Shown here: in pieces, positions 1-64,000 of the stretch
Layout: each line of letters opens with the position of its first letter
Position numbering within the stretch: the first letter of the stretch is position 1
From: Corallococcus macrosporus DSM 14697
GTDB taxonomy: Bacteria; Myxococcota; Myxococcia; Myxococcales; Myxococcaceae
Length of the DNA stretch: 64,000 nucleotides
Reading direction: 5' to 3'
Assembly: GCF_002305895.1 (NCBI RefSeq)
Contig: NZ_CP022203.1
Location: forward strand, 3,946,501 to 4,010,500
Translations under genes and position numbers: made by a program
Notes under the pieces: generated by a model
Database searches by the model: none
What the model was told of the DNA's origin: nothing
The model's input: only the letters and a program-made list of their open reading frames with translations

Positions 1-180
1 CAGCGCCGTGAGCTTCACCCGGTTGGAGAAGGGCCGCCGCCCCGCCAGCGCGGCCACCAGCGCCACGCCGTAGAGCGCCAGGGCCCAGACGGGGAGCTGG
101 CCGGACACCGCCATGGAGGCGAAGGCGAACCCGGAGCCCAGGTCCCGCAGCACCAGCCGCAGCCGCGTGCCCTTCCTCAT
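1..180 (-). CDS. N-terminus of a TgpA-like (DUF3488/transglutaminase) membrane protein, partial
   Basis: The ATG at 180 opens a frame that runs off the left edge (60 codons visible). The visible part starts with a basic MRKGTRLRLVLRD stretch and continues into hydrophobic segments (AFASMAVSG, WALALYGVALVAALAG), as expected for the first membrane helices of TgpA-type proteins. The start overlaps the stop of the DUF58 gene by 4 nt (ATGA), so it is the third gene of a MoxR-DUF58-transglutaminase operon. The family name rests mainly on that conserved neighbourhood; the transglutaminase domain itself lies outside the window. Confidence 0.55.
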   Translation of the reverse strand, partial: MRKGTRLRLVLRDLGSGFAFASMAVSGQLPVWALALYGVALVAALAGRRPFSNRVKLTAL

Positions 181-1145
181 GCCGCCTCCTCGTCACCGCG
201 CGGGCGCTCGTGTCCCAGCCACGCCAGCGCGCGCAGCAGGCGCCGCTCCTGCGCCGTGCCCGCGGCGGGGCGGAGCCGCTCCTCCGGCGTGTCCAGGCCC
301 ACCTCGTGGCCCTCCTCGATGAGCCGGTGGGCCAGGGCGGCCACCTCCTCGCAGCGGCGCTCCAGCGCCTCCGCGTCCAGCCCGGCGGCCACCGTCAGGA
401 CGAAGGTGCGCCGCTCCTCGTGCTCGCGCTCCACCCGCAGCAGCTTCCCGGCGGAGGCGCTCTTGCGCCAGTGGATGCGGCGCGCGTCCTCACCCGGCGC
501 CAGCTCCCGCAGGCCCACCAGGTCCCCGTTGCCGTCGTTGCGGCGGGGGTTGCCTGCGTCGCCCAGGGGGCCCTGCTCCGGCGCGCCCGGGTCCTGACAG
601 GCGTAGGTCCGCCGCGGATAGATGAGCAGCGTGGTGTCCAGCGGAAAGACGCGCGTCTTGGCGAACAGGCCCAGCGGCCAGGTGGTGGTGACGCGCACGC
701 CCGTGAGCAGCAGCGGGCCGCGCTGGGGCGCGGTGAGGTCCGCGCGCACGACGTGCTGCACGCCCGCGGGCAGGTAGCCCACGCCGCCCGCGCCGGTGAG
801 CGGCGCGTCCGCCTCCGACAGCGTGAGCGCGAAGGCGTGGCCCTGGCGGCGGGAGATGGCCCAGCGGAAGGCGAAGGGCTCCTGCGCGAAGGCCGCGTCC
901 GCGCCCACGCGCCGCACCGACAGGTAGCGCAGGCAGCGCTCGGAGAGGACGCCGGAGACCACCACCATGCTGAGCAGCAGGCCCAGCAGCAGGTAGAGGA
1001 GGTTGTTGCCGGTGTTGAGCGCGCCCAGGCCCACGCCGAACGTCACCACCAGGTAGGTGCGTCCGATGCGCGTTACCTTGAGGGTGCGCGGCGGGCGGAG
1101 CCGCGAGCGAACCCGGGCCCACCAGGGCGGGAGCCGGGGCTTCAC
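177..1145 (-). CDS. DUF58 domain-containing protein
   Basis: This 322-residue protein has two hydrophobic segments near residues 30-75 and then the DUF58 core. The family signature is visible around LRELAPGEDARRIHWRKSA, followed by a basic and acidic stretch (KLLRVEREHEE). DUF58 proteins are usually made with a MoxR ATPase and a TgpA-like transglutaminase, and that arrangement is present here. The start is GTG and overlaps the moxR stop as GTGA; the stop overlaps the next ATG by 4 nt, so the three genes are probably translationally coupled. The biochemical role of the family is not settled; a MoxR-assisted envelope function is the usual inference. Confidence 0.85.
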   Translation of the reverse strand: MKPRLPPWWARVRSRLRPPRTLKVTRIGRTYLVVTFGVGLGALNTGNNLLYLLLGLLLSMVVVSGVLSERCLRYLSVRRVGADAAFAQEPFAFRWAISRRQGHAFALTLSEADAPLTGAGGVGYLPAGVQHVVRADLTAPQRGPLLLTGVRVTTTWPLGLFAKTRVFPLDTTLLIYPRRTYACQDPGAPEQGPLGDAGNPRRNDGNGDLVGLRELAPGEDARRIHWRKSASAGKLLRVEREHEERRTFVLTVAAGLDAEALERRCEEVAALAHRLIEEGHEVGLDTPEERLRPAAGTAQERRLLRALAWLGHERPRGDEEAA

Positions 1146-2122
1146 CGGGGCGCCGGGACCTTTCGGGCAATCTCCTCCAGCAGGTGCGCCGCCTCGTCGC
1201 GCGCGGACACGCCCTGCACGGCGCTGCGCAGGAGGACGCGGTGGGCCCAGCAGGACACCAGCACCGCCCGGACGTCACCCGGGGTGACGAAGTCGCGCGC
1301 GTCCCACAGCGCGCTGGCCCGGGCCGCCGCGCCCAGCGCGAGCACCGCGCGGGTGGAGGCGCCGCGCTCCAGGTCCCCATGCGAGCGCGTGGCCGTGGCC
1401 AGCCGCACCACGTAGTCCGCCACCGACGCGTCCAGCCGCAGGGCGGCGGCGAAGGCGCGCAGCGACGCCAGCTCCTCGGGGCCGGACACCGTCTCCACCG
1501 CGTCCAGCGGCGGGGTGCCGTCACGGGTGACGAGCAGCCCGGCCTCCACGTCCGGCGTCGGGTGGCCCAGGGACATGCGCACCATGAAGCGGTCGAGCTG
1601 CGAGTCCGGCAGCGGGTAGGTGCCGGAGAAGTCCACCGGGTTCTGCGTGGCCACCACGGTGAAGGGCATGGGCAGCGCGTGGGTGGCGCCGTCGAGCGAC
1701 ACCTGCCCCTGGGCCATGGCCTCCAGCAGCGCGGACTGGGTGCGCGGCGGGGCGCGGTTCAGCTCGTCCGCCAGCACGAGCTGCCGGAAGAGGGGACCGG
1801 GACGGAACTGGAAGGTGGCGGTCTGCGCGTGGAAGACCTGGGCGCCCAGCACGTCCGCGGGCATCAGGTCCGCGGTGAACTGGACGCGGGCGAAGCTCAG
1901 GCCGCAGGCCCTGGCCAGCGCCTCGGCGAGCGTCGTCTTGCCCACGCCCGGCACGTCCTCCAGCAGCACGTGGCCGCCAGCCACCAGGGACGTCACCACG
2001 AGCTGGAGCTGGGAGGACTTGCCTTGAACGGCGCGGCCAAGCTGGGTGGCGATGCGCTCCATCGCCGAGCGCGCGTTGGCGGGGGAAGGCACCGGGGAGA
2101 GGGCGCGGGCGGGCTGGTTCAT
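1142..2122 (-). CDS. MoxR-family AAA+ ATPase
   Basis: This is a 326-residue AAA+ protein of the MoxR type. Walker A reads GVGKTTLAEALA near residue 60, Walker B is LVLADELNRAPP, and the family block ATQNPVDFSGTYPLPDSQLD follows as sensor 1. MoxR ATPases act as chaperones or metal-insertion factors for neighbouring von Willebrand-type proteins. It is the first gene of the minus-strand operon, with a GTGA overlap into the DUF58 gene. About 95 bp separate its ATG from the STAS gene stop behind it. Confidence 0.92.
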   Translation of the reverse strand: MNQPARALSPVPSPANARSAMERIATQLGRAVQGKSSQLQLVVTSLVAGGHVLLEDVPGVGKTTLAEALARACGLSFARVQFTADLMPADVLGAQVFHAQTATFQFRPGPLFRQLVLADELNRAPPRTQSALLEAMAQGQVSLDGATHALPMPFTVVATQNPVDFSGTYPLPDSQLDRFMVRMSLGHPTPDVEAGLLVTRDGTPPLDAVETVSGPEELASLRAFAAALRLDASVADYVVRLATATRSHGDLERGASTRAVLALGAAARASALWDARDFVTPGDVRAVLVSCWAHRVLLRSAVQGVSARDEAAHLLEEIARKVPAPR

Positions 2123-2218
2123 CTGCCGCCACTGTAGCCGACTCCCTCGTCCGCCAACACGCCTCGCGTCCGGGCTTTCACCCCGGACGCTCCCTCCCTC
2201 CCTGGGCGGCGCGGCGCC

Positions 2219-2542
2219 TCAGGCCAGGAAGATGTCCTCGGGCGTGTAGTAGGCGGGGCGCTTCGACGTCCCTGTTCCCACACCGAAGTACCGGAACATC
2301 CGCTCGTGGTGCGTGGCCAGGCCGCGGAGCTGCACGGGGCGCTCCACCAGTCCCCGCGTCAGGACGCCCACGGCGCTGTCCTTGAACTCCCGCAGGTGGG
2401 TGAAGTCCAGGACGACCTCGCGGCCACTCAGGGTGCTGAGCGAGGTCTGGACCTCCTCCGCCGTCTTGCCGTCCAGCGTGCCTTCCAGCCGCAGCGTCAC
2501 GAACCCTGCGGTCTCTTCACGGTGGATCTGTAGCCCCGCCAT
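2219..2542 (-). CDS. STAS-domain protein (anti-sigma-factor-antagonist-like)
   Basis: From the ATG at 2542 the product has 107 residues and is a single STAS fold: beta strand (FVTLRLEGTLDG), helix, strand (REVVLDFTHLREFKDSAVGVLT). The position of the usual phosphorylatable Ser is occupied by the KDSA segment, so Ser phosphorylation is possible. A longer frame reaches 2701, but a GGAGAG ribosome site lies 8 nt before the ATG at 2542 and the extension looks non-coding. STAS proteins of this size usually sequester anti-sigma factors or sit in signalling complexes; no partner kinase is nearby. Confidence 0.75.
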   Translation of the reverse strand: MAGLQIHREETAGFVTLRLEGTLDGKTAEEVQTSLSTLSGREVVLDFTHLREFKDSAVGVLTRGLVERPVQLRGLATHHERMFRYFGVGTGTSKRPAYYTPEDIFLA

Positions 2543-2727
2543 TGCTGTGCTCTCCAAGTTGGCGCGGAGCCCCGGCCGGAACGTGGTCGCTCCAGGCCTT
2601 CCACGGAGGACCCGTGGGGTGCTCCCGCCCGGCGCACAGTGCACACGCTCCGCGCGTTTGGTTACCCCCCGCAGCGCAACTTTCTCGCGACTGTCATGCA
2701 CCCGTCGGACGGCCTGTCGCTCAGCCT

Positions 2728-3471
2728 TCAGCTCTTCTGGCCGTGTGCCTTCTGGGTCTCCCGGAGTGTGAGCTGCTTCTCCTGTTCAGCCTTCAGCTTG
2801 CGGAACTCCTTCACGACCTTGGCGGGGTAGCCGGCCATGAACTTCGTGCGCGCCTCCTTCTTGGCCAGGATGCGGCGGGCCAGTCCGGGGCCGGCGTTGT
2901 AGGCGACCAGGGCCTTCTCCACCGTGCCGAAGCGCTGGATGAGGTCCGCCAGGTACGCGGTCCCCAGCTCCACGTTGGTCTCCGAGTCGAAGAGGTTGCT
3001 GCTGCGGCCCAGGCGCATGCCGGCCTTGTCCGCCAGCCAGGTGCCGGTGGCCGGCATCACCTGCATCAGGCCCATGGCCCCGACGTGGGACACCGCGTAG
3101 TTGTTGAAGGAGCTCTCGCAGCGGATGACGGCCACCACCAGCAGCGGGTCGATGTTGTTGCGCTCCGCCTCGCGGACGATGGCCACCGCCAGCCGGCGCT
3201 GCTGCCGCTCGGGGAGGCGCGAGGCCTTCACCATCTCCGTGATGCCCAGGACCTCGGCCTTGGCGTAGTGGGCCTCGTCCTCGTAGAGCTCGAGCCTCGC
3301 CAGGGTCGCCTTCAGCTCCGCGTCGCGCTCGGCCAGCTTCGCGCGCAGCTCCGTCAACTCAGGGCCCTCGCCCTGGGCGCCGTCCGGCACCTGCACCGGA
3401 AACGCGACCGCCCCCGTCCCCGTGCCCACCAACCAAGCCGCCGTCGCCACCGCCACCGTCCAGCCCCTCAT
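2728..3471 (-). CDS. Slt-type soluble lytic murein transglycosylase
   Basis: The product has 247 residues from the ATG at 3471, which is preceded by GGGAGGGG. A signal peptide (about residues 1-22, ending GTGAVAF) is followed by a short coiled coil (LTELRAKLAERDAELKATLA) and an SLT domain. Catalytic Glu lies in RCESSFNNYAVS; the downstream GAMGLMQVMPATG and VAYNAGPG motifs are typical of family 1 lytic transglycosylases, which cleave the MurNAc-GlcNAc bond and leave 1,6-anhydroMurNAc. The upstream extension of the frame to 3609 lacks a ribosome site and precedes the signal peptide, so I reject it. Confidence 0.88.
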   Translation of the reverse strand: MRGWTVAVATAAWLVGTGTGAVAFPVQVPDGAQGEGPELTELRAKLAERDAELKATLARLELYEDEAHYAKAEVLGITEMVKASRLPERQQRRLAVAIVREAERNNIDPLLVVAVIRCESSFNNYAVSHVGAMGLMQVMPATGTWLADKAGMRLGRSSNLFDSETNVELGTAYLADLIQRFGTVEKALVAYNAGPGLARRILAKKEARTKFMAGYPAKVVKEFRKLKAEQEKQLTLRETQKAHGQKS

Positions 3472-3776
3472 CCCACCCCTCCCGGCGCCGCCGTGTCGCT
3501 CGCGCCCCGTGTACCCCGTACGGATGTCCTGACCTGCCGACGGAGCAGCGCCTAAGCAGCCCGCGTGCCAGGACTCACACGCGGCGTGTCCCTCCTTAAG
3601 AGCGCCCACGAAACTGCCCTCCCTGGCGCGGCGGGTGCCCCCGGCGATCTGAAAAAATGCCCGGGTGGCGAAGTGCCGTTCCCAACGGGAGGCTGTGAAA
3701 AGGACCGGGTTGCCCGTCCGGAGGCCTGTCCCTAGGTTTGCCCGCGCCAGGCTGTGGATGCGCGGGGAGGTGCGGC

Positions 3777-3935
3777 GTGTACTGGACGATGGGTGTCATC
3801 CTGTTGGTGTTGTGGTGCATGGGGCTGACCACCGGCTCCACCGAGGGCTATTGGGTCCACCTGCTGCTGCTGTTCGCGATGGTGGCCCTCCTCCTGGCGG
3901 TGGTGTCACACGGCCGTCGGGCGGCCTCGGCGTGA
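3777..3935 (+). CDS. Small two-helix membrane protein, lmo0937/DUF5670-like
   Basis: The GTG at 3777 gives a 52-residue protein: VYWTMGVILLVLWCMG, a short TTGSTEGYW turn, then VHLLLLFAMVALLLAVVS and a basic end. Two membrane helices separated by a Gly-rich turn and a final basic tail are the pattern of the lmo0937 family small membrane proteins, which are often stress-related. A GGGGAGG site lies 6 nt before GTG. A longer ATG start at 3738 would add a Cys/Gly-rich stretch without a good ribosome site. The stop overlaps the next gene by GTGA. Confidence 0.7.
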   Translation: MYWTMGVILLVLWCMGLTTGSTEGYWVHLLLLFAMVALLLAVVSHGRRAASA

Positions 3936-4498
3936 GGCGCGCGGCGCCGGAGGTGACGGGGGTGGAGCTGCCCCGGGACGCCGTGGGCTTCACGCGCCGC
4001 GAGTGCCCGGAGTGCCAGCGGCCCTTCAAGACGCGTCCGGGGCCGTTGGACGCGCGGGCGGTGCTGCACAAGCTGCTGGGCTTCTTTCCGTTCGAGAACG
4101 CCCATGAGTGCGTGGAGGGCCTCCCCGTCTGGGGCTGTCCGTACTGTGGCCACCGCGCGGAGGCGGACGGCTTCCTCACGCCCGCCCAGCAGACGCACCT
4201 GGAGGCCGTGGCGCGCGGCTGGGCCAACCACGTGCGCTACGAGCAGCTCGCGCACGTGGCGCGCACGCTGGCCGTCAATCCCAGGCCCACCTTCGTGGCG
4301 GTGGAGCCGGAGGCCCTGCCGGGGCCCATGGCGCCGGAGCCGGACGAGCTGCTGCGCGTCATGCCCATGCTCTGCTGCGGCGAGGAGGTGAAGGTGCTCT
4401 GGGAGTGGGACCAGGCCCTCCACTGCTTCTCCTGTGGCGCGCGGCATGACCCGATGAGCGGCCGCCAGCAGGTGGAGCTGCGCTTCGTTTCGGAATAG
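3932..4498 (+). CDS. Zinc-ribbon-rich protein of unknown function
   Basis: Starting at the GTG that overlaps the previous stop (GTGA), the product has 188 residues. Three cysteine clusters are visible: ECPECQRPF near the N-terminus, CPYCGHRAE in the middle and, near the end, CCGEE paired with CFSCGARHD. The first and second clusters may pair, giving two zinc ribbons in all. No catalytic motif is recognisable. The open frame extends to 3665 but that part is the shadow of the small membrane gene. Coupling suggests it acts with that membrane protein, but this is inference. Confidence 0.7.
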   Translation: MRRAAPEVTGVELPRDAVGFTRRECPECQRPFKTRPGPLDARAVLHKLLGFFPFENAHECVEGLPVWGCPYCGHRAEADGFLTPAQQTHLEAVARGWANHVRYEQLAHVARTLAVNPRPTFVAVEPEALPGPMAPEPDELLRVMPMLCCGEEVKVLWEWDQALHCFSCGARHDPMSGRQQVELRFVSE

Positions 4499-4546
4499 TC
4501 CCGGGGTGGACGCGGACGGGCCGTGACGGCAGGCTGGGGGGCCATC

Positions 4547-5620
4547 ATGACGTGGGTCTCCCCCCGCGCCGTGCTCGCGTGCCTGCTGCTGGCCGCGGGC
4601 GCCGCCGCCGCGCACGACGCCGACATCCTTTATATTGAGGCGCACCGCGACTCGCCCGACGCGCCTGAGGTCCGTCAGGTCCTGACCCTGACGCCGGAGA
4701 CGCTGGGCCGGCTCCTGGCTCCCCCAGTGGAGGCGGCGTCCCTGCTCACGCGGGAGGCGCTGCACGCGCGGCGTGACGCCATCGCGGCGGGCGTCTGGGA
4801 CGCGATGCCGCTCTCCTCTGGAGGCCAGCCCTGCGCGCGCACGGCGCACGGCGTGGCGCCGAGGCGCGCCTACGTGGCGCTGTCCGCCACCTTCCAGTGT
4901 CCGCCGGGGAGGCTGCGTCAGCGCTTCTCCGTGCTGGCGCGGCTGCCACCGGCGTACCGGGTGATCCTGGGCAGCGTGACGGAAGGGGAGGTGCCCGGGG
5001 CCGTGTTCGCGGAGGCCTCCCGCCAGGAGCTGGACGTCCCGGAGGGGGGACGGCGCACGCCGCTGTCGAGCCGCTTCGCCGGCTGGGTGGGGCTGGGGAT
5101 GCGCCACATCTTCGAGGGCGTGGATCACCTGGCCTTCCTGCTGGCGGTGCTGCTGGTGGGGGGCGGGCTGAAGCGGGTGCTGCTGCTGGTGACGTCGTTC
5201 ACGGTGGCGCACTCGCTGACGCTGGGGGCCGCCGCGCTGGGGTGGGTGGTGCTGGAAGGCGCAGCTGCCCGGTGGGTGGAGGCCGCCATCGCCACCTCCA
5301 TCATCTATGTGGCGGTGGAGAACCTGCTGCGGCGCGAGCACCGGCACCGGGTGCTCGTCACCTTCCTCTTCGGGCTGATCCACGGCTTCGGCTTCGCGGG
5401 CGTGCTGGCCGGCTACGGCCTGGGCGAGTCCGTGGTGACGGCGCTGCTGGGCTTCAACGTCGGCGTGGAGCTGGGGCAGGCGCTGGTGGTGGCGGCGCTG
5501 CTGCCCATCCTCCGGATGGTCCAGCGGCGTCCGGCGCTGCACACGAGGGCCGTGCGGGCACTGTCCATCGGAATCCTCGCGGCTGGTGGATACTGGATGG
5601 TTGAGCGCGCCCTCGGTTGA
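4547..5620 (+). CDS. HupE/UreJ-family membrane protein with an extra N-terminal domain
   Basis: The 357-residue product starts at ATG 4547 after a run of Gs. A signal peptide (MTWVSPRAVLACLLLAAG to AAAAHDAD) is followed by a soluble domain of about 140 residues and then a C-terminal half of about six helices. That half carries the HupE/UreJ_2 pattern: GMRHIFEGVDHLAFLLA, TSFTVAHSLTLG and FLFGLIHGFGFAGVL, with His and Asp inside the helices. HupE/UreJ proteins are linked to nickel or cobalt entry, but the substrate of this periplasm-fronted subgroup is not known. No hydrogenase or urease gene is near. Confidence 0.8.
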   Translation: MTWVSPRAVLACLLLAAGAAAAHDADILYIEAHRDSPDAPEVRQVLTLTPETLGRLLAPPVEAASLLTREALHARRDAIAAGVWDAMPLSSGGQPCARTAHGVAPRRAYVALSATFQCPPGRLRQRFSVLARLPPAYRVILGSVTEGEVPGAVFAEASRQELDVPEGGRRTPLSSRFAGWVGLGMRHIFEGVDHLAFLLAVLLVGGGLKRVLLLVTSFTVAHSLTLGAAALGWVVLEGAAARWVEAAIATSIIYVAVENLLRREHRHRVLVTFLFGLIHGFGFAGVLAGYGLGESVVTALLGFNVGVELGQALVVAALLPILRMVQRRPALHTRAVRALSIGILAAGGYWMVERALG

Positions 5621-5678
5621 ATCCCACGCGCGGCGTTCCTACGTTGGCGGATTGAAGGTAGGGAACAGGGGGACGTCG

Positions 5679-6152
5679 ATGGGTGCGAGGCATACCCGGT
5701 TGGCCGCGGCGCTGGCCGCCGCGTGGGAGGCGGAGGTGGTCTCCGCCCGGCGGATGACGGCGCTGGCGGAGCGAATCGCGGATGCGAGGGTCCGGGCCCG
5801 GCTGATGGTGCTGGCCGCGTTCTGTCGAGCGCATGCCTCGCGACTCCTCGCACGGCTGGCGGCGCTGGGCCGTGGGCCCCTGCCGGTTCCGCCCGAGGAC
5901 ATCGAGTTGGATCCGGATACGTTGCTGGAGCTGCGCCGCGAGGGGGCCTTCGCCCGCGCGTCGGCCGCGCGCTACGAGACGACCGCCGAGCTGGCCCGTC
6001 AGCAGGCGGATCTGTCCTCGGCCTGGGTCTGCGAGCTGAACCGCACCGAGGAGCAGGACCGCTCCCGGGAGCTGCTGTCCCTGGCGGAAGGCGCCCTGGG
6101 GCCGGTGGTGCATGGCGCCCCGCCGGCCAGCGCCGCCCCGGGTGATTCTTGA
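5679..6152 (+). CDS. Hypothetical helical protein
   Basis: From ATG 5679 (preceded by AGGGGGA) the product has 157 residues and is predicted to be mostly alpha-helical, rich in Ala, Arg, Leu and Glu. It has a pattern like a short four-helix bundle (AAAWEAEVVSARRMTALAER, then RARLMVLAAFCRAHASRLL, then RREGAFARASAARYETT). It lacks the paired E..H motifs of ferritins. An upstream start at 5586 would overlap the HupE-like gene. I do not recognise the family. Confidence 0.6.
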   Translation: MGARHTRLAAALAAAWEAEVVSARRMTALAERIADARVRARLMVLAAFCRAHASRLLARLAALGRGPLPVPPEDIELDPDTLLELRREGAFARASAARYETTAELARQQADLSSAWVCELNRTEEQDRSRELLSLAEGALGPVVHGAPPASAAPGDS

Positions 6153-6219
6153 GGGAATGTCGCGGGTTTCCTCGCTCCGGCGGTGACAGTCCCCGCGCGT
6201 TGGGCGTAGAAATCCGTCC

Positions 6220-6990
6220 ATGGCGAAGGAGAGCTACAACGATCTCATCTTCCAGCTAGGTGACCTGGCCCGGGACAGGTTGCCGGGCAAGCCCACCTGC
6301 CCCCGCTCCATGGATCGCGTCTACCGGGCCGAGGAGGCCGTGGTGGCGCGCCGGGACGAGCTGGCGGCGCTCGAGCAGGAGATGAACGACGAGGACGCGG
6401 TGTATTCGGACTTTCTCGCCGTGCAGGAAGAGGAGCGGGCAAAGCACGGCGCCATCGTCAAGAAGTGGAAGAAGGCGGTGGATGCCATCGACGGCAAGGT
6501 GAAGGAGCTGCGCAAGACGCTCGCGTCACGCAGGGCGGAGCAGCGCTACGCCGAGGACGGCCTGGCCAAGCTGGAGCAGAAGATCAGCGACATGGAGCTG
6601 ACCGGCGAGCGGCCCGACAAGATCGACGTGGCCCGCACCAACCTGAAGAAGAACCGGCTCCAGCAGATGCGGCTCGGCCGTGAGCTGGAGGACCTGGAGG
6701 CCCGCCTGTCCACTGCGCTCACGCCCGAGCCCGGCCAGCCCGGCGCGGCCGGCATCCTGGCGCACAAGCGCATGCTGGAGATGGAGGACGAGGCGGAGGA
6801 GCGCAAGCTGGATCACGAGCACCGCATGGCGGAGCTCGACCAGGCGATCGCCGCCAAGGAAGAACAGGTCCAGGCCGCGGAGGATTATCTGGATCAAGCA
6901 CTGTTCCTCCTGGGCGAAGACGTGTATGCACAGCGCATCAACGATGCGCAGCTCGCACCGTTCTACCCGCGGTTGGATCGCGCGCAGTGA
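6220..6990 (+). CDS. Coiled-coil protein of unknown function
   Basis: This 256-residue protein begins at ATG 6220. After a short N-terminus (ESYNDLIFQLGDLARDRLPG) it is nearly continuous coiled coil in two blocks (about residues 40-165 and 180-230) broken by a Pro/Gly segment (TPEPGQPGAAGI). It is strongly charged, has no signal peptide or membrane segment, and is therefore probably cytoplasmic. It precedes rplC by 146 bp, which hold a separate promoter, so it is unlikely to be in the rplC unit. Function unknown. Confidence 0.7.
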   Translation: MAKESYNDLIFQLGDLARDRLPGKPTCPRSMDRVYRAEEAVVARRDELAALEQEMNDEDAVYSDFLAVQEEERAKHGAIVKKWKKAVDAIDGKVKELRKTLASRRAEQRYAEDGLAKLEQKISDMELTGERPDKIDVARTNLKKNRLQQMRLGRELEDLEARLSTALTPEPGQPGAAGILAHKRMLEMEDEAEERKLDHEHRMAELDQAIAAKEEQVQAAEDYLDQALFLLGEDVYAQRINDAQLAPFYPRLDRAQ

Positions 6991-7012
6991 GAGAGGCACC
7001 CGCCCGTAGTGC

Positions 7013-7040
7013 TTGACGGCGGGGACCTGTCTGCTACATT
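7013..7040 (+). promoter_or_regulatory. Sigma-70-like promoter of rplC
   Basis: TTGACG at 7013-7018 and TACATT at 7035-7040 are separated by 16 bp, 97 bp upstream of the rplC GTG. The leader that follows contains a 12-bp perfect palindrome (CCAGCGCGCTGG, 7112-7123) just before the start codon, which could affect initiation. The greA promoter below has the same TACATT hexamer. Confidence 0.6.
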
Positions 7041-7136
7041 GCGCCGCTTCCTGGCGACCGCGGGGACGCGTGCAGTCCAGGTCATTGAACTTATTGGGTT
7101 TTTCCGCGCCACCAGCGCGCTGGCAGTGAGGACGAC

Positions 7137-7811
7137 GTGAAGGGTCTGATTGGCAAGAAGATCGGCATGACCCAGGTGTTCAACGATGAGGGCAACCTCG
7201 TCCCGGTCACGGTGATCGACGTAGGCACGTGCCAGGTCGTTGGCAAGCGCACCCCGGAGAAGGACAAGTACTCCGCGGTGACCATTGGGTTTGGTGAGAT
7301 CCGCGAGAAGATTCTCAACCTGGCCGAGCGGGGCTTCTTCAAGAAGGCCAACGCGCCTTACCGCCGCCACCTGAAGGAGTTCCGCGTCACGCCGGAGGAG
7401 GCTGCCTCCTTCAACGTGGGCGACGCCGTCAAGGCGGACATGTTCTCCAAGGGCGAGCTGGTGGACGTCACGGGCGTCACCAAGGGCCGCGGTTTCTCCG
7501 GCGTCATGCGCCGCTGGAACTTCAAGGGCTCGCAGACGAAGACGCACGGTACGCACGAGTACCAGCGTCACCCGGGCGCCATCGGTCAGCGCAAGACGCC
7601 GGGCCGCGTGTACCCGAACAAGAAGATGCCCGGTCACTACGGCGTGGAGCAGGTCACCACCCAGAACCTGACCGTGGTGGACGTGGACGTGGAGAAGGGC
7701 CTGGTGCTCGTGAAGGGCGCCGTCGCCGGCCACAGGGACGGCGTCGTCTACATCCGCCCCTCCATCAAGGCGGCCATGCGCGCGCAGCACAAGGCCGCGC
7801 GCGGCGCGTAG
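7137..7811 (+). CDS. rplC: 50S ribosomal protein L3
   Basis: The product has 224 residues, slightly longer than the usual 205-215. It begins MKGLIGKKIGMTQVF, the canonical L3 N-terminus, and carries the L3 core (GVTKGRGFSGVMRRWNFKG and GSIGQR-like GAIGQRKTPGRVYPNKKMPG). It binds 23S rRNA and the long loop reaches towards the peptidyl-transferase centre. The start is GTG at 7137. Normally rplC lies between rpsJ and rplD in the S10 operon; here no other ribosomal protein gene is adjacent and the gene is bounded by its own promoter and terminator. Confidence 0.96.
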   Translation: MKGLIGKKIGMTQVFNDEGNLVPVTVIDVGTCQVVGKRTPEKDKYSAVTIGFGEIREKILNLAERGFFKKANAPYRRHLKEFRVTPEEAASFNVGDAVKADMFSKGELVDVTGVTKGRGFSGVMRRWNFKGSQTKTHGTHEYQRHPGAIGQRKTPGRVYPNKKMPGHYGVEQVTTQNLTVVDVDVEKGLVLVKGAVAGHRDGVVYIRPSIKAAMRAQHKAARGA

Positions 7812-7838
7812 TCCGCTGCTGAGCGTCTGACGCTCGAA

Positions 7839-7893
7839 ACGCCCCGCCTCCGGGCCCGACTCGTCGGGCATCCGGGCGGGGCGTTCGTCTTTG
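7839..7893 (+). terminator. Rho-independent terminator of rplC
   Basis: ACGCCCCGCC (7839-7848) pairs perfectly with GGCGGGGCGT (7875-7884), with a smaller CCCGAC/GTCGGG hairpin inside the loop, followed by TTCGTCTTT. It lies 28 bp after the rplC stop. Confidence 0.85.
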
Positions 7894-8202
7894 CGGGGCA
7901 GGGTGCCGTGCGGTTTCCGTGGGTGGGCAGGTGTCTGCCCCGCGTGACGACCCGGCTGCCTGCTTCATCACGTCCCGTGCCACCGCGTGCCCCGGAAACG
8001 TTGACCGGTGGGCGTCCGGTGGGGGCGACCGTGAAAAGAATTCCGACGCTTGGCCATCTCCGGCTTGTCGGTCGTGGAAGCCGTGCGCACATCCAGGCCC
8101 CACAAAGGAGTCAGAAGCGTCAGGTGACGCGGAACTCCGTGGCTGGCGGGAGCCCCTGTTGCTCCCGCTCATGGCGGCCCACCCCACGGGCCGGGCAGGA
8201 TT
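7894..8202. other. Non-coding stretch upstream of the nfs-like cluster
   Basis: About 300 bp between the rplC terminator and the first barrel gene. Short open frames here show no protein-like composition. It presumably holds the promoter of the cluster, but I could not identify convincing -35/-10 elements; a weak sigma-54-like match is discussed under rejected items. Confidence 0.5.
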
Positions 8203-9024
8203 ATGATCGCACGCACGCTCTGCGTCTTCGCTTCGTTGGCCGTCTCGTTGGCGGCGCCGGTCGCCGCGGCACAGGACGATGAGAACGTCCTGGACAAGGT
8301 CGTCGTCCGCAACCGGCTGTACGAGCCGGGCGGCAAGCTGGAGGTGTCCCTGGGGGTGGGTCTGCCGCTGCAGACGCGCCTGACGGCGCACTACGTCTTC
8401 AACGCCGGCGTGGCCTTCAACCTCTTCAACACCTTCGCGGTGGAGGCGCGGGCGGGCTATGCGGCCAGCCGTCACACGGGCCTGGCGCGCTCCATCTCCG
8501 AGAGCTTCCTCAACCGCGAGGACAAGCGCGTCACCGACGAGCTGGAAGACCTCTGGCAGATGAACCTGCACGGGGTGGCCGGTGTCCGCTGGGCGCCCAT
8601 CTACGGGAAGCTCAGCCTGCTGTCGGACCTGCCGGCCCACTTCCAGGCCTACGTCTGGGCCGGCGGCGGCCTGGGCTCCTTCGAGCGCCGGTCCGTCATC
8701 CAGTGCGCGCAGGTGGTGAACCGCGAGCTGGGCATCTGTGACAACCGGACGTCGGTGGATGATCGCGGCTCGGCCTCCCAGGACTACTGGGTGAGGGAGT
8801 CGCGGGTGGCCCCGGTGGTGTCCGCGGCGGTGGGCTTCCGCTTCTTCATCCGGAACAACCACGGCGTGCGCCTGGAGCTGCGCGACTGGGTCTTCCGGGA
8901 CAACTACCGCGTCAACCTGTCGCGCGACGCGTGGGAGGCGGGGCAGGCGACGGGTGAGCCCGCGCGCAGTCCTGGCCTCACGCACCTGGTGCAGTTCGAC
9001 CTTGGCTACACCTTCTCCTTCTAG
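8203..9024 (+). CDS. nfsA: Outer-membrane beta-barrel protein, NfsA/GltA-like
   Basis: The 273-residue product has a signal peptide ending at VAAAQ (about residue 23) and then alternating amphipathic strands (LEVSLGVGLPLQ, TAHYVFNAGVAFNLF, AVEARAGYAAS) and ends in the aromatic C-terminal strand VQFDLGYTFSF typical of outer-membrane barrels. WAPIYGKLSLLSDLPAHF is also present in closely related form (TPLYGKFAFLNNSLAQF) in the next gene, showing that the two are related. In the Nfs/Glt systems A and B are paired outer-membrane proteins. Assignment as A rests on order and paralogy with gene B. Confidence 0.72.
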   Translation: MIARTLCVFASLAVSLAAPVAAAQDDENVLDKVVVRNRLYEPGGKLEVSLGVGLPLQTRLTAHYVFNAGVAFNLFNTFAVEARAGYAASRHTGLARSISESFLNREDKRVTDELEDLWQMNLHGVAGVRWAPIYGKLSLLSDLPAHFQAYVWAGGGLGSFERRSVIQCAQVVNRELGICDNRTSVDDRGSASQDYWVRESRVAPVVSAAVGFRFFIRNNHGVRLELRDWVFRDNYRVNLSRDAWEAGQATGEPARSPGLTHLVQFDLGYTFSF

Positions 9025-9036
9025 GTCCACCTGACT

Positions 9037-10362
9037 ATGCGACCGTTCCTGTCCCTCGCGCTCCTTGTCGCCACGGCCCCGCAGGCCGCGCCGCGCGTCC
9101 CGGCGCCGGCCTTCGCGCTGGCCCAGGTCCAGCAAGTGCCCGCGCCCGGTGCGGAGACGTCCGTGCCGCCGGCCGAGCAGCCCCAGTCGCCTCCGGAGGC
9201 CCCGGTGGGCCCCGCGTCCCGGCCGGAGCCGCTGGTGCCCGCGGAGGCCACCGAAGCCGCCGCGCCGCCCGCGGGCGTCCGCGCTGCTCCGGCGTCCGAG
9301 CCCGCCGCCGACGAGGCGCCCGTTGGCGAGCCCGCCAACCTTGATGAAGCCGACCCGGCGCCTGCCGCCGACACCGCGCCCACCGTGGAGTCGCCCGGCG
9401 CTCCCGCGGACACGGGCCTGGCGGGGCAGGAGGCGCCGCCCGCTCCGGACGACGCGCCGGTGCTGGCGTCCGACCTGGGCTCCGACGCGCCGCGCACCAC
9501 GGACGTCCAGCAGCAGCGGCTGGTGCACGGGGCGCCGCTCTACAACCCGAACGTGTCGGTGCACATCGTCCAGAAGAAGCGCTTCGCGGACGAGGGCCGT
9601 CACGAGCTGACGCTGTACCCGGCCACGGTGCAGGTGAACGGCAAGTACACCAACCACGCGGGCACGGCGGCGCACTACACCTACCACCTGCAGGAGAACT
9701 TCGCCCTCCAGGTGATGGGCCAGTACAACTGGTACTCGAACGAGAGCGGCTTCAACCTGGAGCTCATCGACAAGGTGCGTGAGCAGGCGCAGGCGGCCTC
9801 GTCGCTGCTGCTGGTGTGGGGCGCGCACGCGGGCGTGGAGGTCACCCCGCTCTACGGCAAGTTCGCCTTCCTCAACAACTCGCTGGCGCAGTTCAGCGTG
9901 GTGCTCAGCGGCGGCGCCGGCATCGGCTCCACGCGCCACCTCATCCGGCCGGCGGTGACGAACGAGGTGGAGGGCGAGGCGTTCCGGGTGCCCGCGCGCT
10001 TCGGCGACACCGGCACCAAGTTCCTCGGCTCGGTGGGTGGCGGCTTCCGGCTCCAGTTCGGTGAGTCGTACGCGCTGCGCGTGGAGGTGAGGGACCTCAT
10101 TTATACCGCGCGGGTGGACCGGGTGGACGGCTGCAACCTGGCGGACTTCGAGGCGCTGGAAGCGGCGCGCGCCACCAACCAGGACTTCTCCACGCTGAAC
10201 CTGAGCGGGAGCTGCCGCTACGAGAAGTTCGACGGCGTCGACCCGAAGACGCGGAAGAACTACCGCGAGGACATCATCCTGGGCCGTGACCTGGTGGCCG
10301 AGCCGTCCTCCGACGTCCTCAACAACGTGAGCTTCTACGCCGGCTTCTCTGTCCTCTTCTGA
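9037..10362 (+). CDS. nfsB: Outer-membrane beta-barrel protein with Pro/Ala-rich linker, NfsB/GltB-like
   Basis: The 441-residue product has a signal peptide, then about 140 residues of Pro, Ala and Glu-rich low complexity (residues 15-150), then a barrel domain that starts around LVHGAPLYNPNVSVHIV and ends at VSFYAGFSVLF. The linker is probably a periplasmic tether. TPLYGKFAFLNNSLAQF matches the equivalent segment of the preceding gene. It follows nfsA by 12 bp, with no strong ribosome site visible, so its translation may depend on nfsA. Identification as B follows order and paralogy. Confidence 0.72.
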   Translation: MRPFLSLALLVATAPQAAPRVPAPAFALAQVQQVPAPGAETSVPPAEQPQSPPEAPVGPASRPEPLVPAEATEAAAPPAGVRAAPASEPAADEAPVGEPANLDEADPAPAADTAPTVESPGAPADTGLAGQEAPPAPDDAPVLASDLGSDAPRTTDVQQQRLVHGAPLYNPNVSVHIVQKKRFADEGRHELTLYPATVQVNGKYTNHAGTAAHYTYHLQENFALQVMGQYNWYSNESGFNLELIDKVREQAQAASSLLLVWGAHAGVEVTPLYGKFAFLNNSLAQFSVVLSGGAGIGSTRHLIRPAVTNEVEGEAFRVPARFGDTGTKFLGSVGGGFRLQFGESYALRVEVRDLIYTARVDRVDGCNLADFEALEAARATNQDFSTLNLSGSCRYEKFDGVDPKTRKNYREDIILGRDLVAEPSSDVLNNVSFYAGFSVLF

Positions 10363-10385
10363 CGCACAGGAAGGCCCGAACCGCC

Positions 10386-11924
10386 ATGAAACGACTGCTC
10401 AGCCTCTTCGTCGCCCTGGCGCCGCTCGCGGTGACCGCCCAGCCGGACCCGGGCGGCTACAACCGCGCGCTGGCCGCCTTCAACGCCGGTGACATGGACA
10501 CCGCCGCGCCCCTCTTCTTCGAACTGGCGGAGAAGGCCTCCGACGCGGAGGTGAAGGGCAAGGCGGAGTACTTCCTCGGACAGGCGCTGGCCCAGAAGGG
10601 CCTGCCCGTCGCCGCCTTCATCACCTATGCGGCCATCGTCAACGCCGGGCCCTCCCACCCCTCCTACCTCAAGGCGGTGGAGGGGCTGGTGGACATGCAG
10701 CAGCAGCTGGACGAGCACAACCTCATCCCCAGCATCCTCAACCAAGCCTACACCGACGAGGTGCGAGATCGCTGGGTGACGCTGCCCAAGGAAGTGCTCG
10801 CGCGCATCAACTACCTGGTGGGCACGGTGAGCCAGCGCAAGAGCCGCTTCGAGGAGGCGCGCGCGCTGCTGGAGGCGGTGCCCCAGGACAGCCGCGTGTA
10901 CGCGAAGGCGCGCTACCTGCTGGGCGTGGTGCTGGCGGACCCGCGCTTCCCGGGCCGTCCAGGCGAGGCCTCCGTGCTGGACAAGGACGCGCTGGCCGCC
11001 TTCAACGCGGTGCTGGCCGCGAAGGAGGGGCAGTTGGACTTGCGCGCCACGCAGCACCTGGCGCTCATCGCCCTGGGCCGGCTCCACTACCGCCGCGGCG
11101 AGTACGCCGACGCCAGCGCCGCGTATGAGCGGGTGCCGCGCTACTCGCGCTACTGGGACCAGGCGCTCTTCGAGAACGGCTTCGCGCGCTTCCAGAACGA
11201 GGACTTCGGCGGGGCGCTCGGCAGCCTCCAGGCCCTGCACGCGCCGCAGTTCGAGGGCGCCTTCCAGCCCGAGTCGTGGATCCTCAAGGCGACCGTCTAT
11301 TACTACTCGTGCCTCTACGACGAGGTGAAGACCACGCTGGCGGCCTTCGACGCGCTGTACGGCCCCATGGAGCAGCAGCTCGAGCCCTTCACCGGCGAGG
11401 ACGTGCCGCTGGTGCAGTCCTACAACCTGGTGGCGGCGGAGAACCGCCGGCTGCCGCGCCCGGTGTACCTGTGGCTGCGCAACAACGAGCGCATCCGCGA
11501 GGTGATGCGGATGCTGGAGCGCGTGGACAACGAGAAGCGCGCGCTCATCAATGGACAGTGGCGTGGCACGGCGCTTGCGGCGCAGACCACCGCGTCGCTG
11601 GAGGACGTGCGCGGCACGCTGCTCCAGGTGGGTGGGACGCTGGCGCAGAGCCGCATCCGTGAGGCAGCGGACAATCTGCGGACCTTCTCCGACCAGGCGG
11701 AAATCATCCGCGTCCAGACGGCATTGGATGAAAAGGATTTGCTGCAGGCCGGCGTGGACCAGAAGGCGCTGCTGAAGCGGCAGTCGCTGTATCGCCCGAA
11801 GATGCCGGGCGCGGCCTGGAACTACTGGAAGTTCCAGGGCGAGTTCTGGATCGATGAGATTGGTTATTACCAATACACGCTGAAGCGCGGCTGCCCGGCC
11901 AAGACGGCTGAACAGCAGCCGTAG
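10386..11924 (+). CDS. nfsC: Secreted TPR-repeat protein, NfsC/GltC-like
   Basis: The 512-residue product has a signal peptide ending near TAQPDPG and helical repeats of the TPR type across most of the protein (for example YNRALAAFNAGDMDTAAPLF and GRLHYRRGEYADASAAYERV). The C-terminus contains a distinct aromatic motif (AAWNYWKFQGEFWIDEIGYY). GltC/NfsC are periplasmic TPR proteins that bridge membrane partners. AGGAAGG precedes the ATG. A strong hairpin lies after its stop. Confidence 0.75.
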   Translation: MKRLLSLFVALAPLAVTAQPDPGGYNRALAAFNAGDMDTAAPLFFELAEKASDAEVKGKAEYFLGQALAQKGLPVAAFITYAAIVNAGPSHPSYLKAVEGLVDMQQQLDEHNLIPSILNQAYTDEVRDRWVTLPKEVLARINYLVGTVSQRKSRFEEARALLEAVPQDSRVYAKARYLLGVVLADPRFPGRPGEASVLDKDALAAFNAVLAAKEGQLDLRATQHLALIALGRLHYRRGEYADASAAYERVPRYSRYWDQALFENGFARFQNEDFGGALGSLQALHAPQFEGAFQPESWILKATVYYYSCLYDEVKTTLAAFDALYGPMEQQLEPFTGEDVPLVQSYNLVAAENRRLPRPVYLWLRNNERIREVMRMLERVDNEKRALINGQWRGTALAAQTTASLEDVRGTLLQVGGTLAQSRIREAADNLRTFSDQAEIIRVQTALDEKDLLQAGVDQKALLKRQSLYRPKMPGAAWNYWKFQGEFWIDEIGYYQYTLKRGCPAKTAEQQP

Positions 11925-11959
11925 GAACACAGGCGCGGTTGTCACCCATGTTCGTACCC

Positions 11960-12012
11960 TGGAGGGGCCGGCTCCGCGCGCGCTGCGTGGATGCGGCCCC
12001 TCCATCGTTGTT
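11960..12012 (+). terminator. Hairpin between nfsC and nfsD, possible terminator or attenuator
   Basis: TGGAGGGGCCG (11960-11970) and CGGCCCCTCCA (11994-12004) form 11 perfect base pairs around a 23-nt loop, followed by TCGTTGTT. The tail is only moderately U-rich, so termination may be partial. A TTGACA hexamer starts at 12011, immediately after it. Confidence 0.5.
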
Positions 12013-12039
12013 GACAGCGCGCAAGCCCCGTTCCTCCGC

Positions 12040-12059
12040 CACTTCTCAATCCAGAAGTG
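12040..12059. repeat. 7-bp inverted repeat upstream of nfsD
   Basis: CACTTCT (12040-12046) and AGAAGTG (12053-12059) are separated by 6 bp. The symmetry and 13-bp centre spacing fit a dimeric regulator site; it lies downstream of the TTGACA hexamer at 12011-12016 and 80 bp before the nfsD start. Confidence 0.35.
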
Positions 12060-12138
12060 CGCATCTACTTTCCGTCGTCCCTCGTCAGTGGGTGCTGGAT
12101 TGCCCGCATGCCGGGTCGGCTTCACGGCAGGAGCTCGC

Positions 12139-15100
12139 ATGAAGGTGGTTCTTCGTTTCGGTGCGCTGGCGGTGGGCGCGGTGCTCATCACTGGCGGGGT
12201 GGGAGAGGCGGCGGAAACGCAGGCCCGTAAGGGGGGGAAGAAGCCCGCCGCGGCGTCCGCGTCGAAGACCTCGGGGGCGTCCGGCAACAAGGCGGGCGGG
12301 AAGAAGAAGGCCCAGGCGGCCCGCAAGGCCGAGGAGAAGGCACCGCCCCCGGGCGTGGCCCCCGAGGACGTGCGCCAGGGCCCCGCGCGCGTCCGGCCCG
12401 CCACGGCGAAGTTCGCGGAGCTGCCGCGCATCCCCGACGCGAAGCGGGACGCGCTGGCGGACAAGAAGCGCGACGAGGCCATCGAGGCCTTCAAGCGCCT
12501 CATCCCCAAGCTGCGCGACGGCAACCCGCAGAAGGCGGAGATGCTCTACCGCCTGTCGGAGCTCTACTGGGAGAAGTCCAAGTACCTCTACCAGCTCGAG
12601 ATGACGCGCTTCCTCGCGGAGGAGAAGGAGTACGACGCGGCCGTGGCGCGCGGCGAGAAGGTGGCGGCGCCCAAGCAGGACCACACGGGCAGCGAGCGCT
12701 ACCGCGCCGAGACGATGGGCCTCTACGAGGACATCCTCCGCGCGTACCCGGACTATCCGCAGCGCGACGAGGTCCTCTTCTCCATGGGCTACAACTACTA
12801 CGAGCTGGGGCGCCGCGAGGACGCGGTGGCCCGCTACGAGGAGTTGATCCGCGACTTCCCCCAGTCGCAGTTCGTGCCGGACGCGTACATCCAGCTCGGC
12901 AACCACTACTTCGAGAACAACAAGCTCATCCCCGCCAAGCAGAACTACGAGAAGGCGCGGGACTCGGGCGTGCCCAAGATCTACGCCTACGCCGTCTACA
13001 AGCTGTCCTGGTGTGACTACAACACCGGCGACTACGAGCCGGGCCTCCAGAAGCTCCACGAGGTGGTGGACTACGCGGCGAAGAGCCCGGAGCTGGGTGA
13101 CCTGCGCACCGAGGCGCTCAACGACCTGCCCGTCTTCTACGTCCAGTTGGACCAGCCGAAGCAGGCCATCGCCTACTTCAAGCAGAAGGCCCCGGCGCAG
13201 CGCGTGGGCCGGCTGCTGGCCAAGACGGCCGCGGGCCTGGTGGAGGCGGGCCACTTCGACAGCGCCATCCTCACCTACCGCACGCTCGTGGACGACGACC
13301 CCATGGGCGCCAACGCGCCGGAGTACCAGCAGGCCATCGTCCGCGCGCACGAAGGGCTCCGCCAGCGCCAGGTGGTCCGCAAGGAGATGAAGCGGATGGT
13401 GGACCTCTACAGCCCCGGTGGCGCGTGGTGGAAGGCCAACGAGGGGAAGACCACCGTCCTGCGCAACGCCTTCAACGTCACCGAAGAGGCGATGCGCGTC
13501 ATGGTCACCGAGTACCACCAGGAGGCGCAGAAGACGCGCCAGGTGGAGACGTACCGGCTGGCGCGAGACATCTACAGGCAGTATGTGAATGCGTTCGCCT
13601 CCAACGCGAACCCGGACTTCGTGGCGGACTCCGCCTTCAACCTCCGCTTCTTCTACGCGGAGATCCTCTGGGCGCTGGAGGAGTGGGAGGCGGCCGCGGC
13701 CGAGTACGACGCCGTGGTGGCCTTCAAGATTCCGGACCGCGACACGGCGCGCGAGGTCTCCAACGAGTCCTACCGCAAGAGCGCCGCGTACAACGCCATC
13801 CTCGCCTACGACAAGCTGGTGAAGATCGAGCGCGGCCAGCTCGCCAGGAGCGACCTGCGCGACGGCCAGAAGGTCGACGAGAAGAAGGACAAGGGCGACG
13901 TCGCCAGGCAGAAGATCGTCAAGCGCGACGCCAAGGACCGCCAGGAGGAGCCGCTCACGAAGTTCGAGGACCGGCTGGTCGCCGCGTGCGACGTCTACGT
14001 GAAGCTGTATCCGGACACGCAGGATGAAATCGACCTGCGCTACCAGGCCGCCGTCATCCTCTACGACCGCAGCCACTTCGTGGACGCGGCCCGGCGCTTC
14101 GGCGAAATCATCGAGAAGTTCCCCGAGGAGCGCCGCTCCCGCGACGCGGCCGACCTCACCATGTACGTGCTGGAGAGCCGCGAGGAGTGGCTGGAGCTGA
14201 ACACGCTGTCGAGGAAGTTCCTGGCGAACAAGAAGCTGGCCAGGCCGGGGACGGACTTCGCCGTGCGCGTCAGCCGCGTCGTCGAAGGCAGCCAGTACAA
14301 GTGGGTGGACGAGATCATCTACAAGAAGGAGAAGAACCCGAAGAAGGCCGCCGAGGAGTTCCTCCGCTTCGTGTCCGAGTTCCCCAAGTCGGAGAACGCG
14401 GACCGCGCGCTCACCTACGCGATGGTCATCGCGCAGGAGGCGGGGGAGATCGACAAGGGCCTGGCCGCGGGCGAGCGCTTCCTCAAGGAGTACCCGCGCA
14501 GCCCCTTCGAGCTGAAGGCGCGCTACTCGCTGGCCGGCCTCTACGAGAAGGTCGCCGAGTACCGGAAGGCCGCTGTCATGGCGGAGTCCTTCGTGGCCAG
14601 CTACGACGCCGCGCTGAAGGCGGCCAACGCCGGCGGGAAGTCCAAGGCGGGCGCCAAGGCGAACGTCGCCCCGGGCGCCGAGGACGCGGAGTCCAAGCGT
14701 GAGCGGCTGGCCGCCGAGCGCAAGGCGCTGCTGGACGAGGCGGGCGGCTGGGTGGCGGACGCGCAGTTCAACGCGGGCGTCTGGTGGGAAGGCGCGGGGG
14801 AGCCGCAGAAGGCCGTGGCCGCCTACAACGCCTACGTGTCCCGCTTCAGGGACCGCAAGGACGTGCCGCAGGTGGCCTTCGCGGCGGCGCTCGCGTGGGA
14901 GAAGGAGAAGAAGTGGAGCGAGGCGGCCCGGGCCTTCGGCCACTTCGCGGAGACGTATGGCCGTGACTCGCGCTCCAGCTCCGCGCAGGTGTACCTGGCG
15001 CGCTACCACGAGCTGCTGGCGTACGAGCAGCTCAAGAACACGCGCGAGCAGGAGCGCGTGCAGGCCGAGCTGGTGCGGGCGTGGAACCGCCTGCCGGAGA

Positions 15101-15750
15101 GCGCGCGCAAGGACGCGGCGGTGCTCAACGCCTACGGCCACGCGCGCTTCCTGTCGCTGGAGCCCGCGTGGAAGCGCTACACGGGCATCCGCTTCTCGCG
15201 GGTGAGCACCATCCGCCGGGACCTGGCGGCGAAGCAGAAGGAGATTCAACGGCTGGAGAAGGCGTACCTCGCGGTGCTGTCCACCGGCTCCGGTGACTGG
15301 GGCATCGCGGCGCTCACGCGCATCGGCCTGGCCTACGCGGACTTCGCGCGCAACATCATGGACTCGCCGGACCCGTCCGGGCTCGACGAGGAGCAGCTCG
15401 CCATGTACCGCGGCGAGCTGGAGAACCTGGCGCTGCCGCTGGAGGACAAGGCCGCCGAGGCCCTGGAGAAGGCGCTGGAGAAGGCCTACGAGCTGGGCGT
15501 CTACAGCCCGTGGACGCTGACGGCGCAGGACCAGGTGAACCGCCTGCGCCCCGGGGCCTACGCGCAGGTGCGGCAGGTGGACTACCGCGGCAGTGACACG
15601 CTCGTCCGGTCGGACCTGGTGCGCGTGCTGGAGGGCGCCACCGCGACCACGCCGGCGCCGGCCTCCGCGCCGGAGGACCCGCGGGCGCCGAAGTCCTCGG
15701 AAGGCGAGGCGCAGGCCCCCACGGCCGCGCGCGGGGAGGTGCTGCGATGA
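12139..15750 (+). CDS. nfsD: Large secreted TPR-repeat protein, NfsD/GltD-like
   Basis: From ATG 12139 (AGGAG 6 nt before) the product has 1203 residues: a signal peptide (VLITGGVGEAAET), a Lys/Ala-rich segment (KGGKKPAAASASK), then TPR-like helical hairpins to the end (for example ILRAYPDYPQRDEVLFSMGY and DSAILTYRTLVDDDP). It has a Pro/Ala-rich tail. GltD (AgmU) and NfsD are the very large TPR proteins of the family, and the length fits. Stop and nfsE start overlap as ATGA. An earlier GTG at 12088 has no ribosome site. Confidence 0.8.
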   Translation: MKVVLRFGALAVGAVLITGGVGEAAETQARKGGKKPAAASASKTSGASGNKAGGKKKAQAARKAEEKAPPPGVAPEDVRQGPARVRPATAKFAELPRIPDAKRDALADKKRDEAIEAFKRLIPKLRDGNPQKAEMLYRLSELYWEKSKYLYQLEMTRFLAEEKEYDAAVARGEKVAAPKQDHTGSERYRAETMGLYEDILRAYPDYPQRDEVLFSMGYNYYELGRREDAVARYEELIRDFPQSQFVPDAYIQLGNHYFENNKLIPAKQNYEKARDSGVPKIYAYAVYKLSWCDYNTGDYEPGLQKLHEVVDYAAKSPELGDLRTEALNDLPVFYVQLDQPKQAIAYFKQKAPAQRVGRLLAKTAAGLVEAGHFDSAILTYRTLVDDDPMGANAPEYQQAIVRAHEGLRQRQVVRKEMKRMVDLYSPGGAWWKANEGKTTVLRNAFNVTEEAMRVMVTEYHQEAQKTRQVETYRLARDIYRQYVNAFASNANPDFVADSAFNLRFFYAEILWALEEWEAAAAEYDAVVAFKIPDRDTAREVSNESYRKSAAYNAILAYDKLVKIERGQLARSDLRDGQKVDEKKDKGDVARQKIVKRDAKDRQEEPLTKFEDRLVAACDVYVKLYPDTQDEIDLRYQAAVILYDRSHFVDAARRFGEIIEKFPEERRSRDAADLTMYVLESREEWLELNTLSRKFLANKKLARPGTDFAVRVSRVVEGSQYKWVDEIIYKKEKNPKKAAEEFLRFVSEFPKSENADRALTYAMVIAQEAGEIDKGLAAGERFLKEYPRSPFELKARYSLAGLYEKVAEYRKAAVMAESFVASYDAALKAANAGGKSKAGAKANVAPGAEDAESKRERLAAERKALLDEAGGWVADAQFNAGVWWEGAGEPQKAVAAYNAYVSRFRDRKDVPQVAFAAALAWEKEKKWSEAARAFGHFAETYGRDSRSSSAQVYLARYHELLAYEQLKNTREQERVQAELVRAWNRLPESARKDAAVLNAYGHARFLSLEPAWKRYTGIRFSRVSTIRRDLAAKQKEIQRLEKAYLAVLSTGSGDWGIAALTRIGLAYADFARNIMDSPDPSGLDEEQLAMYRGELENLALPLEDKAAEALEKALEKAYELGVYSPWTLTAQDQVNRLRPGAYAQVRQVDYRGSDTLVRSDLVRVLEGATATTPAPASAPEDPRAPKSSEGEAQAPTAARGEVLR

Positions 15751-17246
15751 AGGGGAAGACGCAGATGAACTGGTTCCGTTCGCTCCTCGTCGGCTCGCTG
15801 GCCTTCACGGCGGCGTGCGCGTCGGGGCCTCAGAAGAAGCAGACCGCCATGCCGGAGGCGACGCCGCCCGCGGCGCGGCAGCCCGCGCCGGAGCAGCAGC
15901 CGGCGCCGTCTCCGGAGAAGACGGACGGCGACGCGGAGGCCGCCTTCGCGGCGGCGCTCCAGGCCTACGAGGCGGGCGACCTGGACGGCGCGCGCAAGGG
16001 CTTCGAGGCGGTGGTGGACGTGCTGCCGCAGAGCCTCAACGCGCAGTTCAACCTGGGCGTCATCGCCGAGCGCCAGGGCCAGCCTGACGACGCGCGCGTG
16101 GCCTATGAGAAGGTGCTGCTGTTGGATCCGGCGCACGTGCCCGCGGTGGTCAACCTGGGCGTCATGTACCGGGAGCAGGGACGGCTGGATGAAGCCATCG
16201 CGCTGTTCGAGCGGGCGCTGAAGACGCCCGGCCGCGAATACGACGCGTCGCTGCTCAACAGCCTGTCCATCACCTACCGCGTCGCCGGGAAGCTGGACGC
16301 GTCCGAGGACGCGGCCCGCCGCGTGCTGGTGCGCAACAAGGACAACCCGGGCGCGTACAAGAACCTGGCGCACGTGGCCTACGCGCGGGAGAAGTACCGG
16401 CTGGCGGAGCTGCTGGCCGGCACCGCGCGCAAGCACGCGGAGAACGACCCGGCGCTCCACAACCTGCTGGGCATGGTCTACCTGAAGCTGGAGGACCGCC
16501 CCCGCGCGCTGGTGAACTTCCAGAAGGCCGTGGCCCTGGATGCGAAGTTCGCTCCGGGCTACCTCAACCTGGGCGCGCTGGCCCTGGCCTACCGTGACTA
16601 CGCGGGCGCCGAGCGCTCCTTCGGCAAGGCCGTGGAGCTGGAGCCGGGCTCGCCGGACGCGGCGCTGTACCTGGCCTGGGCGCTGGACGGACAGAAGGGG
16701 CGCGATCCGAAGAAGGGCCTGGCCGCGGGTGAGGCCTTCGAGAAGGTGCTCGCCACGCGCGCGGACCTCCCCGAGGCCGTGTGCGGCGCGGGCTGGGCCT
16801 ACGCGTCGGACCGCGCGGGCTGGGAGAAGGCCATCGCGTTCCTCGACCGCTGCAAGGGGCTCGAGACGACGACGGACACCGACAAGCAGATGATCACGGC
16901 CAAGGTGCAGGGCCTGCAGAGCATGCTCAAGGCCGCGCCGCCCGAGGCCGCGCCCGCCACCGCGGAGGGTGAAGGCGAGGGCGCTCCGGCGGATGAGGCC
17001 ATTGGCGGCGGTGGCGCGCAGCCCGCGCAGGGCTCCGAGGGCGCGCAGCCCGAAGCGGGCGCGGAAGGAGACGCCACGGGCGGCGCGGGTTCGCAGCCTG
17101 GGCAGGGCGCGGCTGATGCGACGGAGGGCGATGCCTCGGACGGCGTGGGCACCCAGCCCGCGCAGGGCTCGGGCACTGCTCCCAGTGGGGAAGGAACGCC
17201 CGCGGGCAACGGCGTTCAGTCTGCTCCCGGCGCCACGGGCCGGTGA
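15747..17246 (+). CDS. nfsE: TPR-repeat lipoprotein, NfsE/GltE-like
   Basis: The 499-residue product starts with KGKTQMNWFRSLLVGSLA and a weak lipobox (FTAAC, Cys at about residue 25), so it is probably a lipoprotein. TPR repeats cover about residues 60-390 (for example LNAQFNLGVIAERQGQPDDA and PAVVNLGVMYREQGRLDEA), followed by a Gly/Ala/Glu-rich tail with repeated GxQPAQGS-like units. GltE/NfsE are outer-membrane-associated TPR lipoproteins. The start overlaps the nfsD stop (ATGA). A perfect terminator follows, 55 bp after the stop. Confidence 0.8.
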   Translation: MKGKTQMNWFRSLLVGSLAFTAACASGPQKKQTAMPEATPPAARQPAPEQQPAPSPEKTDGDAEAAFAAALQAYEAGDLDGARKGFEAVVDVLPQSLNAQFNLGVIAERQGQPDDARVAYEKVLLLDPAHVPAVVNLGVMYREQGRLDEAIALFERALKTPGREYDASLLNSLSITYRVAGKLDASEDAARRVLVRNKDNPGAYKNLAHVAYAREKYRLAELLAGTARKHAENDPALHNLLGMVYLKLEDRPRALVNFQKAVALDAKFAPGYLNLGALALAYRDYAGAERSFGKAVELEPGSPDAALYLAWALDGQKGRDPKKGLAAGEAFEKVLATRADLPEAVCGAGWAYASDRAGWEKAIAFLDRCKGLETTTDTDKQMITAKVQGLQSMLKAAPPEAAPATAEGEGEGAPADEAIGGGGAQPAQGSEGAQPEAGAEGDATGGAGSQPGQGAADATEGDASDGVGTQPAQGSGTAPSGEGTPAGNGVQSAPGATGR

Positions 17247-17301
17247 GGCGGGCGCCGCGCTCCTCGGGCGTGTCGTCGTTCAATTCAGGCGCGGGAACCG
17301 T

Positions 17302-17337
17302 CGGCGTTGCCACTCATTGAAGTGGCAACGCCGTTTT
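17302..17337 (+). terminator. Strong Rho-independent terminator after nfsE
   Basis: CGGCGTTGCCACT (17302-17314) pairs perfectly over 13 bp with AGTGGCAACGCCG (17321-17333), with a 6-nt loop and a TTTT tail. It should end most transcripts before nfsF. The remaining 231 bp up to nfsF show no clear -35/-10 pair, though a new promoter is expected there. Confidence 0.85.
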
Positions 17338-17568
17338 CGCGACACGGGTGGGGGCGGGCCCTCCGACACGCATGGCGCCCGTCAGCCTGGTGGGCGGGGC
17401 CAGGTTGGACAGACACCCGAGGCCTCACCCTGGCGGACAGGCTGGAGTTCTGACGAAGCGGGACGGAACTTTTTTCCCCTCTCCAGGCTGCAACACCCGG
17501 TTGGGCAGGCAGGCTCCTCTGGATTCAAGGACTTGAAGTTGGATCGCGCTGTGCAAGGGAGGTTGAGC

Positions 17569-17853
17569 ATGAGGCGACTGGTATCAGCGGTGGTGGTGCT
17601 GGGCCTGTGGGCGGCACCCTCGGTGGCAGTGGCGCAGGAGTCACGCGACACGGTGAAGATCATCCAGGAGGAGGACCGCACCGTCTTCCGGAAGAAGACG
17701 GTCATCGACTTCACGGACGTCGCGGTGGAGGGCGAGCTCACGAAGCCGGAGGGCTCGTACGTGCTCCACCGGAAGAAGACGGACTTCCAGAGCCTCATCA
17801 AGGTCCGGGACAACTTCGATCCAGAGTTGCAGAAGTCAGTCGACAACCTCTAG
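17569..17853 (+). CDS. nfsF: Small secreted protein, NfsF/GltF-like
   Basis: The 94-residue product starts at ATG 17569 after AAGGGAGG. A signal peptide (residues 1-22, VVVLGLWAAPSVAVAQ) is followed by a charged periplasmic domain (EEDRTVFRKKTVIDFTDVAV ... ELTKPEGSYVLHRKKTDFQS). Length, location and position between E and G fit NfsF/GltF, a small periplasmic component. A related motif, inferred only from this sequence, is a basic KK dipeptide flanked by FxxxT, repeated twice. The frame remains open upstream, but earlier starts lack a ribosome site. Confidence 0.7.
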   Translation: MRRLVSAVVVLGLWAAPSVAVAQESRDTVKIIQEEDRTVFRKKTVIDFTDVAVEGELTKPEGSYVLHRKKTDFQSLIKVRDNFDPELQKSVDNL

Positions 17854-17908
17854 CGGCAGCGGGCGGCGGCAGTCGTTCTCAGGGCGGAAGGGAAGAGGGA
17901 AAATCCTC

Positions 17909-19951
17909 ATGGCGGCGGCGAAGAACAACGGCTTGACGCTTCGGATCACCGGGCCGGATGGCTCCACGGCGGAAGCCGTGTCGGAGGCCGAGAGCGTCAT
18001 TGTGGGGTCGGGCGCTCAGGCAGCGGTGAAGATTCAGGACCCGAAGGTCTCGAATCTCCATGTGATGCTGAAGGTGGACAAGGATGGCTCCGTCACGGCC
18101 ATCGACCTTGGGAGTGAAGGCGGCACGGAGGTGCGGGGACAGCGGCTCGTCCTCCCCACGGCGCTCAACCCCGGGGATGTGTTGACGGTGGGCGGCAGCC
18201 GGGTGGAGGTCCTCTTCGGGGCGGGCCAGCCCCAGCGGCCGCTCCCCGCGGGCGCGCGCGTGGCGGGCCCGGTGTTCCAGGGGCCGGTGGCCACGCCACC
18301 GCCGCCGCCGCGTGGCCTGCAGGCGCAGACGCGCGCGGAGCCGCCGAACCTGGTGCCCGCGCCGCCGCCGCCCATGCGGCAGGTGTCCACGGCGCTGGGC
18401 AACCGCGTGGAGCGGGTGGCGTCACCCGGCGCGATCCCCGTCGAGCCGCCCCCGCGGCAGGCGCCTCCGGGCCTCCAGCCCCGGTCGACGCCCTCCTCGG
18501 CGCGGACGCCCACGCAGAACACGGCGAACACGGCCACGGCGCGGCGGACGGTGGCGCCCCACCTCCAGGAGCCGCTGCCTCCCGAGGCCATGCCCACGCC
18601 CGAGGCGCGCGTCCTCCAGGTCGCGCTGCTGTGGGGCGACACCATGCTGGAGGTCCAGCACTTCAAGGACGGCGTGCCCGTCACCATCGGCGAGGCGAAG
18701 AAGAACTTCTTCAACGTCTTCACGCCGTCGGTGGGCAAGCGCCACGTGCTGGCCGTCAGCAAGAAGGACGCGCTGGAGGTCCGCGCGCCGGCGGGCTCGC
18801 GCGCCTTCGTCACCAACCGGGGCCACGTGCGCACCAAGGACGCGCTGCGGGCCGCGGGCGCGCTCTCCGGCCAGGTCGGTGAGGACGCCGAGCAGCGCTT
18901 CACCCTGGGCCTGCATGACCGGGTGGAGGTGTCGCTGGGCACGGTGTCCTTCGTCGCGCGCTACGTGAAGCCGTCTCCGGTCATCACCGCCGCGTCGCTG
19001 AAGGACTCCGACTTCACGTTCTTCAAGATCACCAGCATCTGCATGCTGGCGGGCCTGGCGGTGGTGCTGGCCATGGTGCTGACGCCGCGCCAGGAGCTGC
19101 CGCAGAGCGCCGACATCTTCGAGTCCCAGCAGCGGGTGGCCAAGCTCCTCATCACCCCGCAGAAGAAGCTGGAGGCGAAGAAGCTCCAGCTCTCCGCGCC
19201 GGAGGAGGGCGCCAAGGCGAAGGACGAGGAGGGCAAGTTCGGCAAGGAGGAGGCGAAGCAGAAGGAGGCGGCGCCCTCCAAGCCCGGCACGCCGGTGGTG
19301 GACAAGAGCAAGAAGGAGAAGGACCGTCAGGCGGTGGGCAAGGCCGGCCTGCTGGGCGCCTTCAAGGGCATGAAGGGTGGGGCGTCGGACGTGTTCGGCC
19401 CCGGCGGCTTCGGCACCGGCATCAACGACGCGCTGGGCGGCCTCAAGGGCGGCGCGGCCATGGGTGACGCGCAGGGCGTGGGGGGCCTGGGCTCGCGTGG
19501 CACCGGCAAGGGCGGCGGCGGCACGGCGCTGGGCATCGGTGGCCTCGGGACGCAGGGCACTGGCCGTGGCACGGGCGGGTCGGGCGGCATCGACCTGGGC
19601 GGCCGTGGCAAGTCCATCACCAAGGTCATCCCCGGCAAGACGACGGTGGTGGGCGGCCTGGACAAGGACGTCATCGCCAAGGTCATCCGGCGGCACCAGG
19701 GGGAGATCAAGTACTGCTACGAGTCGGAGCTGAACAAGGACCCGAGCCTCGCCGGCAAGGTGGCGGTGGCCTTCGTCATCGACCCGACGGGCGCGGTGTC
19801 CGACGCGAGTGTCTCCGAGACGACGCTGAACAACGCCGCGGCGGAGCGCTGCATGCTGTCCCGAATCCGCCGCTGGAAGTTCCCGGAGCCCAAGGGCGGC
19901 GGCGTGGTGTCCGTGACGTATCCCTGGCTCTTCTCGCCCGCGGGCGGGTGA
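17909..19951 (+). CDS. nfsG: FHA-domain TonB-like transducer, NfsG/GltG-like
   Basis: The 680-residue product is built in five parts: an FHA domain (about residues 10-105, with VSNLHVMLKVDKDG and LNPGDVLTVGGSRVEVLFG), a Pro-rich linker (110-230), a second soluble domain (235-350), one membrane helix (about 371-392, SICMLAGLAVVLAMVL), and a periplasmic part with a Lys/Glu-rich coil, a Gly-rich segment (485-560) and a C-terminal AgmX/PglI-type TonB-like domain (VIRRHQGEIKYCYESELN to VSVTYPWLFS). This is the architecture of GltG/NfsG, which links cytoplasmic signalling to the periplasm. A terminator follows. Confidence 0.85.
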   Translation: MAAAKNNGLTLRITGPDGSTAEAVSEAESVIVGSGAQAAVKIQDPKVSNLHVMLKVDKDGSVTAIDLGSEGGTEVRGQRLVLPTALNPGDVLTVGGSRVEVLFGAGQPQRPLPAGARVAGPVFQGPVATPPPPPRGLQAQTRAEPPNLVPAPPPPMRQVSTALGNRVERVASPGAIPVEPPPRQAPPGLQPRSTPSSARTPTQNTANTATARRTVAPHLQEPLPPEAMPTPEARVLQVALLWGDTMLEVQHFKDGVPVTIGEAKKNFFNVFTPSVGKRHVLAVSKKDALEVRAPAGSRAFVTNRGHVRTKDALRAAGALSGQVGEDAEQRFTLGLHDRVEVSLGTVSFVARYVKPSPVITAASLKDSDFTFFKITSICMLAGLAVVLAMVLTPRQELPQSADIFESQQRVAKLLITPQKKLEAKKLQLSAPEEGAKAKDEEGKFGKEEAKQKEAAPSKPGTPVVDKSKKEKDRQAVGKAGLLGAFKGMKGGASDVFGPGGFGTGINDALGGLKGGAAMGDAQGVGGLGSRGTGKGGGGTALGIGGLGTQGTGRGTGGSGGIDLGGRGKSITKVIPGKTTVVGGLDKDVIAKVIRRHQGEIKYCYESELNKDPSLAGKVAVAFVIDPTGAVSDASVSETTLNNAAAERCMLSRIRRWKFPEPKGGGVVSVTYPWLFSPAGG

Positions 19952-19980
19952 GCGGCGGTAGCGGGCCCTGAAGCACCCGG

Positions 19981-20019
19981 AGTGGCGTGGACGCAACGGT
20001 CCACGCCACTTTCGTTTTT
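19981..20019 (+). terminator. Rho-independent terminator after nfsG
   Basis: AGTGGCGTGGAC (19981-19992) pairs with GTCCACGCCACT (19999-20010) over 12 bp with a 6-nt loop, then TTCGTTTTT. nfsH therefore probably has its own promoter in the 90 bp that follow, or depends on read-through. Confidence 0.85.
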
Positions 20020-20106
20020 CCCCCCACTGCCGGTTCCGCGGGGGCGTCATTAACGTCTGCGCCGCTCCCGCGTTGAGCCGGGAGGGCACGTCTGTCGGGA
20101 GGACCT

Positions 20107-20709
20107 GTGAAGAAGTCTCAGCTCATTGCCGCGCTCGCGCTGCTGTCGTCTCCGGTCCTCGCGGCCACACCGCCGGAAGGGGTGGCGTTCGAACCGCGCC
20201 GGGGCTTCTTCACCGAGACGGACATCGGCGTGTTCTTCACCGTGGGCGGGGAGAACGTCTACTCCAACGCGCAGACGTACCTGCAGCTCGGCGTGGGGTA
20301 CGACCTCACGGAGACGCTGTCGCTGGGGGCGCACTTCGGGCTCGGCTCGTCCGCGCAGAACTGCTTCGCGGGCTACCTGCCGGGCACGGAGACGTGCGCG
20401 CTCTCCGACAACTTCACCATGGCCTTCTTCAACGCGTCCGTGGCCTACCACGTGCGCGTCATGGACCGGCTCTTCCTCACGCCCAAGGTGGTGGCGGGCT
20501 ACACGCGCCTGGACCCGGCGCCCGTGAACCCCGGCGAGGGCGACCCGGGACGCGCCGTCAGCGCGCCCAACGCGGGCCTGGGCTTCGGCGTGGAGTACGC
20601 CACCGGCATGGACCACTTCTCCGTCGGCGCGGACCTGCTGGCCCGCTACATCATCGGGCCCAACATCACGTCCTTCGCCGTGTTCCCGAAGGTGAAGTAC
20701 ACCTTCTGA
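20107..20709 (+). CDS. nfsH: Outer-membrane beta-barrel protein, NfsH/GltH-like
   Basis: The 200-residue product starts at GTG 20107 and has a signal peptide (KKSQLIAALALLSSPVLAAT) and a short barrel with strands such as TDIGVFFTVGGENV, YLQLGVGYDLTETLSLGAHFG, and the terminal FAVFPKVKYTF with C-terminal Phe. Its position at the end of the A-H row fits NfsH/GltH. It could equally be classed with CglE-like gliding-motility barrels, which share the fold. It is convergent with typA. Confidence 0.68.
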   Translation: MKKSQLIAALALLSSPVLAATPPEGVAFEPRRGFFTETDIGVFFTVGGENVYSNAQTYLQLGVGYDLTETLSLGAHFGLGSSAQNCFAGYLPGTETCALSDNFTMAFFNASVAYHVRVMDRLFLTPKVVAGYTRLDPAPVNPGEGDPGRAVSAPNAGLGFGVEYATGMDHFSVGADLLARYIIGPNITSFAVFPKVKYTF

Positions 20710-20725
20710 AGCCCGCATACACGAA

Positions 20726-20757
20726 GGGCCCGCCCCCGACAGCGTGGGAGCGGGCCC
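20726..20757. terminator. Hairpin between convergent nfsH and typA, possible terminator
   Basis: GGGCCCGC (20726-20733) and GCGGGCCC (20750-20757) form an 8-bp stem around 16 nt. No T-run follows on either strand, so it may only slow polymerase. Confidence 0.3.
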
Positions 20758-20797
20758 GGGTGCGGCGGGGCGCGTCGAAGCGCCCGCCCGGCAGTGG

Positions 20798-22645
20798 CTA
20801 CTCGCCCTCGGCCGCGCGCTCCTCGCGCTTGCGGTCACGCTCGGCGCGGTAGCGCTCGCCCACCGCCAGCGCCTTCTTGCGCATGCGGATGGACTTGGGC
20901 GTCACCTCGACCAGCTCGTCATCGGCGATCCACTCCAGCGCCTTCTCCAGGCCCATCTCACGCGGCGGCGTGAGGATGACGTTCTCGTCGCGGCCCGAGG
21001 CGCGGATGTTGGTGAGCTTCTTCTCGCGGCAGCAGTTCACGTTCAGCTCGGACGCGTGCGAGTGCTCGCCGATGATCATTCCCTCGTACACCGTGGTGCC
21101 AGCGCCGATGAAGAGCTGGCCGCGCTCCTGGATGCTGAAGAGCGCGTAGGGCACGGTGTCGCCCAGGCGGTCGGAGACGATGGCGCCGTTCTGCCGCTTG
21201 GGGATGTAGCCGAACCACGGCTCGTAGCCGTCGAACTGGCTGCTCATGATGCCCTCGCCACGGGTGATGGTGAGGAACTCCGAGCGGAACCCGATGAGGC
21301 CGCGCGCCGGGATGCGGAACTGGAGCCGGGTGCGGCCCGAGCCCAGGCTGGCCATGTCCGTCATGCGGCCCTTGCGGGGCCCCAGGCGCTCCGTCACCGC
21401 GCCCACGCTGTTCTCCGGCACGTCGCAGAAGAGCAGCTCCATGGGCTCGTGGACCTGGCCGTCCACCTCCTTGGTGATCGGCTCCGGGTTGGAGGCGGTC
21501 AGCTCATAGCCCTCGCGGCGCATGTTCTCGATGATGACGGCCAGGGCGAGCTCGCCGCGGCCCACCACGCGGAACGCGTCGGGCGTCTCGGTGTCCTCCA
21601 CGCGCACGGCCACGTTGCGGTAGGCCTCGCGGTAGAGGCGCTCACGCAGGTTGCGGGAGGTGACGAACTTGCCTTCCTTGCCCGCCAGCGGCCCGTCGTT
21701 GACCTTGAAGATCATCATCATCGTGGGCTCGTCCACGGTGATGCGCGGCAGCGGCACCGGCTTCTCCGCGTCGGAGATGGTGTCGCCGATGGAGATCTCC
21801 TCGATGCCGGCGATGGAGACGATTTCACCCGGACCCGCGTCCGGAATCTCCACGCGCTTCAGGCCGGAGAAGCCGTACAGCTTGACGATCTTCCCCTGCT
21901 GCACCTTCCCGCCCTCGCGGCAGACGGCCACGGGCATGTTGGCGGTGATGCGGCCGGCCTGCACGCGGCCCACGGCCAGACGGCCGACGTAGTCGTCGTA
22001 GTCCAGGTTGGCGACGAGGAGCTGCAGCGACGTCTCGTCCGACTTCGGCGGCGGCGGGATGTGGTTGATGATGGCGTCGTACAGGGGCTCCAGCGTCTTG
22101 CCGGGCACGTCCAGGTCCGTGGACGCCTGACCCTGGCGGGCGATGGTGTAGAGGACGGGCATCTCCAACTGCTTATCGTCCGCGCCCAGGTCGATGTAGA
22201 GCGAGTACACCAGGTCCAGCACGTCCTTCGCGCGGGCGTCCTGGCGGTCGATCTTGTTGATGACCAGCACCGTCTTCAGGCCCATGGCCAGGGCCTTGCT
22301 CAGCACGAAGCGCGTCTGGGGCAGGGGACCTTCGGCGGCGTCCACCAGCAGGATGACGCCATCGACGAGGCGCAGACCGCGCTCCACCTCACCACCGAAG
22401 TCGGCGTGACCCGGGGTGTCGATGATGTTGATCTGCATGCCCTTGTAATTGACCGCGGTGTTCTTCGCGAGAATGGTGATGCCCTTCTCGCGCTCGAGGT
22501 CATTCGAGTCCATCACCCGTTCGGCGACGTGCTCGTTGGTACGGAAGGTGCCCGCCTGGCGGAGGAGGTGATCGACGAGCGTGGTCTTGCCATGGTCGAC
22601 GTGGGCGACGATGGCGACGTTACGGATGTTTTCGCGAGGAATCAT
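20798..22645 (-). CDS. typA: Translational GTPase TypA/BipA
   Basis: From the ATG at 22645 the product has 615 residues, the usual TypA length. G1 is [14 protein letters not shown], the switch region is [15 protein letters not shown]3 [12 protein letters not shown] and G4 NKIDRQDA. The C-terminal part has the TypA/EF-G-like domains ([19 protein letters not shown]). BipA binds the ribosome near the EF-G site and helps 50S assembly and stress translation. The frame continues to 22756 but homology starts at [16 protein letters not shown] promoter-like pair lies at 22728-22756. Confidence 0.96.
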
Positions 22646-22727
22646 ACGAACCGAACTGTGATGGAAGGTGGGGATCGCCCGAGGAGGCCGGGGCTTCCGA
22701 ACCCCACCGGAACCCGGAAGGCGGGCG

Positions 22728-22756
22728 CTTATATGCCGCGAGTGCGTCCCCTGCAA
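22728..22756 (-). promoter_or_regulatory. Sigma-70-like promoter of typA
   Basis: On the minus strand TTGCAG (plus coordinates 22751-22756) and TATAAG (22728-22733) are 17 bp apart, about 80 nt upstream of the typA start. It is the best -35/-10 pair seen on this strand and matches 4 of 6 and 5 of 6 consensus bases. Confidence 0.6.
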
Positions 22757-22858
22757 TGCAGCCGGAAGTCCAGCGTCCAGGCAGGCCGGTTTTCACACCC
22801 GCGTCACCCTTGAACATCGCCGGGGCGCCGGCGCGTCCCGGGTGACACCCACCCCCGC

Positions 22859-23796
22859 TCAAAGGGCGGGAGGGGTGCGCTCCGAGGGGGGCGTTTCAGA
22901 GGGGGCGGCGACGGTACGGACGTTCAGTCGCTCGCGGAGGAAGCGCTCGACCCGGGCCTCCACCAGCCCGGGCGCTTCGAGTGGGGCGGTGTGGGTGCCG
23001 TCGGGGATGAGCTCCAGCTCGGCGCCGGGGATGCGGTCCGCCATCTCCTCGGAGATCCAACCCGGGGTGAACTTGTCCTTGTCTCCGGCCACCACCAGGG
23101 TGGGCACGTCCACATGGGGGAGGTGGTCCCCGGCGCTGTGCTCCGCCATGGAGTCCAGGGTGCGCACGAAGACGACCGGGTCCATGCGGGCCAGGTGGTC
23201 GAAGTAGGGCGCCAGGTCGTTGCGGGCGATGCGCTCGCGGTTCATCTCCAGGGTGATGGCGAGCTGCACGGCCAGCTCGGTGCGCAGCACCGTGTGGATG
23301 AGGCGGGCGGAGGGCCCGGGGTAGCGCTCCACCACGCGGCGGATGAGGGGGAAGGCGCGCTTGAGGGCGGTGGAGTCGTGGAAGGTGTCCAGCGGGTTGC
23401 CGTAGCTGCCGCACATGAGGACCAGCCCGCACACGCGGTGGGCGTAGCGGCGGTGGAACTCCAGCGCCACCTGGACGCCCATGGAGTGGCCGAAGAGGAC
23501 CACGCGCTCCATCCCCACCGCGTCCAGCATCCGCCGCAGGTCGTCGCAGGTGTACAGCATGCCGATGCGCGAGCGGTCCTCGGGGACGGTGGAGCGGCCA
23601 TGGCCCCGGTAGTGCCAGCGCAGCACGCGGTGGTTTCGCACCAGGTAGGGCGCCAGGTACTTCCAGGCGAAGCCGTCACAGCCCAGGCCGTCACAGAAGA
23701 CCATGCCTGGCAGGCCATCCCCCTGGACCTGGTAGTACAGCTCCGCGCCGTCCGGCACGCGGAGGCGGTCCTGGTGGAAGTACCGCGCGCTGGGGC

Positions 23797-23800
<4 letters not shown>
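22859..23800 (-). CDS. Alpha/beta-hydrolase
   Basis: The 313-residue product starts at ATG 23800 (ATGA overlap with the upstream regulator gene). It is a typical hydrolase fold with the nucleophile elbow FGHSMGVQ (Ser 106), an oxyanion-type segment CDGLGCDGFAWKYLA, the acid in VAGDKDKFTPG and catalytic His in PDGTHTAPLEAPG. RWHYRGHGRS precedes the elbow, as in the lipase/peroxidase-like group. The substrate is unknown. The coupling to a PocR-type sigma-54 activator suggests an inducible catabolic or signal-degrading role (inference). Confidence 0.85.
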
Positions 23801-25383
<1,583 letters not shown>

Positions 25384-25432
25384 CCCCACCTCCGTCGCGT
25401 CTCCCCACGCACCGGAGCAGGGGACGCCGGGC

Positions 25433-25446
25433 CTGGCACCTGCCAG
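25433..25446. promoter_or_regulatory. 14-bp palindrome in the divergent region, candidate operator
   Basis: CTGGCA (25433-25438) and TGCCAG (25441-25446) form a perfect dyad around CC, halfway between the PocR-type activator gene (start 25383) and the CDF exporter (start 25500). It could be an autoregulatory site or a metal-responsive operator. No convincing -35/-10 or -24/-12 pair was seen on either strand. Confidence 0.45.
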
Positions 25447-25499
25447 ATTCCCGGCCTCTCATACCTCATGAATGGGCATTATCCGCACCCCTCTCTCCC

Positions 25500-26504
25500 G
25501 TGACTACCTCCCCTTACACCCGCGGTGAATCCGGGCATGGCCACGCGCATGACCACGGCGACGGCCACCATCATCATCATGGCCACGGGCATGGGCACGG
25601 GCATTCGCACGGTCCCCGGAGGGGCGGACTGGCGGAGGAGCGGAAGAAGGACAAGCACCGGCTCATCTTCGCCCTGGTGCTGACGTCCACCATCGCGCTG
25701 GCGGAGGCCGTGGGCGGCTGGCTGACGAACTCGCTGGCCCTGCTGTCCGACGCGGGGCACATGCTGACGGACGTGTCCGCGATGGCGCTGAGCCTGGTGG
25801 CCCTGTGGTTCGCGGGCAAGCCGGCGGACGTGAAGAAGACGTACGGCTACTACCGGATGGAGATCCTCAGCGCGCTGCTCAACGGCGTGCTGCTGATGGG
25901 CATCACCGGCTTCATCCTCTATGAGGCGTGGGAGCGGGTGCGCTCGCCGGCCCAGGTGGACGTCGGGCCCATGGCCATCGTGGCGTCGGTGGGCCTGTTG
26001 GCCAACCTGGGCGCGCTGGGATTCCTCCACCGCTCCCACTCCATGAACGTGCGCGGGGCCTTCCTGCACGTGCTGGGGGACACGCTGTCGTCGGTGGGCG
26101 TGCTCGTGGGCGCGGGCATCATGGCCTACACGGGCTGGTACGTCGTGGACCCCATCATCTCGGTGGTCATCTCCCTCGTCATCGTCATTGGCGCGGTGCG
26201 GCTGGTGCGTGACGCGGTGGACGTGCTGATGGAGGCCGTGCCGGCGCACGTGGACCTGGCGCAGATCAAGGAGCTGATGCTGCGCGCGGAGGGCGTCACC
26301 GCGGTGCATGACCTGCACGTGTGGACCATCTCCAGCGGCGTGTACGCCCTGTCCGCGCACCTGGTGGTGCAGGACCCCATGGTCTGCAACAACGACGCGA
26401 TCCTCTCCGCGGTGAAGCACGACCTGTTCGACCGCTTCGGAATCGACCACACCACGATTCAAATCGAGAGCGAGACCTACGCCCACCTGGGCGAGGTCCA
26501 CTGA
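25500..26504 (+). CDS. Cation diffusion facilitator, zinc exporter (ZitB/CzcD type)
   Basis: The 334-residue product starts at GTG 25500. A His-rich N-terminus (GHAHDHGDGHHHHHGHGH) is followed by six membrane helices with the metal-site motifs SDAGHMLTD (helix 2) and HVLGD (helix 5), and a cytoplasmic C-terminal domain (LRAEGVTAVHDLHVWTISSG). CDF exporters exchange Zn2+, Cd2+ or Co2+ for protons across the inner membrane. The His-rich end is commonly used for zinc sensing or capture. It is divergent from the PocR-type activator. Confidence 0.93.
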   Translation: MTTSPYTRGESGHGHAHDHGDGHHHHHGHGHGHGHSHGPRRGGLAEERKKDKHRLIFALVLTSTIALAEAVGGWLTNSLALLSDAGHMLTDVSAMALSLVALWFAGKPADVKKTYGYYRMEILSALLNGVLLMGITGFILYEAWERVRSPAQVDVGPMAIVASVGLLANLGALGFLHRSHSMNVRGAFLHVLGDTLSSVGVLVGAGIMAYTGWYVVDPIISVVISLVIVIGAVRLVRDAVDVLMEAVPAHVDLAQIKELMLRAEGVTAVHDLHVWTISSGVYALSAHLVVQDPMVCNNDAILSAVKHDLFDRFGIDHTTIQIESETYAHLGEVH

Positions 26505-26619
26505 CGCGCCCCGGCCTGGCTGGCCTACCGGCCCTGGGCCCGGGCGCGTGCCCCATCGGACGCTCCCTGGCAGCTTCGCCTTGCCTCGGGCGGCGCGGGC
26601 GGATGATTCTCCGCGCTCC

Positions 26620-27657
26620 ATGAACGTGCTGGACAAGGTGCTGACGTTACGGCCGGGGAACACGGTGGCGCGGGTGGGCGCGGGCTCGCGCGTGCCGCTG
26701 CTGAACCCCCGGGAGCTGCTGCGAGCCCTGTCGGAGGCGCCGGCGGCGCTGCCGTGTCTGCCGGTGCAGGCGAAGGGCGCCTTGCCGGGGCTGCTGCGCG
26801 CGGCCCGGTCCGAGGACGCCGTGCTGGGGCTGGCCTGCCCGCATCCGCTGTCGGACCGGGGGGCGCCCGAGCGCTTCGTCGCCGCCGCGCACCACGCGGC
26901 CTCCGAGGCCGAGCACGCGCGGCCCCTGTTCCTGCAGGCCGGGCCCATCCTCGTGGCCCGCGCGGACGCGGACACGCTGGACGCCCTGAAGGACGGCGTC
27001 TACCGCGTGGTGGACGCGGGCTTCTCCCTGGTGTCCCTGGACCTGTCCCGGCTGGACTCCTACGCGGCCGTGGAGGCGGTGAACGCGCTGGTGGCCCCGG
27101 TGACGGAGCGCGAGCTGGCGCTGGAGCTGACGGGCCCGGCCGCCACCAGCGGCGGGCTGACGGACGCGTACCGGACGCTGCTGGAGGGCCTCCGGCAGTG
27201 GAAGGTGCCGGTGGACTTCATCCGCGTGCCGGAGGCCGCGCTCGGCGAGGGCGAGCCGGACGTGCGGCTGCTGCGGACCCTGGTGGAGCTGGCGTCGGAG
27301 TATGACGCGGCGCTGTCGGTGGGCGAGGTCGGCGCGGCCCTGGCTGGCGGGCTGCCCACGTACGTCGCGGCGGGCGCGCGCAAGGTGGACTGCGTGGGCG
27401 CCTTCGAGCGGCTCGCGCTGGGCGCCTGGCCCCCGGAGGTCCGGGCCAGCGTGGAGGAGAAGGCCGCGGCCGCCGGACTGCCCGCGGGGCAGCTCCTGGG
27501 CGTGCTGGAGGAGCAGCTCCCGCCGCTGGACGACGCCGCGCGGGAGAAGCTGGAGGCCCTGTCCTTCATGGAGGCCACCGAGGTCCTCGGCGCGCTGGGC
27601 GCCACCCGCACGGGCCAGACGTCGCTGCGCTTCCTGGCGGAGAAGCGGGGCGACTGA
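26620..27657 (+). CDS. Class II aldolase-like TIM-barrel protein, metal site apparently lost
   Basis: The 345-residue product starts at ATG 26620. It has the pattern of the class II fructose-bisphosphate/tagatose-bisphosphate aldolase family: an early strand-helix set, FLQAGPILVARAD, and DAGFSLVSLDLSRLD (residues 132-146), like the GFTSVMIDGS motif of that family. The metal-binding HLDHG motif that should precede it is absent: the stretch reads DADTLDALKDG. It may be a KbaZ/GatZ-like non-catalytic homologue, but the match is weak. An upstream start at 26548 lacks a ribosome site. Neighbours are rsmD and coaD, giving no pathway clue. Confidence 0.5.
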   Translation: MNVLDKVLTLRPGNTVARVGAGSRVPLLNPRELLRALSEAPAALPCLPVQAKGALPGLLRAARSEDAVLGLACPHPLSDRGAPERFVAAAHHAASEAEHARPLFLQAGPILVARADADTLDALKDGVYRVVDAGFSLVSLDLSRLDSYAAVEAVNALVAPVTERELALELTGPAATSGGLTDAYRTLLEGLRQWKVPVDFIRVPEAALGEGEPDVRLLRTLVELASEYDAALSVGEVGAALAGGLPTYVAAGARKVDCVGAFERLALGAWPPEVRASVEEKAAAAGLPAGQLLGVLEEQLPPLDDAAREKLEALSFMEATEVLGALGATRTGQTSLRFLAEKRGD

Positions 27658-27682
27658 GCCCGGAGCGGTGTAGAAGGGCCGC

Positions 27683-28240
27683 ATGCGAATCGTCGCAGGC
27701 ACCGCCAAGGGCCGCGCCCTGGCCGGCCCCAAGTCCTCGTCCCGGCACATCCGTCCCACGGCCGACCGCGTCCGGGAGACGCTCTTCAACGTGCTGGGCC
27801 AGTTCCTGGACGGCCAGCGGGTGCTGGACCTCTACGCCGGCACCGGCGCGCTGGGCCTGGAGGCCGTGTCGCGCGGGGCGGGGCAGGCGGTGCTGGTGGA
27901 CCAGGACCGCGAGGCGCTCACGCTGTGCCGGGAGAACGCGCGGGCCGTGGGGCTCGCCGCGCAGGTGGAGGTGCTCTCCTCGCCGGTGGCCCGGGCGCTG
28001 GAGGCGCTGAAGCGGCGGGGGGAGCGCTTCGAGCTCATCTTCGCGGACCCGCCGTACGCCGCGCGCGTGGTGGAGACGGTGCTGGACGGCATCGTGGCGG
28101 CCGGCCTGCTGACCCCCGCCGGCATGGTGGTGGTGGAGCACGACAAGCGCGAGGCGGCGCCGGACACACATGCCGGGCTTACCCGGGAAGACCAGCGCCG
28201 CTTTGGCGACACGTTGGTGAGCTTCTATCGGGCGCCGTGA
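27683..28240 (+). CDS. rsmD: 16S rRNA (guanine966-N2)-methyltransferase
   Basis: The 185-residue product starts at ATG 27683. It begins RIVAGTAKGRALAGP, has the SAM-binding LDLYAGTGALGLEAVSRGA and the N-methyltransferase motif FADPPYAAR. RsmD modifies G966 of 16S rRNA in the 30S body. The gene is 26 bp after the aldolase-like gene and 45 bp before coaD, an order (rsmD-coaD) found in many bacteria, so the two are probably one transcription unit. Confidence 0.95.
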   Translation: MRIVAGTAKGRALAGPKSSSRHIRPTADRVRETLFNVLGQFLDGQRVLDLYAGTGALGLEAVSRGAGQAVLVDQDREALTLCRENARAVGLAAQVEVLSSPVARALEALKRRGERFELIFADPPYAARVVETVLDGIVAAGLLTPAGMVVVEHDKREAAPDTHAGLTREDQRRFGDTLVSFYRAP

Positions 28241-28285
28241 GCAGTCCTTGACCGGCTCCCGGGGGCATCCGAGACTTCCAGGCGC

Positions 28286-28768
28286 ATGCCGGTCGCCATC
28301 TATCCAGGTTCTTTTGATCCGCTCACCAACGGGCACCTGAGCCTCATCCAGCGCAGCCTGAAGATGTTCGATCGGCTCATCGTGGCCATCGCGGTGAACC
28401 CGAAGAAGACGCCGCTCTTCTCCGAGGACGAGCGGCGCACGTTGATTCGGGACGCCATCCAGGACGAGCGGGTGGAGGTGGACGCCTTCCACGGCCTGCT
28501 GGTGGACTACGTGCGGCGCCGCAACGCGGGCGTCATCGTCCGGGGCCTGCGGGCGGTGTCGGACTTCGAATACGAGTTCCAGCTCGCCAACATGAACCGG
28601 AAGCTCGCGCCGGACGTGGAGACCGTCTTCATGATGACGGGGGAGGACTACTTCTACATCTCCTCCAACCTCGTCCGGGAGGTGGCCTCCTTCGGCGGGG
28701 ACGTCACCGGGCTGGTGCCGCCCAACGTGCACGAAGGTTTGAAGGCGAAGTTCGCTGGCAGGAAGTAG
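28286..28768 (+). CDS. coaD: Phosphopantetheine adenylyltransferase
   Basis: The 160-residue product is the usual length. It carries the nucleotidyltransferase motif [16 protein letters not shown] (T/HxGH), the [20 protein letters not shown] block and the [16 protein letters not shown] segment of the ISSTxxR motif. It makes dephospho-CoA from 4'-phosphopantetheine and ATP, the fourth step of CoA synthesis, as a hexamer in the cytoplasm. It is downstream of rsmD. Confidence 0.96.
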
Positions 28769-28817
28769 GGGCGGCAGGCCCCTTGTCCCCCGTGGCGCTC
28801 CGCGTTAGGCAGGGGAC

Positions 28818-30008
28818 ATGAAACTTGCCAGCCGGCTCCAGGCCATCAAGCCGTCTCCGACGCTCGCTCTCAACTCGCGCGCCAAGGCGCTCGCCGCCAA
28901 GGGTGTGGACGTGGTGGTCCTGGCCGCGGGAGAGCCGGACTTCGACACGCCGGAGTACGTGAAGCAGGCCGCGGTGGACGCCCTGCGCGCGGGTTTCACC
29001 AAGTACACCGCCACCAACGGCATCCCCGAGCTGCGCGAGGCCATCTGCGCCAAGCTGGAGAAGGACAACGGCCTGCGCTACACGCCGGACCAGGTGCTCG
29101 TCACCTCCGGGGGCAAGCAGGCCCTCTACAACTTCTGTCAGGCGGCGCTGGAGGAAGGGGACGAGGTCCTCATCTTCGCGCCCTACTGGGTGAGCTACCC
29201 GGACATGGTGCGGCTGGCGGGCGCCACGCCCGTCATCGTCCCCACGCGCGAGGAGGACGGCTTCGCGCCGGACCCGGACGCCATCCGCCGCGCGCTCACG
29301 CCGCGCACGCGCGCCGTCATCATCAACAGCCCGGGCAACCCCACGGGCGCCGTCTACTCGCGCGCGGCGCTGGAGCGCATCGCCGAGGTGCTGCGTCCCC
29401 ACGACTGCCTCATCGTCACCGACGACATCTACGAGAAGCTGCTCTACACCGAGGAGCGCCTGGGCATCAGCGACGTGGCGCCGGACCTGGTGCCGCGGCT
29501 GGTCGTCGTCAACGGCATGAGCAAGGCGTACTCCATGACGGGGTGGCGCCTGGGCTACATCGCCGGGCCCAAGCCGCTGGTGGCCGCCATGCAGATGGTG
29601 CAGGACCAGTCCACGTCCAACGCCTCGTCCATTGGCCAGAAGGCCGCGCTGGCGGCGCTCCAGGGGCCACCGGACACCCTGGCCGCCATGGTGAAGGAGT
29701 ACCGCGAGCGCCGTGACTTCTTCGTCGCGGGGTTGAACGCGCTGGACGGCGTGCGCTGCCGGATGCCGGAGGGGGCCTTCTACGCGTTCGCGGACGTGCG
29801 GGGCCTGCTGGGCCGTTCCTACAAGGGCAAGCCGGTGACGTCCGCGATGCAGCTTTCGGAGATCCTCCTCGACGACTTCCGCGTCGCCGCCGTGCCCGGC
29901 GAGCCCTTCGGCGCGGAGGGCTACGTGCGCATGAGCTTCGTCACCTCGCGCGAGGTGCTGCAGAAGGGCCTGACCCGCCTGGGCGAGCTGGTCAAGGCCC
30001 TGAGCTGA
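28818..30008 (+). CDS. Class I pyridoxal-phosphate aminotransferase (aspartate/prephenate type)
   Basis: The 396-residue product starts at ATG 28818. The fold type I aminotransferase signatures are present: LAAGEPDFDTPEYVKQAA, the PGNPTG motif in INSPGNPTGAVYS, PLP lysine K236 in NGMSKAYSMTGWRLGY, and the C-terminal Arg in VRMSFVTSREVLQKG. This Ib subgroup usually transaminates aspartate with 2-oxoglutarate and often prephenate as well. It starts 49 bp after coaD. Confidence 0.93.
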   Translation: MKLASRLQAIKPSPTLALNSRAKALAAKGVDVVVLAAGEPDFDTPEYVKQAAVDALRAGFTKYTATNGIPELREAICAKLEKDNGLRYTPDQVLVTSGGKQALYNFCQAALEEGDEVLIFAPYWVSYPDMVRLAGATPVIVPTREEDGFAPDPDAIRRALTPRTRAVIINSPGNPTGAVYSRAALERIAEVLRPHDCLIVTDDIYEKLLYTEERLGISDVAPDLVPRLVVVNGMSKAYSMTGWRLGYIAGPKPLVAAMQMVQDQSTSNASSIGQKAALAALQGPPDTLAAMVKEYRERRDFFVAGLNALDGVRCRMPEGAFYAFADVRGLLGRSYKGKPVTSAMQLSEILLDDFRVAAVPGEPFGAEGYVRMSFVTSREVLQKGLTRLGELVKALS

Positions 30009-30011
30009 GCG

Positions 30012-31127
30012 TCAGTCCGTGTACGCGAACGCGCGGAACTCCTCGCGGTACTGACGGTAGACGAGGACGGCGGGCCGGCCGGAGAGGTTGGCCACCGCCG
30101 TCCACACCTCCTTGGGGTTGCGCACATCCAACCCCAGCCGCGCGGGGGCCTTGCCGTACTTCTTCTCCATGGCCTCCAGCGGCATCACCTCGATGTCGTA
30201 GAGGGTGATGAGGTCCGTGCGCTTCAGCCGGAGCTGCTTCACCCACGCGGACACCAGCTCCTCCGGCGTCGGGTAGCGCTCGGCCTCCAGGGCGAACGGG
30301 TAGAGCAACTCGTTCGAGGCGGTGCGCACATCGCCCGTCAGCAGGCACTGGAAGAGGAAGCGGGCGTCCGCCTGGATGTCCCGCCGCGTCTGCTCCTCGG
30401 GCGACAGGGGCGGCACGTCCGGGACGGGCTCGCGCTTCAAGTCGAGGATTCCGGGGGGCAGGTTGGGCCGTTCCGTCGCTGTCGAGGCGCGAGCCGCTTC
30501 AGCGGCGGCGGCCGGGTTCGATTCCGCGGGTGCTTCGGCCTTCGGCGTGGCGGCCGCGGCCTTGGCGACGCCAGCCGCGGGGACGGCCTCGACCTTGGCG
30601 GCTCCGGTCTTGGCGACGCCAGCCGCCGGGACGGCCTCGACCTTGGCGGCTCCGGTTGCCGGCGTGGCCCCGGTCTTGGCGACGCCAGCCGCCGGGACGG
30701 CCTCGGCCTTGCCGGCTCCAGACGCCGCAGGAGCGGCCCCGGCATTGGCGCCGCCAGCCGCCGGAGCGGCCTCGGCCTTGCCGACTCCAGCCGCAGGAGT
30801 GGCTCCGGCCTTGGTACCTCCGGACGCCGGAGCGGCCTCGGCCTTGGCGGCGGCTGCGGCCTTCCCAGCAGTCGCCTCGGTAGCGGGCTCGGCCTTGGCG
30901 GCGGCCTTCCCAGCAGGCGCCTCGGTAGCGGGCTCGGCCTTCGGGGCAGCGGCCTTGGCCGGCGCCTCGGCGGCGGGCTTTCCGGCCTCTCCCGAATGTT
31001 CCGCGGGAGCAGGCGCCTTCACCGCTGGCGGTGGGGGCTGGGCGCCTTCGGGCGCGGGGGCGGCGGCATCCTGGGCGAGGGCAGGTGACGCGAGTGAAAC
31101 AAGCAGTGCCAGGGACCAGTGTCGCAA
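30012..31127 (-). CDS. Secreted Ala/Pro/Lys-rich repeat protein with C-terminal domain of unknown function
   Basis: The 371-residue product starts at TTG 31127, chosen because GGAGGT lies 5 nt upstream. Residues 1-18 form a signal peptide ([14 protein letters not shown]). Residues 20-215 are low complexity, with short repeats of the form [12 protein letters not shown], a fold resembling cell-wall-spanning linkers. The C-terminal 130 residues (from about [19 protein letters not shown]) look like a folded domain, with aromatic and charged residues. It has no close family that I can name and is convergent with the aminotransferase gene, only 3 bp away. Confidence 0.65.
30561..30656. repeat. 48-bp tandem direct repeat, two copies
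   Basis: Copies at 30561-30608 and 30609-30656 match at 47 of 48 positions. A third, diverging partial copy starts at 30675. On the minus strand the unit encodes 16 residues ([16 protein letters not shown]-like), so recent in-frame duplication has extended the linker. Confidence 0.85.
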
Positions 31128-31250
31128 GGGAACCTCCGTGGGCCGCGGAGCCTAGCAGAGGACAGCGAGCGGGGCCCGGCGTCCGTGCGAGCGGGCGGCC
31201 CCAACACAGTCCTCGCATGTGGGGGCGGACGTTGGTATGGGGGCGCCCCG

Positions 31251-34502
<3,252 letters not shown>

Positions 34503-34531
34503 ACGTCCGCCTCGGTGGAAGTGACGCGCGC

Positions 34532-34559
34532 GGCCCCGCTCCTGCCTGGGAGTGGGGCC
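34532..34559. terminator. Bidirectional terminator-like hairpin after carB
   Basis: GGCCCCGCTCC (34532-34542) can pair with GGAGTGGGGCC (34549-34559) over 11 bp including one G-T wobble, with a 6-nt loop. It lies 30 bp after carB and just before the convergent flavin oxidoreductase stop. The T-run is short (TCGCGCGTTT). Confidence 0.55.
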
Positions 34560-34569
34560 ATCGCGCGTT

Positions 34570-35655
34570 TCAAGCCGGGCTGTCCGCGACGAAGTCGCGC
34601 CAGTTGCGCATGTAGTTCACGAAGACATCGGACAGGCCCTCGGCGTGGAGGGTGGTGGGGGACAGCGGGGGGACCTGGAGGGGGATGCCTCGCTGGACGC
34701 GCCGGGGCCAGTCGTGGTTCGCGATGCCCGCGCGGCCCACGGCGACGGCGTCCGCGCCGCGCGCGAGCTGGGCCTCCGCGTCCTCGCGCGTGCGCACCTC
34801 GCCCGCGACGACGATGCGCATGTCTGGCCCCACGGCCTGGCGGAACAGCGGCGTCGCGTGCTGGTCCGGCCGCTTCCGGGTGTTGAGGGCGGCCTTCCAG
34901 AGTGACAGGTGGAGGATGTCCACGCCTTCACGCTGGAGCATCCGCGCGACGTCCAGCGACTCATCCAGGTCCAGCCCCTTGGCCTGCCCGGCGTCCTCCG
35001 GGGAGATGCGGACGGCGAGCACCAGGGAGGGCGCCGCGTGCTTCACCGCGCGGACCGTCTCCTGAAGGAGCCGCCAGCGGTTCTCCAGGGAGCCGCCCCA
35101 GCGGTCCTTCCGGCGGTTGAACACGGTGCTCAGGAACTGCGACAGCAGGTAGCCGTGCGCGCCATGGAGCTCCACGGCGTCGAAGCCCGCGTCGGCGCAG
35201 CGGCGCGCGGCGTCCGCGAAGGCGGTGATGACGCCTTCGATGTCGGCCTCGGTGGCCTCTCTGCAGCGGAGGCCATCGCTGTCGTAGGCGCTGGCGCTCC
35301 ACACCTCCCGTTGGCTCACCTCCGCGTTGGCTCGCAGCCCGCCGTGGAAGAGCTGCGCGGAGAGCAGGGCGCCGCCCTGGTGGATGCGCTCGGCGAGCCG
35401 CTTCAGGCCGGGGAGCATCGCGTCGTCGTGCACACCCATCTCGCCCTGCCAGGCCTTGCCGTCCTGGGCGACGTGGGTGGCGCACGTCTCCACCAGGCCG
35501 AACCCGCCGTCGGCGCGCATCGCGAGGAAGCGCAGCTCCGCGTCGGAGAGCGAGCCGTCGGGATGGCTCTGGGTGTTCGTCAGGGGCGCCAGCCAGATGC
35601 GGTTGGGCGCGATGACCTTCTTCCTGAGTTCGAGGGGTGCGAACAGGTCTGTCAT
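34570..35655 (-). CDS. Old-yellow-enzyme-family NADH:flavin oxidoreductase
   Basis: From ATG 35655 the product has 361 residues: an (alpha/beta)8 barrel with NRIWLAPLTNTQS, the substrate-binding DAVELHGAHGYLLSQFLS (His-Gly-Ala-His-Gly), RRKDRWGGSLENR and the FMN site DAVAVGRAGIANHDWP. OYE enzymes reduce activated C=C bonds with FMN and NAD(P)H. A longer frame to 35745 exists and an in-frame ATG at 35688 is possible, but neither has a ribosome site; the family N-terminus favours 35655. Confidence 0.9.
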   Translation of the reverse strand: MTDLFAPLELRKKVIAPNRIWLAPLTNTQSHPDGSLSDAELRFLAMRADGGFGLVETCATHVAQDGKAWQGEMGVHDDAMLPGLKRLAERIHQGGALLSAQLFHGGLRANAEVSQREVWSASAYDSDGLRCREATEADIEGVITAFADAARRCADAGFDAVELHGAHGYLLSQFLSTVFNRRKDRWGGSLENRWRLLQETVRAVKHAAPSLVLAVRISPEDAGQAKGLDLDESLDVARMLQREGVDILHLSLWKAALNTRKRPDQHATPLFRQAVGPDMRIVVAGEVRTREDAEAQLARGADAVAVGRAGIANHDWPRRVQRGIPLQVPPLSPTTLHAEGLSDVFVNYMRNWRDFVADSPA

Positions 35656-35875
35656 GTCGGCATCTTGCTTTCGAAGTGGGGCGGCCATCCGCGAACGGCG
35701 GGAGCGGGGGGCGCGGGGTATAACCTGGGCCTCGTGGTTCCGCATGGCCCGTCTGGAAACAGGGGCCGAGCGGAAAGGGTGGCTGGACGCCCGCGGACCC
35801 TGGCGGCTACCGTGCGCGCCGCGTCGTCCCCCTCATTCCCCCCGCGTCCAGCACCGTGACCGAGGAGAGCCCCTC

Positions 35876-37027
35876 ATGCCGTCCCCGTCCGCCCCCGACT
35901 TCGACATTTCTTCCGTGGACGTGGAGGGCTTCCACCGCGAGCTCAAGGCGCTGCGCGAGCAGTTGGACGCCTCGCTGGGCGAAGCGGACGCGGCGCACCT
36001 CCGGAAGATCGAGCGTTGGGGCCGGGCGGCGACCGTGCTGGGCGCGGCGACCTGCTGGCTGGCGCCGAACCCGCTCAGCGCGGCGGCGCTCAGCGTCGGC
36101 CGGTCGACACGCTGGCTGCTGATGCACCACGTGGGACACCGGGGCTACGACCGGGTGCCGGGCTTGCCTGCCTCCCGGACGGGCAAGGGCTTCGCCAAGG
36201 GGACGCGGCGCTACCTCGACTGGCTCGACTGGATGCTGCCGGAAGCCTGGGTCTTCGAGCACAACGTGCTTCATCACTCGCACACGGGCGAGGACGCGGA
36301 CCCCGACCTCCTGGAGCGCAACGCGGAGGGCACGCTGCGCAACCCGGAGCGCCCGCTGGCGCTGCGGTATGTCCAGCTCGCGTTGCTCGCGCTGACGTGG
36401 CGGGCCAGCTACTACGCGCCGGAGACGCTCAGCTCGCTGCGGCGCAAGGGCCGGCGCAAGGGTGGCGATTTGACGCGCGAGGAGCTGAAGGAGCTGCTGC
36501 TGAAGTGCTACCTGCCGTACTCGGCGGTGCAGTTCGGGCTCTTCCCGGCGCTCTACCTGGTGCTCGGGCCCTGGGCGTCGTTCAGCGCGTTCTGCAACTC
36601 GGTGATGGCGGACGTCTTCACCAGCCTGCACACGTTCCTGGTGGTGGGGCCGAACCACACGGGCGAGGACCTGTACCGGTTCGACTCGAAGCCGGAGAGC
36701 CGGGGCGAGCGCTACGTGCAGCAGGTGATTGGCAGCGCGAACTACCGGACGGGCGGCGACCTGAACGACTTCGCGCACCTGTGGCTGAACTACCAGATTG
36801 AGCACCACATCTGGCCGGACCTGCCGATGCTGAAGTACCGCGAGGTGCAGCCGCAGGTGAAGGCGCTCTGCGAGAAGTACGGCATCCCGTACGTGCAGGA
36901 GAGCGTCTGGACGCGCGCGAAGAAGATGGTGGACGTCGTCGTGGGCAAGGCGTCCATGAAGAAGCTCGCGCAGAAGCGGCAGGCCACGGAGCACGTCCCG
37001 GCCGCGGCGCCGGCTCCCGCGGCCTGA
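35876..37027 (+). CDS. Membrane fatty-acid desaturase
   Basis: The 383-residue product starts at ATG 35876 after GAGGAG. Three His boxes are present: LLMHHVGH, EHNVLHHSHTGEDADPD and NYQIEHHIWPDLP, separated by hydrophobic helices, as in the diiron membrane desaturases. The QIEHHxWP form of the third box resembles front-end or delta-type acyl-lipid desaturases. A Pro/Ala-rich tail ends the protein. It probably unsaturates membrane lipids; the double-bond position cannot be told from the sequence. The frame extends to 35327 but that part is a shadow. Confidence 0.88.
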   Translation: MPSPSAPDFDISSVDVEGFHRELKALREQLDASLGEADAAHLRKIERWGRAATVLGAATCWLAPNPLSAAALSVGRSTRWLLMHHVGHRGYDRVPGLPASRTGKGFAKGTRRYLDWLDWMLPEAWVFEHNVLHHSHTGEDADPDLLERNAEGTLRNPERPLALRYVQLALLALTWRASYYAPETLSSLRRKGRRKGGDLTREELKELLLKCYLPYSAVQFGLFPALYLVLGPWASFSAFCNSVMADVFTSLHTFLVVGPNHTGEDLYRFDSKPESRGERYVQQVIGSANYRTGGDLNDFAHLWLNYQIEHHIWPDLPMLKYREVQPQVKALCEKYGIPYVQESVWTRAKKMVDVVVGKASMKKLAQKRQATEHVPAAAPAPAA

Positions 37028-37042
37028 GTCCGGACGGCAACG

Positions 37043-37525
37043 CTACTCGGTGTACTCCGCGAGGTTCGCCAGGGTCGAGGTGAGTCCCTGGATGTGGTCC
37101 TCCTGGCGGATGCCTTCGGGCACGTTCGCGCAGGTGACGGTGACCTGGGTGCCCCCGGCGACGGGCGCCAGCGTCCAGGTCATGGTCATCGTGCCGGCGA
37201 AGGCCGGGTCGGCGGATTCGAACTCGAAGCGCTGCACGACGCGTTCATCGGGGACGAGCTCCACGAAGCGCCCCTCGACGACGTCCTCGTTCCCCGAGGT
37301 CTTCCCCGCCGCGCTGTGCTCCGGGCGCTCGTAGGCGAGCGTCATCCGGTACGTCCCGCCCGGGCGCGGCTCGAACGCGTGGATGTGCCCCTTCATGCCC
37401 GCGGGCGGAAGCCACGTCGCCACGGCCTTGGGCTCCACGAACGCGCGGTAGAGCGTCGTGGGCGACGCCGCGATGACTCGCGACGCGGTGTCGGTTCGCT
37501 TCCCGTGTCCCTGGCGGTTCGTCAT
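37043..37525 (-). CDS. AHSA1/SRPBCC-family protein
   Basis: The 160-residue product starts at ATG 37525. The START-like fold is shown by DTASRVIAASPTTLYRAFVEPKAVATW at the N-terminus, the central GGTYRMTLAYER, RFVELVPDERVVQRF, and the last part MTWTLAPVAGGTQVTVTCANVPEGI. These proteins bind small hydrophobic ligands or act as Hsp90-activator-like modules; the ligand is unknown. It converges with the desaturase gene with 15 bp between the stops. Confidence 0.85.
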   Translation of the reverse strand: MTNRQGHGKRTDTASRVIAASPTTLYRAFVEPKAVATWLPPAGMKGHIHAFEPRPGGTYRMTLAYERPEHSAAGKTSGNEDVVEGRFVELVPDERVVQRFEFESADPAFAGTMTMTWTLAPVAGGTQVTVTCANVPEGIRQEDHIQGLTSTLANLAEYTE

Positions 37526-37552
37526 GTCGTCAACCTGTTCATCGGAGTGGGC

Positions 37553-38047
37553 CTACGCACGCCGTTGGCGTGAGGAGGCCGTGGTGCGCTCCAGGCGCTT
37601 CCTCGAGGAGGCCTCGGCGGCGTCCTGGCGCACGGCCTCCACGTCCACCACGCGCGCGCCATCCGGTGGCACGGGCGGGCCCAGCGTCACGACGAGCACG
37701 CGGTAGGACTCCTCCAGCCGCTTGTGCAGCTTGGAGAAGATGAGCTGGGCGGTGCCGGGCATGTCCTCGGTGTACGTGAAGTACCAGCGCAGCTCGTCCA
37801 GGCGGCTGTAGAAGTGGTCCACCACCGCTTGTTCCTGTTCGGGCAGGTGGATGAGCTGGTCGAACGCGCCGCTCGCATAGCGCGAGGCGATGGTGCCCAG
37901 GAGCGGCTCGCGGCTGCGCAGGCGGGAGAAGAGGCCGAACATCTCATCCTTGCGCGCATCGAGCCTGCGCATGATGCCCGCGGCGTCCATCGCGAGCAGG
38001 TTTCGGACGCGGGAGGCCATTTCCTCGGCCTTCTTGCGACGAGCCAT
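37553..38047 (-). CDS. Hypothetical helical protein
   Basis: The 164-residue product starts at ATG 38047. It is charged and probably all-helical (MARRKKAEEMASRVRNLLAM, then IASRYASGAFDQLIHLPEQE, then LDELRWYFTYTEDMPG) with a basic, disordered C-terminus. No signal or membrane segment is visible. I do not recognise the family. It is 27 bp upstream of the SRPBCC gene on the same strand. Confidence 0.6.
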   Translation of the reverse strand: MARRKKAEEMASRVRNLLAMDAAGIMRRLDARKDEMFGLFSRLRSREPLLGTIASRYASGAFDQLIHLPEQEQAVVDHFYSRLDELRWYFTYTEDMPGTAQLIFSKLHKRLEESYRVLVVTLGPPVPPDGARVVDVEAVRQDAAEASSRKRLERTTASSRQRRA

Positions 38048-38180
38048 GGCCGGTCAGCCTAGCATCACCACGGCTTCGCCCCGAGCGTGCGCTTTTCAAC
38101 GCGATGACTCACTGCGACACGTGCTTCCTTTCGCTGGGACTGGCGCGCGCCTCGGATACGCTCATGGCTTCGAGGCCACC

Positions 38181-38960
38181 ATGAATGACGCTCCCGACGA
38201 TGGCTGTGCAGCCGGGCAGGGCTTGCTTCGGAGACCGGGCCGGTTGATGCCAGACGCGCTCCGGCGGCTCGTCGCGGAGACCTGGACCTTGCGCAGGCAG
38301 GAGGAGCTGGACGCCGGGCTGCGCTTCGCCCGGCTGGCGGAGGCGCTCGCGCACCTGTCCACCCCCGCGCCCCTGGTGGAACTCGCGCGCCGAGCGTCGG
38401 AGGACGAGCGTCGCCACGCGGGCATGTGCGAGCTGATGGCGCGCGGCTATGGCCAGGACGTGATGCCTCCCGTGCCCGTGGTGGCGCGGGAGACCGCGCC
38501 CCAGGCCCTGCGTTTCGAGAAGCGGGTGCTGTACGAGGTCGTCGCCGCCTGCTGCATCTCGGAGACGGAGAGCACGGCCGGGCTGACGTGCGTGCTGGCC
38601 GTGGACGGGCCGCCCCGGGTGCGCGCGGTGCTTCGCGACATCCTGCGGGACGAGGTCGCGCACAGCCGGCTGGGGTGGGCCTACCTCACGCATGCCTCCG
38701 AGTCAGGCTCCGTGGCCTTCCTGGCGCCGCACCTGCCCGCGATGTTGGACGACAGCGTGTCGCCCCGGCTCTTCGCGCGAGGCGCGCCGGAGGCCGACAG
38801 CGCCGCGCTCCTGGCGCACGGCGTGTTGCCGCACGCGCGGAAGGCCGAGGTCTTCATGCAGGCCTTGTTCGACGTCGTCTTCCCGGGCCTGGAGCGCTGC
38901 GGAGTGGACACCGCGCACGGACGGGAGTGGGTGGAGCGCCGTCGTCAGTCCGGAACGTAG
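38181..38960 (+). CDS. Ferritin-like-fold protein
   Basis: The 259-residue product starts at ATG 38181. It has the paired carboxylate motifs of diiron ferritin-like proteins: SEDERRHAGM (ExxH), SETESTAGLTC (E), and ILRDEVAHSRLGWAYL (ExxH). Helices between them fit a four-helix bundle. It may be a diiron oxidase or ferritin-like enzyme; the substrate is unknown. A later ATG at 38246 would remove a short N-terminus. The def gene follows by 22 bp, which suggests a shared transcript. Confidence 0.75.
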   Translation: MNDAPDDGCAAGQGLLRRPGRLMPDALRRLVAETWTLRRQEELDAGLRFARLAEALAHLSTPAPLVELARRASEDERRHAGMCELMARGYGQDVMPPVPVVARETAPQALRFEKRVLYEVVAACCISETESTAGLTCVLAVDGPPRVRAVLRDILRDEVAHSRLGWAYLTHASESGSVAFLAPHLPAMLDDSVSPRLFARGAPEADSAALLAHGVLPHARKAEVFMQALFDVVFPGLERCGVDTAHGREWVERRRQSGT

Positions 38961-38982
38961 GCCGCCCTGCTACGGTGGCGGC

Positions 38983-39582
38983 ATGGTGCTCAAGATTGTC
39001 CAGGCGGGGGACCCGGTGCTGCGCCGGAAGGCGCGGGATTTGACGCCGGAGGAGATTGCCAGTCCGGAGATCGCGCGGCTCATCGAGCAGATGCGCGACA
39101 CGATGCGGGACGCGCCCGGCGTCGGGCTCGCGGCGCCACAAGTGGGCATCGGGCTGCGGCTGGTGGTGGTGGAGGACCGGGCCGAGTATCAGGCGGGCCT
39201 GTCGGAAAAAGAGCTGGCGGCGCGTGAGCGCAAGCCGGTTCCCTTCCATGTGCTCATCAACCCCACGCTGGTGGTGGAGGACGCGGCCCCCGCGGAGTTC
39301 CACGAAGGCTGCCTGAGCGTCACGGGCTTCGCGGCGCTGGTGGCGCGCGCCAGCGCCGTGCGGGTGGAGGCGCTCGACGCGCACGGCAAGCCGGTGAGCC
39401 TCCGCGCTCGGGGCTGGTACGCGCGCATCCTCCAGCACGAGCTGGACCACCTGGACGGCACCCTCTACGTGGACCGGATGGAGACGCGGAGCTTCACCAC
39501 CGCGGAGAACCATCGCCGGCACCAGGCGGGGCGCAGCACCGCGGAGCTGCGCGCCGAGCTGGGGCTGCCCGAGCGGAAGTAG
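38983..39582 (+). CDS. def: Peptide deformylase
   Basis: The 199-residue product starts at ATG 38983. All three deformylase motifs are visible: GVGLAAPQVG, EGCLSVTG and QHELDHLDG, giving the Cys-His-His metal set with the catalytic Glu. It removes formyl groups from nascent protein N-termini. It differs slightly from the family in its extra EYQAGLSEKELAARERKPVP loop after VVVEDRA and a longer C-terminus. The frame extends upstream to 38692 but that overlaps the ferritin-like gene. Confidence 0.93.
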   Translation: MVLKIVQAGDPVLRRKARDLTPEEIASPEIARLIEQMRDTMRDAPGVGLAAPQVGIGLRLVVVEDRAEYQAGLSEKELAARERKPVPFHVLINPTLVVEDAAPAEFHEGCLSVTGFAALVARASAVRVEALDAHGKPVSLRARGWYARILQHELDHLDGTLYVDRMETRSFTTAENHRRHQAGRSTAELRAELGLPERK

Positions 39583-39587
39583 GCCCG

Positions 39588-40082
39588 TCAGCTTTCTCGG
39601 CTGTGCGCCGCCGCCTTCAACTGGGCGGTGTCGACGCGGACGAAGATGGAGTCGCCCACCGCGGTCAGCGTGTCGCCAGCGTAGACCTCGCAGATGACGC
39701 GGCTCTTGCGGCCGACGTCGCCTTCGACGTGCGCGCGCAGGGTGAGCGGAACACCCATGGGCGTGGGCTTGATGAACTTCACGCCCAGGCTCCCGGTGAC
39801 GCACTCGATGGCCGGCGAGCTGCCAGGAGCGCGGCCCTCGGCGCGGTAGTGGTAGGCCATGGCCGTCCAATTGGAGTGACAGTCGACCAGCATGGCGATC
39901 AAGCCGCCGTAGACGAGCTCGGGCCAGCCGCAGTACCGGGCGTCGGGCGTGTGCTGGGCCATGACGTGGACGCCGTCCTCGTGCCAGTAGCTCTGGATGT
40001 GCAGGCCGTGCGGGTTCTTGCCGCCGCAGCCGTAGCAGATGCCCTCCGGTGCGACGGTGTCCTGGAGTGAGCGGGTTTCCAT
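39588..40082 (-). CDS. PaaI-type hotdog thioesterase
   Basis: The 164-residue product starts at ATG 40082 (AGGAG 6 nt before). It has the N-terminal CYGCGGKNPHGL segment and a hotdog fold with GWPELVYGGLIAMLVDCHSN and LGVKFIKPTPMGVPLTLRAHV, as in PaaI/YbaW-related acyl-CoA thioesterases. The CxxCG cluster is characteristic of a subgroup of this family. It faces a metallo-beta-lactamase-fold hydrolase gene; a perfect CRP-like dyad lies in the 297-bp divergent region between them. Confidence 0.8.
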   Translation of the reverse strand: METRSLQDTVAPEGICYGCGGKNPHGLHIQSYWHEDGVHVMAQHTPDARYCGWPELVYGGLIAMLVDCHSNWTAMAYHYRAEGRAPGSSPAIECVTGSLGVKFIKPTPMGVPLTLRAHVEGDVGRKSRVICEVYAGDTLTAVGDSIFVRVDTAQLKAAAHSRES

Positions 40083-40267
40083 GAAGGGCTCCTGACGGGA
40101 GAGTAGGGACGACGCCGCGCGCATCCTGGCGCAGCGGACGCCTTTCGTCGCGTCCCTCGGCGAGGGTGTTGCTCGAGGCGCGGCGCGTTTGCGCGCGCAG
40201 GCGTCTGGAGTCCGCCTGTTGGGAATGCACGGCGCTCCCGCGACCCCGGAGTTGGGCTCACATCAGG

Positions 40268-40287
40268 CCTGTGAGCGGATTCACAGG
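40268..40287. promoter_or_regulatory. CRP/FNR-type operator dyad
   Basis: The core TGTGA (40270-40274), six bases, TCACA (40281-40285) is the exact CRP half-site arrangement, and flanking CC/GG extends the dyad to 7+7 bp. It lies between the divergent thioesterase (start 40082) and MBL-fold (start 40380) genes, about 100 bp before the latter. Confidence 0.6.
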
Positions 40288-40379
40288 ACACGCGGCCGGC
40301 GGCGACCACCCTACAGGGCTGACCTGCGCTCGATGACGGCCGGTTGCGGGGCCGTCCCTTCCGGACGATAAAGGCGCGG

Positions 40380-41228
40380 ATGCTCACCGAGGTCCAGGCA
40401 GGTCCCTACACCGTTCGTGGCGTCTCCGTGGGAGGCGTGTACACGTCGCTCCAGGTCCCGGAGTTGGACGTGGTGCTCGACGTGGGCCTGCCCATCCGCT
40501 CCTTCTGTGGCTCGGACCGCATCTTCCTGAGCCACGCGCACCCGGACCACGCCAGCGGGCTGGGCTCGCTGCTCGGCATCCGCCGGCTCATCGGCAAGGG
40601 GGCGCCACAAGTCTTTCTGCCCGCGGAGATCGAGTCGAACATCCAGGAGTCGCTCGCCGTGATGTCGCGGCTGCACCACACCGCGATGGAGGTCCACACC
40701 GTGCCGATGCTGCCAGGGGATGTGCGGCCCCTGGGGCACGGCCTGTTCGTCCGCGCCTTCCGGACGCATCACCCGGTGCCGTCGCTCGGCTACCAGTTCT
40801 TCCGGCGCATCTCCAAGCTCCGCCCCGAGTTCCAGTCGCTCCCACCGCAGGACATCGCGAAGCGCCGGCAGGCAGGGGAGGCCCTCTTCGACGAGATCGA
40901 ACGGCTCGAGCTGGCCTACGCCACCGACACCGTGTCACGCGTCCTGGAGACCGAGCCGAGCCTCTTCGAGTCGCGCGTCCTGATCCTGGAGTGCACCTTC
41001 ATCGACGCCCGCCACACCGTGGAGGATGCCCAGGCACGGGCCCACCTCCACCTGGATGAGCTCATCGCGCGCGCGGACCAGTTCCGGAACGAGGCGTTGG
41101 TCCTCATGCACTTCAGCCAGGCCTTCTCGCCCGAAGCCGTGCACGCCACGCTGCGTGCGCGCCTGCCGCCCGCGTTGTCCGAGCGCGTGCGCGTCTTCGC
41201 GCCGGACACGGGCCGCTGGTTCGGCTGA
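40380..41228 (+). CDS. Metallo-beta-lactamase-fold hydrolase, RNase Z-like
   Basis: The 282-residue product starts at ATG 40380. The metal motif FLSHAHPDHASGLGSL (HxHxDH) is clear, followed by a histidine in FRTHHPVPSLGYQFFRR, and an Asp in ILECTFIDARHTVEDAQARAH. The late HFSQ segment also fits the RNase Z/ElaC group. It has only a weak ribosome site, so the start is uncertain; an earlier GTG at 40344 is possible. Its substrate could be tRNA or another phosphodiester. Confidence 0.82.
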   Translation: MLTEVQAGPYTVRGVSVGGVYTSLQVPELDVVLDVGLPIRSFCGSDRIFLSHAHPDHASGLGSLLGIRRLIGKGAPQVFLPAEIESNIQESLAVMSRLHHTAMEVHTVPMLPGDVRPLGHGLFVRAFRTHHPVPSLGYQFFRRISKLRPEFQSLPPQDIAKRRQAGEALFDEIERLELAYATDTVSRVLETEPSLFESRVLILECTFIDARHTVEDAQARAHLHLDELIARADQFRNEALVLMHFSQAFSPEAVHATLRARLPPALSERVRVFAPDTGRWFG

Positions 41229-41443
41229 GGCCCGCGACATGACGCCGTGCTCCGCGCACTCCACGTAAGTGTGCGCGCACGTGTGCGGCCGCTGTGCATC
41301 GCAATCCACCCGCCAAGTCAACCCCGGGGGTGGGTTCAATCGACCGTCCGGAATCAGGTAGAGAATTACGCCGAGGGTGTTCGTGCGCTTCCGGCCCAGG
41401 GGTGGCGCGTCGCGGGCATCCGAACCCAGGGGGATGAGACCTG

Positions 41444-43660
41444 ATGACGTTGACCCGAACGAGCCTGTCGTCCGCGCGGTGGCTCCTGTCCGCCGCGATG
41501 TTCCTGTTGGTTGCTTGCAAGAAGGAGCCCGCGGAAGCTCCCGCGAAGTCGCCGACGCCCGCTGCCACGGCGTCAACGAACCCGGAGGATTCACCCTTCC
41601 CAGAAGCGGCCCTGGCGCCCACCGGCCCCACCACCGAGTCCGTCAACGCGCGCCTGAAGGAGCCGCCGTTCAAGGGCGACCTTCCGGAGCTCCAGAAGCG
41701 GGGCGTCCTGCGCGTGCTGGTGGAAGGAACGGACGAGGACTTCCTCCCGCGCCAGGGCATGCCCAAGGCGCAGGACCGCGCGTTGTTGGAGCGCTTCGGG
41801 GCGAAGCACGGACTGACGGTGGAGTTCCTCACCGTGGACAGCTTCGACAGGCTCATCGCGCTGCTGCGGGAGGGGCGCGGGGACGTCATCGCCGCTGACC
41901 TGGCGGTGACGAAGGACCGGGAGAAGCAGGTCGCCTTCACGCGCCCGCTGACCCGGGTCAACGAGGTCGTCGTGGGCCGCCGTGGCGCGGAGAACCTGCC
42001 GCGCAAGGTGGAGGACCTGGCGGGGCGCACCGTCCACGTCCGTCCCAGCTCCACCTTCGCGGCGTCGCTCCAGGCGCTGGCGAAGAAGGAGGCCCCGGGG
42101 CTGGTCATCGCGGAGGCCCCGGAGTCCGCCGAGCCCGAGCACCTGGTGTGGCAGGTGTCCCGTGGAGAGCTTCCGCTCACGGTGGTGGACAGCCACCTGC
42201 TGAAGGCCATCGAGACATACAACACGGACGTGGAGGGGCTCTTCCCCATCGCCAAGGCCCGTCCGCTGGCGTGGGCCATGCGCCTGGAGAACCCGAAGCT
42301 GCGCACCGCGCTGAACACGTTCCTCGTGGAGTTCGCCCTCACCGAGTACCGCGAGCAGCGCTTCACCGGCGACCTGGACGGCATCCGCAAGCGGGGCGTG
42401 CTGCGCGTGCTCACCCGCAACAGCGCCGTCAGCTACTACCTCCACAAGGGTGACCAGGCCGGCTTCGACTTCCACCTGGCCAACATGGTCGCGAAGGAGC
42501 TCGACGTGCGGCTGGAGATTGTCGTGCCACCGACCTTCGACGAGCTCATCCCGTGGCTGCGGGAAGGGCGGGGCGACATGATCGCCGCGGCCATGACGGA
42601 CACCGCGGCGCGCCGGGAGCTGGTGTCGTTCAGCCGCCCGTACCTCTACACGAACGAGGTGCTGGTCCAACGCGCCGGAGCGCCGAAGATCGCCTCGCTG
42701 GACGACTTGAAGGGGAAGACGGTTCACGTGCCGAAGGGCACCAGCCACGCCGCCACGTTGGCCGCCTTGAAGGGCGTGCACGGGTTCAACGTCGTCGAGG
42801 AGCCCGAGGACCAGGAGATCAGCGCGCTGCTGGACCGGCTGGCGCGTGGCGAGATTCCGTACACCCTCACCGACAGCCACATCCTCGCGGCGGAGCAGGT
42901 GTTCCGGGATGACGTGGAGGCCGCCTTCACGCTGCCGGGGCAGGGCGAGCCCGCCGGGAAGGACGGCCACTACGGCATCGCCTTCGCCGTCCGGAAGGAG
43001 AACGCGAAGCTGCGCGAGTTCCTGGATGGCTTCGTGAAGAAGACGTACCGGGGCGTCGAGTACAACATGACGCGCCGGCGCTACTTCGAGAGCCGCCGCA
43101 AGCAGCCGCCGACGAGCCTCGCGACGGCTGACGGCAGCATCTCGCCGTATGACGCGCTGGTGCAGTCGTACGCCGCGCGCTACGGCCTGGACTGGCGCCT
43201 GATGGTGGCGCAGATGTTCCAGGAGAGCCGCTTCGACCCGAAGGCGCGCAGCTACGTCGGGGCGCAGGGGCTCTTCCAGGTGATGCCGGTGACGGGGAAG
43301 GAGCTGGGCTTCACGCAGCTCGAGGACCCGGAGCAGGGCATCCACGCGGGCGTGAAGTACATGCACCAGATGCTGGGCCGCGTGGCGCCGGAGATTCCCT
43401 TCAAGCAGCGGCTGCGCTTCGCCCTGGCGTCCTACAACGTGGGCCTGGGGCACGTGCTGGACGCGCGCCGCCTGGCGCAGGAGCAGGGGTTGGATCCGAA
43501 CAAGTGGTTCGGCAACGTGGCGAAGGCGATGCTGATGCTGGAGAAGCCCCAGCACTTCCGGCGGGCGCGTCACGGCTACTGCCGGGGCTCGGAGCCGGTG
43601 AAGTACGTGTCGGAGATCCAGAACCGGTACGGCAACTACGTGGCGGTGGTGCAGCACTGA
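41444..43660 (+). CDS. MltF-like lipoprotein with two solute-binding domains and a lytic transglycosylase domain
   Basis: The 738-residue product has a lipobox LLVAC (Cys 25) and a Pro/Ala linker. Two SBP_bac_3-like domains follow (about 85-300 and 315-530), each starting with a RGVLRVL motif, then an SLT domain (565-720) with the catalytic Glu 594 in MFQESRFDPKARS, and AQGLFQVMPVTG and LASYNVGLGHV. MltF has one such domain before its SLT part. The duplication is the unusual feature. It probably cleaves peptidoglycan at the periplasmic side of the outer membrane and may sense cell-wall fragments. Confidence 0.9.
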   Translation: MTLTRTSLSSARWLLSAAMFLLVACKKEPAEAPAKSPTPAATASTNPEDSPFPEAALAPTGPTTESVNARLKEPPFKGDLPELQKRGVLRVLVEGTDEDFLPRQGMPKAQDRALLERFGAKHGLTVEFLTVDSFDRLIALLREGRGDVIAADLAVTKDREKQVAFTRPLTRVNEVVVGRRGAENLPRKVEDLAGRTVHVRPSSTFAASLQALAKKEAPGLVIAEAPESAEPEHLVWQVSRGELPLTVVDSHLLKAIETYNTDVEGLFPIAKARPLAWAMRLENPKLRTALNTFLVEFALTEYREQRFTGDLDGIRKRGVLRVLTRNSAVSYYLHKGDQAGFDFHLANMVAKELDVRLEIVVPPTFDELIPWLREGRGDMIAAAMTDTAARRELVSFSRPYLYTNEVLVQRAGAPKIASLDDLKGKTVHVPKGTSHAATLAALKGVHGFNVVEEPEDQEISALLDRLARGEIPYTLTDSHILAAEQVFRDDVEAAFTLPGQGEPAGKDGHYGIAFAVRKENAKLREFLDGFVKKTYRGVEYNMTRRRYFESRRKQPPTSLATADGSISPYDALVQSYAARYGLDWRLMVAQMFQESRFDPKARSYVGAQGLFQVMPVTGKELGFTQLEDPEQGIHAGVKYMHQMLGRVAPEIPFKQRLRFALASYNVGLGHVLDARRLAQEQGLDPNKWFGNVAKAMLMLEKPQHFRRARHGYCRGSEPVKYVSEIQNRYGNYVAVVQH

Positions 43661-43693
43661 CCTGCCGTCACTGTGTTGCACATGACTCGCGAC

Positions 43694-43724
43694 GCGCCGC
43701 GCTTGAGCTGCTAAAGCGCGGCGC
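43694..43724 (+). promoter_or_regulatory. Inverted repeat abutting the start of the monooxygenase gene
   Basis: GCGCCGCGCTT (43694-43704) and AAGCGCGGCGC (43714-43724) form 11 perfect base pairs around a 9-nt loop. The right arm ends at the base before the ATG at 43725, so an mRNA hairpin would sequester the start region. Confidence 0.6.
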
Positions 43725-44882
43725 ATGAGCACGTCATCGCCCCGGCACGTCCTCGTGGCGGGGGCTGGAATTGGTGGCCTCACGCTGGCCTGCGCGCTTC
43801 GGCGCGCGGGCCTCTCCGTCACCGTCTTCGAGCGCTCCGAGGCCTTGAAGTGGGTGGGCGCGGGCATCACGGTGCAGATGAACGCGACGGCCGCCCTGCG
43901 TCGCATCGGCCTGTGTGACGAGGTGGTCCGGGCCGGTGCGTGTCCCACGGACAGCGCGATCCTGAAGCCGTCGGGCGCGGCCCTCACGCGGCTCCCGGTG
44001 GCGCGGATTCAGGAGGAGCTGGGGCTGCCGCTGGTGTGCATCCACCGGGCGCGGCTCCAGTCCGTGCTGCTGGCCCATGCCGGGGCGGAGAACGTCCGCC
44101 TGGGCCGCACCGTGACGGCGTTCCACGACGACGGCCAGGCGGTGACGGTGCGCCTGTCGGACGGCAGCTCGGTGACGGGGGACGTGTTGGTGGGCGCGGA
44201 CGGGCTGCGCTCGGTGGTGCGCGGGGCGCTGCTGGGCGACGCGCCGCTGCGCTATTCTGGCTACACGAGCTGGCGCGGCGTGTGCGCCGACGTCTCGAGC
44301 GCGACGCCGGGGCTCGTCTCCGAGACGTGGGGCCCCGGGGCCCGCTTCGGCGTGGTCCCCATCGGCTTCGGCCAGACGTACTGGTTCGCCACGCGGAATG
44401 CGCGGGCCGGAGGGCAGGATGCCCCAGGGGAGTCCAAGGCCCGGCTGCAGTCCATCTTCAGCGGGTGGCATGCGCCCATCGCGGACCTGATTGCGGCGAC
44501 GGACGAGGCGAACATCCTCCGCACGGACATCCACGACCGGCCTCCCGCCAGCCGCTGGAGCCGGGGCCGGGTGACGCTGCTCGGGGATGCCGCGCACCCG
44601 ATGACGCCCAACCTGGGGCAGGGTGGATGTCAGGCCATCGAGGACGCCGTGGCGCTCGCGGAGTTGCTGGCGGGCGAGGGGCCCGTGGACGCGGCGCTGG
44701 CGGCCTACGAGCAGCGCCGGCTCACGCGCGCCAACAGCTTCGTGACGCGCTCCTGGAGCCTGGGCCGCGTGGCGCAGTGGGAGAGTCCGGCGGGGCGCTT
44801 CATCCGCGACGCGCTCTTCCGACTCGTGCCCCAAGGACTCGCGGCACGGCAGGTCCGGGACCTGGTGCGCGACGCCGCGTGA
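43725..44882 (+). CDS. FAD-dependent monooxygenase
   Basis: The 385-residue product starts at ATG 43725. It has the Rossmann motif VAGAGIGGLTLACALRRAGL, the DG motif VLVGADGLRSVVR and the FAD-ribityl motif LLGDAAHPMTPNLGQGGCQA, which place it with the p-hydroxybenzoate hydroxylase-type flavoprotein monooxygenases. Those enzymes hydroxylate aromatic or other activated substrates with NAD(P)H and O2. There is no membrane segment. No pathway partner lies next to it, and a hairpin overlaps its initiation region. Confidence 0.9.
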   Translation: MSTSSPRHVLVAGAGIGGLTLACALRRAGLSVTVFERSEALKWVGAGITVQMNATAALRRIGLCDEVVRAGACPTDSAILKPSGAALTRLPVARIQEELGLPLVCIHRARLQSVLLAHAGAENVRLGRTVTAFHDDGQAVTVRLSDGSSVTGDVLVGADGLRSVVRGALLGDAPLRYSGYTSWRGVCADVSSATPGLVSETWGPGARFGVVPIGFGQTYWFATRNARAGGQDAPGESKARLQSIFSGWHAPIADLIAATDEANILRTDIHDRPPASRWSRGRVTLLGDAAHPMTPNLGQGGCQAIEDAVALAELLAGEGPVDAALAAYEQRRLTRANSFVTRSWSLGRVAQWESPAGRFIRDALFRLVPQGLAARQVRDLVRDAA

Positions 44883-44939
44883 CGCAAGCGGCAATCGCTT
44901 TCGGACGCTCTTCGAGCAGTTCGACTCATTTTGCGAGGC

Positions 44940-45650
44940 CTACAAGTCCAGCCCGAGCAACGCCCCCGCGAAGGGCCCGTCGAGCGACACCGCGATGGGC
45001 TCTGCTTCAGGCGTGGGTTGAAGTCCGTCAGTCTTCGCGAAGTAGTGGGTATAGCCCCCATGGACGCGGGCGTGGACGTAGCGCCCGAGCCGCACCTGGA
45101 CCGCTGCCAGGCCCCCCGCGCCGAAGCCCCACTTGCGCATGCGGCCTTCGTAGAAGTTGTTCCCGCCAATGGGCGAGTACCCCGGGTCACCCGGCTGCGC
45201 CTGGCCAATCTGCCCCGTGGGCAGGGAGACCTCCGCCGCGCTGCCGAACGCGCTCACCCCGAGCGTCACGTTGCGCGTCAGGGAGAACCGCTTCTCCAGC
45301 CCCGGCCGCAGCGCGAGCACCTGCACGTCACCTCCCGCCAGGTACCAGTCGATGCCGTTCGTCCACCACCAGTCGCTCCGATCGAAGTCCCGGAGGAGGT
45401 TGAAGTGGATTCCACCCGAAAGGCGCGCCGCCCCATTCCGCGCGCTCACCGTCTTCACCCGTGAACGCATCGTCGGCACCTCCGTCGCGGGATGCCGCAT
45501 GGGGGACAGCGTGCCTCCGACCTCCACCGCGAGCTGTGGCGGCGGGGGCGGCGCCTCCTGCTCCAGCGGCGGCTCCGCTCCCAGCGCCGGAGCGGGCAGG
45601 CAGGCAGACACCAGCAAGCCGAGGGGACGCATCGCGCGAGTCACGCTCAT
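44940..45650 (-). CDS. Outer-membrane-barrel-like secreted protein
   Basis: The 236-residue product starts at ATG 45650 after GGGAGGAA. A signal peptide ends near APALGAE, followed by a Pro-rich stretch and beta-strands with Gly and aromatic residues (LSGGIHFNLLRDFD, WWWTNGIDWYLAGGDV, VTLGVSAFGSAAEV, VHARVHGGYTHYFA) ending in GALLGLDL. A short outer-membrane barrel is the best reading, but the last residue is Leu rather than Phe. Gene order downstream of the DUF4139 pair is on the same strand, 90 bp away. Confidence 0.6.
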   Translation of the reverse strand: MSVTRAMRPLGLLVSACLPAPALGAEPPLEQEAPPPPPQLAVEVGGTLSPMRHPATEVPTMRSRVKTVSARNGAARLSGGIHFNLLRDFDRSDWWWTNGIDWYLAGGDVQVLALRPGLEKRFSLTRNVTLGVSAFGSAAEVSLPTGQIGQAQPGDPGYSPIGGNNFYEGRMRKWGFGAGGLAAVQVRLGRYVHARVHGGYTHYFAKTDGLQPTPEAEPIAVSLDGPFAGALLGLDL

Positions 45651-45742
45651 GGGGCTTCCTCCCGGGGGATGAATGCTCCCGCCGTGAGCACGGCGGAAGT
45701 CCCAGCCCCCGGGGGCTGTCGCGCGGTGGAACCCGGGCCCGC

Positions 45743-47302
45743 TCAGAGTCCCGCCACCTTGGCCGCGCTCGTCACCACGTAGTCCATCGCCAGCTCCTGC
45801 TGCGAACGGGGCGAGGCCGTCAGCTCGAACCGGACGATGCCCTCCTCGCTGACGCGAGCGGGCGCGGGCTTCGTGCTCTCCCGCAGGAGCTGAATCTCCA
45901 CCGACTCCACCTCGGAGACGGGAATCCGCTCCTCGATGGCCACCGGCGCCGGCTGCGCGCCCATGTTGGACAGGAACAGCCGCACCTTGTGCGTCGTCAC
46001 CTTGCGGCCGGTGAGGCGGCTGGTCTCCCGCGCCACGTCCTCCGTGCGCGCCACGCGCAGCGCGTCCTCGCTGCCGAAGCCCAGCTTCACGCGCTCACCC
46101 TTGCCGGTGAAGCGGAGCTGCGCGCGCCCCACGTAGCCGTGCGTCCGCACCAGCTTCACGGGCCCGGCCAGCAGCACCGTGGGGCCGGTGTTGTCGAAGC
46201 GGGCCACCCGGTGCACCAGCGGCGACTGCTCGGGGATGGCCACCAGCTCGGAGGCCGCGGGCGCGGTGAACTGGAAGAGGGGGACGCGGTAGGGCTCGCC
46301 ATCCGCGGGCACCGTGGCCCGATGCGGCGCCGACACCGTCAGGGGCTCGCCACCGTCATCCATGCCCGGCAGCGCATCCTCGCGCTGGGCCACGCCGGCT
46401 TCGCCCGCCGTCTGGATCGCCTCCTCGCGGAGGCTCACCTCCACCACCTGCTTCTCCCGCTCCGTCTTGTCCCGCAGCCACAGCCGGTCCTCCTGGAGCC
46501 GCGGCGGTGACGCGCCCAGGGTGGGGCGCGCGGTGGAGAAGGCCAGCTCCACGTCCTTCCAGTCCTCCTCGGTGCGCTGCCAGACGACCGCCTCGCACTC
46601 CAGGGTGACGGCTTCGCCCGCGGCCTCGCGGGCCAGCGTGGCGCGATACGACGGCCGCCACGCGGTGCAGGGCACCAGGTAGGTGACGGACAGCGTCGCG
46701 GGACCGCCGGTGGGGTGGCCCACCTCCAGCTCGGCCTGGACGTCGACCCTGGCTTCCGCCCACGGCTCGGCCTGCGCGTGCGACGCGCGCGCTTCCTCGA
46801 GCCGCTCTCGCGCCAGCTTCTTCTTGCGCTGCGTCTCCAGGAGCGCCGCGTCCGCCGACGCCTGCTCCCGGCGCACGGTGTCCAGTTGCTCCCGCCAGGT
46901 GTCCGCCCGCGCCTGGCCCGCGCCCGCCTGCTCGGAGATGGCGCGGTGCACGTCGGCGCGCGCGGTGTCCAGGAGCCGCTGCCGGGCCACCAGCCGTGCC
47001 TCCTCCGTCTCCACGCGCCGCAGCTCCTGCTCCAGCTCGGCGACGCGCTGGCCGAGCGCGGTCCGGTGTTCCCGCTCGGCTTCGGGCGGCCGCGGCTTCG
47101 TGGCCCGGCGGATGCGCGCCTGGGAGATGGTGCCGCCAGCCACCTTTGCCTGGAGCGAGCGGTCCACGGCGAGCGCAGACAGGCCCTGGATGACCAGCCG
47201 CTGCGTGCCCACGGACAGGGGGACTTCGCCGCGACGCTCGACGAGCGCCCGGTCCTCGAGCACGGTGACCTTGACCACCGGCAGTGTGAATGGGGTGCCC
47301 AT
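45743..47302 (-). CDS. DUF4139/MuiA-type protein, second of an adjacent pair
   Basis: The 519-residue product starts at 47302 or 47305 (two adjacent ATGs). I prefer 47302 because GGAGG then lies 5 nt away; this makes a TGATG junction with the stop of the upstream paralogue. The N-terminus (VVKVTVLEDRALVERRGEVP) resembles DUF4140, a coiled coil occupies about 70-180, and the C-terminal half is DUF4139 (YLVPCTAWRPSYRATLARE, WKDVELAFSTARP). The family includes mucoidy-inhibitor MuiA; the biochemical role is unknown. It has no obvious signal peptide. Confidence 0.8.
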   Translation of the reverse strand: MGTPFTLPVVKVTVLEDRALVERRGEVPLSVGTQRLVIQGLSALAVDRSLQAKVAGGTISQARIRRATKPRPPEAEREHRTALGQRVAELEQELRRVETEEARLVARQRLLDTARADVHRAISEQAGAGQARADTWREQLDTVRREQASADAALLETQRKKKLARERLEEARASHAQAEPWAEARVDVQAELEVGHPTGGPATLSVTYLVPCTAWRPSYRATLAREAAGEAVTLECEAVVWQRTEEDWKDVELAFSTARPTLGASPPRLQEDRLWLRDKTEREKQVVEVSLREEAIQTAGEAGVAQREDALPGMDDGGEPLTVSAPHRATVPADGEPYRVPLFQFTAPAASELVAIPEQSPLVHRVARFDNTGPTVLLAGPVKLVRTHGYVGRAQLRFTGKGERVKLGFGSEDALRVARTEDVARETSRLTGRKVTTHKVRLFLSNMGAQPAPVAIEERIPVSEVESVEIQLLRESTKPAPARVSEEGIVRFELTASPRSQQELAMDYVVTSAAKVAGL

Positions 47303-49485
47303 CATGTCCTCCGGTTGCCGCCGCCGAGCATCTTGTTGCCCGGAATCTTCACGGTCCACGTCGCCTTCAGCGTCTGCGCTTCACCGGGCTGGAGCACCAC
47401 GCGCCACGCGCGCTCGCCCTCCACCTTCACTTCCCCCGGCAGGGGCACGCGCTTCTGCCAGAGCGGGGCGACCTCCAGCTCCTCCACCTTGATGTCCTTC
47501 TCCGCGTTCGCGGGCACGGTGGGCACGCGCTCACAGATTTCGACCAGGATGCGGTTGCCCAGCCGGTTCGCCAGCTCCACCGACACGTGGTGCGTCAGCA
47601 TCGTGGAGCCGCCGAACATGCCGCCGGTGGCCTCGTCGAACCGCGTGTTGCGCGCCACCTTGATGGACTCCTCCACGCCCAGCCCCAGCCGCTGGGTGGA
47701 GCCCGGGGCCATGGTGGGCAGCGGGGACGTCATCAGGAACTCGTTCTCCAGCGTGACGTCCACGGGGCCGGCCAGCAGCGGATACGGCGTGCGGTTCTCC
47801 ACGCGCACGGTGCGGAACGCGCGCTGCTCCACGGAGGGGACACAGACGTATTCGGCGGACAGGCCCACCGGCACGGACAGCACGGGCACGGTGTGCCACG
47901 CCCCGTCGGACGGCACGTCCGCGCGCGCCTCCACGTCGAAGCGCGCATCGAAGTGCGGCGACGAGGTGCGCGGCGGCTGGGTCCACGCGGGAGGAGGCAC
48001 CGCCCAGACAGAGGCCGCCTCCTGCTGGCTCAACGCGACGCGCACGGTGATGTCAATCCGCGCGTGGAGCTCCACCAGGGCCTGGAACTCCTGGGTGACG
48101 TCCGAGGGACGCGGACGCAGTTTGCCGCGGGTCTCCAGGTCCTCCGCGGGCGCCATGGTCAGCCGGTCGTAGTCCAGCATCGCGTCGGAGGGCTCCTGCC
48201 GAAGCGGCTGCCGCTCCTCGCCGCCACCACCACCGCCACCCAGGGCGGCGTCCTCCAGGCTGAGCTCCTCCTCGTCGTAGGACGCCTCGGGCGCGGCCTC
48301 CTTCTCCATGGGCAGCCGCGACCTGCTGGCGCCTGGCACGCTGGGGCCGCCGCGGGAGCGCATGGGGGCCGCGGCGCTGGGCCGCGCCATGGGCATTCCT
48401 CCGGGGGGCGGCATCGCGCTCTCAGCCGAGAAGTCGGGGCTCGGCGCGGGAGGGGGCGGAGGCGCCTTGGGCCTGGCGCTGACCTTCTTCCTGGATTTCT
48501 CGGGGAGGCCGCGAGGGAGCTCCGGCTCCACCTGCGGCTCGGGCTGAACGGGCGAGGCCGCCCGCGTGGTGTCGTAGCCCGCGAACAGCTCATCGAGCCC
48601 TGGCGGTGCGTCACGCCATCCGGAGCGGGCCGGCGGCGGCTGGGCGCGGCCGATGCGCAGCGCCTTCAGCTCCGGCACCTCCGCGTGCCGCGCGAGGTCC
48701 GCGGTGGAGACGGCGAGCTTCACGCCCGTCCAGTCCTCGCCGGTGCGCTGGAGCACGGACGCGCGCATGCGCAGCGTGCCTTCCTCCAGCGTGCGCGGCA
48801 GGCGCAGGTCGTAGGTGGGCACCCAGCGCGCGCCCTGGACGGCGTACTCCAGCGCGAGCCGCGCCCCCTGGTCCGCGGGGAGCGGGCCCGACAACGTCAG
48901 CACGACCGCGCGGTAGACGCGGGCCCGCTGGCCACGCACGGACGACGAGGCCTCGGCCACGCGATTGCGCCGCAGCAGCAGCTCCGCCTCGGCATCGCGC
49001 TGCTGCCGCTCCAGGTCCAGCTTCCGCGCCTGGAGCGTGGCCAGCTCCGCGTCCACGAAGGACATCAGCGACAGCATCGCGGCCACCGGGGCATCCCGGG
49101 GCTCCGTCGCGTTCTTCTTCGGGGGAGGGAAGCCTGGCGTGAGCTTCGTCAGGTCACTCAGCTCCTGGTTCAGCCGCGCGAGCTGCCCGGTGAGCTCGGC
49201 GAGCCGGCGCCCGGCCTCTTCCAGCGCGCGGTGCTCCGTGGGGACGTCGACCTCCGGCGGGAGTTGGACGTCATAGGTGGGGCGCAGGTCTCTCACGGCG
49301 AGCCCGGCTGGGCCCTGCACCACGGACGCCCGCAGCGAGCCCGGCTGCAAGGACATGGGCAGGCCATTGATTCGCACCTGCGACGGCAACACCCCGCCCG
49401 CCGAGGGAATCACGGCGACTCGCGTGCAGAGCGCCCCCTCCGCGTGGACGGTGACGGCTTCGAGGTTGGATGGGGCGACGAGCAT
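47302..49485 (-). CDS. DUF4139/MuiA-type protein, first of an adjacent pair
   Basis: The 727-residue product starts at ATG 49485. It has the same arrangement as its neighbour: N-terminal DUF4140-like part (LEAVTVHAEGALCTRVAVI), coiled coil, then DUF4139 segments (LEYAVQGARWVPTYDLRLP, WTGVKLAVSTADLA). A low-complexity insert of about 100 residues in the middle carries Pro-rich and Gly-rich runs (ALGGGGGGGEERQ). No signal peptide was seen. The stop overlaps the next start, so the paralogues are translationally coupled and probably work as a pair. Confidence 0.82.
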   Translation of the reverse strand: MLVAPSNLEAVTVHAEGALCTRVAVIPSAGGVLPSQVRINGLPMSLQPGSLRASVVQGPAGLAVRDLRPTYDVQLPPEVDVPTEHRALEEAGRRLAELTGQLARLNQELSDLTKLTPGFPPPKKNATEPRDAPVAAMLSLMSFVDAELATLQARKLDLERQQRDAEAELLLRRNRVAEASSSVRGQRARVYRAVVLTLSGPLPADQGARLALEYAVQGARWVPTYDLRLPRTLEEGTLRMRASVLQRTGEDWTGVKLAVSTADLARHAEVPELKALRIGRAQPPPARSGWRDAPPGLDELFAGYDTTRAASPVQPEPQVEPELPRGLPEKSRKKVSARPKAPPPPPAPSPDFSAESAMPPPGGMPMARPSAAAPMRSRGGPSVPGASRSRLPMEKEAAPEASYDEEELSLEDAALGGGGGGGEERQPLRQEPSDAMLDYDRLTMAPAEDLETRGKLRPRPSDVTQEFQALVELHARIDITVRVALSQQEAASVWAVPPPAWTQPPRTSSPHFDARFDVEARADVPSDGAWHTVPVLSVPVGLSAEYVCVPSVEQRAFRTVRVENRTPYPLLAGPVDVTLENEFLMTSPLPTMAPGSTQRLGLGVEESIKVARNTRFDEATGGMFGGSTMLTHHVSVELANRLGNRILVEICERVPTVPANAEKDIKVEELEVAPLWQKRVPLPGEVKVEGERAWRVVLQPGEAQTLKATWTVKIPGNKMLGGGNRRT

Positions 49486-49628
49486 GGCCGCTCACCGTAG
49501 TCCATGTGTCTGATAAAAATCAGTCCCCCCGCCTCGCGAGGTCCCAACCCGTGAGGTCGGAATGCGCCCTGGGGACGATTGACGTCACCCCCTCGTTGAC
49601 GCTAGCGCGCGCCACGCGCGGGTGACGC

Positions 49629-50177
49629 TCAGCTCTTCTCGGTGCTCGCCACGGGGGGCGGCTCGGGCCTCGGGCGCTTCAGGGGGCGGCCCACGCAGTC
49701 CCGGCCCGGTTCGGGCTCGCGGGTGGTGCGCGGGCGGTACTCCCAATGCCATGGCTCCGAGCGGACCGTGCGCTTGAAGCCGAAGCGGCACGCGTTCGAC
49801 ACGAGCCATTCGAACGTGGGCGTCTTCACGCCGCCGATGACCAGGTCCACCGCGAGGCCCCGTTGGTGGTTGGAGCGCCCGGGCCGCGCCGCCTGCGGCC
49901 CCTTGCCCTTGCGGTAGCGCTCATAGAGCCGGCGCTGCTTCGCGTGGGAGCGGTAGCCGCTGCGGACCCAGAGGTAGATGTTCTTCGAGCGCGCTTCGGC
50001 CTTCATCCGCTGGTACGCGGACGCGGCGTCGCGGTGGAGCATCTGCCCGTTCTTGAGACGGACGAGCCGTGTCCCCTTCGGCTCCGCGCGCCGAGCCTTT
50101 GCTTCGGCGGCGAGGACCTGGGGCGCGAACAGACACAGGAGGATGAAGACTCCCCAGCGGAGCAGCGCGAGCGACAT
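49629..50177 (-). CDS. VanY-type D-Ala-D-Ala carboxypeptidase-like protein (M15)
   Basis: From ATG 50177 the product has 182 residues: a signal sequence (LRWGVFILLCLFAPQVLAAE), then the M15 domain with LWVRSGYRSHAKQRRLYERY, SNHQRGLAVDLVIG (SxHxxGxAxD zinc motif) and EPWHWEYRP (third zinc His). M15 peptidases cleave D-Ala-D-Ala peptidoglycan termini. A Pro-rich tail follows. An upstream start at 50237 would precede the signal peptide and is unlikely. Confidence 0.88.
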   Translation of the reverse strand: MSLALLRWGVFILLCLFAPQVLAAEAKARRAEPKGTRLVRLKNGQMLHRDAASAYQRMKAEARSKNIYLWVRSGYRSHAKQRRLYERYRKGKGPQAARPGRSNHQRGLAVDLVIGGVKTPTFEWLVSNACRFGFKRTVRSEPWHWEYRPRTTREPEPGRDCVGRPLKRPRPEPPPVASTEKS

Positions 50178-50261
50178 GTTTGGACGCCGGCCCGGTGGCC
50201 GGAGTCCGAACTTTCGCGCGTCTGCGTCCTGCTGCAAGCAGACGGGAAGGCGAGCGCCCGT

Positions 50262-50666
50262 TCAGAACAGATTCAACTGCGCATCTGTCCGCTTCGCGGC
50301 ACGCGGTGGCAAGGGCTGGAACCCGTGCGCGCGGACCCAGGCCTCGGCAGGCCCCGTCCAGTGGTGGGCCTCCATGCGGACGTGGCCGTGTTCGTCGAAG
50401 TCCACGCCCTCTGCTTCCAGGGCCTCGCGCTGTCCGTAACCCGAGGTGCTGATGCCCCCGGTGCGGTTGATGACACGCTGCCAGGGCACGCTGTCCGCGC
50501 GGGCGCCCAACGCGCCCAGTGCATGTCCCACGACGCGGGCGTCACAGCCGTCTCCGACGATGACGGCGATGTCCCCGTAGGTGGCCACCTGTCCCCGCGG
50601 TACCTGCGCGGTGACGGCGTAGATGCGCTCGAAGGAGTCGCGTTCGTCGCGTGGGGAGGTGGACAT
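50262..50666 (-). CDS. Alkyltransferase-like protein (Atl), methyltransferase-dead MGMT homologue
   Basis: The 134-residue product starts at ATG 50666 (GGGGAGG 5-6 nt before). It has the MGMT-type DNA-binding fold: VPRGQVATYGDIAVIVG, ARVVGHALGALG, then VPWQRVINRTGGIS, where the usual PCHRV motif contains Trp instead of the alkyl-acceptor Cys. That change defines Atl proteins, which bind O6-alkylguanine and recruit nucleotide-excision repair instead of repairing it. It is the downstream gene of an FHA-domain gene. Confidence 0.88.
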   Translation of the reverse strand: MSTSPRDERDSFERIYAVTAQVPRGQVATYGDIAVIVGDGCDARVVGHALGALGARADSVPWQRVINRTGGISTSGYGQREALEAEGVDFDEHGHVRMEAHHWTGPAEAWVRAHGFQPLPPRAAKRTDAQLNLF

Positions 50667-50709
50667 GGTGGCCTCTATGTGTTGCCGCGGCGTCAGCCCT
50701 TCCGCGCCC

Positions 50710-51240
50710 TCAGCCGCTGCGTGAGCCCAGGCCGGTGGCTTCTCCGGCGCGCAGGCGCTCATGCAGGGTGCGGGTCAGCAGGTACCAGAACTGCACGTTG
50801 CCCACGCTCAGGATGTCACCGTCGCGCAGCACCGCCTCACGGCCGGCCAGCGAACGGGCATTGAGGAAGGTGCCATTGGTGGAGCCCAGGTCCTGCACGG
50901 TGCAGCGCTGCTCGGCTTCGTTCCACCGCAGCTCCGCGTGCATCTTGGAGACGGACGCGTCGTCCACCACCAGGTCGCAGTCCATGCGGCGGCCGATGCG
51001 CAGCCGGTCCGTGGCGGCCAGCGGCGGCAGCGTGGCCACGCGCAGGTGTTCGAATTCGAACAACAGGGAGAGCATGCCCTGCTCGATCTCCGAGGGCGCC
51101 GCCATGCGCGTGGGGGCGAGCACCGCGGCCGAGGCCTCGGAGGGCGGGCGCTGGATGAGCGCGAAGGGCCCCAGTTGACGCTGGAAGGCACTGGAGGGCA
51201 GGGCGGCACCGAGCGCGCGCAATTCCTGGACGGACAGCAC
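50710..51240 (-). CDS. FHA-domain protein
   Basis: The 176-residue product starts at GTG 51240. Residues about 75-155 are an FHA domain: LRIGRRMDCDLVVDDASVSK, MHAELRW and QDLGSTNGTFLNARSL, with phospho-peptide-binding Ser, His and Asn residues. The N-terminus of about 70 residues is probably helical and unrelated. FHA domains bind phosphothreonine, and the myxobacteria have many Ser/Thr kinases. It is divergent from greA (66 bp to the greA -35 hexamer) and upstream of the Atl gene. Confidence 0.87.
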   Translation of the reverse strand: MLSVQELRALGAALPSSAFQRQLGPFALIQRPPSEASAAVLAPTRMAAPSEIEQGMLSLLFEFEHLRVATLPPLAATDRLRIGRRMDCDLVVDDASVSKMHAELRWNEAEQRCTVQDLGSTNGTFLNARSLAGREAVLRDGDILSVGNVQFWYLLTRTLHERLRAGEATGLGSRSG

Positions 51241-51305
51241 GGGGGCAGACTAGCGGGTCACCGGGCGCGCGCCCAGTCCATCTCCCATTCCCTGTACGGG
51301 TTTCA

Positions 51306-51335
51306 TTGACCAACTTGTCAGTGGTTCCCTACATT
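51306..51335 (+). promoter_or_regulatory. Sigma-70-like promoter of greA
   Basis: TTGACC (51306-51311) and TACATT (51330-51335) are separated by 18 bp, 89 bp upstream of the greA start. The -10 hexamer and its CTACATTG context are identical to those in front of rplC. Confidence 0.6.
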
Positions 51336-51423
51336 GGGCTTTTGGTCGCGGGGGCCGGGCTCCGAGGAGGAGCGCCGGCCCTCCAACGTCTTGAACCTGG
51401 GAGTGGTGGAAGGAGCTGTGTCG

Positions 51424-51942
51424 ATGAGCAGCGGGAGCGACAACATCCCGATGACCCCGTCCGGACTGCGCAAGCTGAAGGAGGAGCTGAAGCACCTCCA
51501 GTCCGTGGAGCGGGGGAAGATCTCGCGCGAGATCGAGGTCGCTCGCGCCCACGGCGACCTGCGCGAGAACGCGGAGTACCACGCGGCGAAGGAGAAGCAG
51601 TCGCACATCGAGGGGCGCATCCTGACCCTCAACGACTGGATTGCCCGCGCGGAGGTCATCGACCCGACGAAGCTGGGCGGCGACAAGATCGTCTTCGGGG
51701 CGACGGTGGACCTGATCGACACCGAGACGGACAAGCCGGTGAGCTACCGGCTCGTCGGTGAGATCGAGGCCGACCTGAAGAAGCGGTGGATCGCCGTCAC
51801 CTCGCCGGTGGCGCGCGCGCTCATCGGCAAGAAGGTGGGTGACATCGCCACGGTGCAGAGCCCTGGCGGCGTGCGCGAGCTGGAGGTCCAGGAGATCCGC
51901 TTCGAGGAGCCCGAGGAAGAGTCCGCGCCTGGCGAGGGCTGA
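51424..51942 (+). CDS. greA: Transcription elongation factor GreA
   Basis: The 172-residue product starts at ATG 51424 with AGGAG 8 nt before. It is a GreA: MTPSGLRKLKEELKHLQ, the acidic coiled-coil tip ARAHGDLRENAEYHAAKEKQ, and the globular FKBP-like C-terminal domain with VSYRLVGEIEAD and SPVARALIGKKVGD. GreA inserts this tip into the secondary channel of stalled RNA polymerase to stimulate transcript cleavage. Residues after about 155 form an extra acidic tail. A terminator follows at 51968-52007. Confidence 0.94.
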   Translation: MSSGSDNIPMTPSGLRKLKEELKHLQSVERGKISREIEVARAHGDLRENAEYHAAKEKQSHIEGRILTLNDWIARAEVIDPTKLGGDKIVFGATVDLIDTETDKPVSYRLVGEIEADLKKRWIAVTSPVARALIGKKVGDIATVQSPGGVRELEVQEIRFEEPEEESAPGEG

Positions 51943-51967
51943 GCCTCGGAGTCATCCACGTGAGTTG

Positions 51968-52007
51968 CCGGGGGAGCGGGCCAGTGCTCGCTTCCCCGGT
52001 CGCGTTT
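51968..52007 (+). terminator. Rho-independent terminator of greA
   Basis: CCGGGGGAGCG (51968-51978) pairs with CGCTTCCCCGG (51989-51999) over 11 bp with one G-T wobble, loop 10 nt, then TCGCGTTTT. It ends the greA unit before recG. Confidence 0.55.
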
Positions 52008-52056
52008 TGTGGGAGACGTCATCCCCGTTCCGTAGGATGTACGGCGGAACCCCCTC

Positions 52057-54921
<2,865 letters not shown>

Positions 54922-54953
54922 GCCGGCTGGCCTGACATGGCTAGGCTCAAGGC

Positions 54954-55592
54954 ATGGGTGACTGGGGAAGGGCTGACTACCTGTCGCGGCACGGCATTCA
55001 GGACCGGCGCGTCCTGGACGCCATCGCGCGGCTGAACCGCGCGGACTTCGTGCCGGAGGCCGTGCGGGAGGAGGCCAGCGCGGATGTCCCGTTGCCCATT
55101 GGCCATGGGCAGACCATCAGCCAGCCCTACGTCGTCGCGCTGATGACCGAAGCGCTCCAGCTCCAGGGGGACGAGCGCGTCCTGGAGGTCGGCACGGGCT
55201 CTGGCTACCAGACGGCGCTCCTGTCCTTGCTGTGCCGGGAGGTCTTCACCGTGGAGATCGTCCCCGAGCTGGCCCGGTCGGCGCGGCAGGTGCTGCGCGA
55301 GCAGGGCTTCGACAACGTGTCGTTCCGCGAGGGAGACGGCGCGCTGGGCTGGCCCGAGCACGCGCCCTTCGACGCCATCCTGGCCGCCGCCGCGCCGACA
55401 GACGTCCCGCTGCAACTCCTTGCCCAGCTCAAGCCGGGCGGACGGATGCTGATCCCGGTGGGCCCGCGGGGAGGCACCCAGCAACTGTTGCGCATCCAGC
55501 GTTCCCACCGGGCTGGCGAGGTGCCCCGGGTGGAGTCCCTGCTGCCGGTGCGCTTCGTCCCGATGACAGGGCAGCACCCGCCCCAGGGGTGA
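54954..55592 (+). CDS. pcm: Protein-L-isoaspartate O-methyltransferase
   Basis: The 212-residue product starts at ATG 54954, 32 bp after recG. It has the PIMT sequences RADFVPEAVREEASADVPLP, GQTISQPYVVALMTEAL, the SAM motif LEVGTGSGYQTALLS and LKPGGRMLIPVG. PIMT methylates L-isoaspartyl residues in damaged proteins so that they can be repaired. Its length and start match the family, and the stop is followed by a short non-coding stretch before the zinc-ribbon gene. Confidence 0.94.
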   Translation: MGDWGRADYLSRHGIQDRRVLDAIARLNRADFVPEAVREEASADVPLPIGHGQTISQPYVVALMTEALQLQGDERVLEVGTGSGYQTALLSLLCREVFTVEIVPELARSARQVLREQGFDNVSFREGDGALGWPEHAPFDAILAAAAPTDVPLQLLAQLKPGGRMLIPVGPRGGTQQLLRIQRSHRAGEVPRVESLLPVRFVPMTGQHPPQG

Positions 55593-55692
55593 GCTCCCGG
55601 GCTCGGGTGGCTCCTGACCCGGCGAGGCGGGGAGCACGCTGACTGTCCGCTTGCTCGCCATGTCGGCGGAGGCCCGCTAACGTTCGCACATC

Positions 55693-56255
55693 ATGATTAT
55701 TTGTCCGCTCTGCGACCACGTTCAGCCCGAAGGGACGGAGTGCGACGTCTGCGGCAAGCGGTTCCCCGCGGCCGTGGCGGAAGCAGCCGCGCCTGTCGCG
55801 ACGCTGCCGGAGCTGGAAGTGACGCCGCATGCGGGGGGCCGAGCCCCGGTGGAGACCTCCGCCATCCCCGACCTGGACCTGACGCGGCTGCGCTCCGGGC
55901 CGGACCTGCCGGTGCAGCCGGTGCCTGACCTGCAGTTGACGCGCGCCAGGGACCTGGGCCCCGTCCCGGTGGCGCCCATGACGGAGCTGGACACCGGCCG
56001 GGCCGCGGATGACGGCGTGCGCACCGCGGCGCCGCTGGGCGCGGTCGTCTGCCGTTACTGCCGCAACACCCAGGCGACGGGGTTGCTCTGCGACCACTGC
56101 GGCATGCGGCTGCCCCGCGCGAAGCCCGCGGCGGCAGCGGCGCCTGGACGGCCTTCGGCCGACGACGATGGCTGGCGCTCTTGTGCATCGTGTCATACTC
56201 GCGTGCGGGTCGGTAAGGCCTGCCCGGAGTGTGGCACGCGGGCACAGGAGGAGGC

Positions 56256-56259
<4 letters not shown>
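55693..56259 (+). CDS. Double zinc-ribbon protein of unknown function
   Basis: The 188-residue product starts at ATG 55693. It opens with a ribbon [20 protein letters not shown], has a low-complexity middle with repeats of the form [22 protein letters not shown], and then carries [18 protein letters not shown] and, near the end, [18 protein letters not shown]. These three ribbons are the only recognisable motifs. The stop overlaps the thrC start by ATGA. Its job is unknown; the coupling may give it the same regulation as threonine synthase. Confidence 0.72.
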
Positions 56260-57596
<1,337 letters not shown>

Positions 57597-57628
57597 GCTC
57601 GGGCCCGGTCCGCCCGGCGAGAAGCGCG

Positions 57629-58750
57629 TCAGTCCGGCTGGAGCGGGACGCGCTTGTCGATGGTGAGGCCGAAGCCCGCGAGCCCGCGGTAGGTGATGTC
57701 CGAGTTGGTCATCACCTGGAGCGAGCGGATGCCCAGGTCCGTGAGGATCTGGCAGCCCATGCCCAAATCACGCGACTCCTGGGGGCCGCGCGTGGGGCCG
57801 CTGCTGCCGTCGCTGTTGCGCTTGTGCTGGATGCCGAAGTCGTCGCCGTGCATGCCGGGCAGGTACACGAGCACGCCGGAGCCCTCGCGGGCGATGCGCG
57901 CCAGCGCCTGGTCCAGCAGCGCGTTGCAGTTGCACGTCGGCGAGCCGAACACGTCACCCAGGGCGCAGGCGGCGTGCAGCCGCACCAGGGCGCTGGGCCG
58001 CGAGGCCGGGTCACCCTTCACCAGGACGAGCGACTTCACGCCGTCGGGGAGCCACGAATAGGTGAGGGCGGTGAACTCGCCGTAGCGAGTGGTGACGGTG
58101 TGCTGGCCGGGCTCGCGGCGCACCAGCCGGTCCTTGCGGCGGCGGTACTCGATGAGGTCCGCGATGGTGATGAGCTTCAGCTTGTGCTCGCGGGCGAAGG
58201 CCTTGAGGTCCGGCATCCGCATCATGGTGCCGTCGTCCTTCACCAGCTCGCAGAGGATGCCGGAGGCGGACAGGCCGGCGAGGCGGGACAGGTCCACGGT
58301 GGCCTCGGTGTGGCCGGCCCGGCGGAGGACGCCGCCTTCGCGGTAGCGGAGCGGGAAGATGTGGCCGGGGCGCAGGAAGTCGTCGGCCTTGCTGCTGGGG
58401 TCCACCAGGGCGCGGATCGTCTTGGCGCGGTCCGCGGCGGACACGCCGGTGTGGGTGCCGTGGCGGTAGTCCACGGAGATGGTGAAGGCGGTGCGGTGGG
58501 ATTCGGTGTTGTCCGACACCATCTGCGGCAGGCGCAGCTCGTCCAGGCGCTCGGCCAGCATGGGCATGCAGACGATGCCGCTGGTGTGGCGGACCATGAA
58601 GGCCAGGTGCTCGGGCGTCACCTTCTCCGCGGCCATGATGAGGTCGCCCTCGTTCTCACGGTCCTCGTCGTCGGCGACGATGACGAACTTGCCCTCCTGG
58701 ATGTCACGGATGGCTTCTTCGATGGAGGAGAGCTCGCTGTCGTGACTCAT
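57629..58750 (-). CDS. ribBA: Bifunctional riboflavin protein RibBA with degenerate GTP cyclohydrolase II half
   Basis: The 373-residue product starts at ATG 58750. The DHBP-synthase half (1-205) is intact: VADDEDRENEGDLIMAAE and RRAGHTEATVDLSRLAG. The GTPCH-II-like half keeps the zinc cysteines (HAACALGDVFGSPTCNCN) and the final TNSDITYRGLAGFGLTIDKR block, but the GTP-binding RQEGRG motif is replaced by PGMHGDDFG and the DTVEAN motif is missing. So it should make dihydroxybutanone phosphate and probably not the pyrimidine precursor. An upstream ATG at 58780 is a possible alternative start. Confidence 0.87.
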   Translation of the reverse strand: MSHDSELSSIEEAIRDIQEGKFVIVADDEDRENEGDLIMAAEKVTPEHLAFMVRHTSGIVCMPMLAERLDELRLPQMVSDNTESHRTAFTISVDYRHGTHTGVSAADRAKTIRALVDPSSKADDFLRPGHIFPLRYREGGVLRRAGHTEATVDLSRLAGLSASGILCELVKDDGTMMRMPDLKAFAREHKLKLITIADLIEYRRRKDRLVRREPGQHTVTTRYGEFTALTYSWLPDGVKSLVLVKGDPASRPSALVRLHAACALGDVFGSPTCNCNALLDQALARIAREGSGVLVYLPGMHGDDFGIQHKRNSDGSSGPTRGPQESRDLGMGCQILTDLGIRSLQVMTNSDITYRGLAGFGLTIDKRVPLQPD

Positions 58751-58957
58751 GGAGGCATCGGTCCGGGCGGAGGGCTGCATGAGCCGCGCATGTAGCGTGG
58801 GTGAGGGTGGCTCGCAAGCCAACCGGCATGGGGGCGTGTGTGGGCATGATGGCGGGGATGAGGTGGACAGGGGGCCGTTGGAGGGCCCACGGACGGCCGG
58901 TGGGTAGCCGCCGACTCGACGCGACGGCGCCCGTGATGTAGGGTGCCTGGCGCCGTG

Positions 58958-59296
58958 ATGACCTCCAATACCCAGGAACTCCGGGCTCGGCTCGACCAGC
59001 TCCAGGACCGTCTTTCCACCCGCGAGAGCACGACGCGCTTCGCCCATGCGGGCGTGGCCGTGGTCATCGCCTCCCTGGTGGGGGGCGCGTCGGGCAAGCT
59101 CTTCTACGACTCCCTCCGCACGCCCCTGCTGGCGTGGGCGGCGGCCTTCGCGTCCCTGGCGCTGCTCGTCTACGCCGCCATCAGCTACCGCGCGGGGCGC
59201 AAGCTCCTGGCGGACGAGCTGAAGGAATATGAGTCGATGCTGGCCCTGCGAAGCGAGCTGCGGCTGGACGACCCCTCGGCGCTGCTCCCCCGGTGA
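58958..59296 (+). CDS. Small membrane protein with coiled-coil start
   Basis: The 112-residue product starts at ATG 58958. A short coiled coil (TQELRARLDQLQDRLSTRES) is followed by two membrane helices (AVVIASLVGGASGKLFYD and LLAWAAAFASLALLVYAAIS) and a charged end. No family is recognised. The stop overlaps tmk by 4 nt (GTGA), so it is probably translationally coupled to tmk. Confidence 0.65.
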   Translation: MTSNTQELRARLDQLQDRLSTRESTTRFAHAGVAVVIASLVGGASGKLFYDSLRTPLLAWAAAFASLALLVYAAISYRAGRKLLADELKEYESMLALRSELRLDDPSALLPR

Positions 59297-59967
59297 GCGC
59301 CGCGCGGAAGAAGGGGAAGGGCGCCGCGCCGCGTGCCCCGGGGCGGTTCGTCGTCCTGGAGGGGCTGGATGGCGCCGGCACCACCACGCAGGTGGAGCGG
59401 CTGGCCGCGGCCCTGCGCGCGGAGGGGCACTCGGTGCTGACCACGCGGGAGCCGTCTGACGGCCCCGTGGGGACGATGATTCGCCAGGCGCTCACGGGCC
59501 GGCTGGGGCTGCCCCATGGCGCGGGGCCCCTGGCTCCGGAGACGCTGGCGTTGCTGTTCGCCGCGGACCGGACGGACCACCTGACGGCCCGGGTGCTCCC
59601 GGCGCTGGCGGCGGGGCAGATTGTCCTGTGTGACCGGTACGTCCTGTCGTCCCTGGCGTATCAGGGCGCGTCGCTGCCCATGGAGTGGGTGGAGGCGGTG
59701 AATGCGTGCGCGGTGTCTCCGGACCTGACGCTGTTCGTCGGCGTGGCGCCGGAGGTGGCGGCACGGCGCCGCAAGGCGCGCGGCGGGGCGGCGGAGCTGT
59801 TCGAGGCGGATGAGGCGCAGCGGCGGATTGCGAAGCAATACGTGGCCGCCATTCGTCTCCGGGAGAAGCACGAGCGGATTGTTCACATCGACGGCGAGCA
59901 GGGCATCGAGGCTGTGACGGCCGCGTCGCTGGTGGAGATCCGCAAGCTGTTGGCGCGCAGGCGCTGA
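59293..59967 (+). CDS. tmk: Thymidylate kinase with altered P-loop
   Basis: The 224-residue product starts at GTG 59293, overlapping the membrane-protein stop. It is a Tmk by FVVLEGLDGAGTTTQVERLA, TTREPSDGPVGTMIRQAL, LAPETLALLFAADRTDHL and VLCDRYVLSSLAYQGA. It should phosphorylate dTMP to dTDP in nucleotide synthesis. The P-loop reads GLDGAGTTT: the lysine of GxxxxGK[ST] is threonine. Other active-site motifs (DR in CDRY, the RRKARGG lid segment) look conserved. The change could impair activity or be compensated by another residue. Confidence 0.9.
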   Translation: MSAARKKGKGAAPRAPGRFVVLEGLDGAGTTTQVERLAAALRAEGHSVLTTREPSDGPVGTMIRQALTGRLGLPHGAGPLAPETLALLFAADRTDHLTARVLPALAAGQIVLCDRYVLSSLAYQGASLPMEWVEAVNACAVSPDLTLFVGVAPEVAARRRKARGGAAELFEADEAQRRIAKQYVAAIRLREKHERIVHIDGEQGIEAVTAASLVEIRKLLARRR

Positions 59968-60067
59968 GCCGGCGAGGAGCGCGCGCCATGTAATGCCCGG
60001 GCGGGACGAAACCTCATCCCTGCGTCGCGCGAGCGCTCGAGCGCTCTCCACCGCAGGAGATCCATCC

Positions 60068-60676
60068 TTGCCCCGTATCGAATCGCTCCTCCGCCTCGCA
60101 GCTCGTGCCGACCGCATCGGGATGAACGTGCTTCGCGCCGGGCTGATCGTCGTCCTTGTCTGGATCGGCGCGCTCAAGGTCGCCGAATACGAAGCCGACG
60201 GCATCGTCCCGTTCGTAGCCAACAGCCCGGTGATGAGCTTCGTCTATACATACGACGCGCCCGACTACCGGCAGCATCTGAATGCCGAAGGCGCGCTCGT
60301 TCCCGCCAACCGCGCGTGGCACGAGGCGAACGGTACCTATGGGTTCTCCTACCTGCTCGGCGGCGTGATCGTGCTCTTCGGCCTGCTCATCGCCGCCCAT
60401 TGGTGGCGTCCGGTGCTCGGCGCGATGGGCAGCTTCCTCGTGATCGGTATGTCGGTGGTGACGCTCTCTTTTCTCGTCACCACCCCTGAGAGCTGGGTGC
60501 CGGCGCTCGGCGATGCCCACCACGGCTTTCCGTGGCTGAGCGGCCGAGGCCGGTTGGTGGTGAAGGATGCCATCATGCTTGGCGCCGCCATGGTCACCAT
60601 GGCCGATTCCGCGCGGAGCTGGCTGGCGCAGCGCGAGCCGCGGCCCGCCGAGTCGTTCCCTCGCGCCGCGGCCTGA
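60068..60676 (+). CDS. ykgB: YkgB/RclC-family membrane protein
   Basis: The 202-residue product starts at TTG 60068, preceded by CGCAGGAG at 8 nt; a longer frame starts at 59993. Its sequence closely follows E. coli YkgB: ARADRIGMNVLRAGLIVVLV, IGALKVAEYEADGIVPFVAN, YTYDAPDYRQHL, TYGFSYLLGG, TPESWVPALGDAHHGFPWLS and GRGRLVVKDAIML. Four or so membrane helices are present. In E. coli, YkgB is RclC, a member of the reactive-chlorine-resistance set; the molecular function is unknown. An ECF sigma gene ends 5 bp from its stop. Confidence 0.9.
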   Translation: MPRIESLLRLAARADRIGMNVLRAGLIVVLVWIGALKVAEYEADGIVPFVANSPVMSFVYTYDAPDYRQHLNAEGALVPANRAWHEANGTYGFSYLLGGVIVLFGLLIAAHWWRPVLGAMGSFLVIGMSVVTLSFLVTTPESWVPALGDAHHGFPWLSGRGRLVVKDAIMLGAAMVTMADSARSWLAQREPRPAESFPRAAA

Positions 60677-60681
60677 GCGTG

Positions 60682-61212
60682 CTACTCCGCCATGCACTCG
60701 CGGAGCTCACGCTTCGCGCGGTGCAGGATCACGGCGACGTGGCCAGGTGTGGTGCCGAGGAGATCGGCCACGCGGACTCCCGGCAGATCCTCGAGCAGGC
60801 GCAGCGTCACCACCTGGCGCTGCACCACGGCGAGCTTCTCCACGCATTGGAAGGCGAGCACATGCGCCTCGGCATGTTCGATGAGCGCGTCGACGCTCTC
60901 TTGCTCGGAGGCCAGGAGCTCTACCACCTCGCTGTCACTGGAATGGGGGCGCGCGAGTTCGTGGCGCCGCCGCCTGTTCCGCGCGTGGTTCCGCACGAGG
61001 ATGGCGAGGAGGTTGCGGCTGTCGTCCTCCTCGTACGCGAGCTTCCGCGCGTGGGGTAGGCGCAGGAAGGTCGCGAAGGCGTCCTGGACGGCGTCGAGCG
61101 CATCGTCGGCGAGCAAGCCCTCTTTTCGAGCCACCGCCGCGAGCGCGCCGCGATGGTCGCGCACCAGGCGGGTGACCCAGGAGAAGAACCCCTTCTCGTC
61201 GTTGCGCTCCAT
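60682..61212 (-). CDS. ECF-type RNA polymerase sigma factor
   Basis: The 176-residue product starts at ATG 61212. It has a sigma-70 region 2-like N-terminus (LVRDHRGALAAVARKEGL, DALDAVQDAFATFL) and a region 4 helix-turn-helix (VQRQVVTLRLLEDLPGVRVA, DLLGTTPGHVAVILHRAKRE). No C-terminal regulatory domain or partner anti-sigma gene is adjacent. It is convergent with the YkgB-like gene (stops 5 bp apart) and upstream of the SulP gene on the same strand, 74 bp between them. Confidence 0.85.
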   Translation of the reverse strand: MERNDEKGFFSWVTRLVRDHRGALAAVARKEGLLADDALDAVQDAFATFLRLPHARKLAYEEDDSRNLLAILVRNHARNRRRRHELARPHSSDSEVVELLASEQESVDALIEHAEAHVLAFQCVEKLAVVQRQVVTLRLLEDLPGVRVADLLGTTPGHVAVILHRAKRELRECMAE

Positions 61213-61286
61213 GACCGGCTCCTAACAGCGGCAGATCCGGCAAGCAACCGGCTATCCTCGCCAGGCGCGCTACGCAGTGGCGGTCC

Positions 61287-62813
61287 CTAGTGGCCGCTGC
61301 TGAGCGACGCCCCGGGCTTGTCGTGAATGCCGATGCGCCCGAGGAGCGTGGCGCTTGCCTCGTTGAGGCCGACGAGCGTCACGCCTACGCCTCTGTCCCG
61401 GAACTTGAGCACCACCCGATCCACCGCCGCGACGGCGGAGGCATCCCAGATGTGAGAGTTCGTGAGGTCAATCGCCACGGCGTTGACCGGCTCCTTGAAA
61501 TCGAAGGCGCGGACGAAGTCCTCCACGGAGACGAAGAAGATCTCCCCCGAAACGCGGTAGTGCCGCTTCTGGCTGTCGAGGCTGAGCGAACTCTCCACGC
61601 TCACGAGCTTGGCGACAGTACGTGCGAACAGCAGCGCGCTCAGCACCACGCCCACCGCGACGCCCTTCGCCAGGTCATGCGTGAGCACGACGGTGAACAC
61701 CGTCGCCACCATCACGATGGAGTCGCTCTTCGGCATGCGGCGCATGGCCCCGAGCGACTTCCAGTCGAAGGTCCCGATGGAGACCATGAACATCACCGCG
61801 ACGAGGACCCCCATGGGGATGCGCGCCACCCAATCCCCCAGCACCAGGATGAGGAAGAGGAGAAGGACGCCTGCCGTGAACGAAGAGAGCCGGCCGCGGC
61901 CACCCGAGCGCACGTTGATGACGGACTGGCCAATCATCGCGCAGCCTGCCATCGCACCGAAGAAGCCCGCCGTGATGTTCGCGAGCCCCTGACCTGCGGC
62001 TTCGCTGTGCTTGCAACTGGGTGAATCCGTCAAGTCATCCACCACGGCAGCGGTGAGCAGCGATTCGAGCAGTCCCACGAAGGTGAGGGTGAGCGCATAG
62101 GGGAAGATGATGCGCAGGGTGTCGAGGGTGAAGGGCACCTGGGGAACGTGGAAGAAGGGCAGCGCGGTGGGCAGCGCGCCCATGTCCCCCACGGTGCGCA
62201 CGGAGGCTCCGCTGAAGAGCGAGACGGCGGTCATGACGATGATTGCAACCAGCGGAGACGGCACGGCCTTCGTGAGTCGCGGCAGCCCGTAGATGATGGC
62301 GAGCCCCCCGGCGACCATCGCGTACATCTGCCAGTTCGCGCCCACGAACTGGGGCAGTTGGGCCAGGAAGATGAGGATGGCGAGCGCGTTCACGAAGCCG
62401 GTCATCACCGCGCGAGGGACGAACTTCATGTAGCGGCTGAGGCGCAGCAGTCGAAAGGCGAGCTGAAGCACGCCCGTGAGGATGGTGGCCGCGAAGAGGT
62501 ACTCAATGCCGTGGTTCTTGACGAGCGTGACCATCACCAGCGCCATGGCCCCGGTGGCGGCGGAGATCATTCCGGGACGGCCTCCGAAGACGGCCGTCAT
62601 CACCGCGATGATGAAGGAGGCATAGAGGCCCACCTTCGGGTCCACGCCCGCGATGATTGAGAATGCGATGGCTTCAGGGATGAGCGCGAGCGCCACCACG
62701 GCCCCCGCCATCAGGTCGCCGCGAATGTTGGAGAACCATTCTTCTTTCAACCGGGAGAGGTCGAAGAAGGGCGTGCGACCACTCGTGGCCGCGGGAGACG
62801 ATACAGTGCTCAT
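61287..62813 (-). CDS. SulP-family anion transporter
   Basis: The 508-residue product starts at ATG 62813. About ten to twelve membrane helices carry the SulP motifs: [51 protein letters not shown], and [24 protein letters not shown] domain forms the last 100 residues ([41 protein letters not shown]). SulP proteins take up sulfate, bicarbonate or other anions. The frame extends to 62873, but homology begins at about the ATG. Confidence 0.93.
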
Positions 62814-63444
62814 GGTCAGGCTGCTCTCGTGAGGACGCCGTGTCCCGAACCCATCGGGTCCCGGGCACAGCAAGAGGAAGACGCTCTGAGCCTCGGCGGG
62901 CCCATCGGGTCGAGTCGAAGTGACAGGTCAGGGCAAACGCGAGCCGGCCCCTCAGGCGGAAGAAGGTCGCTCTGGGAGGGTGGTTCGGCTTTTCAAGAGC
63001 CTGAACTCAGGGTGGCGTCAGCGACCCGGCCTGGCCACAGCCCGCCCGGTCGCACTGCCGGCGGTCAATTTCGCTCGGCTGTTCCAGGGGGAACCTGTGC
63101 GTCTGAGGGGACGGGCGCATGGCGCAACGGGACAGGCAGCTCCTCATGGAGGGGCTGGACGTGGGCGGCAGATCGCACATCACGGGGCAATCTGCAACCC
63201 ATCCTGCCTCCAACAGAAGGGGCGCAGGAGGAGGGGGCGCGGAGGGGAACATCGGCCAGCCCCCAAGACGTCCCGGGAACGTTCATTGTCTGTTGCGAGG
63301 GCGGTAAGCGACCAGGCCGGCTCTTGTCGGACCTGGGTCTTGGGGCGAGGCCGCTGAATCCTTTTTCCTCCCTCATGGCTCTCACCCGGACGTCGCTCTC
63401 CCCTCGAAGGCCCGTGGGCCTCCGGAATCCGATGGAGCCGCACC
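62814..63444. other. 631-bp stretch without a recognisable gene
   Basis: Several open frames cross this region (for example 62920-63357 on the plus strand) but none has a ribosome site plus protein-like composition, and their residues are mostly Arg, Gly, Pro and Ser typical of non-coding GC-rich DNA. I saw no hairpin with a T-run, tRNA or repeat. It separates two divergently oriented units and may hold both promoters. Confidence 0.5.
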
Positions 63445-63786
63445 ATGAAGGCCGTTCTCGTCGTCTCCGCCTTGTTTCTCGGTCTGTTCCTCAGTTCGTG
63501 TGCGCACAACCGCTCCGCCGGGGCGGAGGCCCACCGCCGGGTCGAGGCCGGCGCCACGCTGGTGGACGTCCGTACTCCGGAAGAGTTCGCCGCCGGGCAT
63601 CTCCCAGGCGCGGTGAACCTCCCGGTCGAGGACCTGCCTCGTCGGTTCCCTGAACTCGGGTCGCCGGAGAAGCCCCTCGTCATCTACTGCCGCAGTGGCG
63701 CGCGCAGCAGCCGGGCCGAGCGCCTCCTGAAGGAGCGTGGCTTCCAGGACGTCTTCAACCTTGGCCCCATGTCTGCGTGGCCGTGA
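63445..63786 (+). CDS. Lipoprotein rhodanese-domain protein
   Basis: The 113-residue product starts at ATG 63445 (GGAG 9 nt before). A signal peptide with lipobox LSSC (Cys 19) is followed by a single rhodanese domain: VDVRTPEEFAAGHLPGAVNL, and the active-site loop YCRSGARSSRAERLL (Cys 82). Such lipoproteins act in the periplasm or at the outer membrane in sulfur-transfer or stress. It faces the SulP gene across the non-coding stretch and is followed 72 bp later by a metallophosphoesterase lipoprotein. Confidence 0.9.
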   Translation: MKAVLVVSALFLGLFLSSCAHNRSAGAEAHRRVEAGATLVDVRTPEEFAAGHLPGAVNLPVEDLPRRFPELGSPEKPLVIYCRSGARSSRAERLLKERGFQDVFNLGPMSAWP

Positions 63787-63858
63787 CACGCGAGCCGCGC
63801 GCGCCGCGCCTCGTGTCATCTCCGCTGCCTGCCTTCTCTCCTCGAAAGGTGCTCCTCG

Positions 63859-64000
63859 ATGTCCCGTCTCCTGCCCTTGCTCGGCGCGCTGCTCGTATTG
63901 GCGTGCGGCTGTGCTTCGTCCCGGCCCGTGGCCACCGGCCGTGCACCTGAACCCCGGCGTCAGCAGCTCACCGTCCTCTACGTGGCGGACCTGCACGCCC
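63859..64000 (+). CDS. N-terminus of a metallophosphoesterase/5'-nucleotidase lipoprotein, partial
   Basis: The ATG at 63859 opens a frame to the right edge (47 codons). It has a signal sequence (MSRLLPLLGALLVLACGC) with a lipobox cysteine, a short linker (SSRPVATGRAPEPRRQQ) and then LTVLYVADLHA, which fits the first metal motif (DxH) of a bifunctional metallophosphatase/5'-nucleotidase. AAAGGTG precedes the start by 9 nt. The assignment is limited by the truncation. Confidence 0.6.
   Translation, partial: MSRLLPLLGALLVLACGCASSRPVATGRAPEPRRQQLTVLYVADLHA

Follow-up and report, generated by a model that had tools for sequence, protein, structure and literature searches.

The window, a stretch of 64,000 nucleotides corresponding to positions 3,946,501-4,010,500 of a complete 8.97 Mb genome, contains eight open reading frames (ORFs) at 8203-20709, nfsA-H, all on the forward strand and arranged in the order A-B-C-D-E-F-G-H (Table 1). 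Profiles and domain composition support these assignments: the A and B proteins both exceed the cut-off of the OMP_myx_plus profile, H exceeds that of CglE, domain profiles detect TPR repeats in D and E, and NfsG comprises an FHA domain (residues 30-95), a single strongly hydrophobic segment assigned as TM (374-392) and a TonB-like C-terminus (614-676). Against the Glt models, the C, E, F and G proteins score less than the curated cut-offs require, as would be expected of paralogues. ORFs, profiles and domains thus bear out the eight co-directional genes of the preliminary description, with its barrels, TPR proteins, small periplasmic protein and FHA/TM/TonB-like transducer, an architecture match that is far beyond chance.

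Table 1. Features of the nfs locus, in window coordinates; identities are to the proteins of L036, a genome titled M. xanthus AM003.
Feature	Position	Strand	Description	Profile match	Identity to L036
Intergenic region upstream of nfsA	7812-8202	+	Presumed promoter region; conserved in relatives		
nfsA	8203-9024	+	273 aa, signal peptide, outer-membrane barrel	TIGR04565, 189 bits	92%
nfsB	9037-10362	+	441 aa, Pro-rich linker and barrel	TIGR04565, 69.8 bits	88%
nfsC	10386-11924	+	512 aa, TPR-like periplasmic protein	GltC model, 4.7e-62, 210.6 bits (curated cut-off 450)	96%
nfsD	12139-15750	+	1203 aa, TPR protein, ATG start		93%
nfsE	15747-17246	+	499 aa, TPR protein, lipoprotein-like N-terminus	GltE model, 7.8e-35, 120.6 bits (curated cut-off 225)	79%
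nfsF	17569-17853	+	94 aa, small exported protein	CglF model, 9.6e-18, 64 bits (curated cut-off 90)	96%
nfsG	17909-19951	+	680 aa, FHA/TM/TonB-like transducer; NfsG clade	Domain matches; GltG model, 8.4e-104, 348.4 bits (curated cut-off 650)	
nfsG-nfsH terminator-like hairpin	19979-20012	+	Shared with relatives; compensatory change in one of them		
nfsH	20107-20709	+	200 aa, outer-membrane barrel	CglE model, 212.7 bits (cut-off 70)	96%

Two alternative starts were dismissed, a GTG at 12088 for nfsD and a TTG at 17563 for nfsF; the same alternatives were rejected in M. xanthus by Mueller et al. Downstream of nfsH lies typA, on the opposite strand. The gene directly upstream of nfsA, rplC (7137-7811), is the genome's sole Pfam match to ribosomal protein L3 and is located ~58 kb from its only rplD match.

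In M. xanthus, 323 bp upstream of nfsA suffice in a published reporter, and two putative MrpC sites are found 5' of nfsA, with a third within nfsG. No sigma-70-like promoter was detected in 7800-20900, a search that is uninformative for a high-GC myxobacterium. The terminator-like hairpin between nfsG and nfsH, which is common to several Myxococcus, Corallococcus and Pyxidicoccus loci (the compensatory change being in L049), could attenuate nfsH. A strong hairpin with a T run is also present between nfsE and nfsF (about 17301-17332); it was dropped as a general feature, being absent in M. xanthus (L036) and found in only L037 among the loci checked.

Orthology and phylogeny

The eight genes almost certainly represent nfsA-H, the operon for a spore-coat envelope machine, in a Myxococcus closely related to M. 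xanthus. Their proteins are 79-96% identical to those of L036, versus 24-40% to the Glt proteins of their own genome. M. xanthus nfsA-H (MXAN_3371-3378; PMC2875238, PMC3858216) comprises the same eight genes in the same order and orientation, likewise followed by a gene on the opposite strand, and its published B-C, C-D and F-G intergenic distances (23, 214 and 55 bp) are identical to those in the window; the G-H gap is 155 bp, versus 152 in M. xanthus. The operon here differs from that of M. xanthus in the C-terminus of NfsE and in its E-F gap, whose length, 322 bp up to the ATG, exceeds that in M. xanthus by about 100 bp. When named genomes were scanned, those with the operon included members of Myxococcus, Corallococcus, Pyxidicoccus, Archangium and Hyalangium, among others. 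L037, a record titled Comamonas sp. KCTC 72670, also contains a Myxococcus nfs operon (NfsG 91%); the record is probably mistitled, or its assembly contaminated.

Phylogeny, based on quick trees with SH-aLRT support only, separates Nfs from Glt. In the GltG/NfsG tree (57 rows), 27 Nfs proteins form one clade (SH-aLRT 100) and 21 Glt proteins another (98), with the window protein grouping with M. xanthus and a congener; the positions of two further paralogues from its own genome, the long-branched G4 and G5, are not considered reliable. Nfs and Glt are split with support of 100/100 in both the D (35 rows) and H (27 rows) trees, which place the window proteins in the NfsD and NfsH clades, and a joint tree of the A and B barrels recovers an NfsA clade (96) and an NfsB clade (100). 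The profile and phylogeny comparison suggested by the preliminary description therefore places the D, G, H, A and B proteins inside Nfs rather than Glt clades; C, E and F were assigned to Nfs by best score only.

In the joint barrel tree, the Nfs barrels A and B cluster separately from the Glt ones, and the pairing of the barrels is not given by the tree alone. Profile comparison, however, favors A-A and B-B pairing (NfsA scores 216 against GltA and 135 against GltB; NfsB scores 173 against GltB and 150 against GltA), from which it follows that the barrel order is inverted: A-B-C in the window, but B-A-C in the glt genes of the same genome and in other glt clusters. This inversion stands against the maintained nfs/glt synteny described by Wartel et al. 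Of the earlier proposal that the genes match NfsA-H/GltA-H in order, the Nfs half holds and the Glt half is not exact.

Paralogous clusters, motor and exo genes in the same genome

Listing the other Glt/Nfs clusters of this genome, another check put forward in the preliminary description, revealed gltB-A-C at 2.95 Mb and gltD-H at 6.0 Mb, indicating that gliding has its own gene set, as well as two further clusters, one G5-like (1.57 Mb) and one G4-like (2.32 Mb) (L029, L030). The M. xanthus Glt complex (G1/G2; PMC3169522) has paralogous A-H components with the same domain plan as Nfs, whereas nothing among the eight nfs genes corresponds to GltI, GltJ or GltK. That all eight proteins have Glt homologues and that NfsH passes the CglE cut-off speaks for the cluster being the organism's gliding machine, a reading that is nonetheless highly improbable, given the trees, the separate gltB-A-C and gltD-H loci, and the scores of the C, E, F and G proteins below the Glt cut-offs. 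The assignment to Nfs rather than Glt is upheld by the trees, the identity to M. xanthus, the intergenic distances and the separate glt set.

The G4 and G5 clusters raise the alternative that the window harbors a third, uncharacterized Glt-like paralogue with a role in neither motility nor spores. Both have homologues of nfsC, nfsD, nfsE and nfsG (G4 also of nfsF), but they are far more divergent, and G4 yielded no match to barrels A, B or H. As they form separate loci with long branches outside the Nfs clade, and as the operon in the window is nearly identical to, and orthologous with, M. xanthus nfs, this alternative is the least probable of those considered.

Consistent with the preliminary description, none of the 552 window ORFs is a homologue of AglR, AglQ, AglS or the second motor, in a search whose positive control worked; the stretches carrying nfs, glt and G4 likewise yielded no motor genes. 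The AglRQS motor is encoded at 8.15 Mb (L031), with proteins of 245, 162 and 194 aa, sizes as in M. xanthus, and AglQ Asp28 present; a second motor is found at 3.54 Mb. A candidate exo operon at 3.81 Mb starts with an OPX protein of 190 aa, the published length of ExoA, and continues with Wzz, kinase-like, sugar-transferase and GNAT genes; its candidate ExoF ORF, which has an untypical codon-position composition, was not relied on.

The preliminary description had reasoned that glt genes are spread over separate clusters, and that contiguity therefore favors Nfs over gliding. The first statement holds for this genome, with its two glt loci, but not for families f5, f7 and f9 of the order, in which contiguous glt clusters (B-A-C-D-E-F-G, most also with H) are found; a similar cluster in f6 is cut off by the end of the stretch examined. 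Because contiguous glt clusters occur in these other families, Nfs and Glt cannot be told apart by contiguity, and the argument built on it is unsound. The accompanying view that sporulation and gliding cannot be told apart was fair for the window alone; orthology, using the genome and its relatives, does decide between them.

Predicted function

Gene identity and orthology are established here; what follows on mechanism and expression is transferred from experiments published for M. xanthus. In that species, nfsA-H most likely form a single transcription unit, induced in sporulation, and their deletion blocks the formation of viable spores, leaving single-cell motility and gliding unimpaired. 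AglR binds to NfsG. Driven by the Agl motor and the proton-motive force, foci of NfsD circle the spore along with the coat polymer, moving only when the motor is working.

By orthology, we infer that the operon encodes a sporulation-induced envelope complex that AglRQS moves and that wraps the Exo polymer to form the spore coat. The products would form a transducer spanning the envelope and paralogous to the Glt complex of gliding; within it, inner-membrane NfsG would couple during sporulation to the proton-driven AglRQS motor encoded elsewhere. The periplasmic TPR proteins NfsC-E, together with NfsF, would transmit force to the outer-membrane barrels NfsA, NfsB and NfsH, which would travel along the spore surface, wrapping exported Exo polysaccharide into a compact coat.

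Distribution of nfs and exo across the order

An NfsB profile, run over 107 genomes of the order with strong matches defined as E below 1e-60, gave a bimodal result: strong matches were found in 71 of the 74 genomes of the window's own family and, f5 excluded, in 15 of 16 genomes of other families. None of the 17 f5 genomes had a strong match (best about 2e-18, the level of Glt barrels), and several have contiguous glt clusters; nfs is apparently absent from, or was lost in, this family. Since both nfs and glt are present in families f1, f3, f6, f7 and f9, their duplication looks older than these families, and older than the "recent duplication" proposed by Wartel et al., although later transfer between families is a possible alternative.

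At a threshold of 1e-10, ExoB was not found in ten own-family genomes with strong nfsB (G038, G042, G060, G074, G080, G086, G087, G089, G093, G100), and full-length ExoE was likewise missing from these ten, with transferase-domain or partial matches only. Two of the exo-negative genomes contain complete or near-complete nfs clusters (L092, L095), and in several more distant families ExoB and ExoE are both still present. These observations provide a lead that ten genomes, mostly draft assemblies scored for two exo genes, may keep nfs without the known spore-coat polymer genes. They favor a reading in which Nfs acts in spores beyond the Exo polymer, or on another polymer in other lineages. This reading is rather unlikely: many of the assemblies are in many contigs, one of the two exo genes tested encodes a divergent barrel, and a different exo-like operon may substitute. 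Wrapping of an Exo coat may thus not be a universal role of Nfs, but the window's own genome does have exo.

Polysaccharide export genes adjacent to G4

In the region L030:6871-18992 (about 2.321-2.333 Mb), the G4 cluster of the same genome has the order C-D-E-F-G. Located 3' of it, in the same direction, are genes encoding a cyclic-nucleotide-binding protein and a 203 aa protein, followed by wzpB and wzaB. The identity of wzaB, described as orphan-like by Islam et al., is based on there being three OPX genes, of which the other two occupy exo and EPS-type positions, and on M. xanthus numbering (1915, 1916, 1922); among the papers listed by a literature search, none names both MXAN_1922 and wzaB.

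Among 16 related G4 stretches, wzpB follows G4 in 14, 12 of these with wzaB in view; of the remaining two, one reached the contig end and one had neither gene. This co-direction and conservation suggest that G4 may be functionally linked to the export of biosurfactant polysaccharide (BPS) via wzpB-wzaB. A 1555 aa ORF (L118:1261-5928) separates the G4 G gene from the gene for the 203 aa protein in one f5 genome. The neighbors of G5 encode no domain hinting at a role.

Discussion

The locus is already known from M. xanthus and extends a well-studied system by a further genome; it is itself ordinary, and its relatives are more informative. Comparison with them removes contiguity as a criterion for distinguishing Nfs from Glt, and would move the Nfs/Glt duplication back past the "recent duplication" of the literature. 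A broader proposal, which we consider tentative and somewhat doubtful, is that Glt/Nfs-like transducers constitute a polysaccharide-handling family that split before the families of the order, with Glt acting on slime, Nfs on the spore polymer (or another polymer in lineages without exo) and G4 on biosurfactant polysaccharide. Lineages that may carry nfs without exo, together with a putatively BPS-linked G4, would offer natural tests of what motor-driven transducers move.
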